Assembly (NCBI RefSeq): GCF_028278985.1
Contig: NZ_JANQTA010000029.1
Location: 1-38,149, forward strand
Direction of reading: 5' to 3'
DNA: 38,149 nucleotides
Source: Candidatus Nitrosopumilus sp.
GTDB lineage: Archaea > Thermoproteota > Nitrososphaeria > Nitrososphaerales > Nitrosopumilaceae
A model generated the notes under the pieces. It was not told the DNA's origin. It worked only from the letters and a program-made list of their open reading frames with translations, and did no database searches. Numbering within the stretch: position 1 is the first letter of the stretch; each line of letters begins with the position of its first letter. Position numbers and translations under genes: made by a program. Positions 1 through 38,149 of this stretch are shown here, in pieces.

Positions 1-841
1 ACTTGTCAAACCAATCCTTGTAACTTGCTTCATTGTTGTATCTGTCAACATAACTTTGTGGATCTTTTGATTCATCAACAAATGAAGCTGGAATTTCAAT
101 CTCTTCAGGTTGTGGTTCAGGTTCTTTTGGCTCAGGTTGTGGTTCAGGTTCTTTTGGCTCTGGAGGAACTGAAATAGGATCATTTACTGTAATTGTAATA
201 GATTCTCTATCTACCTGACTTCCTTTTGTAGCAACAATCTCAAATGTGTACTTTGCACCTGGTGAATTTCCATGCGAACTAGATGGAGTCCATGTGAATT
301 TTCCAGTTTCTGAATCAATTGTTGCTCCAGAAGGAGGACTTTTTTCAAGACTGTAAACTACTCCTTCTACTAAACTATCTGTAATTCCTACTGTAAAAGA
401 GACTGTTTTTTCTTCATCAATTGTTACATCTTGAATTGATTTTAATGCTAAAACAAAATCTGGAACTTCAAAAATTTTCTCACCATCGTATTCTATCTTG
501 ATGGTCATTCCTTCATTTTCTTTTTGACTATCCACAAATGCTGTTGCGTTATAGATTCCTGTACTTGAAAAGAAATTTGTAACTGGTCGTGGAATTACTT
601 CAAACTCTCCTTGGTCTGGAGTTGGATCTGATAACATTCCTTTAAAACTATCTCCAGGAAGCGGACCACGAATAATAACAAAAATTGTCTCTTTTCCATC
701 CTGTGTTCCAATAAATTTGAAACTTTCTACATTTGTGTAAAAGCTCTTTTCTAATTCTAATGAGGTAACTTCTGCATGGGCAGGGATAACCATACCTAAT
801 ACTAGTGAAAATAATACAATTCCTGCTAATCCTTTGTTCAC
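1..841 (-). CDS. Exported Ig-like surface protein, C-terminus cut by window edge
   Basis: The reading frame is open from a GTG at 841 to the window edge, giving about 280 residues with no stop. Residues 1-24 form a signal peptide ending in a PAHA-type site. The middle (about 125-190) reads like a cadherin/He_PIG Ig-like domain (SGATIDSETGKFTWTPS). It is followed by a Pro/Glu-rich linker with two copies of PKEPEPQPE. A T/A-rich TATA-like stretch lies near 865-873, about 26 bp before the GTG, which supports that start; the nearby ATG at 843 runs straight into a stop. It is probably a cell-surface or secreted protein of unknown partner. The missing C-terminus may carry a membrane anchor. Confidence 0.8.
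   Translation of the reverse strand, partial: MNKGLAGIVLFSLVLGMVIPAHAEVTSLELEKSFYTNVESFKFIGTQDGKETIFVIIRGPLPGDSFKGMLSDPTPDQGEFEVIPRPVTNFFSSTGIYNATAFVDSQKENEGMTIKIEYDGEKIFEVPDFVLALKSIQDVTIDEEKTVSFTVGITDSLVEGVVYSLEKSPPSGATIDSETGKFTWTPSSSHGNSPGAKYTFEIVATKGSQVDRESITITVNDPISVPPEPKEPEPQPEPKEPEPQPEEIEIPASFVDESKDPQSYVDRYNNEASYKDWFDK
108..161. repeat. 27-bp tandem repeat, two copies
   Basis: Two adjacent 27-bp units starting at 108 and 135 encode the nine-residue repeat PKEPEPQPE in the linker of the truncated exported protein. This is an in-frame coding repeat of a kind that expands or contracts easily. Confidence 0.7.
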
Positions 842-952
842 ATGACTTGTTTGATTAATGGACTTTTAAAAAACTCGTATAATTTCTTCTAATGAATTGC
901 AAAGATTTCTTTACTAATCAAGCACTATTTTTATTAAAATCTTGTCAAGTAA

Positions 953-1318
953 TTATTTTGCTGAATTATCCATCTCTATAATTCCAAATACATTTCCTTC
1001 AGTATCTGTACATTGGGCAAACCACCCAACTCCTGGAATTGCCATCTTTGGAATAATCAACTGTCCTCCATTTTCAGTAATTTTTTTTGAAAAATTGTCA
1101 ACTGAAGGAACACTGATTGTATTTGTCATTCCTAATTGCCCAGGCATTCTTTTTGAAAGCCCTCCATTAATTCCAGGTTCTTCTGTTCCCGTATTTGCCA
1201 TCCAATAATCCATTGGACCATCCCATTTCTCAAATTTCCAATCAAACACATCAGCGTAAAATTTTTGTGCACGCTGTGGGTCATCAGCAGGAATGTCAAA
1301 GTGTGAGACTCTAGGCAT
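953..1318 (-). CDS. VOC (glyoxalase/bleomycin-resistance fold) protein
   Basis: The product is 121 aa, the usual length for a single VOC unit. It begins SHFDIPADDPQRAQKFYADVF, the typical first beta-alpha element in which a metal ligand His precedes a helix. It ends in a strand with TEGNVFGIIE, which supplies a Glu at the expected metal-ligand place. The family covers glyoxalases, dioxygenases and resistance proteins, so the substrate cannot be named. A TATA-like CTTTAAATAAT lies about 25 bp before the ATG, so a leaderless single-gene transcript is likely. Confidence 0.85.
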   Translation of the reverse strand: MPRVSHFDIPADDPQRAQKFYADVFDWKFEKWDGPMDYWMANTGTEEPGINGGLSKRMPGQLGMTNTISVPSVDNFSKKITENGGQLIIPKMAIPGVGWFAQCTDTEGNVFGIIEMDNSAK

Positions 1319-1408
1319 AATTTTTCCTTAAATGGAAATTATTTAAAGTCCAGCTTTTAATTTGAAAAATCATAAAAAAAGAAAAAAAATTTCCAACGAT
1401 GTTGGAAA

Positions 1409-2146
1409 TTAATTCATTCGTACAATGTCGATTTTAACCACTGGACCATCCCATCCATGAGCTCTCTGTGATAAATCATCATCTCCAAAGATTCCTGGAT
1501 GTGGAGTGATTATTCCATCTTCGGCAATTGCTGGATTGGTAGCTCCTGTTCCTTTGTCACTAGAACTTACTCCAGATTCAGCAGCACATGGAGGAACCAA
1601 GTCTGCAAAATCTTCAGTATTCATCTCAGTTCTAACATCATATGCTTTGGCATAGACTGTTTTTTCTTTGTAGAATGGAAGCTTTACTGAATCAATTCCA
1701 GCGATTCCGTCATTTGTACATACTAACATGCTTGCAAAGGAGAGATATCTCTTATTTCCATCAGCTGAAACTGTAAAGGTTTCAGAATATTGCAAATCTG
1801 TATCTCCTGGATCATTTGCTGGAACTAAATGTCCCCCTGAACCCTTGACAATATCCATTACTCCTGATTTACCCTCTATTTTTTCAACTAAGAGATTGGA
1901 ATTTCCATTCTCTGCTAATTGTTGCAGCTCTTCAGAAGCTTTCTCTCCAACCGTAAACAAGCTAACATCTTTAGAATGTGTAACTAACAATGGAGGAGTT
2001 ATTGGCTGGCCTGGAGTAATGTTGGTTATGGTTACCTCATACATCTGTGACTTTGCAGCATTAGATTCTGGAATTCCTGCAATTCCTACTGCTAGTATTG
2101 CTACTAGTGCGGTCATTGCAAAAAAACCTGTTTTTTTTGATTTCAT
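1409..2146 (-). CDS. Exported spondin-domain-like protein
   Basis: The product is 245 aa with a signal peptide (residues 1-30, Lys-rich start, hydrophobic core, cleavage near SNA-A). The body follows the spondin N domain plan: YEVTITNITPGQPITPPLLVTHS near residue 36, then a GEKASEELQQLAENG helix, and a FTVSADGNKRYLSFASMLVCTND segment. Such proteins are common in ammonia-oxidising archaea and are extracellular; their ligand is unknown. Two Cys (in LVCTND and PPCAAES) could form a disulfide. The upstream DNA shares a 12-bp exact and roughly 28-bp imperfect element with the DM13 gene promoter at almost the same distance, which suggests common control. Confidence 0.8.
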   Translation of the reverse strand: MKSKKTGFFAMTALVAILAVGIAGIPESNAAKSQMYEVTITNITPGQPITPPLLVTHSKDVSLFTVGEKASEELQQLAENGNSNLLVEKIEGKSGVMDIVKGSGGHLVPANDPGDTDLQYSETFTVSADGNKRYLSFASMLVCTNDGIAGIDSVKLPFYKEKTVYAKAYDVRTEMNTEDFADLVPPCAAESGVSSSDKGTGATNPAIAEDGIITPHPGIFGDDDLSQRAHGWDGPVVKIDIVRMN

Positions 2147-2173
2147 TGAAAATGTTATTCTAAAAAATTATCT

Positions 2174-2205
2174 TAAGGATTTTACCACTTTATACCCCAA
2201 TCTTT
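2174..2205 (-). promoter_or_regulatory. Shared upstream element, copy 1 (spondin gene)
   Basis: On the minus strand this reads AAAGATTGGGGT, one variable base, TAAA, one variable base, TGG, then A-rich sequence. The proximal edge of the exact 12-mer is 48 bp from the spondin start codon. The same pattern lies upstream of the DM13 gene. It could be a regulator site or an unusually conserved promoter; the copy here contains TATAAA, so a core-promoter role is possible. Confidence 0.55.
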
Positions 2206-2211
2206 TTTGAA

Positions 2212-2514
2212 TCATCTTCTTGTAATCCAAACAAGAATTGATAATCCAATTGTTTGAATTACATTGATAGTAAACAAGTAATGTGATACCATATCTGCTG
2301 ACATCATCAAAGCTTTGTCATCCATGTAAAGTGTAGACCAAAACAAAACTATCACAACATTCTGAATCATTAACAATGCTGCAACTAAAACTAATCCTGA
2401 AGTGTAATATGATCTAATTACTCTCATGTTTTGAACATATGTTCCAATTACAACTAGAAGCAATCCTATATTCAAAAATGCAGAAATAACTGCAGCTAAC
2501 ATAAAATCAATCAT
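2212..2514 (-). CDS. Small membrane protein (DUF7521-like)
   Basis: The product is 100 aa and almost wholly hydrophobic. It has three likely membrane segments, near residues 5-26, 38-60 and 77-97, with a short loop rich in Met and Asp between the last two. It lies 26 bp after the winged-helix regulator on the same strand, and a GAGG-like ribosome binding sequence precedes its ATG, so it is probably co-transcribed with that gene. Pairs of a winged-helix regulator with a three-helix membrane protein of this kind are known in archaea, and the membrane partner may sense or transmit a signal; that role is inferred. No catalytic motif is visible. Confidence 0.7.
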   Translation of the reverse strand: MIDFMLAAVISAFLNIGLLLVVIGTYVQNMRVIRSYYTSGLVLVAALLMIQNVVIVLFWSTLYMDDKALMMSADMVSHYLFTINVIQTIGLSILVWITRR

Positions 2515-2540
2515 AACATAATTCCTCTTTGTATGCTAAT

Positions 2541-2930
2541 TTAGATTGTTCCAATTTTTTTCATAATCTCCTCTAACGTATTCTTATTTTCTTTCATTAA
2601 ATCTGATAATTGGTATTCTGCACCATAGTCTTTTTCGGCTTTTTTTACAAGTTCATTTTTTGCTAGTATTTTGATATGATGTGCAACTGTTTTATGGTCT
2701 AGATTTAGGGTTGTGGATATTTTATGTGCATTAAGAGGGGTTTCTTTGATTAAATTGAGGATTTTTGCTCTATTTACACCACCTCTCGTGCCTGCAATTA
2801 TGCTCCATAGAATCATCTTGAATCTGGGGTTGATTGAAGGGCTAGAGCCTTCGTTTCCTGAAAATAAGAAAATTTTTGGAAGAATCTGTGGTAATGAAAA
2901 TGATGGTAATACTATTGTTGCAGTTAACAC
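2541..2930 (-). CDS. Winged helix-turn-helix transcription regulator (ArsR-like)
   Basis: The conserved part starts at MILWSIIAGTRGGVNRAKIL and continues with the helix-turn-helix LNAHKISTTLNLDHKTVAHH, then a wing with EYQLSD. This is an ArsR-type DNA-binding domain without metal-binding cysteines. The frame is open back to an ATG at 3017, but that start lies inside the DM13 gene. A GTG at 2930 has a TATA-like TTTTATATC about 27 bp before it and follows a terminator-like dyad, so I chose it (129 aa). An ATG at 2816, which begins the conserved part, is the other option. It probably controls its neighbours and itself, as inferred from the flanking DNA elements. Confidence 0.8.
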   Translation of the reverse strand: MLTATIVLPSFSLPQILPKIFLFSGNEGSSPSINPRFKMILWSIIAGTRGGVNRAKILNLIKETPLNAHKISTTLNLDHKTVAHHIKILAKNELVKKAEKDYGAEYQLSDLMKENKNTLEEIMKKIGTI

Positions 2931-2970
2931 TGATTGCTCAGGAGATGTATTAGATATAAAAAATTGCTTT

Positions 2971-2990
2971 TGTGATTTTTTCAAATCACA
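2971..2990 (-). terminator. Perfect 8-bp dyad at end of DM13 gene; terminator or operator
   Basis: TGTGATTT and AAATCACA flank a 4-base loop and cover the DM13 stop codon. On the minus strand the dyad is followed by a T-run, as in a terminator. It also sits just upstream of the TATA-like box of the winged-helix regulator, so it could instead be that regulator's own operator. Confidence 0.5.
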
Positions 2991-3579
2991 TTTGTGGTAG
3001 AACTTCTGCACTTCCAAACAACACGCTAAATGCTTTGCACCAAATCAACACTTTGTTGTATTTGGTAAGATCTGTTCCTTCAGGAATATCATAGTTTTGA
3101 TTTCCATTGTTTGCTTTAAGTTCGCCCAGATTAACAAAATCAGATGCATTATCATCTGTTGCTAGGTAAACGAACAAATCTGGTCCATTAGTTGATTTGA
3201 AATTTTCTAATCTCAAAACATTACTACCATCTTCTAGGGGAATTGTATATGCGTCTCCTTGTGCATCATGGATTCCATCACCAACTCCAATGAATGTTCC
3301 TGCATATGTCATAGGGATTGTTTCTTCCATCATCATTTCGTCATCTTTCATCATTTTCTCTTCCATCATCATTTCGTCATCTTTCATCATTTTCTCTTCC
3401 ATCATTGGCTCATCAGATTTTTCCATCATTACACTAGTACTATCTTTGATTGGTTGTGTGATAGCTCCTGTTGGTAATGCCTCATCAACGGATGATTCTG
3501 TAAAATATGGAGATAATGCATAGGCTGCAACTCCTGCAATTGCAATAATTGGGATTATTGCGAATACTGCTTTGTTCAT
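2986..3579 (-). CDS. Exported or membrane-anchored DM13-domain protein with Met-rich repeats
   Basis: The product is 197 aa. An N-terminal hydrophobic segment (about 4-24) acts as signal or anchor. Residues 50-88 are a charged Met-rich linker with the 12-residue unit EEKMMKDDEMMM repeated twice. Residues 92-195 form a DM13 domain, shown by TNGPDLFVYLATD, VNLGELKANNGNQNYDIP and the closing VLIWCKAFSVLFG; the Cys in that last motif is the family's conserved one and has been proposed to take part in redox or metal chemistry. A TATA-like CGATATATAC lies about 26 bp before the ATG. The Met-rich linker might bind copper, but this is only inference from composition. Confidence 0.85.
   Translation of the reverse strand: MNKAVFAIIPIIAIAGVAAYALSPYFTESSVDEALPTGAITQPIKDSTSVMMEKSDEPMMEEKMMKDDEMMMEEKMMKDDEMMMEETIPMTYAGTFIGVGDGIHDAQGDAYTIPLEDGSNVLRLENFKSTNGPDLFVYLATDDNASDFVNLGELKANNGNQNYDIPEGTDLTKYNKVLIWCKAFSVLFGSAEVLPQM
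3325..3405. repeat. 36-bp tandem repeat in DM13 gene
   Basis: Two full 36-bp units begin at 3325 and 3361 and a partial third begins at 3397. The two full units are identical by eye and encode the EEKMMKDDEMMM repeat. The near-perfect DNA identity points to a recent duplication. Confidence 0.8.
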
Positions 3580-3604
3580 GAGAAATCTTTTGTGAATTTT
3601 GTAT

Positions 3605-3637
3605 ATATCGAATTTTCCAGTTTAGACCCCAATCTTT
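3605..3637 (-). promoter_or_regulatory. Shared upstream element, copy 2 (DM13 gene), with TATA box
   Basis: On the minus strand this reads AAAGATTGGGGT, one variable base, TAAA, one variable base, TGG, AAAA. The exact 12-mer ends 47 bp before the DM13 start. A separate TATA-like CGATATATAC lies between it and the gene, so here the element sits where an upstream regulator would bind. Confidence 0.55.
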
Positions 3638-3712
3638 AGGAATAAAATATGACAAAACAGTCTGAGTATCTACTCGTAAAGTAATTTAGTAAGATCTCGT
3701 AGCCAGAAGCAA

Positions 3713-4243
3713 ATGGAGCCATTTGACTCATTTCTAATATGGATTTCAGATTTTCTAGGAGATCATCTCTATGAAGGAATCTTCCTTGCAGCCCTTCTTG
3801 AGACTATTGTTCCTCCTATTCCTACTCTTGCCGTTTTTCCTACGGCAGGATTCTTGGCCAGTCAACAAGGAATTTCCTTGATGGGTATTATTCCCATGAT
3901 TCTTTTAGGTGCCATAGGTGCAACTATTGGTACTTCTGCAATTTACTTGATAGCTCTAAAACTTGGAAGAGCAGTTTTGCTGCGTTATCTGAAATATGTC
4001 AAGGTCTCTGAATCAAAATTAGAACGTGTAGAGATTTGGTTTGAAAAATATGGTGACAAGGCAGTATTTCTAGGAAGAATGGTTCCAGTAATGCGAGAAA
4101 TGATTTCTGTTCCAGCCGGATTACTCAAAATGAGAATTCCAAAATTTGTTTTGTATACATTTTGTGGTTCTTTAATTTGGGCAACAGGAACAATTCTTGC
4201 CGGTTATTATTTTGGCGAAGCTATTGGTCTTACCACTAGTTAA
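3713..4243 (+). CDS. DedA/VTT-family membrane protein
   Basis: The product is 176 aa, slightly short for DedA proteins. The core has the family signs: a Pro-rich re-entrant segment (LLETIVPPIPTLAVFPTAGFLAS), the GAxxGT helix (GAIGATIGTSAIYLIALKLGR), the helix with FEKYGDKAVFLGRMVPVMREMISVPAG, and a final hydrophobic segment. DedA proteins act in lipid flipping and envelope homeostasis in bacteria; the archaeal role is not established. It is transcribed away from the DM13 gene and probably alone. Confidence 0.9.
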   Translation: MEPFDSFLIWISDFLGDHLYEGIFLAALLETIVPPIPTLAVFPTAGFLASQQGISLMGIIPMILLGAIGATIGTSAIYLIALKLGRAVLLRYLKYVKVSESKLERVEIWFEKYGDKAVFLGRMVPVMREMISVPAGLLKMRIPKFVLYTFCGSLIWATGTILAGYYFGEAIGLTTS

Positions 4244-4257
4244 ATTACTCCCTTGCC

Positions 4258-4352
4258 TTAAATATTAAAAACACACTATGTACAGTGTCGTCCTTTTGTT
4301 TGGCTGGATGGTTTACAGGGATTCTTCAATGCTCCCCTTCACGTTGAAGAAT
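4258..4352 (+). other. Candidate small RNA locus between convergent genes
   Basis: A TATA-like TTAAATATTA (4258-4267) is followed by about 60 bp that look richer in G and C than the surroundings. These end in a 9-bp inverted repeat (ATTCTTCAA at 4321-4329, TTGAAGAAT at 4344-4352) and a T-rich stretch. No convincing protein is encoded; a 28-codon ORF from 4278 starts too close to the TATA box. It could be a small RNA or only a terminator for the flanking genes. Confidence 0.25.
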
Positions 4353-4360
4353 TTCTGTTT

Positions 4361-5152
4361 CTAAAAACTTCCCAATGTTTTCTGCTTTTTTTCTTCCCAA
4401 ATTAATTCTCTCATACCAAGATTCATTCTCAAAGAATTTGCAGTTGCAGGACCAAATCCTTCATAATGATTATTTGCCATTACCATAGCAAGTGGAACAT
4501 TAGAAATATTTTCTAATTTTTTTGTCCAGTTTTTGATTTGTTCTTTTCTGTTAATCATTATTTTTCCAAAATCTGAATCTGGAATTGTTCTATTTCCAAT
4601 TAATCGAATATACAGATAGTTTGATGTAATTGGCATAGAGTTTGTGATTCCTTCAATATCGTTCCAAACAAGACAGTGATTATTTTGTTTTAGAAATGTA
4701 ATTGCATTTTCTGAAAACCATGATTCATGTCTTCCCTCAATAGGATATACAAAATTATCTGGTAATACATCAAAGATTTCTTCTAATCTTGGTTTTGCCT
4801 CATCAAATGACAATGAGGGAGGTAATTGTAAAACCAGTGCTGAAATTTTTTCTTGGATAGGAGCTAGAGACGACAAGAATGAAAAAACCTCCGAATTTAC
4901 CCTTTCTAGCCTCTTTTCATGCGTAATTATTGATGGGAATTTTGCTGAAAATCTGAAATGCCTTGGGGTATCTGCATTCCATCTTCTTACAATCTCTTGG
5001 GCAGGAATTCTGTAAAATGTTGAATTGATTTCAGTGATATCAAAAATCTGTGAATAATATTTTAGCCATTCTGAACTTTTCAGGTTCTTTGGATAGAATG
5101 TTCCAGACCACCCTTGGTAGCTCCATCCAGTACATCCAATTTTGAATTCCAT
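4361..5152 (-). CDS. DUF72 (YecE-like) TIM-barrel protein
   Basis: The product is 263 aa, the usual family size. It starts with the signature IGCTGWSYQGWSGTFYP and contains EINSTFYRIP and FRFSAKFPSIITHEKRL, the conserved strands of the DUF72 barrel. A related IEGRHESWF motif lies near residue 140. The biochemical role of the family is not firmly known. Its ATG follows the stop of the sugar dehydrogenase gene with one base between them, so the two form an operon and may be translated in a coupled way. Confidence 0.9.
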   Translation of the reverse strand: MEFKIGCTGWSYQGWSGTFYPKNLKSSEWLKYYSQIFDITEINSTFYRIPAQEIVRRWNADTPRHFRFSAKFPSIITHEKRLERVNSEVFSFLSSLAPIQEKISALVLQLPPSLSFDEAKPRLEEIFDVLPDNFVYPIEGRHESWFSENAITFLKQNNHCLVWNDIEGITNSMPITSNYLYIRLIGNRTIPDSDFGKIMINRKEQIKNWTKKLENISNVPLAMVMANNHYEGFGPATANSLRMNLGMRELIWEEKKQKTLGSF

Positions 5153-5153
5153 C

Positions 5154-6641
5154 TTATCTCAAAAACTGAAAATTTGGAAATAATCTAGTTGAAGCAATCA
5201 ATCCCACAATACTGATTATCAAAATAATAACTATAATTTGACCAAATTCTGGGACAACAAATGTATTTGTAACTGCAAACTCTCCATTTGCATCAGCTAT
5301 AACTGAATATGTTCCATTAATTGATACTTCTTTTTCAAAAGTTCTTTCAAACTTTCCATCTTCTTGTGGAACTACTGCACCACCCGTTACAAACTTTCCG
5401 TTAGGATCAATTATTTCTAAATTGATTCCTTTGAATTTTGCAATTTCATCCACACATCCAACCACTTTAATTTTTGTAATTCCATTTTCAATTTCAGAAA
5501 TTGCACTGACTTCAATTGGATTTTCTTTTGTTACATTACAATCATTTATTGGATTTAATGGCATAATTCTTAGAATTTTATCATCACCTGAATTTGGAAA
5601 TCCTCTTCCATCTTGGTTACTTGTAAGGATGTATAGATATCCGTCAGGACCAGTTTGTACATCTCGTAATCTTCCAAAATCATCTTGAAATAATTTTTCA
5701 TTTGAAATCACTTTGTTGTTTTCAATATCAAAATCTATCATATGCAAATGACTTCCCCTTAATGTTGCAACAAAATATTTTCCTGTCCAATGAGAAATTT
5801 TCTCTCCTTCGTAAAATTCTCCCCCTGATGGTGCCCAAGTATCATCTCCTGTATGTAAAATTGGATTGATTGCACCTTCTAGAACTTCATCTCCAATAAC
5901 ATCTGGCCATCCATAATTTGAGCCTGGAATAATGAGATTTAGCTCATCATGAGCACTCCCTCTCCATCCAGAAGGTCCATGCTCAGTTGCAACCAAGTTT
6001 CCATCATTATCCCAATCAATTCCTTGGGGATTCCTATGACCAATTGAATAGATTAATGAATTATTCCATGGATTATCTTCTGGAATTGTTCCATCAGAAT
6101 TAATTCTCAAAATTTTTCCTGCAAGCGAATTAAGATCTTGTGATAAATTTGGATCTCCTGCATCTCCTGTTGTAATGTATAATTTTCCATCAGGTCCAAA
6201 TTGAATTCTTCCTCCATCGTGAAATGGACCTCCTGGAATTCCATCTAACAGAATCTTGTTTTCAGTTAAAACTTTGTCACTGTAATGATATCTTACAAGT
6301 TTGTTTTGTGTGGACAAGAATTCATTGTAAGTATAATAAAGATAAATGAAATTATTTTCGGAATAATTTGGATCAACTGCAACTCCTAGCATTCCGCCTT
6401 CTACTCCTGCAACACTTAGTGATAGTAATGGAATTTCTTGTAATTCTCCATTTTGTATTATTCTGAGATTTCCGTTTCTTTCAGTGAATATTGCATCTCC
6501 ACTTGGTAGCCAATCAATACTCCATGGGATTGTTAGGTTGTCTGCAACTGTTTCCACTTTGACTCCTAAATCCGGAAACTCTTCAGCAAACGCAAATGGA
6601 ATAATTGTAATACCAAAAAGAAGAACTAGTATCCCTTTCAC
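5154..6641 (-). CDS. PQQ-type glucose/sorbosone dehydrogenase with PEFG C-terminal anchor
   Basis: The product is 495 aa: a signal peptide (1-19, cleaved near AFAE), a six-bladed propeller of the glucose/sorbosone dehydrogenase family to about residue 365, a beta-rich domain, then a PEFG motif (464-467) followed by a membrane helix and a short tail with an Arg. The conserved His is seen in GGPFHDGGRIQFGPDG (H141) and the substrate-site Arg in IGHRNPQGIDWD. The tail matches the PEFG-CTERM sorting signal of ammonia-oxidising archaea, which a dedicated archaeosortase is thought to process, so the enzyme probably faces outward on the membrane. Whether the organism has PQQ is unknown, and the sugar substrate cannot be told. 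Confidence 0.9.
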   Translation of the reverse strand: MKGILVLLFGITIIPFAFAEEFPDLGVKVETVADNLTIPWSIDWLPSGDAIFTERNGNLRIIQNGELQEIPLLSLSVAGVEGGMLGVAVDPNYSENNFIYLYYTYNEFLSTQNKLVRYHYSDKVLTENKILLDGIPGGPFHDGGRIQFGPDGKLYITTGDAGDPNLSQDLNSLAGKILRINSDGTIPEDNPWNNSLIYSIGHRNPQGIDWDNDGNLVATEHGPSGWRGSAHDELNLIIPGSNYGWPDVIGDEVLEGAINPILHTGDDTWAPSGGEFYEGEKISHWTGKYFVATLRGSHLHMIDFDIENNKVISNEKLFQDDFGRLRDVQTGPDGYLYILTSNQDGRGFPNSGDDKILRIMPLNPINDCNVTKENPIEVSAISEIENGITKIKVVGCVDEIAKFKGINLEIIDPNGKFVTGGAVVPQEDGKFERTFEKEVSINGTYSVIADANGEFAVTNTFVVPEFGQIIVIILIISIVGLIASTRLFPNFQFLR

Positions 6642-6676
6642 AAATTATTTGAGGATAGTTTTACAATAAAGGTTTG

Positions 6677-7333
6677 CTACTTTACCAATCTTTTTGCCTT
6701 TGCAAAAACAGATGACCATTGAGACCAAGTTAGTCTTCCAGTTTGAGTATTTTGTTTGGATGGGTGATACGATGTAAGAATCTGAATGTGGTCGTACTTG
6801 AACAATTTATTGTGCCCAAATTTCTCTGGTTTTACCTCAAATAGCTTACAGGCAGCCTCATATCCAATTTTTCCCAAACAAAGTATTGTTGTAACTTTGG
6901 TTAGAATTTCCTTTTCTTTTTCTAAATATTGGAAGCATGTGTTCATTTCATCTTTTGTTGGCTTGTTTTGTGGAGGTGCACATCTTACAGCAGCAGTAAT
7001 GTATGCATTTTTCAGAGTTAACCCGTCATCTCTTGATTGACTAGTTGGAATTGATGCAAAACCGTGTTTGTGCATTACTTTGGCTAGCCAATCTCCCGAT
7101 GAATCACCAGTAAACATTCTACCTGTTCTATTTCCACCATGAGCAGCTGGAGCTAATCCTATAATTAACAACCTTGCATTAATGTCTCCAAATCCTGACA
7201 ATGGTTTTCCATAATATTTTTCATCTTTGAATCGTCTAACTTTGTTTTTTGCAACATCTCTTATGTAAACTGCTAATCTAGGACATTTTTTACAGTTTGA
7301 GATTTTCTTGTTTAATGATGTAATGGAACTCAA
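6677..7333 (-). CDS. Uracil-DNA glycosylase, family 5 (UDGb-like)
   Basis: The product is 218 aa. It removes uracil and other deaminated bases from DNA as the first step of base excision repair. The active-site motif at 59-80 (GLAPAAHGGNRTGRMFTGDS...) has the Ala/His pattern of family 5 rather than family 4. Motif 3 is HPSKQNTQTGRLT near the end. Four Cys (C14, C17, C118, C133) match the ligands of the 4Fe-4S cluster. The start is a TTG at 7333: an in-frame stop lies eight codons upstream with no ATG between, and a TATA-like TATTTTTATTG lies about 27 bp before it. Confidence 0.92.
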   Translation of the reverse strand: MSSITSLNKKISNCKKCPRLAVYIRDVAKNKVRRFKDEKYYGKPLSGFGDINARLLIIGLAPAAHGGNRTGRMFTGDSSGDWLAKVMHKHGFASIPTSQSRDDGLTLKNAYITAAVRCAPPQNKPTKDEMNTCFQYLEKEKEILTKVTTILCLGKIGYEAACKLFEVKPEKFGHNKLFKYDHIQILTSYHPSKQNTQTGRLTWSQWSSVFAKAKRLVK

Positions 7334-7413
7334 TAGAATTTCTTTTGTGTAATCTCAATAAAAATACTGTTGATTTCCATCAAAACTAAATATGATAAAT
7401 TTCAATTATCATT

Positions 7414-7806
7414 ATGACAAATCTTAGTGCAACATCAATAGATCACATTAACATGAATGTCAAGAATCTTGATGAGAGTATAGATTTTTACAAAAATCTA
7501 TTTGGATTTGAAATCAGAAAAGATGACAATTCTCAAAACAAGCTTGACGCACCATCAAAAATTATTGGAAATGATTCTATCAAATTGTGTCTTTATGAGG
7601 TACCTGAAATGTCTCCTAAAGGTGGAATTGCACATTTTGGGTTTAGTATAGAAAACTTTGATGATATATTACAAAAATGCAAGGAATTCAATGTTCAAGT
7701 CTTGTATGATGGCCCAATTGATTGGGAAAAATCCCGTTCAATCTATATCGTTGATCCGAGTGGATATGAATTAGAACTCAGCCAGATTTCTGGCGGAGGC
7801 TTGTAA
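7414..7806 (+). CDS. VOC-family protein (glyoxalase-like)
   Basis: The product is 130 aa with a paired beta-alpha-beta-beta-beta arrangement. IDHINMNVKNLDESIDFYKNLFGFEI holds the first metal-ligand His, IAHFGFSIENFDDIL the second His, and DPSGYELELSQ the ligand Glu. The set of ligands looks complete, so it is probably an active metalloenzyme such as a lyase or dioxygenase of unknown substrate. A TATA-like CTAAATATG lies about 25 bp before the ATG, so it is leaderless and divergent from the uracil-DNA glycosylase gene. It is not closely similar to the other VOC protein in the window. Confidence 0.88.
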   Translation: MTNLSATSIDHINMNVKNLDESIDFYKNLFGFEIRKDDNSQNKLDAPSKIIGNDSIKLCLYEVPEMSPKGGIAHFGFSIENFDDILQKCKEFNVQVLYDGPIDWEKSRSIYIVDPSGYELELSQISGGGL

Positions 7807-7848
7807 AAAACAGAAACAATTTAGAATAACCTTGTGATCTGAACCCTA

Positions 7849-8511
7849 TTGGATGCTCCAGATATTGTTGATGATGTAAATGCATTATTGAAATTAGGCG
7901 TGGGAGATGCTTATCGCCTAGAGCATATCAAGCAATCCTACATTGACAATAAAACCATCTGGATTACTGATGCAAATTATTTGGATAAATTACGAGAGAA
8001 ATATCTTACAAAACCAAACACCGCAACTTTGACCAATGAGGATGAACCTGAAGATGATGGGGAAGGAATCCATTGCTGGAAATGTGGCAAACGAGTTCCA
8101 TTGCGTTCTAATTTCTGTATGGTATGTGGTGCTTCTATCTTTGAAGTGGGAACTGAAAATAAACCAGTAAAAAATGATTTGCGTCCAGAATCAGAAACTC
8201 CACGTAAACCACTAAATCTAAAAATTCCAATAATAATTGGAATTCCTGTTTTAGTATTGATAATTTTAGGTGGAGCATATGGAATGGGTGCCTTTGATGG
8301 TTCTATGAAAAAATCTACAACAGTTACTGTTCCTGAACCAATTCCTAAAGTTGATGTTCCTCAACAAACATTTGATCCTGATGATCCAAATTCTAAATGT
8401 GGACCTGGAACTATCTATGATGAAAATTCAAACTCATGTGTTTTAGAGAATTCTAAATGTGGACCTGGAACAATATATGACAAAGAAACAAACTCTTGTG
8501 TGTTAGCATAA
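7849..8511 (+). CDS. Zinc-ribbon membrane protein with C-terminal Cys repeats
   Basis: The product is 220 aa. Residues 1-50 are a helical domain; a zinc ribbon follows near 76-95 (CWKCGKR...CMVCGAS); a single membrane helix lies at about 125-147; and the C-terminal part ends in two tandem NSKCGPGTIYD...NSCVL units. The start is TTG: a TGA lies three codons upstream in frame, and a TATA-like ATTTAGAAT sits about 26 bp before the TTG. The layout puts the zinc ribbon on one side of the membrane (probably cytoplasmic) and the disulfide-type repeats outside. The function is unknown. The next gene follows after one base. Confidence 0.82.
   Translation: MDAPDIVDDVNALLKLGVGDAYRLEHIKQSYIDNKTIWITDANYLDKLREKYLTKPNTATLTNEDEPEDDGEGIHCWKCGKRVPLRSNFCMVCGASIFEVGTENKPVKNDLRPESETPRKPLNLKIPIIIGIPVLVLIILGGAYGMGAFDGSMKKSTTVTVPEPIPKVDVPQQTFDPDDPNSKCGPGTIYDENSNSCVLENSKCGPGTIYDKETNSCVLA
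8389..8508. repeat. 60-bp tandem repeat at the end of the zinc-ribbon gene
   Basis: Two 60-bp units (8389-8448 and 8449-8508) encode NSKCGPGTIYD plus six variable residues plus CVL and one residue. They differ at several silent and non-silent bases. The duplication is in frame and ends exactly at the stop codon. Confidence 0.8.
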
Positions 8512-8512
8512 A

Positions 8513-8851
8513 ATGAATCTACACATTGGAATTTTCTCATTAGTAATTGTATCTGTATTAGGTTTTAATTCAGCCTTTGCAATGCCGTTAGAATCTGTAT
8601 CTGTAAATGTAATTGAAAATGATGGAAACAAAGCAACTGTAGAATTATCTTGGAATCATAATGGTGCATCATATTATGAAGCAGGATGTGTTAGCTGCAT
8701 TCCCAATTTTTCTGATGACACAACACAAAACAATATGATTTTAGAAAATGTTACTCCTTTTGCTGATGGAGATGCACTACTATACATTATTGCATATGAT
8801 GACAAAGATGAGATTATTTCTGCAAAACAAATTGTAGTTGTCTTGAATTAA
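8513..8851 (+). CDS. Small exported protein, function unknown
   Basis: The product is 112 aa. Residues 1-23 form a clear signal peptide ending at NSAFA. The mature part is predicted beta-rich and contains two close Cys (AGCVSCIPNFS) that could form a disulfide or bind a metal. The frame starts one base after the stop of the zinc-ribbon gene, so the two are co-transcribed and the product may work with the outer Cys repeats of that protein. I do not recognise the family. Confidence 0.75.
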   Translation: MNLHIGIFSLVIVSVLGFNSAFAMPLESVSVNVIENDGNKATVELSWNHNGASYYEAGCVSCIPNFSDDTTQNNMILENVTPFADGDALLYIIAYDDKDEIISAKQIVVVLN

Positions 8852-8943
8852 ATTTGTTCAGGATCTCTGTCTAAATTAATTCCAATTGATTCAGCCCATT
8901 CTGATATTCTTTCTATCAATTCATTTTCTTTTTGAGTAATCAT
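8848..8943 (-). CDS. Small acidic protein, 31 aa (hypothetical)
   Basis: ATG at 8943 opens a 31-residue frame beginning MITQKENELIERISEWAES and ending in RDPEQI. The composition is that of a soluble helix rather than random AT-rich translation. Its stop overlaps the stop of the upstream plus-strand gene in a shared TTAA. A T/A-rich stretch lies about 20-30 bp before the ATG and may be a promoter. The otherwise unexplained gap makes a real gene plausible, but there is no family match I can name. Confidence 0.4.
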   Translation of the reverse strand: MITQKENELIERISEWAESIGINLDRDPEQI

Positions 8944-9100
8944 GCAATTTTTAGAGATTTTTGAATAAAAGAAATTACTATACACTTATCTTTTATCCAG
9001 ATTTTGAGCCTAGAATTCTAAATTTTTGTGAAATGTGCGTAAAACTGATCAAATCGGACAATTATTGCATTTAATATTTACCACGAGATCCTACGCTACC

Positions 9101-9131
9101 CTTTATATCGAAAGACAGGAAATTTGCGTAA
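9101..9131 (+). promoter_or_regulatory. TATA box and leaderless start of the Cys-repeat protein gene
   Basis: A TATA-like CTTTATATCG lies near 9101-9109, centred about 26 bp before the ATG at 9131. It fixes the start at 9131 rather than at the GTG at 9035, because the signal peptide also begins at 9131. Confidence 0.6.
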
Positions 9132-10390
9132 TGAAAAGTACACAACTTCTAAGCGTTGTTTTTTCACTGATTATGTTCACTGGCGTATCAGCCGGTAGCG
9201 TAGCATTTGCAGAAGACGATGTTGATTCAGAAATGAGAGAAAAACTCGAAAGATACTGTGAGATGTCTGATGAGGACAAGAGAGATTATCTTGCCGAAAA
9301 TGACAAGACAGAAGAACATGCAAAAAAAATGGATAGATACTGTACTCTAAGTGAGAGCGACAGAGCTGACTTTATTGCTGAACACAGAGCCGAGTACAAA
9401 GCTCACATGAAAGACAGAATGTATGATAAAATAACTGACATTAGAAAACACATGGATAGATTCTGTGAGTTATCTGATGAAGAAAAAGATCAACACATTG
9501 CTGAACACGAACCAACACAAGAACACATAGACAAAGTCATGAGATATTGTTCTTTAGACGATGAAGGCAGAGATGCATTTGTTGAAGAGAATAGAGATGA
9601 AATCAAAGCTCACATGAAAGAAAAATATCATGATAAAATGTCTGACAAGAAAAAACATCACATGAACTATGACAGATTATGTGCAATGGCAGAATCTGAC
9701 CGTGCAGCAGAAATTACTGATGTTGCTAAACTTGATAGAATCAACAACTGGTGTGATATGACACCTGATGAAAGAGAAGACTACAAGAAAAAGCATCATG
9801 CTGAAATGAAATACAAAATGCACGACAAGATGACTGACAGAAAACATGACATGAAAATGAACAAGATGCATGACAAAATGCATGACAAAATGTCAGACAA
9901 ATCTAAGCGTCTCAAAGCAATGATCATGGCAAAATATGACATTTCAGACGAACGATTAGATGAAATCAAGATGAAATATCGAGAGAAATACGGTGACCTA
10001 TCTGATGAACATAAATCAGAATTGAAGAAGAAATTCATGAAACACATGAAATTCATGAAGCATCACATGACTGATGAACGCAAAGCCGAGATTCACGACA
10101 GAATTTCTGAGATGAGAGATTTCAAAGCAGAACTTCGTGATAGAGCATCAGATATGACAGATGAAGAAAAACAACAACTTAGAGAAGAATTCATTGAAAA
10201 GGCAAAAGACCTACAACTAGCATGGATTACTCCACGAACTCAGATTGCAGCAGGAATTGATGCAGCTGAAGTAGAGTGCCGTGAAGGATTTACCCTTGTT
10301 ATGAAATCATCAAACGGAGTACCAATGTGTCTCAAAGCTGACACTGCTCTCAAAATGATTGACAGGGGAATTGTAGTTCCAGCCGTCTAA
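9131..10390 (+). CDS. Exported helical Cys/His/Met-rich repeat protein
   Basis: The product is 419 aa from the ATG at 9131. Residues 1-27 are a signal peptide (cleavage near AFA-ED). The rest to about 360 is highly charged and helical, very rich in Lys, Asp, Glu, Met and His. It contains RYCEMSDEDKRDYL-like units with Cys at 43, 71, 112, 140, 184 and 208, which group into three super-repeats of about 70 residues with two Cys each. Residues 230-257 hold runs of KMHDKM. The C-terminal 45 residues form a separate small domain with two Cys (VECREGFTLV and VPMCLKAD), a type of tail I have seen on other exported proteins of this group. Metal binding outside the cell is a reasonable guess, not shown. 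Confidence 0.85.
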   Translation: MKSTQLLSVVFSLIMFTGVSAGSVAFAEDDVDSEMREKLERYCEMSDEDKRDYLAENDKTEEHAKKMDRYCTLSESDRADFIAEHRAEYKAHMKDRMYDKITDIRKHMDRFCELSDEEKDQHIAEHEPTQEHIDKVMRYCSLDDEGRDAFVEENRDEIKAHMKEKYHDKMSDKKKHHMNYDRLCAMAESDRAAEITDVAKLDRINNWCDMTPDEREDYKKKHHAEMKYKMHDKMTDRKHDMKMNKMHDKMHDKMSDKSKRLKAMIMAKYDISDERLDEIKMKYREKYGDLSDEHKSELKKKFMKHMKFMKHHMTDERKAEIHDRISEMRDFKAELRDRASDMTDEEKQQLREEFIEKAKDLQLAWITPRTQIAAGIDAAEVECREGFTLVMKSSNGVPMCLKADTALKMIDRGIVVPAV

Positions 10391-10415
10391 CTTTTCTTTT
10401 TCTTATTTTTCTAAA
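10391..10415 (+). terminator. T-rich terminator after the Cys-repeat gene
   Basis: A stretch of T with a few C and A follows the stop codon directly, with no strong stem. Archaeal polymerases stop at such T-rich runs. Confidence 0.45.
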
Positions 10416-10446
10416 CTAGTTATATCTCTGGATATAATTTTGATTA

Positions 10447-10635
10447 ATGAATTTTAATTGTGTTTTTCCAAACTGTAATTTCAAAGAAAACAATATTGAA
10501 GAAGATGATTTTGTCAGACATCTTAATGAAAATCATCAACAAGAAATGTTAGAAATTTCTCAAAAAGAAGACATGCCAATTAATGCAGTAATAATGATAA
10601 CTGTATCAAATTCTCGAGTTTTCATAAATTCTTGA
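10447..10635 (+). CDS. Small C2H2-like zinc-finger protein, 62 aa
   Basis: The N-terminal half has CVFPNCNF then about 12 residues and FVRHLNENHQ, giving a Cys2-His2 set with short spacing between the Cys and five residues between the His. The rest is a short strand-rich tail without motifs. A TATA-like GTTATATC lies about 25 bp before the ATG. Single C2H2-type fingers occur in archaeal small DNA- or protein-binding proteins; the target is unknown. It is the first of several very small genes in this stretch. Confidence 0.65.
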   Translation: MNFNCVFPNCNFKENNIEEDDFVRHLNENHQQEMLEISQKEDMPINAVIMITVSNSRVFINS

Positions 10636-10764
10636 TTATCTGCCTGTAGCGTATAGGATGTATAGTATTATTGAAGCAACAGATGAAATTCCAACAATAA
10701 TCCCCATCTCTTTTTTTGAAAAAACACCTAGGCGAGAACTCACAAGTGATGAGAACTGTTCCAT
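10636..10764 (-). CDS. Small one-TM membrane protein, 42 aa
   Basis: ATG at 10764 opens a 42-residue frame. It has a polar N-terminus (MEQFSSLVSSRLGVFSKKEM), a hydrophobic helix of about 19 residues (GIIVGISSVASIILYILY) and a short polar end. The frame ends exactly where the neighbouring plus-strand frame ends. The clean amphipathic-then-hydrophobic layout argues for a real product. No family is recognised. Confidence 0.5.
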   Translation of the reverse strand: MEQFSSLVSSRLGVFSKKEMGIIVGISSVASIILYILYATGR

Positions 10765-10828
10765 CCTTAAGCGTGTTATGATTCCAAAAATGGTTTGAGT
10801 CTTGCTAGAACCAGGCTTAGAATTCTTT

Positions 10829-11020
10829 ATGAATGTGAAATCTACAACAGAGTTATTGTCAAAGTCTCTTGATGTGCCAAGATGTACTCATCTTACAGTT
10901 CATACTGTATTGTGTACATTTTGTGGAATGACTGTTTGCTCTGATTGCAATTTAAAACACAAGTCAATCCATTTTGCAAATAAGGATAAAGAAATACCCA
11001 AATCAGAATTTGAGGATTGA
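10829..11020 (+). CDS. Small B-box-like zinc-finger protein, about 63 aa
   Basis: The core DVPRCTHLTVHTVLCTFC... followed by VCSDCNLKHKSIH gives a Cys/His series (C, H, H, C, C, C, C, H, H) that resembles a B-box or similar cross-brace zinc finger. The frame is open back to a TTG at 10802; I chose the ATG at 10829, but no clear TATA box separates the two options. It lies just before a sensor-less histidine kinase on the same strand, although a terminator-like inverted repeat lies between them. The role is unknown. Confidence 0.6.
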   Translation: MNVKSTTELLSKSLDVPRCTHLTVHTVLCTFCGMTVCSDCNLKHKSIHFANKDKEIPKSEFED

Positions 11021-11056
11021 TTAGAAAGGTTCAAGTCTCTATAGACTAGTTTCTAA
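11021..11056 (+). terminator. Nested inverted repeat after the B-box-like gene
   Basis: Outer arms TTAGAAA (11021-11027) and TTTCTAA (11050-11056) enclose inner arms AGTCT (11034-11038) and AGACT (11043-11047). It begins at the first base after the stop codon, which fits a transcription end or RNA processing signal. Confidence 0.45.
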
Positions 11057-11107
11057 AACGGTTTGACTGAAGCAAAGCTTGCTCAGTTTGTCTAAACACC
11101 ACGTTAC

Positions 11108-11797
11108 ATGCAAGGTTTGCAAATACACTGTATGCAGACATCCAAAGAGCTAGAGGCTGTTGGGGAGCTTTCAACCAGAATTGCTCATGACTTGAAGACC
11201 CCCCTTAGTGTTCTGAGGAATTCTGTAGAAATTCTAAAAGCAGAAAGTGATTCAGAAACCAAGACAAATATCAAACTCCTTGATTCGATGAGTCGTGCAA
11301 TTAACAGAATTGATCACCAGTTAAACGAAGTTCTGGAATTTGTAATGCCAAAAAATTTAGATCTCAAAACACATTCTTTGTTTGAAATGCTTGAGGGCGC
11401 ACTAGTTGACATTTTGAATTTGGAACACGTAACAGTTTGTCTGCCTTACTATGATGTGAAGATTCTATGTGATAGAAAAAAGATGGAGATAGTTTTTGAA
11501 AACATACTCCTCAATGCAGTTCAAGCAATGCAGAACAACGGAAAAATTCAGATTGAATGGGATGAGACTGATACGGAGGTTCACATTAATATGAAAGACA
11601 GCGGTCACGGCATTCCAGAAAAACTTCTCCAAAGAATTTTTGATCCTCTATTTACAACCCGACAGGTGGGTACAGGTTTGGGGTTGCCTGTGTGCAAAAC
11701 AATTGTAGAGCAGCACAATGGAAGCATTAGAGCTGAGACCGAGTTTGGGAAAAGTACAACTTTTTGTATATCTCTGAAAAAACAGCAAGATCTTTGA
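11108..11797 (+). CDS. Cytoplasmic histidine kinase without a sensor domain
   Basis: The product is 229 aa. It has a HisKA dimerisation region with the phospho-acceptor H27 in RIAHDLKTPLSVL, then an ATPase domain with N box (N132 and N136), DSGHGIP (164-170) and GTGLGL (188-193). All core motifs are intact. There is no membrane segment and no PAS, GAF or other input domain. An in-frame stop four codons before the ATG rules out a longer N-terminus. No response regulator is adjacent. It must receive its signal from another protein; the small zinc-finger gene upstream is a candidate by position only. It is related to the kinase at 26017-27393. Confidence 0.9.
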   Translation: MQGLQIHCMQTSKELEAVGELSTRIAHDLKTPLSVLRNSVEILKAESDSETKTNIKLLDSMSRAINRIDHQLNEVLEFVMPKNLDLKTHSLFEMLEGALVDILNLEHVTVCLPYYDVKILCDRKKMEIVFENILLNAVQAMQNNGKIQIEWDETDTEVHINMKDSGHGIPEKLLQRIFDPLFTTRQVGTGLGLPVCKTIVEQHNGSIRAETEFGKSTTFCISLKKQQDL

Positions 11798-11858
11798 GCA
11801 GTTTAGTTTATGCACCTAGATTTGAGTCAAAAATAAAAAATTGCCTAGTTTTGCATAG

Positions 11859-12035
11859 TTAGGCTTCTTTGATTAAGCCTTTAATGCTTTCAATGGATTC
11901 TGCGTTAAGCTCGATTTCTTTGTGATGTTCAAGTACATGTTCTGTAACAATAGCCATCAATTCTTCTTCAGTTTCTGCAGTTGCAGACCATGTACACTCT
12001 TTTCCAGCATCCTGACAACTAATGCTTTTAGCCAT
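11859..12035 (-). CDS. DUF1059 family small protein, 58 aa
   Basis: ATG at 12035 opens a frame MAKSISCQDAGKECTWSATA, followed by ETEEELMAIVTEHVLEHH. This is the DUF1059 pattern: SCxDxGxxCxW then an amphipathic helix with a His near its end. The two Cys and the His may bind a metal. The family is widespread in archaea and bacteria and its role is unknown. It is transcribed towards the kinase gene and shares the converging end with it; a short GCCTA/TAGGC inverted repeat covers its stop. Confidence 0.8.
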   Translation of the reverse strand: MAKSISCQDAGKECTWSATAETEEELMAIVTEHVLEHHKEIELNAESIESIKGLIKEA

Positions 12036-12067
12036 AAATGAAATTAGAAATTCTTCTATTAATACTC

Positions 12068-12778
12068 TCAGATGAATATCTCTTTGTCTTGATTTACTTT
12101 ATCTCGTTTAGGAATATCATGAATTTCTAGTGAGTTAAGATATGCTAGTTGTTCATCAAGCAGTTTGTTGTCTCCATAAAATACCAAAATTCTATCTCCA
12201 TGCATTATTTCATATTCTGAAATTCCACCTACTTCATCACCATTGATAAAGAATCTCAAAGAATTTTCTCTATCTTGGCAAAATTGAGTTTCACCTAATG
12301 CTATACATCCAGAATCTATTTTCATTCCAAATGACATAAAGAGCATCTCAAGGGGAACTCTGTTTGCATGTTTGTGGATTTGGTAGTGATTATGATTCTC
12401 AAAATGAATGTATTTGCTTTGTAGCTGGAATGCAGGTAAACCAAAATTCAATCTCTCTGACTCTACAAACATCACCATTGCAGCATGTGTATGATCACTT
12501 CCAAACTGTCCAATGTTATATTTTTCAACCATTCTCTCCTCCATAGTAACTATCGTATTATCAAGAATTTCTGAATCAATTCTTTCTTGATTTACAAAAT
12601 AATATGAGAAAAATCCTGCAGCAACTACAACAAAAATTATTCCAGCAATAATGATGCCTTTACTTTTTGGCCTTTCTTCAATTTCAGGTTCAGGTTTGAA
12701 AAATCCAACATCACTATCTTGCTCTCTACCTGGTAAGCTATAGTCTGATTCATCTGAAGGTAATGCCTTGTCTGACAA
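12068..12778 (-). CDS. Membrane-anchored His-rich protein, function unknown
   Basis: The product is 236 aa. A polar cytoplasmic part (1-40) precedes a membrane helix (about 41-62) and an outer domain. That domain contains DHTHAAMVMFV (H96, H98), then IHFENHNHYQIHKHANRVP with five His (125-137), and two Cys (158 and 167) in GCIALGETQFCQD. The His series looks like a metal site on an extracytoplasmic domain, and the Cys pair a disulfide. The start is a TTG at 12778 with a TATA-like AGATTTATAG about 27 bp before it; the ATG close by is out of frame. Relatives with this His pattern occur in ammonia-oxidising archaea, but I know of no established function. Confidence 0.8.
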   Translation of the reverse strand: MSDKALPSDESDYSLPGREQDSDVGFFKPEPEIEERPKSKGIIIAGIIFVVVAAGFFSYYFVNQERIDSEILDNTIVTMEERMVEKYNIGQFGSDHTHAAMVMFVESERLNFGLPAFQLQSKYIHFENHNHYQIHKHANRVPLEMLFMSFGMKIDSGCIALGETQFCQDRENSLRFFINGDEVGGISEYEIMHGDRILVFYGDNKLLDEQLAYLNSLEIHDIPKRDKVNQDKEIFI

Positions 12779-12871
12779 ACATATCTAAGACTTTTTCATT
12801 CTATAAATCTCCAATGCCAGAATTGTTCTGGTACTAATGCTTAAATCTCCAGATCCTAATCAAACATTGAA

Positions 12872-14155
12872 TTGGAATTACCAAGAGGAATGAAAGACTT
12901 TGAGGCCCAAGAGAATTCAAATATTGAGCACATCCGATATCATTTTAAACAATTATCAAATTTGTACGGTTTTTCCTTCATGGAACCATCAGTTCTAGAA
13001 TCCTTGACAACACTAGAAACAAAATCTGGTCCTGCCATTAGGGATGAAATCTATTTCTTTAAGGATAAAGGTGACAGGGAAGTTGCTTTACGTTTTGATT
13101 TTACAATGGGTCTGACAAGATATGCTACTGCTCAAAAATCTATGAAACTTCCTGCAAAAATCTCTGCTTTTGGAGGTGTTTTTCGCTATGATGAACCACA
13201 AAAAGGAAGATACAGATACTTTCACCAGTGGGATATTGAGGTTTATGGAAAACCAAATCTAGAAGCTGAAGCAGAAATTATAGAATTAACATCCAGACTT
13301 TTTGATTCACTATTACTCAAAAATATAACAATTGACATCAATCATAGAAATTTAGTTGAATCCTTTATCAACAAAACATTTGATTCAAAAGAACCCCAAC
13401 TTGTTGCAGATATTCTAAGAGCAGTTGACAAAATATCAAAAAAATCTAAAGACGAAATTATCACTGAGTTTGAATCAAAAGGCTATGAAAAATCCAAGTT
13501 AGAAAAAATTCTAGATTTCTCTCAAATTAAAGGATCAATTAAAGAAGTTGAAAATGTCTTTGATACTTCACAACTAGAATCATGGGATGAATTAAAATCT
13601 CTATTTTCATCACTTGAAAATAGAGGAGTATCTAACATTAGAATTAATTTTGGAATTGTTAGAGGACTAGATTACTATTCTGGAATGGTCTTTGAAGTAT
13701 TTGATAAAAATTCAAAACTAGGTGCCTTAGCTGGCGGAGGACGTTATGATACACTAACAAAAGCATTTGGTAGAGATGACATTGGTGCAACCGGTGTTGC
13801 AGGTGGTGTTGAAAGAATTATTCTAACAATGGAAGAGCAAAAAATTATTCCAGAATTAGGACAAAATAGGGTAGCAGTCATTTATGTTAATGATGAAATG
13901 CAAAAAGTTGCATTTTCAATTGCATCTTTATTGAGACTAAATAATATTCCAACTGATATTGATTTAGCTGGACGAAATATCAAAAAACAAATGGATGCAG
14001 CTTCAAATTCTCGATATTCAATAATTGTTGGCCCAAACGAGATTGAAGAAGGTAATGTTGTCTTGCATGACATGAAAGATGGAAAGGAAGGAACTATCTC
14101 ACTTGAAAAACTCACTGAAGATCCAAATTCTGTTCTTAATTCAGAAAAGCTCTAG
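12872..14155 (+). CDS. hisS: Histidyl-tRNA synthetase
   Basis: The product is 427 aa and charges tRNA-His. Class II motifs are visible: motif 1 around GMKDFEAQEN and GFSFMEPSVLE, motif 2 with FRYDEPQKGRYRYFHQWDIEVYG, and the His-specific RGLDYYSGMVFEV and AGGGRYDTL segments; a C-terminal anticodon-binding domain follows from about residue 330. The start is TTG: the conserved LPRGMKDFE at the very N-terminus would be lost from the next ATG (12890). A TATA-like GCTTAAATCT lies about 29 bp upstream. Its 3' end overlaps the aIF6 gene by 20 bp in the opposite direction. Confidence 0.96.
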   Translation: MELPRGMKDFEAQENSNIEHIRYHFKQLSNLYGFSFMEPSVLESLTTLETKSGPAIRDEIYFFKDKGDREVALRFDFTMGLTRYATAQKSMKLPAKISAFGGVFRYDEPQKGRYRYFHQWDIEVYGKPNLEAEAEIIELTSRLFDSLLLKNITIDINHRNLVESFINKTFDSKEPQLVADILRAVDKISKKSKDEIITEFESKGYEKSKLEKILDFSQIKGSIKEVENVFDTSQLESWDELKSLFSSLENRGVSNIRINFGIVRGLDYYSGMVFEVFDKNSKLGALAGGGRYDTLTKAFGRDDIGATGVAGGVERIILTMEEQKIIPELGQNRVAVIYVNDEMQKVAFSIASLLRLNNIPTDIDLAGRNIKKQMDAASNSRYSIIVGPNEIEEGNVVLHDMKDGKEGTISLEKLTEDPNSVLNSEKL

Positions 14156-14801
14156 TTAACATCATTATTTCAGGTCCAGTTGTAAGCGAGCCAACCACCA
14201 GATTGTTGTTATTTACTAAAATTCCCGATGATACGTATGGAATTCCATTGTTAATTGAACTGTGCTCAACTTTGACGCCTAGAACATTGGAAAATATCTT
14301 CATGTCTTCCTCATCTGCTTCAGGATGTATGACTGCTCCAGAGTTATTTGCAACCATAACAGCTCCAGTTTGATTAAAACCAGCAATTTTTTTCTGGAAA
14401 ACCTCAACCCCTAATACATCTGAAATTGTTTGGCAATCTGAATCTGATAACCAAGGTGAAACTATAGCTCCTTTGTCATTTGCACACATTACATTTCCCA
14501 AAGCCGTAAATTTAGAATCTAGCACTCCAATTTCTAAATTAGTTTCTTTTTTCAAAAATTCATATTCATTATCAAATGCTGTTTTAGGAATTAACATTCC
14601 CTTGTTGTTCATTACAGACAATGAACCAATTAATCTCGTGTTAGCAATTGCAGTATAATGATAATCTACTTCCAAATACTCTGCTAATTTTTCTGCTTTT
14701 GATTCAGCAAATCCCATAGGAAGTAAAACTACACTATCATTGGTAGAAATGTAAACTCCAAGATTTGGTCCCCGATACACATCATATTTGATAATGTCCA
14801 T
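14136..14801 (-). CDS. eif6: Translation initiation factor 6 (aIF6), anti-association factor
   Basis: The product is 221 aa, the normal length. It binds the large ribosomal subunit and keeps it from joining the small one too early. The five-fold repeat of the family is seen as recurring elements: GSLSVMNNKGMLIP, GNVMCANDKGAIVSP, GAVMVANNSGAVIHP and SSGILVNNNNLVVG. The frame ends inside the 3' end of hisS, on the other strand. The promoter region is shared with the first ferredoxin gene, which is divergent. Confidence 0.96.
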   Translation of the reverse strand: MDIIKYDVYRGPNLGVYISTNDSVVLLPMGFAESKAEKLAEYLEVDYHYTAIANTRLIGSLSVMNNKGMLIPKTAFDNEYEFLKKETNLEIGVLDSKFTALGNVMCANDKGAIVSPWLSDSDCQTISDVLGVEVFQKKIAGFNQTGAVMVANNSGAVIHPEADEEDMKIFSNVLGVKVEHSSINNGIPYVSSGILVNNNNLVVGSLTTGPEIMMLTRAFLN

Positions 14802-14888
14802 ACTATCAGGATTGATCGTACAACGTTATGAACGTAGGGATCAATTTTCTACCTAAATGATCTATAGTATGTTCGCATTTCACCTATC

Positions 14889-14904
14889 TAGCTTTAAATA
14901 ATAT
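14889..14904 (+). promoter_or_regulatory. Promoter of ferredoxin gene 1
   Basis: TAGCTTTAAATAATAT begins 34 bp before the ATG at 14923. The same 16 bases stand at the same distance before the second ferredoxin gene, and a close match stands before the Alba gene. The TATA centre is about 27 bp from the start codon, so the mRNA is leaderless. Confidence 0.75.
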
Positions 14905-14913
14905 CTTCAATGA

Positions 14914-15474
<561 letters not shown>

Positions 15475-15502
15475 AAAAATTATTTTCTTTTCTTTCTTTA
15501 TT
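15475..15502 (+). terminator. T-rich terminator after ferredoxin gene 1
   Basis: A stretch of T interrupted by A and C follows the stop codon directly, before the next promoter. Confidence 0.45.
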
Positions 15503-15557
15503 AAAATCCAAACGTAAAATTTGCGATCTCTTAGATTTAGTCGCAACTAATTTTGTT

Positions 15558-15573
15558 TAGCTTTAAATAATAT
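15558..15573 (+). promoter_or_regulatory. Promoter of ferredoxin gene 2
   Basis: TAGCTTTAAATAATAT is identical in all 16 bases to the element of copy 1 and also lies 34 bp before the start codon. The DNA between element and gene is otherwise different, so the element itself appears conserved. Confidence 0.75.
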
Positions 15574-15591
15574 TTTAAAATTAATTTCAAT

Positions 15592-16128
15592 ATGCCAATA
15601 GATGAGAAATTTGTCGAAAATCTAGAAATTGTTGGAAAAACAAACCACAGTGACGGTGAAAATAAACACTTTATCTGGGGTAAAGGCAGAACTGACGGTG
15701 CAGCATTTTCAAATGATGATGTAAAAGCAGCATATGAAGCCCGCGGTGAAGAACAAGTTCCACTTGGAATTCACGGTACTACTGTCGCAGTTGACTGGGA
15801 CGATTGTACAGCACAAGGTTCATGCATGAGTGTTTGTCCAGTACAAACTTTCCAATGGTACAGAACTGAAAAAGATATTCCAGCATCAGCTTGCTTGGAT
15901 GAAACCTTTGACGGTACTGGTTTAACCGAACAAGATGAACGTCTAGATTATTCAGATAAATCACAACCAATCAGAGAACATGATTGTACACAATGTATGG
16001 CTTGCCAAGAAGCATGTCCAGAAAAAGCAATCTTGATTGAACCATCATACATAGAATTCCATGAAAAAGCAAATGGTACCTATGTTGTAATGGAATCTGG
16101 TTCTGAAAATCCACACGCACACGATTAA
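15592..16128 (+). CDS. Dicluster ferredoxin (Sulfolobus zinc-ferredoxin type), copy 2
   Basis: The product is 178 aa and is similar to copy 1 along its length (shared [10 protein letters not shown]-type segment, [15 protein letters not shown] and the SENPHAHD end). Cluster I reads CTAQGSCMSVCP (C72, Q75, C78, C82): the Asp of copy 1 is a Gln here. Cluster II is CTQCMACQEACP (C132, C135, C138, C142). An extra Cys lies at 101. Gln is a poor iron ligand, so cluster I is likely a fixed 3Fe-4S centre and the redox behaviour may differ from copy 1; that is inference. It has its own promoter and terminator. Confidence 0.92.
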   Translation: MPIDEKFVENLEIVGKTNHSDGENKHFIWGKGRTDGAAFSNDDVKAAYEARGEEQVPLGIHGTTVAVDWDDCTAQGSCMSVCPVQTFQWYRTEKDIPASACLDETFDGTGLTEQDERLDYSDKSQPIREHDCTQCMACQEACPEKAILIEPSYIEFHEKANGTYVVMESGSENPHAHD

Positions 16129-16158
16129 AGAATTTTTTTCTTTTTTCTTATTTTTAAA
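16129..16158 (+). terminator. T-rich terminator after ferredoxin gene 2
   Basis: Two long T runs broken by single C and A residues follow within a few bases of the stop codon. Confidence 0.5.
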
Positions 16159-16211
16159 ATTCCTCTTAGTGTTCCTCAACAAATTTTAATCAGTTATCTG
16201 CAAGATTTTTT

Positions 16212-16295
16212 GCAGAGGTCGCCTAGCTCGGTAGGGCGCGGGCCTTGAGAGCCTGTGTGCGCAAGCATACGGGGGTTCAAATCCCTCTCTCTGCG
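16212..16295 (+). tRNA. tRNA-Ser (anticodon TGA)
   Basis: An 84-base cloverleaf: acceptor GCAGAGG pairs with TCTCTGC, the anticodon stem CGGGC/GCCTG holds the loop CTTGAGA (anticodon TGA), the variable arm TGTGC-GCAA-GCATA is long as expected for serine, and the T arm has TTCAAAT. The discriminator base is G. CCA is not encoded. No intron is present. A TATA-like AATTTTAATC lies about 26 bp upstream, and a T run follows. Confidence 0.95.
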
Positions 16296-16298
16296 CTT

Positions 16299-17249
16299 TT
16301 ACTTTTCCAAGTTTGCTAATTCAGCAAGCATCGCTGATAATTGAATTTCTGAATTGGCTCCAGATAAAATTCTATAATCATACTTGGCAATTATTTCTAA
16401 AATATCAGATAATTTTTCGTGTTTTGTTTTGAATACTGCAGAATTGATATATTTCAGAAAATCTGATTCTGACATTCCATATACTTTGATTAATTCGATC
16501 ATTTTCTCTCTTGCATCTGCAACTTTTCCTGATAATGCAATCTTTAGAACTTCATCAACATCACTTGTTTTAGTTAGTCCAGCTGATGACTTTACATTTG
16601 CCTCAGAAATTGCACCCAAACTGGCAGTTGCCTGCATTAAATTAATTGCATGTCTCAAATCTCCTTCTGAATAATCATAAATTGCTTTGAGCCCTTTTTT
16701 GTCAGCCTTTACTTTTTCTTTTTTTGCTATTTCCTCTAATCTTGGAATGACATCTTCTTCAGAAACTGATGTGAACTTGAATGTAGCACATCTACTCTGA
16801 ATTGGTTCAATAATTTTTGAAACATTGTTTGCAATTAGGATGAATCTACAATTCTCTGCTGCATCTTCAATAATTCTACGTAATGCAGTCTGTGCATCTC
16901 CAGTCATTTCATCTGCTTCATCTAAAATGATAATTTTGAAAGGAATATCTGCAAATCCTGCAATCTTTGTGAATTTTTTGACTTTTTCTCTTACCATTCC
17001 AATTCCTCTTTCATCTGAAGCATTTAGCTCAAGTGTGTAGTCTTTGGAATATTCTCCAAGAATTTGTCTAGTAATGCAGAGTGCAGTTGTTGTCTTTCCA
17101 ACACCTGCAGAACCTGAAAACAGTAAGTGCGGCATGTCGGTTGGATCTTTAATTAGTGCCTCCAAACTTCCAATGATCTCAGTTTGGTTTACGACATCAG
17201 ATAGTTTTTGAGGACGATATTTCTCAACCCACATTCCTGATTCAATCAT
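16299..17249 (-). CDS. rfcS: Replication factor C small subunit (clamp loader)
   Basis: The product is 316 aa, normal for archaeal RfcS. It is an AAA+ ATPase that loads the sliding clamp PCNA on DNA. Motifs: WVEKYRPQKLSDVV near the start (RFC box), Walker A GSAGVGKT (about 46-53), Walker B IILDEAD (108-113), sensor 1 ILIANN and the SRC arginine-finger motif (152-154). The gene ends three bases from the tRNA-Ser end. It is divergent from the GINS-MCM operon, so clamp loader and helicase genes share one control region. A TATA-like TTTTATT is about 26 bp before the start. Confidence 0.96.
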   Translation of the reverse strand: MIESGMWVEKYRPQKLSDVVNQTEIIGSLEALIKDPTDMPHLLFSGSAGVGKTTTALCITRQILGEYSKDYTLELNASDERGIGMVREKVKKFTKIAGFADIPFKIIILDEADEMTGDAQTALRRIIEDAAENCRFILIANNVSKIIEPIQSRCATFKFTSVSEEDVIPRLEEIAKKEKVKADKKGLKAIYDYSEGDLRHAINLMQATASLGAISEANVKSSAGLTKTSDVDEVLKIALSGKVADAREKMIELIKVYGMSESDFLKYINSAVFKTKHEKLSDILEIIAKYDYRILSGANSEIQLSAMLAELANLEK

Positions 17250-17338
17250 GGGTAAAGTTGAACCCTCACCAATAAAACCGAATTGGTTATTGTAACATCC
17301 CTCATCTTAAAATCAAAATTATTCGTAAACTTTTGTGC

Positions 17339-17435
17339 GATCAGGCTCAGATTAATTTAGATCAATTGATCTCACCAAATTGTAAAAAGAATTGATCGAT
17401 CCGAAACTTGAGGATCCTCAGGATGATCAGTGATC
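17339..17435. promoter_or_regulatory. Cluster of eight GATC sites in the rfcS/GINS control region
   Basis: GATC occurs at 17339, 17360, 17368, 17394, 17398, 17413, 17425 and 17432, eight times in 97 bp, ending just before the GINS start codon at 17440. Some sit in larger palindromes (GATCAATTGATC at 17360-17371, GAGGATCCTC at 17411-17420 allowing for the edge). No good TATA box is seen 26 bp before the GINS start. Confidence 0.5.
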
Positions 17436-17439
17436 TCTA

Positions 17440-17958
17440 ATGGAAATTGATACTATAGAAAAAGTGCACTCGATAGGATACCGCCTAAAGGAAGCTAAGA
17501 CCACACTCAATCAAGATGTAAAGATTGACGTGGCTGACGTAAAGATTTCAGGCCAACAAGGAGAGATTTTGAATATCCCTCAATGGGTAGGCAAAGTTTT
17601 AGCTGACAATAATTTGGCAGGTCTTGATGCTCCTGATATGATTACCGAGTTAAAACAGGCTCTCTCTAAAGAAAAGATGGTAGGTGAATACCAACTATCA
17701 ACTTTGGATTCTCACTTTTACATTAAACTAAAAGAAGTAATGAAAGATCTAAACAGAGATGATTATGATCATGTTGAAAGCATAATGCTTGAATTATTTA
17801 GAATGAGACGAGGTAAACTTGTCAAACTTGCTGATTCCATAAAACTAAACTCTGATTTGTATAACAAATTAACAGTAGAAGAGGCAGTATTTTACAAATC
17901 AATCTATGACAATAGTGTAGAATTTGAAAAACAAATCAAGGGTGAAAGAAATGAGTAG
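17440..17958 (+). CDS. GINS complex subunit (archaeal Gins51-like)
   Basis: The product is 172 aa. GINS joins MCM to the replication fork and stimulates its helicase. The helical A domain has EYQLSTLDSHFYIKLKEVM and LFRMRRGKLVKLADS, the segment most typical of Gins51 proteins. The small B domain seems to lie in the N-terminal part, or is reduced. It is the first gene of an operon: its last eight bases overlap the MCM start, whose GGTGA ribosome-binding sequence lies inside it. Position beside mcm strongly supports the call. Confidence 0.85.
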   Translation: MEIDTIEKVHSIGYRLKEAKTTLNQDVKIDVADVKISGQQGEILNIPQWVGKVLADNNLAGLDAPDMITELKQALSKEKMVGEYQLSTLDSHFYIKLKEVMKDLNRDDYDHVESIMLELFRMRRGKLVKLADSIKLNSDLYNKLTVEEAVFYKSIYDNSVEFEKQIKGERNE

Positions 17959-20038
17959 TGCCCAAACTAGTACCTTTACTGATTCAGCATTATCAGACAA
18001 AGTAAAAGAATTCTTGACTAGATTCAAAGACAAAGATGGCAATTACAAGTACGTAGAAGCAATTGATGAGATGATGCCAAAGAATGCAAAGTATATCATT
18101 GTAGATTACAATGACTTGGTCTTAGTTCCAGATATTGAAGTAATGTTTACAGAGAATCCTGATAGAATCTTTGATGCATTTTCAAGAGCAATCAAAGAAG
18201 CATTACAAACAAGATTCCCTGATTATGCTGAAAAAATAAAAGATGAAGTTAGAGTTAGACTAGTAAATTATCCTTCTGAGAGAAGTTTGAGACAAATTAA
18301 CGCAGAAACAATTGGAACAATTACAAGTGTTTCAGGAATGGTTGTTAGAGCATCTGAAGTAAAACCTCTTGCAAAAGAATTGATTTTTGTTTGTCCTGAT
18401 GAACACAAGACAAAAGTTGTTCAGATTAAAGGAATGGATGTCAAGGTTCCAGTAGTTTGTGATAATCCAAATTGTAAACATAGAGATTTTGACCTTAAAC
18501 CAGAAGACAGCAAATTCATTGATTTTCAAATTATGAGATTACAGGAACTTCCTGAAGACCTACCTCCAGGACAACTTCCACACTATATTGATGTGACAGT
18601 TAGGCAGGATTTAGTAGATAATGCACGTCCAGGCGACAGAGTTGTACTCACAGGAGTAGTCAGAGTTGAACAAGAATCAGTTACTGGTGTCACACGTGGT
18701 CATAGTGGATTATATCGATTAAGAATTGAAGGTAACAATATTGAATTTTTAGGTGGACGAGGTTCTAAGACATCAAGAAAAATTGAAAGAGAAGAGATTT
18801 CTCCTGAAGAAGAAAAAATGATCAAGGCTTTGGCTCAAAGTCCTGATGTCTATCAAAGATTAATTGATTCATTTGCACCTCATATCCAAGGTCAATCATT
18901 AATCAAAGAAGCAATTTTGTTATTGATAGTTGGTTCCAATCAAAGACCATTAGGTGATGGTAGTAAGATTAGAGGAGACATTAACGTATTTCTTGTTGGA
19001 GATCCTGGTACTGCAAAAAGTGAGATGCTAAAGTTTTGTTCTAGAATTGCACCTCGTGGATTATACACTTCTGGAAGAGGTTCTACTGCAGCAGGTCTTA
19101 CAGCAGCTGTAGTTAGAGACAAAACAGGAATAATGATGCTAGAAGCTGGTGCAGTAGTATTAGGTGATCAAGGTTTAGTTAGCATAGACGAATTCGATAA
19201 AATGAAACCAGAAGACAGAAGTGCATTACACGAAGTCATGGAACAACAATCAGCAAGTATTGCAAAAGGTGGTATCGTTGCAACTCTAAATGCAAGAACA
19301 TCAATTTTAGCTGCTGCAAACCCAATGTATGGAAAATATGATCCATTCAAAAATATCACAGAAAATGTAAACTTACCAATTCCTCTTTTAACCAGATTTG
19401 ACTTGATTTTTGTTGTAAGAGATATTCCAACAAAAGAACGTGATGAACAAATTGCAAGACATATCATTGATTTACACACTCCTCAAGGAACTGACAAACG
19501 TTCTGTAATTGATGTTGATTTGCTTACAAAATACCTTGCTTATGCAAAACGCGGTTCTCCTGATTTAACTAAAGAAGCAGAAGAAAAAATTCTTGATTAT
19601 TATCTTCAAATGAGAAATGTGGAATCCGAAGAGATGATTACAGTTACGCCTAGACAACTTGAAGGTATTATCAGACTCTCGACTGCTAGGGCCAGATTGC
19701 TCATGAAAGACAAGGTTGAGGAAGAAGATGCTGATCGTGCTATTTTCCTACTACAAAGTATGCTTGAGGATGCAGGAGTCGATGTAAATACTGGCAAAGT
19801 CGATATGGGAGTTCTTCAAGGAAAACCAAGAAGTGAGGTATCTAAGATGCAACTATTCATGGATATTCTCAAGGGATTAGAAGGTGATAACAAAGTAGCA
19901 GTTGAAGAAAAAGCATTTGTCAAAGAGCTTGAAAAGACTGAGAAATTTACTGAAGAAGAAGCAAGAAATTACATTAGAAGAATGCTTAGAGAAGCATCTA
20001 TTTATGAATCAAAACCCGGTCACTATAACCGAGTATGA
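17951..20038 (+). CDS. mcm: Replicative DNA helicase MCM
   Basis: The product is 695 aa from the ATG at 17951, which has GGTGA six bases upstream; the frame extends 27 bases further back to 17924 but without such a signal. It forms the hexameric helicase of the replication fork. N-terminal domain: zinc site with C148, H152, C170 and C175, then the OB fold. AAA+ domain: Walker A GDPGTAKS (350-357), Walker B SIDEFDK (411-417), sensor 1 AAANP (455-458), arginine finger in LLTRFD (482). A winged-helix domain ends the protein. Its stop overlaps the Hel308 start by four bases (ATGA), so the two are coupled. Confidence 0.97.
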   Translation: MSSAQTSTFTDSALSDKVKEFLTRFKDKDGNYKYVEAIDEMMPKNAKYIIVDYNDLVLVPDIEVMFTENPDRIFDAFSRAIKEALQTRFPDYAEKIKDEVRVRLVNYPSERSLRQINAETIGTITSVSGMVVRASEVKPLAKELIFVCPDEHKTKVVQIKGMDVKVPVVCDNPNCKHRDFDLKPEDSKFIDFQIMRLQELPEDLPPGQLPHYIDVTVRQDLVDNARPGDRVVLTGVVRVEQESVTGVTRGHSGLYRLRIEGNNIEFLGGRGSKTSRKIEREEISPEEEKMIKALAQSPDVYQRLIDSFAPHIQGQSLIKEAILLLIVGSNQRPLGDGSKIRGDINVFLVGDPGTAKSEMLKFCSRIAPRGLYTSGRGSTAAGLTAAVVRDKTGIMMLEAGAVVLGDQGLVSIDEFDKMKPEDRSALHEVMEQQSASIAKGGIVATLNARTSILAAANPMYGKYDPFKNITENVNLPIPLLTRFDLIFVVRDIPTKERDEQIARHIIDLHTPQGTDKRSVIDVDLLTKYLAYAKRGSPDLTKEAEEKILDYYLQMRNVESEEMITVTPRQLEGIIRLSTARARLLMKDKVEEEDADRAIFLLQSMLEDAGVDVNTGKVDMGVLQGKPRSEVSKMQLFMDILKGLEGDNKVAVEEKAFVKELEKTEKFTEEEARNYIRRMLREASIYESKPGHYNRV

Positions 20039-22161
20039 AAATAGAGAAATTAGATCTTCCAGAATCAGCAATTGAATTTTTAAAATCACAAGGTTATGAA
20101 AAACTCTATCCTCCTCAAGCAGACAGTGTAAAATCTGGATTACTCAAAGGACAAAGTGTTCTAGTATCAGCACCCACTGCAAGCGGTAAAACTCTGATTG
20201 CAATGCTGGCAATGCTAGGATATCTCTCCAAAAATAAAGGAAAGGTGATTTATCTGAGTCCATTAAGAGCCTTAGCATCTGAAAAATTTCTAGAATTTAA
20301 AAAATTAGAAAAACTCACAATAGGAAATAAAATTAAAACTGCAATATCGACAGGAGATTTTGAAAATATTGAAAAAAATCTTGACAAAAGTAACATCTTA
20401 ATTTTAACAAATGAAAAAATGGATTCAATTATTCGTCATGGTGCTGAATGGGTTGATGATATTGGTTTAGTGATTGCTGATGAAGTTCATCTAATTGGTG
20501 ATGAAAGCAGAGGTCCTACACTTGAAATGATTTTAACACAACTCAAACTCTTAGAATCTACTCCTCAAATTGTTGGTCTTAGTGCTACAATTACAAACTC
20601 TGATGAACTTGCATCATGGCTTGATTGTAAACTAGTAAAAAATGACTGGAGGCCTGTCCCCTTGTCTGAAGGAGTCTGTGATGCTGGTGAAGTTACCATG
20701 AGTGATGGAAAAACCTTTGAAGTTGAGCGTAGTATTCGTGGAACGCCTATCGATTTGGGCGTACAATCTGTACAGGATGGAGGACAATCACTAGTATTTG
20801 CCGAAACCAGAACCCGTTCAAAATCTTTGGCTACAAAAGCAGCAGATGCTATTTCTCAGATTCTAAAAACAAATGACATTAAGGAACTTGAAAAAACATC
20901 AAAGAAAATTTTATCTGAAAATGAACATACGGAACTTGTAAAGACTCTAGCAATTTTAGTCAAAAAAGGAGTTGCCTTTCACCATGCTGGTTTGAATCAA
21001 AATTGCAGAACTACAATTGAAACTGAATTTCGTAAAGGAACAATAAAACTACTTTCTTCTACACCCACATTAGCAGCTGGTGTTAATCTACCAGCTCGTA
21101 GAGTTGTAATTTCGAATGTAAATAGATACAACGCCAAAGTTGGTGCAAACAGACCTATCAGCATTTTAGAATACAAGCAACTCTGTGGTAGAGCTGGAAG
21201 ACCACAATATGACAAGTATGGAGAATCAATTATTGTTGGTAATGGAAATACAGAAGATCTTATTGATTATTACATTAATGGAGAACCTGAACCAATTGAA
21301 TCAAAAATCACTGAGGATAAATCTCTTAGAACTCATGTGCTAAGTGTAGTTGTAACAAATCCTGGAATTAAAAAAGAAGAGATTCTAGAATTTTTCTTAC
21401 AAACATTAGGAGGTCAACAATCAAGAAAACCTACAATAAAATTTGCAATTGACATCTCATTGAGATTTTTATCTAGTCAATATCTTTTAGTCAAAAAAGG
21501 AGAAAGATATGCTGCAACTGAATTTGGAAAAAAGACATCCATGCTTTACATTGATCCACTGACAGCTACTTACTTTAGAGATGCAGTTGAAAATGTCTCA
21601 GAGGGAAGAAAGCATACATTTGGATTTTTACATTTAATCTCAAATTGTGAAGAATTTTTCCCAAAGTTTTCTTTACGGAACAAAGATTATGAAACTGCAA
21701 GTTTGCTAATAGAAAACAATTCTTCTGAAATGCTAGAGCCAATTTCTGAATATGACTGCTCACGCAGTCTGCTGGCTTTACATTCATGGATTGCAGAATC
21801 CTCAGAACTCTCACTTTCAGACAATTTAGGCATAGAATCTGGTGATATGCATAGGATGACTGAGACTGCAAATTGGCTATCATATTGTCTGAGAGAGATT
21901 TCAAAGCATGTTGAAAGGGCTGATTTGCTTGAAGAATTAGGGGATCTTCGAAATAGAATTGTTTATGGAATTAGAGAGGAATTACTTGATTTAGTTAGAA
22001 TAAAGGGAATAGGAAGAGTAAGGGCTAGAATTCTCTACAAGCATGGAATTAAAACTCTGGATGATTTGAGAAAAATTCCAGTGAATAAATTAGCAGAAAT
22101 TGATAAAATTGGTTCAACCCTTGCAGATAACATCAAGTCAGAACTACGAAGGGTTAGATAA
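20035..22161 (+). CDS. hel308: Hel308 DNA helicase
   Basis: The product is 708 aa, a superfamily 2 helicase of the Ski2/Hel308 type that works at stalled replication forks. Q-motif-like YPPQADSV, Walker A APTASGKT (46-53), DEVH (149-152), GLSATITN (181-188) and motif VI QLCGRAGRP (near 385) are all present. A winged-helix domain follows, then the ratchet domain and a C-terminal helix-hairpin-helix region (LVRIKGIGRVRARILY and KIGSTLADNI). It overlaps MCM by four bases and ends directly at the start of the next gene, so the operon links replication and repair. Confidence 0.95.
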   Translation: MKIEKLDLPESAIEFLKSQGYEKLYPPQADSVKSGLLKGQSVLVSAPTASGKTLIAMLAMLGYLSKNKGKVIYLSPLRALASEKFLEFKKLEKLTIGNKIKTAISTGDFENIEKNLDKSNILILTNEKMDSIIRHGAEWVDDIGLVIADEVHLIGDESRGPTLEMILTQLKLLESTPQIVGLSATITNSDELASWLDCKLVKNDWRPVPLSEGVCDAGEVTMSDGKTFEVERSIRGTPIDLGVQSVQDGGQSLVFAETRTRSKSLATKAADAISQILKTNDIKELEKTSKKILSENEHTELVKTLAILVKKGVAFHHAGLNQNCRTTIETEFRKGTIKLLSSTPTLAAGVNLPARRVVISNVNRYNAKVGANRPISILEYKQLCGRAGRPQYDKYGESIIVGNGNTEDLIDYYINGEPEPIESKITEDKSLRTHVLSVVVTNPGIKKEEILEFFLQTLGGQQSRKPTIKFAIDISLRFLSSQYLLVKKGERYAATEFGKKTSMLYIDPLTATYFRDAVENVSEGRKHTFGFLHLISNCEEFFPKFSLRNKDYETASLLIENNSSEMLEPISEYDCSRSLLALHSWIAESSELSLSDNLGIESGDMHRMTETANWLSYCLREISKHVERADLLEELGDLRNRIVYGIREELLDLVRIKGIGRVRARILYKHGIKTLDDLRKIPVNKLAEIDKIGSTLADNIKSELRRVR

Positions 22162-23154
22162 TTGATAGATTTAGTGATATCTGCTGCAATTTCTAGTATT
22201 GTGGGATTTGTTGTTGTTTTAGTAATGACCCCTCCACTCATCAAGTTTCTAGCAAAACGAAACATGGCAGTAAAAGACATGAACAAAAAAGAAAATGTCA
22301 TGGTTGTAAGACCAGGTGGAATTTCTATTATTGCTGGAATTATAGTTTCTGAAATTATACTCTATGCATTTTTGCAACTAAATGAAATTCTTGCAATTCT
22401 AATTACAACTACAGCTGCATTTGCAATAGGTTATGTCGATGACAGAAAAGTAATGGGAGGATGGTTTAAACCTGCAACTTTAGCAATTGCTGCAATTCCA
22501 ATAATTTTGTTAGGTGCATATGATACTGATTTAGCATTTCCATTATTTGGAGAGGTACAAATTCCAGCATTGTATCTTGCATTAATTGTTTTGATGATTC
22601 CAATTACTGGAAATACAATTAATTCTATTGATGTTCTAAATGGTGTAGCAAGTGGATTTATGGTAATTGCAAGTTTTACACTTACCATCTGTTTGATAAT
22701 TGTTCAAAACTATGAAATTGCAGTTGCAAGTTTACCATTAGGATTTGTATCTTTAGCATTTTACAAATATCATAAAGTTCCAAGTAAAATATTTCCTGGA
22801 GATTCAGGTGCACTAGCACTTGGAGCAATGTATGGTGTAATAGCCATTGTAGGTGGCGTGGAAATTATTGCTGCTGTAGCCCTACTTCCAGCAGTAATTA
22901 ACTCATTTTTGTTCCTATCAAGCGTAAAAAGAATCGTAGAACATAGAGAAATCAAAGGAAAACCAGTCGAGCATACTGAAGATTTCAAACTTAAAGCTAC
23001 TACAGACGAAACAGCACCAATTACCTTAGTAAGATTGATCTTGGCAGGAGGACCATTATCAGAGAAACAAGTTGGTTTTGCCATTTTTAAACTTGCAATA
23101 TTTTCTGGCATTTTGGCTATCATTACTGCATTTATGATGGAGATAAAATTATGA
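22162..23154 (+). CDS. UDP-GlcNAc:polyprenyl-phosphate GlcNAc-1-phosphate transferase (AglH/Alg7-like)
   Basis: The product is 330 aa with about ten membrane helices. The family motifs are present: the Asp pair in GYVDDRKVMGG (93-94), NSIDVLNGVASG (154 on) and FPGDSGALALGA (211 on), plus a charged loop with HREIKGKPVEHTEDF. It probably transfers GlcNAc-1-phosphate to dolichyl phosphate, the first step of N-glycan lipid synthesis; another amino sugar is possible. The start is a TTG at the first base after the Hel308 stop. It is the fourth gene of the replication operon, an unexpected place for an envelope enzyme. Confidence 0.88.
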   Translation: MIDLVISAAISSIVGFVVVLVMTPPLIKFLAKRNMAVKDMNKKENVMVVRPGGISIIAGIIVSEIILYAFLQLNEILAILITTTAAFAIGYVDDRKVMGGWFKPATLAIAAIPIILLGAYDTDLAFPLFGEVQIPALYLALIVLMIPITGNTINSIDVLNGVASGFMVIASFTLTICLIIVQNYEIAVASLPLGFVSLAFYKYHKVPSKIFPGDSGALALGAMYGVIAIVGGVEIIAAVALLPAVINSFLFLSSVKRIVEHREIKGKPVEHTEDFKLKATTDETAPITLVRLILAGGPLSEKQVGFAIFKLAIFSGILAIITAFMMEIKL

Positions 23155-23381
23155 AATCTGGAATTTTTGGTTTTTTGTTTGGAATGTGGATATTGATATT
23201 AATTGGTGGTGGAATAGTTGTTACCATTTTAGGACCAATTTCAATTTCTGGATTTGGCGATTTTGATTGGATAATTAATTCTGGAATTAAAGCTGTAGTT
23301 GCAATAATTTTAGTTGTAATTTGGGTTTTAATTTTATCAAAATTCAAAAACTGGATTTTCAGAAAAGAAATTAAATCCTAA
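23151..23381 (+). CDS. Small two-helix membrane protein, 76 aa
   Basis: The frame overlaps the preceding gene by four bases (ATGA), so it is translated in a coupled way. Two hydrophobic helices (about 4-29 and 45-64) are joined by a short loop with GFGDFDW, and the end is basic (KFKNWIFRKEIKS). It may help the preceding membrane transferase, but no family is recognised. Its stop overlaps the stop of the acetyltransferase gene on the other strand. Confidence 0.75.
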   Translation: MKSGIFGFLFGMWILILIGGGIVVTILGPISISGFGDFDWIINSGIKAVVAIILVVIWVLILSKFKNWIFRKEIKS

Positions 23382-23854
23382 CTTTCTTTCCATTCTTTTT
23401 GTTTTTTATCGTATTCTTCTCTTGTGTATCTGATTGTAGCAGGAGAACCTATTACGACTGTATTTTCTGGGACGTCTCTAGTCACCACAGCTCCCATTGC
23501 AACAACACTATTTTTTCCTATAGTAACTCCAGCTTTGATGACTGCACGAGCACCAATTACTGCATTATCTTCAATTGTTACTCCAACCATTTTATCACAC
23601 ATTGGAAAAGGATCATTTGTTAGAACTGCAGCTGGTCCAATGAACACATTTTTTCCTATTCTTGATAGTGGAGGTAGGTAAACTTGACCTTCAATCCTAG
23701 AATTTTCCCCAATTTTTACATTGTAATCAATATGTGCAAGTGACCCAATGGAGACATTATCTCCAATTTCTGTATCATCTCCAACATATGCAAAATGCCA
23801 AATTTTCACATTTTGTCCTATCTTTGCTTTATCTGAAATTTGATTTGTGACCAT
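23378..23854 (-). CDS. Hexapeptide-repeat acetyltransferase (WbpD/WlbB-like)
   Basis: The product is 158 aa and consists almost entirely of left-handed beta-helix hexapeptides (IGENSRIEG, IGKNVFIGP, IEDNAVIGARAVIKAGVTIG). It contains the loop LTNDPFPM and the ending GAVVTRDVPENTVVIGSPA, as in 3-N-acetyltransferases of UDP-2-acetamido-3-amino-glucuronate. With the Gfo/Idh oxidoreductase two genes away it would give two of the three steps to a 2,3-diacetamido uronic acid; the aminotransferase (WbpE type) is not in the window. Three bases separate it from the Trm112-like gene upstream. Confidence 0.85.
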   Translation of the reverse strand: MVTNQISDKAKIGQNVKIWHFAYVGDDTEIGDNVSIGSLAHIDYNVKIGENSRIEGQVYLPPLSRIGKNVFIGPAAVLTNDPFPMCDKMVGVTIEDNAVIGARAVIKAGVTIGKNSVVAMGAVVTRDVPENTVVIGSPATIRYTREEYDKKQKEWKES

Positions 23855-23857
23855 CTC

Positions 23858-24127
23858 TTACAAATGCCATGGATTTGCCTTTGTAATAATTTTTTCAGGA
23901 ATCTGATCTTTGAATTTATTCAAAAAATCCATTTCTTGTTTTTTATCACGTAATTCATCTGGAAGCATAATTGGAATTTCCTCTATTATAGGAAAAAATC
24001 TTGAACACGGGTCACAATATAATGTGCCCTCAGAAACTAATTCGTCTTTAGCATTTATTTCAGATAATTCTAGTGGATGATATTTGCAAATTGGACAAGC
24101 CAAAATTTCAAGCATTGATTTATTCAT
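23858..24127 (-). CDS. Trm112-like zinc protein, 89 aa
   Basis: The product has the Trm112 signature: LEILACPICKYHPLEL (C11, C14), then TLYCDPCSRFFPIIEEIPIMLPDELR (C38, C41). Trm112 proteins activate methyltransferases that act on tRNA, rRNA or release factors. Here the gene sits inside a sugar gene set, overlapping the oxidoreductase by four bases. Trm112-like proteins also occur beside glycan genes in other prokaryotes, so a partner in that pathway is possible. The C-terminal helix (about 60-80) is longer than the zinc domain needs. Confidence 0.85.
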   Translation of the reverse strand: MNKSMLEILACPICKYHPLELSEINAKDELVSEGTLYCDPCSRFFPIIEEIPIMLPDELRDKKQEMDFLNKFKDQIPEKIITKANPWHL

Positions 24128-25059
24128 TTTAATTCCAGATAGATTGGTATTCCTTTTTGACTAGATAAAAGTGCCGCTTCTGCAATTTTTGTAACATTTA
24201 CTGCTTGTTGAGCTGTTACAATATGTTCACCCTTACCATCAATTGCATTAAGGAAACTTTTGATTTCTAATAATAGAGGCTCTTGTTTTTCATTATCTAA
24301 TTTTTTTAATTCATCATTATTCTCTACAGTAATTTCTTGAGTAATAAAATCTGAAGAAATTATTGCATCAGTACAGACTGCATTAAATTTTCTAACTTTT
24401 TTTGGAGTTATCCAATTTGATGTAATAATTGCAACTTTATCATTCTTGTACCCTAACATAATACTTGTAAAATCTTCATGTTCATGTTTTATTTTTCCAG
24501 CTTTGGCAAAAACTACACTTGGCATTTCATCAAACAGCCAGTTTGCAGTATCAATATCATGAACCGATGTATCATAGATAATTCCAACATCTTTAATGTG
24601 TAATGGCATTCTATTTTCTCTATGAAACTCTAACATTACTAATTCACCATAATTTTTTTCTTTAACTAATTTTTTAACAACTCCTACAGCAGGATTGAAT
24701 CTTTCAATATATCCACATGTTAGAATTACTTTATTTTTTTCAGCAAGTTTTGCTAATTCTTCTCCATCTTGCGATTGATATGTTAATGGTTTTTCAACAA
24801 AAACATGTTTTTTTGCTTCTAGCAGTTTCTTTGCAATTTGTGAGTGTGTTGAAGTTGGTGTTACTACAAATGCTGCATCAAATTCTTCAGATTCTAATAA
24901 TTTATCTAATGATGTGTAATGATTTACAGAATATTTTTCTCCGTACTCCTTACTTTTTTCTTCATCAGCATCACAAATGGCTGAAAGTACGCCTAATTCC
25001 GATAAAATTCGTGTATGGTTTTTTCCCCATCCTCCTGTTCCGATTTGAATAATTTTCAT
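24124..25059 (-). CDS. Gfo/Idh/MocA oxidoreductase (WlbA/WbpB-like)
   Basis: The product is 311 aa. The Rossmann motif is IGTGGWGKNHTRIL at the N-terminus; EKPLT (near 93) and the GYIERFNPAV segment (about 115) match the family. The related WlbA/WbpB enzymes oxidise UDP-GlcNAc uronic acid at C3. The neighbouring acetyltransferase supports that assignment, but other sugar dehydrogenases are possible. It ends four bases inside the Trm112-like gene and begins directly after the ilvE stop, so it is part of one compact minus-strand operon. Confidence 0.85.
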   Translation of the reverse strand: MKIIQIGTGGWGKNHTRILSELGVLSAICDADEEKSKEYGEKYSVNHYTSLDKLLESEEFDAAFVVTPTSTHSQIAKKLLEAKKHVFVEKPLTYQSQDGEELAKLAEKNKVILTCGYIERFNPAVGVVKKLVKEKNYGELVMLEFHRENRMPLHIKDVGIIYDTSVHDIDTANWLFDEMPSVVFAKAGKIKHEHEDFTSIMLGYKNDKVAIITSNWITPKKVRKFNAVCTDAIISSDFITQEITVENNDELKKLDNEKQEPLLLEIKSFLNAIDGKGEHIVTAQQAVNVTKIAEAALLSSQKGIPIYLELK

Positions 25060-25977
25060 CTAGTACACCGCTGTTAACCAATGAGTATAGTCATCATTTT
25101 TGTTCATTACTATGTCTGTATACTCACTCATCATCTTTTTTGTTATATCTCCTGGTTTTCCGTTTCCAATCTTTTTTGAATCCGTTGAAATTATTGGAGT
25201 TATTTCTGCAGCTGTTCCAGTAAGAAATATCTCATCAGAAATAATTAATTCACTTCTTGTAATGTCTCTTTCAACTACTTCGATATCCAAATCATTTGCA
25301 ATTTTTATGATTGCATCTCTTGTAATCCCATCTAGTGCTGATGAGGCTAATGTGGGCGTTGCCAATTGACCATTTCTGACAATGAAAATATTTTCTCCTG
25401 GAGCCTCACTAACGTTTCCATTATGATCAAGTAAGATTGCTTCATCCACTCCGTTACGTTTTGCCTCTTGTGTGGCAATAATAGAATTGAGATAATTTCC
25501 ACCCATTTTTGCTTGAGGAGGTGTAGACATGTCAGAGAATTTTCTCCAGGATACTACTCCTGCAGTAATCCCATTTTTGTTAAACAAATCTCCAAAAGGA
25601 AATGTGAAAATAGCAACATTTGTTGGCGCTTTTTCAGTTACATGAAGATTAATCCCATAATCTCCCACAAAATAAAATGGTCTAATGTAACAGGATTTTT
25701 TTATTTTATTTTTTTTACAAATTCCTGTAATGGCATTAGAAATTTCTTCATCTGAAAAATTTAATGAAATATTATAAAATTGACCTGATCTTCTGAACCT
25801 TTTTACATGTTCATCTAGTCTAAAAATGTGAAGATTTTTTCCATTCCAATATCCTCTAATTCCTTCAAAAATTGATGTTCCATAATGAATTGCATGTGTT
25901 GTAATTGGTACGCTTGCTTTTTCTGTTAAAACGTATTTTCCATCATACCAGACATATTTTGATAATGGAAGTTTCAT
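25060..25977 (-). CDS. ilvE: Branched-chain amino acid aminotransferase
   Basis: The product is 305 aa, a class IV PLP enzyme that transfers the amino group between glutamate and leucine, isoleucine or valine. Key places: ITTHAIHYGTSIFEGIRGYW, the PLP-binding K157 in AKMGGNYLNS, and SEAPGENIF (190-197). This is the full family length. Although it lies beside sugar genes, its fold and motifs are not those of the DegT-type aminotransferases used in nucleotide-sugar synthesis. The stop joins the oxidoreductase start without any gap. Confidence 0.95.
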   Translation of the reverse strand: MKLPLSKYVWYDGKYVLTEKASVPITTHAIHYGTSIFEGIRGYWNGKNLHIFRLDEHVKRFRRSGQFYNISLNFSDEEISNAITGICKKNKIKKSCYIRPFYFVGDYGINLHVTEKAPTNVAIFTFPFGDLFNKNGITAGVVSWRKFSDMSTPPQAKMGGNYLNSIIATQEAKRNGVDEAILLDHNGNVSEAPGENIFIVRNGQLATPTLASSALDGITRDAIIKIANDLDIEVVERDITRSELIISDEIFLTGTAAEITPIISTDSKKIGNGKPGDITKKMMSEYTDIVMNKNDDYTHWLTAVY

Positions 25978-26016
25978 AGGTGGATTTTACGATATGTGTA
26001 TTAATCTATTTTCAAT

Positions 26017-27393
26017 CTAATTTCTCTCTGTAATTTTGGGTAGTTCTATTACGAATTTTACTCCTCTATTTTCAAGATTTTGTGCGTAAATTTGGCCTTT
26101 GTGGGCTTCAATTATGTTTCTACAGGTTACTAATCCTAGCCTTGTACCTGTTTGCTTAGTTGTGTATAACGGTTCAAAAATTTGCTCTATTGATTTTTCA
26201 GGAATTCCTGGTCCATCATCTTGGACAGAAATAATATCTTTATTGGTTTCTTCAACGAAATTAATTTTAATTTCTCCTCCTTTTTTATCTAATGCGTGAA
26301 TTGAATTAATGATTAAATTTGTTAACACATTTTGAATTTGAAGTTTGTCACACCAAATTTGATTTTCATATTTCTCATTTTTGATTTTTATGCTATTTGG
26401 AATTTCAATAGATTTTAACGTACCCGAAATAATATCGGACATTTTCACAATCTCTCTTTTTGGTTCTCTGGTTTTTACAAAACCTAAAACTTCATCAACT
26501 TGGTGATTCATCCTTAATATTGCATCTCCCATCATGTCAAAATACTGCTGATTTTCCTTTACCATCTCTGGTTTTTTCAATTTCATAACTTCAATAGCAT
26601 TAACTATTGCTGTTAGTGGATTTCTTAGATCATGAGTGATTCTTGCGGACATTTCGCCTATTGTAGTTAATCGCTCATTTTTTACCAGCTCTTTTTGATA
26701 TTTTTCAATTTCATTATTCATATCAATAATTTTTTGAGAAAGGTTTTTGATTTCTGGGATGTTTGTATCTATTACTTCTGAACTAATTCCAGCACCCATA
26801 TTTTTGAGATTTTTCTCTATCTCTAGAATTGGTTTACTAATTGACCGACTTAATACTACTGCTACAATTATTGAAATTGATGTGATAATTGTTATTATTC
26901 CAATTACATTATAGATTGATTTTTGAATATTCATGTTTATTTCATTCGTAGAATAATCAATTACTAGTATTCCAATTATATCATTTAGCACAATTGGTTT
27001 TGCTGCACGAATCATTGACTCTTTGAACTGCATTTTTTCTTCTTCAGAATTTATCATACCTTGAATGAACTCATCTTCAAAAGTTGTCCCATAATTATAG
27101 TCATAATCTGTCCCATCCGTAAGTAACCTTCCATCTGGAAATAGAATTAACACTTGCAAAATATTTGGATCTTCCTCAAGATTATCTACAATTTCATTTA
27201 GGTGATCTACATCCAAGTGATTCATTGGATTTCTCATCTCACTCTCTGTTAATTGACATAAACTTTTGATTTGAGAAATTGTTGAATCAAATAATTGTTC
27301 ATTAGAAATTCCTAAAATTACTACTGAAGCAATAATTGTAGAAGTAATTAATGGAATAATTGTAATTAAAATAATTCTGTTTGATAATTTCAT
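26017..27393 (-). CDS. Membrane sensor histidine kinase
   Basis: The product is 458 aa: membrane helix 1 (about 7-29), an outer sensor domain (30-160), helix 2 (about 162-182), HAMP (183-235), HisKA with H254 in RITHDLRNPL, and ATPase with N359/N363, DDGPGIP (392-398) and the G2 region. There the usual GTGLGL reads GTRLGL (R418), a change that one base (AGG for GGG) explains and that could weaken ATP binding. It follows the PhnD-like gene with one base between, and a response regulator is divergent from that gene, so the three form a likely signal system. Confidence 0.92.
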   Translation of the reverse strand: MKLSNRIILITIIPLITSTIIASVVILGISNEQLFDSTISQIKSLCQLTESEMRNPMNHLDVDHLNEIVDNLEEDPNILQVLILFPDGRLLTDGTDYDYNYGTTFEDEFIQGMINSEEEKMQFKESMIRAAKPIVLNDIIGILVIDYSTNEINMNIQKSIYNVIGIITIITSISIIVAVVLSRSISKPILEIEKNLKNMGAGISSEVIDTNIPEIKNLSQKIIDMNNEIEKYQKELVKNERLTTIGEMSARITHDLRNPLTAIVNAIEVMKLKKPEMVKENQQYFDMMGDAILRMNHQVDEVLGFVKTREPKREIVKMSDIISGTLKSIEIPNSIKIKNEKYENQIWCDKLQIQNVLTNLIINSIHALDKKGGEIKINFVEETNKDIISVQDDGPGIPEKSIEQIFEPLYTTKQTGTRLGLVTCRNIIEAHKGQIYAQNLENRGVKFVIELPKITERN

Positions 27394-27394
27394 T

Positions 27395-28333
27395 CTAATT
27401 TATCATTTCCAACAATCTTGTAATTGGCACAATATCTTTTTCATGATCTATTTCAGAAAATTTTGATGTACGTGAAATTTTTTCTAGAATTTCTTTTCCA
27501 TGCTCACTATCATTCATTTCTAAAAGAATTTCTTTAATTTTTAATTTTGACTCCATTTCTGATTTGATTAAAACTAATTGCCTTGGTATTGAATCAGTTG
27601 CTTCAATTATTTTCAACTCTTTTTGAATATTGTATGGTGTATCTTTAAAATCTAAATTGGATAGGACTCCTAGGTCTCCCCTTCCTTCCAAAACCCAAAT
27701 TGGTGTATTTTCATCATCATCACTAAAAATATGGTCGATATTATCCGATTCAATACTGTATCCAGAATTTTCTAAATGAGTTAATGGTAATAGGTACCCT
27801 GAAGTAGATTCCTTATCTTCAAAAACAATTGTTTTTCCTTCCAAGTCATCAAAAGTAATTTCTGAATCAATTGGAACTATGAAAACAGAATGATAATCTC
27901 TTTCTCCTTCTTTCCATGATAGCAATAATGATTCCATGTTGGTCTGTTCTGCGACCTTCATTCCAATTAAAGGACTGTCAAAGAATACATCCATGACACG
28001 CTGATTAACCATCTCTTCTTCAGATGGAGAAATATGTACTACTCCTTTGTAGATCTTTTCATCTGAGCTAAGCTTTTCTGCAAGATAGTTTGCTAGAGGT
28101 AAGTATCTTTTTGTCATCTTTACAGAATCTCTATGAATTGTTCCTATTGTGATGGTTTCATCATATTCTAAATTTTCTTCTTGAATTATTTCTTCTATTT
28201 CTTGAACAGGCGATTCCACAGATGGTGTATTTGGCAATTCAGACGATGTTACAGATGAATCATTTGAGGTAATCACTAAAATTCCTATACCTATCCCAAT
28301 TCCTAAAATTGCTAAAATTATTGGGATTTTCAT
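27395..28333 (-). CDS. PhnD-like periplasmic-type binding protein
   Basis: The product is 312 aa. An N-terminal hydrophobic helix (5-22) anchors or exports it; a Ser/Pro/Glu linker follows. The rest matches phosphate/phosphonate ABC binding proteins: ITIGTIHRDSVKMTKRYLPLANYLAEKL, DVFFDSPLIGMKVAEQ, FDDLEGKTIVFEDKESTSGYLLP. No ABC permease or ATPase is nearby; instead a membrane kinase is co-transcribed. It is thus probably a ligand sensor for the kinase rather than a transport protein. The ligand (phosphonate, phosphite or another small oxyanion) cannot be told. Confidence 0.88.
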   Translation of the reverse strand: MKIPIILAILGIGIGIGILVITSNDSSVTSSELPNTPSVESPVQEIEEIIQEENLEYDETITIGTIHRDSVKMTKRYLPLANYLAEKLSSDEKIYKGVVHISPSEEEMVNQRVMDVFFDSPLIGMKVAEQTNMESLLLSWKEGERDYHSVFIVPIDSEITFDDLEGKTIVFEDKESTSGYLLPLTHLENSGYSIESDNIDHIFSDDDENTPIWVLEGRGDLGVLSNLDFKDTPYNIQKELKIIEATDSIPRQLVLIKSEMESKLKIKEILLEMNDSEHGKEILEKISRTSKFSEIDHEKDIVPITRLLEMIN

Positions 28334-28354
28334 TTATTTTCACAAACACATAAG

Positions 28355-28367
28355 GTATTAAAAATAC
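28355..28367. promoter_or_regulatory. Palindromic TATA-like box between divergent sensor operon and regulator
   Basis: GTATT-AAA-AATAC is a perfect dyad. Its centre is about 28 bp from the PhnD-like ATG (minus) and about 24 bp from the response-regulator ATG (plus), the correct range for TATA boxes of leaderless mRNAs on both sides. Confidence 0.5.
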
Positions 28368-28384
28368 TTCTTGGTAATTCCTAT

Positions 28385-28765
28385 ATGTCAATTACTGCAA
28401 TAATTGCAGAAGATGATCAAACCAATCTAGAATTATTTGCTGAATTACTTGAACTAAAAGGCATTAAAATATTAAAAAAAATTTTTAATGGAAAAGAGGC
28501 TGTTGCTGCTTTTGAATCCCATCGACCTGATGTGGTATTTTTAGATGTAATGATGCCTGATTATGATGGATTATACGCATTAGAAGAAATCAGAAAAATT
28601 GATCCTAATTCCAAAATTGTAATGGTTACTGCTGACACTTCAGAAGAAACTGAATCTATTTTTGAAAAATTGACTCCATCTGCCATAATCCATAAACCAT
28701 ATGATCTTTATTCAATCCTTCATATTCTAGAAATTAAATTAGATTTGAAAGTCTTGAATGATTAA
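28385..28765 (+). CDS. Single-domain response regulator (CheY-like)
   Basis: The product is 126 aa and is only a receiver domain. The acidic pocket (E9, D10, D11), phospho-acceptor D54 in VVFLDVMMPDYDG, T82 and K104 are all in place. There is no output domain, so it must act by binding another protein, as is common in archaea. It is divergent from the PhnD-like and kinase genes across 51 bp, which makes it the probable partner of that kinase. The next gene is convergent with it, six bases away. Confidence 0.92.
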   Translation: MSITAIIAEDDQTNLELFAELLELKGIKILKKIFNGKEAVAAFESHRPDVVFLDVMMPDYDGLYALEEIRKIDPNSKIVMVTADTSEETESIFEKLTPSAIIHKPYDLYSILHILEIKLDLKVLND

Positions 28766-28771
28766 GGCAAA

Positions 28772-29377
28772 TTAATTTTTTGACCATCCTTCTTTTGGAA
28801 ATTTCATTCCTGCAACTCTAGTTGTAAGATCTTCTGCATTTGCAAATTTCTTTACAGTATCCCATTCTTCTTCAATCACTTTTGCAATGCTTTCAGGTAC
28901 ATCTTCTTTCCAAGATGTCTCATTTCCTTGTGCAGCCGCGTATAGTTTTTCTTTAACTGATGCCGCAGATAATGCTCTTCGTTCTCCAACCCTGGGTTTT
29001 AATCTGTAAATCTTTAACATCACTCCTTCTGCTTTATCCCCAGTGTAAGAGAAAAACTCCCCTTCAACATTTCGTAAAATCTGTTTTCTTAATTCCCAAG
29101 ATTTTGGAGCTAATAATGGAGGAATGTATTTTTTGAATGGAGCAAAAAATGCATAATCCTCTGTAATTTTGATAGAATCCCCAAATACTGATCTTAACAT
29201 TTTCTTCCTAGATGCAAAATTAAACGGGAAACTCTTACTGTTGATTTCTTTTTCCCCATTCTTGAAAACTACGGGCATTACTTTGACAACATCTGCTTCT
29301 TTAACTAAATCTGAAATAATTTCTACATGTGCATTAGTTACTGGATTAAGATGTGCAAGATATAGTGCTGTGATCAA
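28772..29377 (-). CDS. Cytidylyltransferase-fold nucleotidyltransferase
   Basis: The product is 201 aa. The N-terminal strand ends in AHLNPVTNAHVEII, a variant of the (H/T)xGH nucleotide-binding motif of the NMN/pantetheine-phosphate adenylyltransferase superfamily, with Ala for Gly. The C-terminal ALSAASVKEKLYAA lies where the ISSTxIR motif is expected. The start is TTG: a stop codon directly precedes it and a TATA-like GAAATATGAG lies about 25 bp upstream. The substrate is not clear; because both motifs differ from the usual forms, it may act on an unusual one. Confidence 0.75.
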   Translation of the reverse strand: MITALYLAHLNPVTNAHVEIISDLVKEADVVKVMPVVFKNGEKEINSKSFPFNFASRKKMLRSVFGDSIKITEDYAFFAPFKKYIPPLLAPKSWELRKQILRNVEGEFFSYTGDKAEGVMLKIYRLKPRVGERRALSAASVKEKLYAAAQGNETSWKEDVPESIAKVIEEEWDTVKKFANAEDLTTRVAGMKFPKEGWSKN

Positions 29378-29425
29378 TTACAATTACTAAAAAAATCTCA
29401 TATTTCAATGATTGATTTTTGAATT

Positions 29426-30271
29426 CTATCCGTATGATTCGTATTTGACTTCGAAACTACCATCTTCACGTTTGTCATGTTCTGTAACAAATCCTTTTGG
29501 TTTCAAAAAGTCCATTACACCATCAATAGTTCCTTGCCATCCACAAACATAGAAAATTGTATTTTCTTTAGTGATCTTTTCTCCAACAAGCTCTTCTAAT
29601 GGAGACATTCCGTTATCTCTTGGTCTAAGGAATGTTTCAACTCTGCCTACTTGACCTGCCCATGATCTGTTAAACCATTCTTGTGGTCTACTAATTGCTG
29701 CTCTGTATCGGAAATTCCATTCATCTTTACCTCTTGCAATACTTTCATTTTCAAGATTTGTTAAAAGATCCTTGTAACTTAATTCATCAACATAACTTGC
29801 TCCGTGTAAGACTACGATCTCTCTCTTATCTCCAACATCGTGAAGATGTTGTGCAAAACTTACGAATGGAGCTAAACCGGTACCTCCACCAATACATACA
29901 ATTCTTCTGTTATCTTTTTCTCCATTTGGTAATTCATCATTTATCAGCAGTGCTCTACCTGTTGGTTTTAACCATAAAATTTCGTCACCTTCTTTTGTAT
30001 TGAATAGTTGTGTTGTCAATCTTCCAGGAAGTGGTTTTCTTACCCATCTAATTACTAATTCAACATAATCTCTATTTTCTGGATGTGATGCAATTGAATA
30101 TGCTCTTCTAACAATTTTTCCTCCTTCGTTTGGATTTGGTAATCCTAATGTGATAAATTGTCCTGCTTTGTATTCTGGAACTTCTCCTTCTTTTGGAACT
30201 AATCTAATAATAACAAGATCTTCTTTTAACAATTGAACATATGTCACTGTTGCCTTGTTGTCTACTACCAT
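29426..30271 (-). CDS. Ferredoxin-NADP reductase-like FAD oxidoreductase
   Basis: The product is 281 aa. FAD domain: AGQFITLGL and the RAYSIAS flavin-binding motif (near 60), with GRLTTQLF after it. NAD(P) domain: IVCIGGGTGLAPFVSFAQ (about 125), and FYVCGWQGTIDGVMDFLKPKGF near the end. It very likely moves electrons between NADP(H) and ferredoxin, and the two ferredoxins at 14.9-16.1 kb are possible partners. A TATA-like AATATATTTAACC lies about 30 bp before the ATG, so it has a leader of only a few bases. It seems to be a single-gene unit. Confidence 0.9.
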   Translation of the reverse strand: MVVDNKATVTYVQLLKEDLVIIRLVPKEGEVPEYKAGQFITLGLPNPNEGGKIVRRAYSIASHPENRDYVELVIRWVRKPLPGRLTTQLFNTKEGDEILWLKPTGRALLINDELPNGEKDNRRIVCIGGGTGLAPFVSFAQHLHDVGDKREIVVLHGASYVDELSYKDLLTNLENESIARGKDEWNFRYRAAISRPQEWFNRSWAGQVGRVETFLRPRDNGMSPLEELVGEKITKENTIFYVCGWQGTIDGVMDFLKPKGFVTEHDKREDGSFEVKYESYG

Positions 30272-30395
30272 AACGATACAACAACCATTCTGGAGGTTAA
30301 ATATATTGTGTTAATTTTAAAAGTAGATTTTCAATATCACCGCTAAACGTTAATAACCAATTTGAAAAGTCTTAATCAATCAGTATTCTGATTAT

Positions 30396-30469
30396 GGGCC
30401 GGTCGTCTAGTCTGGTAGGATAGGTGCATGGCATGCATCGGATCAAGGGTTCAAATCCCTTCCGGTCCA
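30396..30469 (+). tRNA. tRNA-Ala (anticodon GGC)
   Basis: A 74-base cloverleaf with acceptor GGGCCGG/CCGGTCC, anticodon stem GGTGC/GCATC around the loop ATGGCAT, T arm AAGGG-TTCAAAT-CCCTT and discriminator A. The G3:U70 pair, the main identity mark of tRNA-Ala, is present. CCA is not encoded and there is no intron. Its last base touches the end of the HEAT-repeat gene. Confidence 0.95.
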
Positions 30470-31006
30470 CTAATTTTTTAATTGTAAAATTAAATTTTCA
30501 ATTTCTATATCATTTTCAGTGATAATTTTGTCAATTTGTTCTTCTTTTATTGGAATTTTAAGATCTATAATTGCTTGAACTGCACTTTTTCTAACTTCTA
30601 AATTTTGATCATTAATTGATTTTAAAAAAATTTCTCTTTCATCTTTAGCTTTTAGAAAATTTAGTGCACCAATTGCACATGTTCTCACCATAGAACGTTC
30701 ATCCCCAACAAGTTTGATAATTTCTGGAATCGCATCTACTTCATTTCTGTTTGCTAAAACAAGTAAAGAAAAACCTCTGATGTTTTTACTTGCAGATTTT
30801 AAATTCTTTATCAAAAAATTTGAAATTTTATTTTTGTTTAATACAAGTGAACTAAATGCTTCTCCTCTGACTTGAATGTCATCATCATCTAATTTTGAAA
30901 TAATTTTATCTAAAATTTCTGGCTCATTTGCTGATTCTAATTTTTCTAAGATTTGGATTTTTTCTTCACTACTTCCATTTTCTAAAACTTGGGCAATATT
31001 TTCCAA
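30470..31006 (-). CDS. HEAT-repeat protein
   Basis: The product is 178 aa, made of about five helical pairs with the HEAT pattern (DDDIQVRGEAFSSLVLN, SASKNIRGFSLLVLANR, DERSMVRTCAIGALNFLK, DQNLEVRKSAVQAIIDLK). Such repeats form a curved scaffold for protein binding. There is no signal peptide. The start is a TTG at 31006, because the frame has no ATG near; a TATA-like TAATATTAAC lies about 30 bp upstream. The partner is unknown. Confidence 0.82.
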   Translation of the reverse strand: MENIAQVLENGSSEEKIQILEKLESANEPEILDKIISKLDDDDIQVRGEAFSSLVLNKNKISNFLIKNLKSASKNIRGFSLLVLANRNEVDAIPEIIKLVGDERSMVRTCAIGALNFLKAKDEREIFLKSINDQNLEVRKSAVQAIIDLKIPIKEEQIDKIITENDIEIENLILQLKN

Positions 31007-31086
31007 TTATGAATAAAATCATCTTTTCTAGTTAATATTAGTTCAAATTTTTCATTTTTTTTTAATTGATTCACAAAAATCCTTTT

Positions 31087-31100
31087 TAGCTTTAAATTAT
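31087..31100 (+). promoter_or_regulatory. Promoter of the Alba gene
   Basis: TAGCTTTAAATTAT begins 34 bp before the ATG at 31121, the same distance and nearly the same sequence as in the two ferredoxin promoters. All three drive genes expected to be highly expressed. Confidence 0.7.
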
Positions 31101-31120
31101 CCTTAAATACCAAATTTTTC

Positions 31121-31408
31121 ATGTCAACCGAAGCAAGAGACACCATATTCATTGGTAAGAAACCATTGATGGCATATGTTACATCAACATTAATTCAATT
31201 GGCAAACTTACCAGCCGTCAACATCAAAGCTAGAGGACTCAGCATTGGACGTGCTGTAGACGTAGCTCAAATCATTGCACGCAAAACAGAAAATGCCGGT
31301 TACTCTATCGGAAATATTAGAATTGGCTCAGAATCTTTAGAGTCACAAGACGGTAGAACCAGAAACGTTTCAACAATAGAAATTGAAGTAAAGAGAAACG
31401 CAGGATAA
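31121..31408 (+). CDS. albA: Alba chromatin protein
   Basis: The product is 95 aa, the normal length. Alba dimers coat DNA and RNA and shape the archaeal chromosome. The typical sequence is present: DTIFIGKKPLMAYVTSTLIQL, then the basic KARGLSIGRAVDVAQII and the hairpin loop with RTRNVSTIEIEV. The Lys in IGKKP corresponds to the one acetylated in Sulfolobus Alba. A short leaderless mRNA is likely. Confidence 0.95.
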   Translation: MSTEARDTIFIGKKPLMAYVTSTLIQLANLPAVNIKARGLSIGRAVDVAQIIARKTENAGYSIGNIRIGSESLESQDGRTRNVSTIEIEVKRNAG

Positions 31409-31433
31409 CTGCACTTTACTTGAAATTTTTTAT

Positions 31434-32300
31434 TTATTCTCTTTTTGTAAATCCATACTTCTTTTCCATTTTTCTAAACTTTGATAACTCAACAAGATCA
31501 TTGAACTGATCAAAGTTTACAACTTTTTGTTTGGATTTTGTTGTTGTTCCAGATTTCTTTAGTTCTGTAAGTATGTTCATTGTTGCAAATGTATTTGCAT
31601 AGAGTACTGACAATGGATAGAGAATTATGTTAAAACCCATTTTGTTCAGTGTATCTGCAGAACTTAATGGAGTTGCTCCACCTTCTATCATATTTGCAAC
31701 AAGTGGTGCATTGATTTCTTTTCCAATCTTTTTCATTTCTGTAATTGATCTTGGGGCTTCAACAAAAACTGCATCTGCACCAGTTTTTTTATTCTGTTTT
31801 CCTCTTTCAATAGCTGCATCTAACCCTTCTGTTGCCCTTGCGTCAGTTCTTGCAACAATAATGAAATCCTTGTTTTCTCTAGCATCAATTGCAGCAGATA
31901 ATTTTTCAGTGTATTCTTCTTGAGAAATAACTTCTTTACCTTGCATATGTCCACATCTTTTTGGCCATCTCTGATCTTCTAGGAAAATTCCTGATGCGCC
32001 CGCTGTTTCTAATTCTTTAACTAATTTCCAAACACTTAGGGCATTTCCATATCCTGTATCTGAATCAACAATTACCGGTACTGAAACTGCTCTGCAAATT
32101 CTTCTTGCATTATCTACAGTTTCTGTTGCTCCAATGAATCCATAGTCTGGCATTCCAAATAATGTTGCAGAAGTTCCATATCCTGTCTGAAACATTGCTT
32201 CAAATCCTACTTTTTGAGCAATTTTTGCTCCTAAAGCATCATAAACTCCAGGTATTACTAGAGGTTTTTTTGATTTTAACATTTTTTTTAAATTTTTCAT
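31434..32300 (-). CDS. Isocitrate lyase/PEP mutase family enzyme
   Basis: The product is 288 aa. It has the fold motifs PGVYDALGAKIAQKVGFEAM, VIVDSDTGYG (metal-binding Asp residues), IFLEDQRWPKRCGHMQGK (with the KRCGH active-site loop) and IVARTDARA. The family includes methylisocitrate lyase, oxaloacetate decarboxylase and PEP mutase. The KRCGH loop is that of lyases; PEP mutase has another sequence there. A TATA-like CATAAATAATTC lies about 25 bp before the ATG. A role in organic-acid metabolism beside the succinate dehydrogenase operon is plausible. Confidence 0.85.
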   Translation of the reverse strand: MKNLKKMLKSKKPLVIPGVYDALGAKIAQKVGFEAMFQTGYGTSATLFGMPDYGFIGATETVDNARRICRAVSVPVIVDSDTGYGNALSVWKLVKELETAGASGIFLEDQRWPKRCGHMQGKEVISQEEYTEKLSAAIDARENKDFIIVARTDARATEGLDAAIERGKQNKKTGADAVFVEAPRSITEMKKIGKEINAPLVANMIEGGATPLSSADTLNKMGFNIILYPLSVLYANTFATMNILTELKKSGTTTKSKQKVVNFDQFNDLVELSKFRKMEKKYGFTKRE

Positions 32301-32336
32301 GGTACTTTTCCTTGACTGAATTATTTATGATTTTAA

Positions 32337-32368
32337 GACTGAGTGAAATTTCTTCTAAAGTCTCAGTC
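32337..32368 (-). terminator. 7-bp inverted repeat over the end of the PadR gene
   Basis: GACTGAG (32337-32343) and CTCAGTC (32362-32368) flank an 18-base loop and include the PadR stop codon. It may end the PadR transcript or act as a site upstream of the lyase gene. Confidence 0.35.
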
Positions 32369-32872
32369 GATTTTTATCTGCTTACCTTTTGTTTTTACTT
32401 CTTTTTCTTGAATTTTCTTTAATTCGGATTCTAGAAAATCTTTGTATTTTTTTGTCTCATCTTCAGTCATGTTACTGATGTTTGAGCTAAGGATTGCACC
32501 CATTGAAGAGATCTTTTCAATGAGATCCATTGCAACAAATCTTCCAACATTGCCTAATCTAAAAAGGACATCAAGTTGTTTTTTGACAATATCATTTACT
32601 TTATCAACATCTTCTGCTGTTTCCTTTCCTTTCTTAGTTAGTTGGTATTTTCCATCTGTATCTTCTTCGATTAATCCTTCATCAAGCAATCTTCCTAATA
32701 GTGGATAAATCAATCCTGGCGATGGTTTCCAAATCCCGTTACTCTGTTCCACTGCATAATCGATAATCTCTTTTCCTGAATGGGATTTCTTTTTCAGCAA
32801 TTCCAAAATAAAATATCTTGAAAATCCCCTTGGAACTGAACTTCCAACTCTTTGGAACCATTCAGAAATCAT
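32363..32872 (-). CDS. PadR-family transcription regulator
   Basis: The product is 169 aa from the ATG at 32872. A winged-helix domain (about 10-90) has FSRYFILELLKKKSHSGKEI, GLIYPLLGRLLDEGLIEEDTDGKYQLTKKGKE, the PadR signature, followed by a long C-terminal helix for dimerisation. The frame is open to a GTG at 32887, but the TATA-like CTTAAAATAT lies 27 bp before 32872, making that the start. Two tandem 12-bp palindromes fill the space between TATA box and ATG, a typical place for a self-repressing regulator. Possible targets are the divergent sdhA and the downstream lyase. Confidence 0.9.
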   Translation of the reverse strand: MISEWFQRVGSSVPRGFSRYFILELLKKKSHSGKEIIDYAVEQSNGIWKPSPGLIYPLLGRLLDEGLIEEDTDGKYQLTKKGKETAEDVDKVNDIVKKQLDVLFRLGNVGRFVAMDLIEKISSMGAILSSNISNMTEDETKKYKDFLESELKKIQEKEVKTKGKQIKID

Positions 32873-32894
32873 CACTAGTGATATCACTAGTGAT
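32871..32894. promoter_or_regulatory. Double palindromic operator, 2 x ATCACTAGTGAT
   Basis: ATCACTAGTGAT is a perfect 12-bp palindrome, and two copies stand in direct succession (32871-32882 and 32883-32894), together forming a perfect 24-bp palindrome. They lie between the TATA-like box and the start codon of the PadR gene, where binding would block transcription start. Confidence 0.7.
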
Positions 32895-32967
32895 ATATTT
32901 TAAGATTATGGATCATGCCTGGCTATTACTACATATTTAACCCGCTCTAAGCAAGTTTGTCTGAAAA

Positions 32968-34680
32968 ATGGTAGATTCACTAGATTTTGATTTAATTATC
33001 TGTGGTTCTGGCTTGGCTGGACTTCGTGCTGCTATTGCTGCTGCAAAGAAAGGACCAAATCTCAAAATTGGAATTGTTTCAAAATTACAAGTTATGCGTT
33101 CCCACTCAGTTTCTGCAGAAGGTGGAACTGCTGCGGTTCTTTTTGAAGATGAAGGTGATACAATTGAATCTCATGTTTATGATACTGTAAAAGGAAGTGA
33201 TTTTCTTGCAGACCAAGATGTAGCTGAAAGACTTTGCGTTGAAATGCCAAAAGAGGTTCATCAATTAGATCACTGGGGAATGCCTTGGTCTAGAAGAAAT
33301 GATGGAAGAATTGATCAAAGAAATTTTGGTGGTTATAGTTTCCCAAGGGCAACTTATGCATCAGACAAAGTTGGATTCTTTGAAATGCAAACATTGTATG
33401 ATACTTGTCAAAAGTTTGAAAATATTGAATATCTCAATGAATGGTTTGCAACATCAATCATTCATGATGGAAAACGATTCATGGGATTAACTGCAATTGA
33501 ATTAGGTTCTGGAACATTTTACACTATCAAAGGAAAAGCATTGATCATTGCAACCGGTGGTGCAGGAAGATTGTATAGTTTTTCAACATATGCATTATCT
33601 TCAACTCCTGATGGATTAGATATGGGATTAAGAGCTGGAATGGCTCTAAAAGATATGGAATTTGTTCAGTTCCATCCAACTGGAATTTTACCATCTGGTA
33701 TTTTGATTACAGAAGGTGCAAGAGGCGAAGGTGGTTATTTGTTAAACAACAAAGGAGAACGATTTATGAAAAATTATGCAGCCGGAAAAATGGAACTTGC
33801 ACCACGTGATATTGTATCCAGATCAATTATGACAGAAATTCAAGAAGGTCGAGGTTTCAAACATGAAACTGGTGTTGATTGCATGAAATTAGATTTGCGA
33901 CATCTTGGAGATGAAAAAATTAAAGAGAAACTCGGTGGAATTAGAGAAATCTCAATCAAATTTTCAGGTATTGATCCTGCTCAAGAATTACTAGACATTA
34001 GACCTGTTTGTCACTATATGATGGGTGGATTACATACTGACATTGATGGTGCTACTGAAATTCAAGGAGTTTGGGCTGCCGGTGAGGCTGCATGTAATAG
34101 TGTTCATGGCTCTAATCGTTTAGGTGCAAATTCAACTTCTGAATGTATTGTCTGGGGAAAGATTACAGGAGAACTCGCAGTTGAATATATTCAAAAAGGA
34201 ATTCCATCAGTTGAATGGCCACATCATCTTGTAATGGCTGAAGAAAAGAGAATCTATGATGGAATATTCCGCGGAAATGGTGATGCTAATCCATATGAAA
34301 TTAGACAAGAATTAACTGATACTATGAATGAAAAAGCATATGTCTATAGAAATGAAAAAGATCTTGTTGAAGGTTTGAAGAAAATCCGTGAATTAAAATC
34401 TCAAACTTGGAAACACGTAGATGACAAAGCCAAAGAATACAATACTAATTTTTCAAATGTTATGGAATTAGATTCAATGTTTAGAGTTGCAGAAATTGTT
34501 CTTTTGGGTGCAATTAACAGAAAAGAATCTCGTGGCGCACATGCTAGAATCGATTATACTAAACGAGATGATGCAAACTTCTTACATCATACACTTGCAT
34601 ATTATGATCCAAACGAACCTATCATGAAAACATTCCCTGTCACAATTACTAAGTATCAGCCAGTGGAGAGGAAATACTAG
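32968..34680 (+). CDS. sdhA: Succinate dehydrogenase flavoprotein subunit
   Basis: The product is 570 aa. It oxidises succinate to fumarate with a bound FAD. Dinucleotide motif ICGSGLAGLRAAIAAA (11-26); RSHSVSAEGGTAA with H46, which matches the His that binds FAD covalently; FHPTGILPSG and RGEGGYLLNNKGERFM; the catalytic region PVCHYMMGGLHTD; and GSNRLGANSTSECIVWG. It is the first gene of sdhACDB; a TATA-like ACATATTTAA is about 31 bp before the ATG. The PadR gene is divergent. Confidence 0.96.
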   Translation: MVDSLDFDLIICGSGLAGLRAAIAAAKKGPNLKIGIVSKLQVMRSHSVSAEGGTAAVLFEDEGDTIESHVYDTVKGSDFLADQDVAERLCVEMPKEVHQLDHWGMPWSRRNDGRIDQRNFGGYSFPRATYASDKVGFFEMQTLYDTCQKFENIEYLNEWFATSIIHDGKRFMGLTAIELGSGTFYTIKGKALIIATGGAGRLYSFSTYALSSTPDGLDMGLRAGMALKDMEFVQFHPTGILPSGILITEGARGEGGYLLNNKGERFMKNYAAGKMELAPRDIVSRSIMTEIQEGRGFKHETGVDCMKLDLRHLGDEKIKEKLGGIREISIKFSGIDPAQELLDIRPVCHYMMGGLHTDIDGATEIQGVWAAGEAACNSVHGSNRLGANSTSECIVWGKITGELAVEYIQKGIPSVEWPHHLVMAEEKRIYDGIFRGNGDANPYEIRQELTDTMNEKAYVYRNEKDLVEGLKKIRELKSQTWKHVDDKAKEYNTNFSNVMELDSMFRVAEIVLLGAINRKESRGAHARIDYTKRDDANFLHHTLAYYDPNEPIMKTFPVTITKYQPVERKY

Positions 34681-35112
34681 ATGGCAAATGATGAACATAA
34701 AGAAGGCATTGGTGGAATGATCAATCCTACTCGTTATGGAATTGAACGTGTAGCATATTGGATGATGCGTTTGAGTGGACTTGGTTTACTAGCATATTTT
34801 ATTGGTCACATTTATGAAACAAGTAATATTTTACGAGGAAGAGCTGGATGGGATGAATTCCTTGAATTAACACAAACTACTGAGGGACATCTTTTGTTAG
34901 CTGCAGTAATTGGAATGTGTGTTTTCCATACTGTAAATGGAATTAGAGTTATGTTAGGTCATGGAGGTGTAGGTGTTGGAAAACCAGCAAGACCTGATTA
35001 TCCTTATGATCCTGCATCGCAGAATTACAGACACAAGATAGGAATCTATTCAGCAATAATTTTGGCTGCAATTGCTATGATGTACGGAATGGCCGTAATG
35101 TTTGGTGAGTAA
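34681..35112 (+). CDS. sdhC: Succinate dehydrogenase membrane subunit (cytochrome b type)
   Basis: The product is 143 aa with three membrane helices (about 29-46, 70-92, 118-139). GHIYET in the first and FHTVNGIRVM in the second hold His residues where haem ligands are expected. The start codon follows the sdhA stop with no gap, and GGAGAGG lies before it as a ribosome-binding site. Its job is to anchor the enzyme and pass electrons to the quinone. The loop after the second helix is Gly-rich. Confidence 0.88.
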   Translation: MANDEHKEGIGGMINPTRYGIERVAYWMMRLSGLGLLAYFIGHIYETSNILRGRAGWDEFLELTQTTEGHLLLAAVIGMCVFHTVNGIRVMLGHGGVGVGKPARPDYPYDPASQNYRHKIGIYSAIILAAIAMMYGMAVMFGE

Positions 35113-35113
35113 T

Positions 35114-35461
35114 ATGAGAGAAAGTACAATAATGAAAATCCACTATGGTACTGCTCTTGCAGCAGTTGCTCTAGTTGCTGTTCATATCTTGATGCGTTTA
35201 ACTTCAGGTGGATTTGCTGAATCATTAGAATATGAAGCAGTTTTAGCTAATTACAAATTCATTCCATATGCAATTATGTTAGAATTGATTTTGATCTTAC
35301 TTTCTGTTCACGGATTTAATGGCTTAAGAGTAATTCTTCTGGAATTAAAACAAGGTAAAACCTATGAAAAAGCTGTTTCTTATGGATGCCTTGCAGCAAT
35401 GTTTGGTTTAATTGCATATGGCTCACGAACAATTATTATGACTAACATGGGAATGGTATAG
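35114..35461 (+). CDS. sdhD: Succinate dehydrogenase second membrane subunit
   Basis: The product is 115 aa from the ATG at 35114, chosen because GGTGAG stands nine bases before it; the frame itself is open to 35102 inside sdhC. Three membrane helices (about 8-25, 45-65, 85-103). VAVHILMRL and SVHGFNGLRVILLE supply the conserved His and Arg seen in anchor subunits. One base separates it from the sdhC stop and two bases from the sdhB start. Confidence 0.88.
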   Translation: MRESTIMKIHYGTALAAVALVAVHILMRLTSGGFAESLEYEAVLANYKFIPYAIMLELILILLSVHGFNGLRVILLELKQGKTYEKAVSYGCLAAMFGLIAYGSRTIIMTNMGMV

Positions 35462-35463
35462 AG

Positions 35464-36213
35464 ATGGCACAAGTTTCTGGTATTGCAGACGATCAATCTT
35501 CACGAACAAAAACACTACGAATTGCCAGATTCAATCCAGAAAAGGACACTGAAAAACAATTCATGGAATTTTCTGTTCCTGTTGAAAAATGGACAACTGT
35601 TTTAGAAACAATCCTTGATGTCAAGAAACACTATGATCATTCAGTTGCAGTTCGTTATTCATGTAGACAAGCAACATGTGGTTCATGTGGAATGATAATT
35701 AATGGAAAACCTAGACTTGCGTGCTTTACCAAAGTTAGTGAATTGGATTCTGATGTTGTAACAGTAGAACCAATGAATAATTTTCCAATTATTCGAGACT
35801 TGGCAGTAAAATTTGAAAGATTATTTGATACTCATCACAAAATCAAACCCTATCTTGTTAGAGATGACACTGAACTTGAATCTGACGAAAAAGAATTTTC
35901 ACAATCTCCTGAAGAACTAGAACAATACATCCAATTTGCAAATTGTATCAAATGTGGGTTATGTAATTCAGCATGTCCAACTATGGCAACTGATTCTTCT
36001 TTTGTTGGTCCTCAAGCACTTGCTCAAGCATATCGATATGTTGCTGATAGTAGAGACAAAGGCAAGGATTCGAGGCTAAAAATCATTGATGATTCACATG
36101 GAATTTGGAGATGTCATTTTGCTGGATCTTGTAGTCAAGTTTGTCCTAAAGGAGTTGATCCTGCAATGGGAATTCAACTACTTAGAGGATATATGTTAGG
36201 TTTTAGAAGTTAA
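35464..36213 (+). CDS. sdhB: Succinate dehydrogenase iron-sulfur subunit
   Basis: The product is 249 aa and carries electrons from FAD to the quinone. N-terminal 2Fe-2S domain: C67, C72, C75 and C87 in SCRQATCGSCGMI and ACFTK. C-terminal domain: CIKCGLCNSACP (C161, C164, C167, C171) and CHFAGSCSQVCPKGVDP (C217, C223, C227), which fits one 4Fe-4S and one 3Fe-4S cluster, as in classical SdhB. The gene order A-C-D-B is unbroken. Its stop shares TTAA with the stop of the DUF59 gene on the other strand. Confidence 0.95.
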   Translation: MAQVSGIADDQSSRTKTLRIARFNPEKDTEKQFMEFSVPVEKWTTVLETILDVKKHYDHSVAVRYSCRQATCGSCGMIINGKPRLACFTKVSELDSDVVTVEPMNNFPIIRDLAVKFERLFDTHHKIKPYLVRDDTELESDEKEFSQSPEELEQYIQFANCIKCGLCNSACPTMATDSSFVGPQALAQAYRYVADSRDKGKDSRLKIIDDSHGIWRCHFAGSCSQVCPKGVDPAMGIQLLRGYMLGFRS

Positions 36214-36533
36214 CCTGATTTTTTTGGATTTGGACTGTTGTTAACCTGATTGTTGATTTGTTCTGCCATAAAGTGATTTGATACATTTACTTTGACATCT
36301 TCAACACCATCAACTTTTAGCAAGTTGTCATGAATGTCTTGGCAAATCTTAAAACCAAAAACTGCTGGACAGAAAGGACTTGTAAGATGCAAATCAACTT
36401 TGACGTTACTGTCGTTGATATCAACTTCATCAATTAACTCTAATTCAACAATTGATGTATTGATTTCAGGATCTACAATCTTTGATAACTCATCAAAGAG
36501 TTTCACTCTAAGCTGTTTGATATCTTGGCTCAT
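36210..36533 (-). CDS. DUF59/MIP18-family protein (iron-sulfur assembly type)
   Basis: The product is 107 aa from the ATG at 36533. VKLFDELSKIVDPEINTSIVELELIDEVDI and LHLTSPFCPAVFGFKICQDI, with a Cys in the TSPFCP motif, are typical of SufT/MIP18-like proteins that help mature iron-sulfur proteins. The frame is open to 36566, but that start lies inside the TATA box, so 36533 is right. It sits beside the iron-sulfur subunit sdhB, tail to tail. Confidence 0.88.
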   Translation of the reverse strand: MSQDIKQLRVKLFDELSKIVDPEINTSIVELELIDEVDINDSNVKVDLHLTSPFCPAVFGFKICQDIHDNLLKVDGVEDVKVNVSNHFMAEQINNQVNNSPNPKKSG

Positions 36534-36553
36534 GTGGGCAAAAGCGTCGATGC

Positions 36554-36561
36554 TATATATA
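36554..36561. promoter_or_regulatory. Self-complementary TATATATA shared by two divergent leaderless genes
   Basis: TATATATA reads the same on both strands. Its centre is about 25 bp from the DUF59 start (minus) and about 26 bp from the argH start (plus), so one TATA box can serve both. The full interval between the two start codons is only 49 bp. Confidence 0.65.
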
Positions 36562-36582
36562 ACCATTCTAGAACCTTAGGTA

Positions 36583-38040
36583 ATGTATCGTTCTCGACTT
36601 GGTAACGATTTGAGTAATATTACTTTAGATTATGTTTCTTCAATTGATGATGATTCACAGATTGCAGTTTATGACATTGTAGGAAGTCAAGCACATGCAT
36701 TGATGTTGTATCAACAAAATATTATCACAAAAAATGATGCAAAAAAAATTTTAACTGTTCTAGAATCTTTGAAAAAAGAAAAATTTGATTCTTCTTCTGG
36801 TGCTGAGGATATTCATGAATTAATTGAATCCCTTGTTATCAAAAAAGCAGGAATGGCTAGTGGTGGCAAAATGCATACTGCAAGATCAAGAAATGATCAA
36901 GTTGTCTTAGATATTCGAATGAAAATTAGAGATGACATTCTGATAATCTGTAATTGTCTCTTAGACACTATAGAATCATTGATTTCCGTGGCTAAAAATC
37001 ACCAAAAAACTATCATGCCATTGTATACTCATCTTCAACAAGCTCAAGCTGGATTATTTTCTCATTACTTGTTGGCACATGCAGATGTATTGTTTCGTGA
37101 TTTTGAAAGAATCTTTGGAATGTTTTCAAGGATAAATCAAAGTCCACTTGGTGCAGGTCCAGTCGGAGGAACTAGTATTCCTATTGATAGAGAAAGCACA
37201 GCTGAAATGCTTGGCTTTGATGGAATTGTTGAAAATTCTATTGATGCAACAAGCACACGTGATTTTGTTGCTGAATATGTTGCAATGATTTCTATTTTGA
37301 TGACTAATCTTAGTAAAATTTCTGAGGATTTTATTATTTGGTCGACTTCAGAATTTTCATTTATTGAACTTTCTGATGAATTTACATCTCCATCAAGTGT
37401 AATGCCACAAAAGAAAAACCCTGATATTTTAGAATTGACAAGAGGTAAAACTGCTGAGATTATTGGAAACTTGACTTCTATTCTTACAACTGTAAAAGGT
37501 CTTGCAACTGGTTATGGTCGTGATTTACAACAAATAAAATCTTCAATTTGGTCAACTTCAAAAATTTCTATAAACGCTTTATTGATTTTCAAATCTATGC
37601 TTCTAACTTTGAAAGTAAACGAAAAACAAATGAAAAAAACTACTGAATCAAGTAATCTAATTGCACTTGACATTGCAGAAAAATTAGTTCAAGAAGGTAT
37701 TCCATTTAGAGTTACTCATAAGATTGCAGGAGTCCTAACTCAATTAGCACATGAATCAAAAAAACCAATTTCAAAATTAACCCCATCTGATATTAAAAAA
37801 TCTGTAGAATCCACAAAAGTAGATCCAAAACTTGTAACATCCATTATTTCTTCTACAACTGTAGTGTCTTCACTAAAAGAGCGTAAATCCACCGGTTCAG
37901 CAGGCTATGATGAGCAGAAACGTATGATTTTAGAAAGAACAACCAGAATCAATAACCTTCGAAGTGATGTAACCCAACAAGAAAATAAAATCAATTCATC
38001 AATTGAAAATTTAACAAAACAAATTCAAGAATTAATTTAG
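36583..38040 (+). CDS. argH: Argininosuccinate lyase
   Basis: The product is 485 aa. It splits argininosuccinate into arginine and fumarate, the last step of arginine synthesis. The superfamily signature SPSSVMPQKKNPDI is present, as are GGKMHTARSRNDQVVLD, TPLYTHLQQAQ-type (TIMPLYTHLQQAQ) with the catalytic His, and GAGPVGGTS. The released fumarate could feed the citric-acid-cycle enzymes, but no shared operon exists. It uses the TATA box it shares with the DUF59 gene. tRNA-Lys lies tail to tail after it. Confidence 0.95.
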   Translation: MYRSRLGNDLSNITLDYVSSIDDDSQIAVYDIVGSQAHALMLYQQNIITKNDAKKILTVLESLKKEKFDSSSGAEDIHELIESLVIKKAGMASGGKMHTARSRNDQVVLDIRMKIRDDILIICNCLLDTIESLISVAKNHQKTIMPLYTHLQQAQAGLFSHYLLAHADVLFRDFERIFGMFSRINQSPLGAGPVGGTSIPIDRESTAEMLGFDGIVENSIDATSTRDFVAEYVAMISILMTNLSKISEDFIIWSTSEFSFIELSDEFTSPSSVMPQKKNPDILELTRGKTAEIIGNLTSILTTVKGLATGYGRDLQQIKSSIWSTSKISINALLIFKSMLLTLKVNEKQMKKTTESSNLIALDIAEKLVQEGIPFRVTHKIAGVLTQLAHESKKPISKLTPSDIKKSVESTKVDPKLVTSIISSTTVVSSLKERKSTGSAGYDEQKRMILERTTRINNLRSDVTQQENKINSSIENLTKQIQELI

Positions 38041-38054
38041 AAAAAAAGATGTAG

Positions 38055-38128
38055 CGGGTCTAAAGGGATTCGGACCCTTGACAACCGGATTAAAAGTCCG
38101 GTGCGCTACCTGGCTGCGCCATAGACCC
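38055..38128 (-). tRNA. tRNA-Lys (anticodon TTT)
   Basis: A 74-base cloverleaf: acceptor GGGTCTA/TAGACCC, D arm GCGC...GCGC, anticodon stem CCGGA/TCCGG around CTTTTAA (anticodon TTT), T arm AAGGG-TCCGAAT-CCCTT and discriminator G. CCA is not encoded and no intron is present. It lies 14 bp from the argH stop, in the opposite direction. Confidence 0.95.
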
Positions 38129-38149
38129 TCATCAAAAATGCTTTTCGTG

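Follow-up and report, generated by a model that had tools for sequence, protein, structure and literature searches.

Most ArsR/SmtB proteins are repressors, and in Bacillus subtilis the membrane protein SdpI ties SdpR to the membrane. Among archaeal regulators, TrmBL1 (in its activating position), Ptr2, and TFB-RF1 are activators acting just upstream of the BRE, and ArnR of Sulfolobus is a membrane-bound regulator with membrane helices of its own. To our knowledge, little is known about gene regulation in ammonia-oxidizing archaea, and we know of no established archaeal function for DM13, spondin, CHRD, or DUF7482 proteins. A literature search returned no description of a system combining a regulator, a membrane protein, and an operator as described below, and nothing relevant on DM13, spondin, or CHRD in ammonia-oxidizing archaea. 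Here we describe a locus of Candidatus Nitrosopumilus sp. that contains a candidate switch for proteins outside the cell in these organisms; it lies in the window, i.e., the whole 38,149-nt stretch of DNA that was analyzed.

Gene order and the shared promoter element

The minus strand of the window carries, in order, genes for a DM13 protein, a winged-helix regulator, a 100-aa membrane protein, and a spondin protein. The DM13-domain protein (2986..3579, minus strand; PF10517, 73.3 bits against a Pfam cut-off of 25) and the spondin-domain protein (1409..2146, minus strand; PF06468, 40.5 against a cut-off of 24; NF038123, 143 bits against a cut-off of 40) are both exported. The first-pass annotation had placed an ArsR-like regulator and a small membrane protein between them, and this description held. 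The regulator (2541..3017, minus strand; conserved core by orthologue comparison, 2544-2816), recognized from HTH_5, its orthologues, a SmtB/CzrA-like model, and hydropathy, matched HTH_5/ArsR with 31.4 bits against a Pfam cut-off of 22, placing it in the ArsR/SmtB winged-helix fold; its open reading frame overlaps the 3' end of the DM13 gene, and the choice of start codon is ambiguous. The membrane protein (2212..2514, minus strand) has three predicted helices, no Pfam match above the cut-off, and no NCBIfam match, including to the SdpI family; modeled alone with AlphaFold, it reached modest values (pLDDT, 72; pTM, 0.36).

The regulator was modeled from an alignment with the initial residue of some rows set to Met, and only its core, a winged helix with a pLDDT of about 90, was considered. 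Foldseek gave CzrA and SmtB as the closest folds (probability, 1.00), and a profile comparison matched the regulator to ArsR/SmtB metalloregulators (E = 1.5e-4). It scored below the NCBIfam cut-offs both for HTH_metalloreg (31 bits; cut-off, 55) and for its best match, NF033789 (SdpR autorepressor; 35 bits; cut-off, 100).

The 12-mer AAAGATTGGGGT occurs at 2194-2205 and 3626-3637, both on the minus strand, ending 47 nt before the spondin ATG and 46 nt before the DM13 ATG. These distances equal, within counting convention, the 48 and 47 bp given in the first-pass annotation, and its estimate of 24 matches over about 28 bp was reproduced exactly, the best ungapped identity of the two upstream regions being 24/28 bp. 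A pattern search of the whole 1,690,937-bp genome found two exact copies, both at this locus, against about 0.2 expected by arithmetic from base composition, and among 5000 shuffles, 5 gave the two 120-bp upstream regions a common stretch of at least 12 bp. When up to two mismatches were allowed, the window alone contained 4 matches against 5.0 expected, no excess over chance; the argument rests on the two exact matches, on where they lie, and on comparison with other genomes, not on mismatch-tolerant counts.

The conserved element is longer than the 12-mer (AAAGATTGGGGTnnAAAnTGGnnAA) and lies immediately upstream of the TATA box. Sequence comparison delimits a predicted DM13 operator, AAAGATTGGGGTCTAAACTGGAAAAT (3612..3637, minus strand), with the 18-bp core GATTGGGGTCTAAACTGG (3617-3634), and a predicted spondin operator, AAAGATTGGGGTATAAAGTGGTAAAA (2180..2205, minus strand), with the 18-bp core GATTGGGGTATAAAGTGG (2185-2202); in sites of this window type, the second half-site has shrunk to TGG. 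The DM13 TATA box, TATATA (3602..3607, minus strand), was read from the sequence, recurs with equal spacing in relatives, and lies at about -28 to -23 relative to the ATG, a distance implying that the start is probably leaderless. The spondin TATA-like stretch, TTAAGATAA (2168..2176, minus strand), is weak, and its usual form in relatives is TTAAGGTGA. Given its constant spacing upstream of the BRE/TATA and a TATA-ATG distance like that of a leaderless start, the element is presumably a DNA site rather than leader RNA.

Two further features of the locus concern the DM13 gene. Window positions 3320-3425 encode tandem Met/Asp/Glu-rich repeats (MMEEKMMKDDE; MMEET and MMDDT in relatives), which are possibly metal-binding and whose number in DM13 proteins differs strongly from genome to genome. 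A divergent VTT/DedA gene (3713-4243) has its intergenic region in common with DM13; it is probably not a target of the regulator, because it keeps the same place in G080, whose DM13 gene has no neighboring regulator.

Conservation of the element and its association with the regulator

Of 151 genomes of the Nitrosopumilaceae, 6 yielded a spondin protein match and 71 a DM13 match. A regulator orthologue (at least 56% identity) occurred in 13 genomes, every time adjoining DM13 and the membrane gene, and a 14th genome (G095) carries a truncated regulator copy adjoining a DUF7482-like gene; most of the named relatives in which the membrane gene occurs are Nitrosopumilus and Nitrosarchaeum metagenome-assembled genomes. 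Conservation before orthologous genes in relatives, on which the first-pass annotation had staked its proposal, was indeed present: the element precedes all 12 spondin genes found, as well as the DM13 genes that adjoin the regulator. Its full form in regulator-bearing genomes is AAAGATTGGGG(T/C)nnAAAnTGGnnAA, and of the 33 distinct sites collected from relatives, 32 have an ATG 36 to 38 bp downstream. Across these 33 sites the core is fixed and the flanks are variable, the fixity of the core being read in the light of the fact that the sites were gathered by means of the core pattern itself. In G119, spondin lies 340 kb away from DM13 and the regulator and retains its site; thus, shared ancestry of neighboring DNA is not the reason for its conservation. 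Further sites lie upstream of a DsbD/CcdA-like gene oriented divergently from DM13 (G130, G125, and G212) and upstream of DUF7482-type exported-protein genes (G071, G095, and G143).

Some members of these loci are unusual. The DM13 promoter of G119 (L093:2700-2730) contains a perfect palindrome, CCCCAATCTAAAAGATTGGGG, formed by an extra inverted half-site. Broken members occur at four loci (L096, L187, L111, and L044): spondin is split or shortened in L096 and L187, G143 has a membrane gene interrupted by an internal TAG, and a stop codon lies within the DM13 match of G098.

The exact 18-bp pattern was present in 16 of the 151 genomes, with one to three copies in each, namely in 13 of the 14 genomes with the regulator versus 3 of the 137 without it (Fisher p about 4e-15, the genomes not being independent), and reversed-pattern controls gave zero matches in the same 151 genomes. 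The exception among the regulator genomes, G124, has a form of the element that is 1 bp shorter (L091), and in the three genomes bearing the pattern without the regulator the promoter arrangement was not seen. DM13 genes without a neighboring regulator carry a TTGGA variant at equal distance, and another protein may read it there. A search for this variant gave promoter-positioned matches almost only at DM13 genes; the loose pattern used (TTKGRY...) was partly mis-specified and mostly matched coding DNA, and only promoter-positioned matches were counted. One-mismatch matches to AATTGGGGTAGAATTTGG, single in several genomes, were set aside as probably coding. In G015 (L170-L176), a repeat around TTTGGCAAAATTTGGnCAAT is present seven times; it is not promoter-like and looks like a separate repeated element.

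The element was not found before many unrelated genes in any one genome, which settles the concern, raised at the outset, that it might be general at unrelated promoters: there are two exact copies in this genome and few per relative. These sequence comparisons give good support to the proposal that one regulator serves two exported proteins, since the element follows the regulator gene; the proposal needs to be widened for some relatives, in which the predicted regulon is larger.

Tandem 11-bp repeats around the gene pair in other families

The pair of regulator and membrane genes is conserved across families. In the Nitrososphaeraceae (family inferred), the membrane protein has 49 to 58% identity and a winged-helix gene usually adjoins it, with exported CHRD, DUF7482, Met-rich, and "FGPGGIFPF" proteins as neighbors. 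The N-terminal extension of the regulator is hydrophobic in both families (best 17-residue mean hydropathy, 1.3 to 1.9), a feature lacking from a widespread paralogue (best mean, 0.2). In the Nitrososphaeraceae and a third family, exported-protein promoters near the pair contain two to four 11-bp repeats (TTTGGGTnTAA). Those of the Nitrososphaeraceae end 8 to 10 bp upstream of the TATA, e.g., AAATTGGGGTATAATTTAGGTGTAATTTGGGAATAATATGGGAATTTGCTTAAATAA; in the third family (G205, L192), a DUF7482-type gene adjoining the pair has GATTTGGCTAAGATTTGGATAAGAGTTGGAAAAACC. One neighboring promoter, in L121, is without repeats.

A genome-wide exact search for two repeats in 13 Nitrososphaeraceae genomes gave 16 matches versus one for the reversed-pattern control. 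Fifteen of the 16 lay no more than about 11 kb from the HTH/membrane pair, most of them 35 to 42 bp before exported-protein genes; those of G217 and G218, directly before the membrane gene, may derive from coding sequence. Searching 300 genomes of the class again recovered CHRD and DsbD/CcdA promoters (G251 and G325), in addition to chance or coding matches. DsbD/CcdA promoters with the element thus occur in both families; in G251, G325, and G193, the CcdA locus has the element, and no pair lies within the DNA examined around it. In 20 promoters, self-match at lag 11 was 0.44 versus 0.28 expected, with a second rise at 22 (z = 8.7, a descriptive value, the promoters having been picked and trimmed by hand); among window-type sites alone, lag 11 was not the top lag.

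A widespread paralogous pair of winged-helix and membrane genes adjoins radical-SAM-like and RNase H-like genes in the family genomes examined (L182-L185 and L196). Its membrane protein belongs to no Pfam family, and at these loci the DNA upstream of the pair beside the radical-SAM gene contains no 11-bp repeats.

Proposed regulation and comparison with described systems

Genome comparison establishes the element, its spacing and position, the gene set, and the co-occurrence with the regulator. From these, we consider it probable that the element serves as operator for a small regulon and is read by the adjacent ArsR-fold protein under the control of the membrane protein. The winged-helix protein would bind two to four TTGGG/TTGGA half-sites, and the 11-bp spacing, one helical turn, would place its subunits next to one another along the same face of the helix, immediately upstream of the BRE/TATA. 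There it would most likely recruit or stabilize TFB/TBP and activate leaderless transcription of exported-protein genes. DM13 would be transcribed together with the downstream regulator and membrane protein, and spondin from its own promoter; in relatives, the predicted targets extend to DsbD/CcdA, DUF7482, CHRD, and Met-rich proteins. For its part, the 100-aa membrane protein, which had been proposed as a sensor, may hold or release the regulator in response to some condition at the membrane or beyond it, as the analogy to SdpI suggests. Our guess is that the signal is a metal or the thiol-redox state, because DsbD/CcdA and Met-rich exported proteins are among the predicted targets.

The regulator might instead repress from the same operator and be released by a signal via the membrane protein, as SdpR is via SdpI. 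The ArsR fold, closest to that of the SmtB and CzrA repressors, favors this, as do the below-cut-off match to the SdpR autorepressor family and the position of the regulator gene downstream of DM13, by which it would be autoregulated. We nevertheless regard repression as unlikely and infer activation, because the sites stand in fixed phase next to TFB, upstream of the BRE/TATA and not across the start, and the spondin TATA boxes are poor, which fits activator-dependent promoters. It is quite improbable that an unlinked transcription factor common to DM13 promoters reads the element, with the neighboring regulator as a passenger: a related element does stand at equal position before DM13 genes without the regulator, but the GATTGGGG form tracks the regulator across genera, and in other families it is again the regulator-membrane pair around which the repeats are concentrated. 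That the two neighboring promoters arose by recent duplication, or share a general core element, with no dedicated regulator involved, would account for their 24/28 identity but is barely credible and was rejected: exact 12-mers number only two genome-wide, genomes with the pattern have one to three copies of it, and across four genera the core persists upstream of genes that are not homologous, amid variable flanking bases.

A system of this kind would give DM13, spondin, CHRD, and DUF7482 proteins a regulatory context, with regulator, operator, and target set predictable from sequence, and the link of exported proteins to DsbD/CcdA suggests a role in handling redox or copper on the outer side of the membrane. 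The evidence is evenly balanced as to whether this is an undescribed system of ammonia-oxidizing archaea, spanning at least three families, in which a winged-helix protein sits along 11-bp repeats by the BRE, answers to an unnamed membrane-protein family, and regulates extracytoplasmic redox/metal targets (DM13, spondin, CHRD, DUF7482, and DsbD/CcdA).

Compared with CzrA and SmtB, the regulator has the same winged-helix fold, whereas it scores below the metalloregulator cut-off (31 versus 55), is associated with direct repeats instead of their usual inverted repeat, and has a hydrophobic N-terminal extension. The site immediately upstream of the BRE/TATA resembles those of TrmBL1, Ptr2, and TFB-RF1, although these belong to other protein families and their sites are non-repeat or palindromic. 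ArnR, too, is an HTH regulator of archaea that is linked to the membrane (a weak NCBIfam match), but the membrane part here is mainly a separate gene. Unlike in SdpR/SdpI, the regulator is far below the SdpR cut-off (35 versus 100), its membrane partner is without an SdpI match, and the predicted targets encode exported proteins and have 11-bp direct repeats at archaeal promoters; with respect to an SdpR/SdpI-like mechanism, in which the membrane protein would bind the regulator upon a signal, what the analysis observed is the conserved gene pair. In common with SdpR/SdpI, a small ArsR-fold regulator gene stands directly before the gene for a small multi-pass membrane protein.
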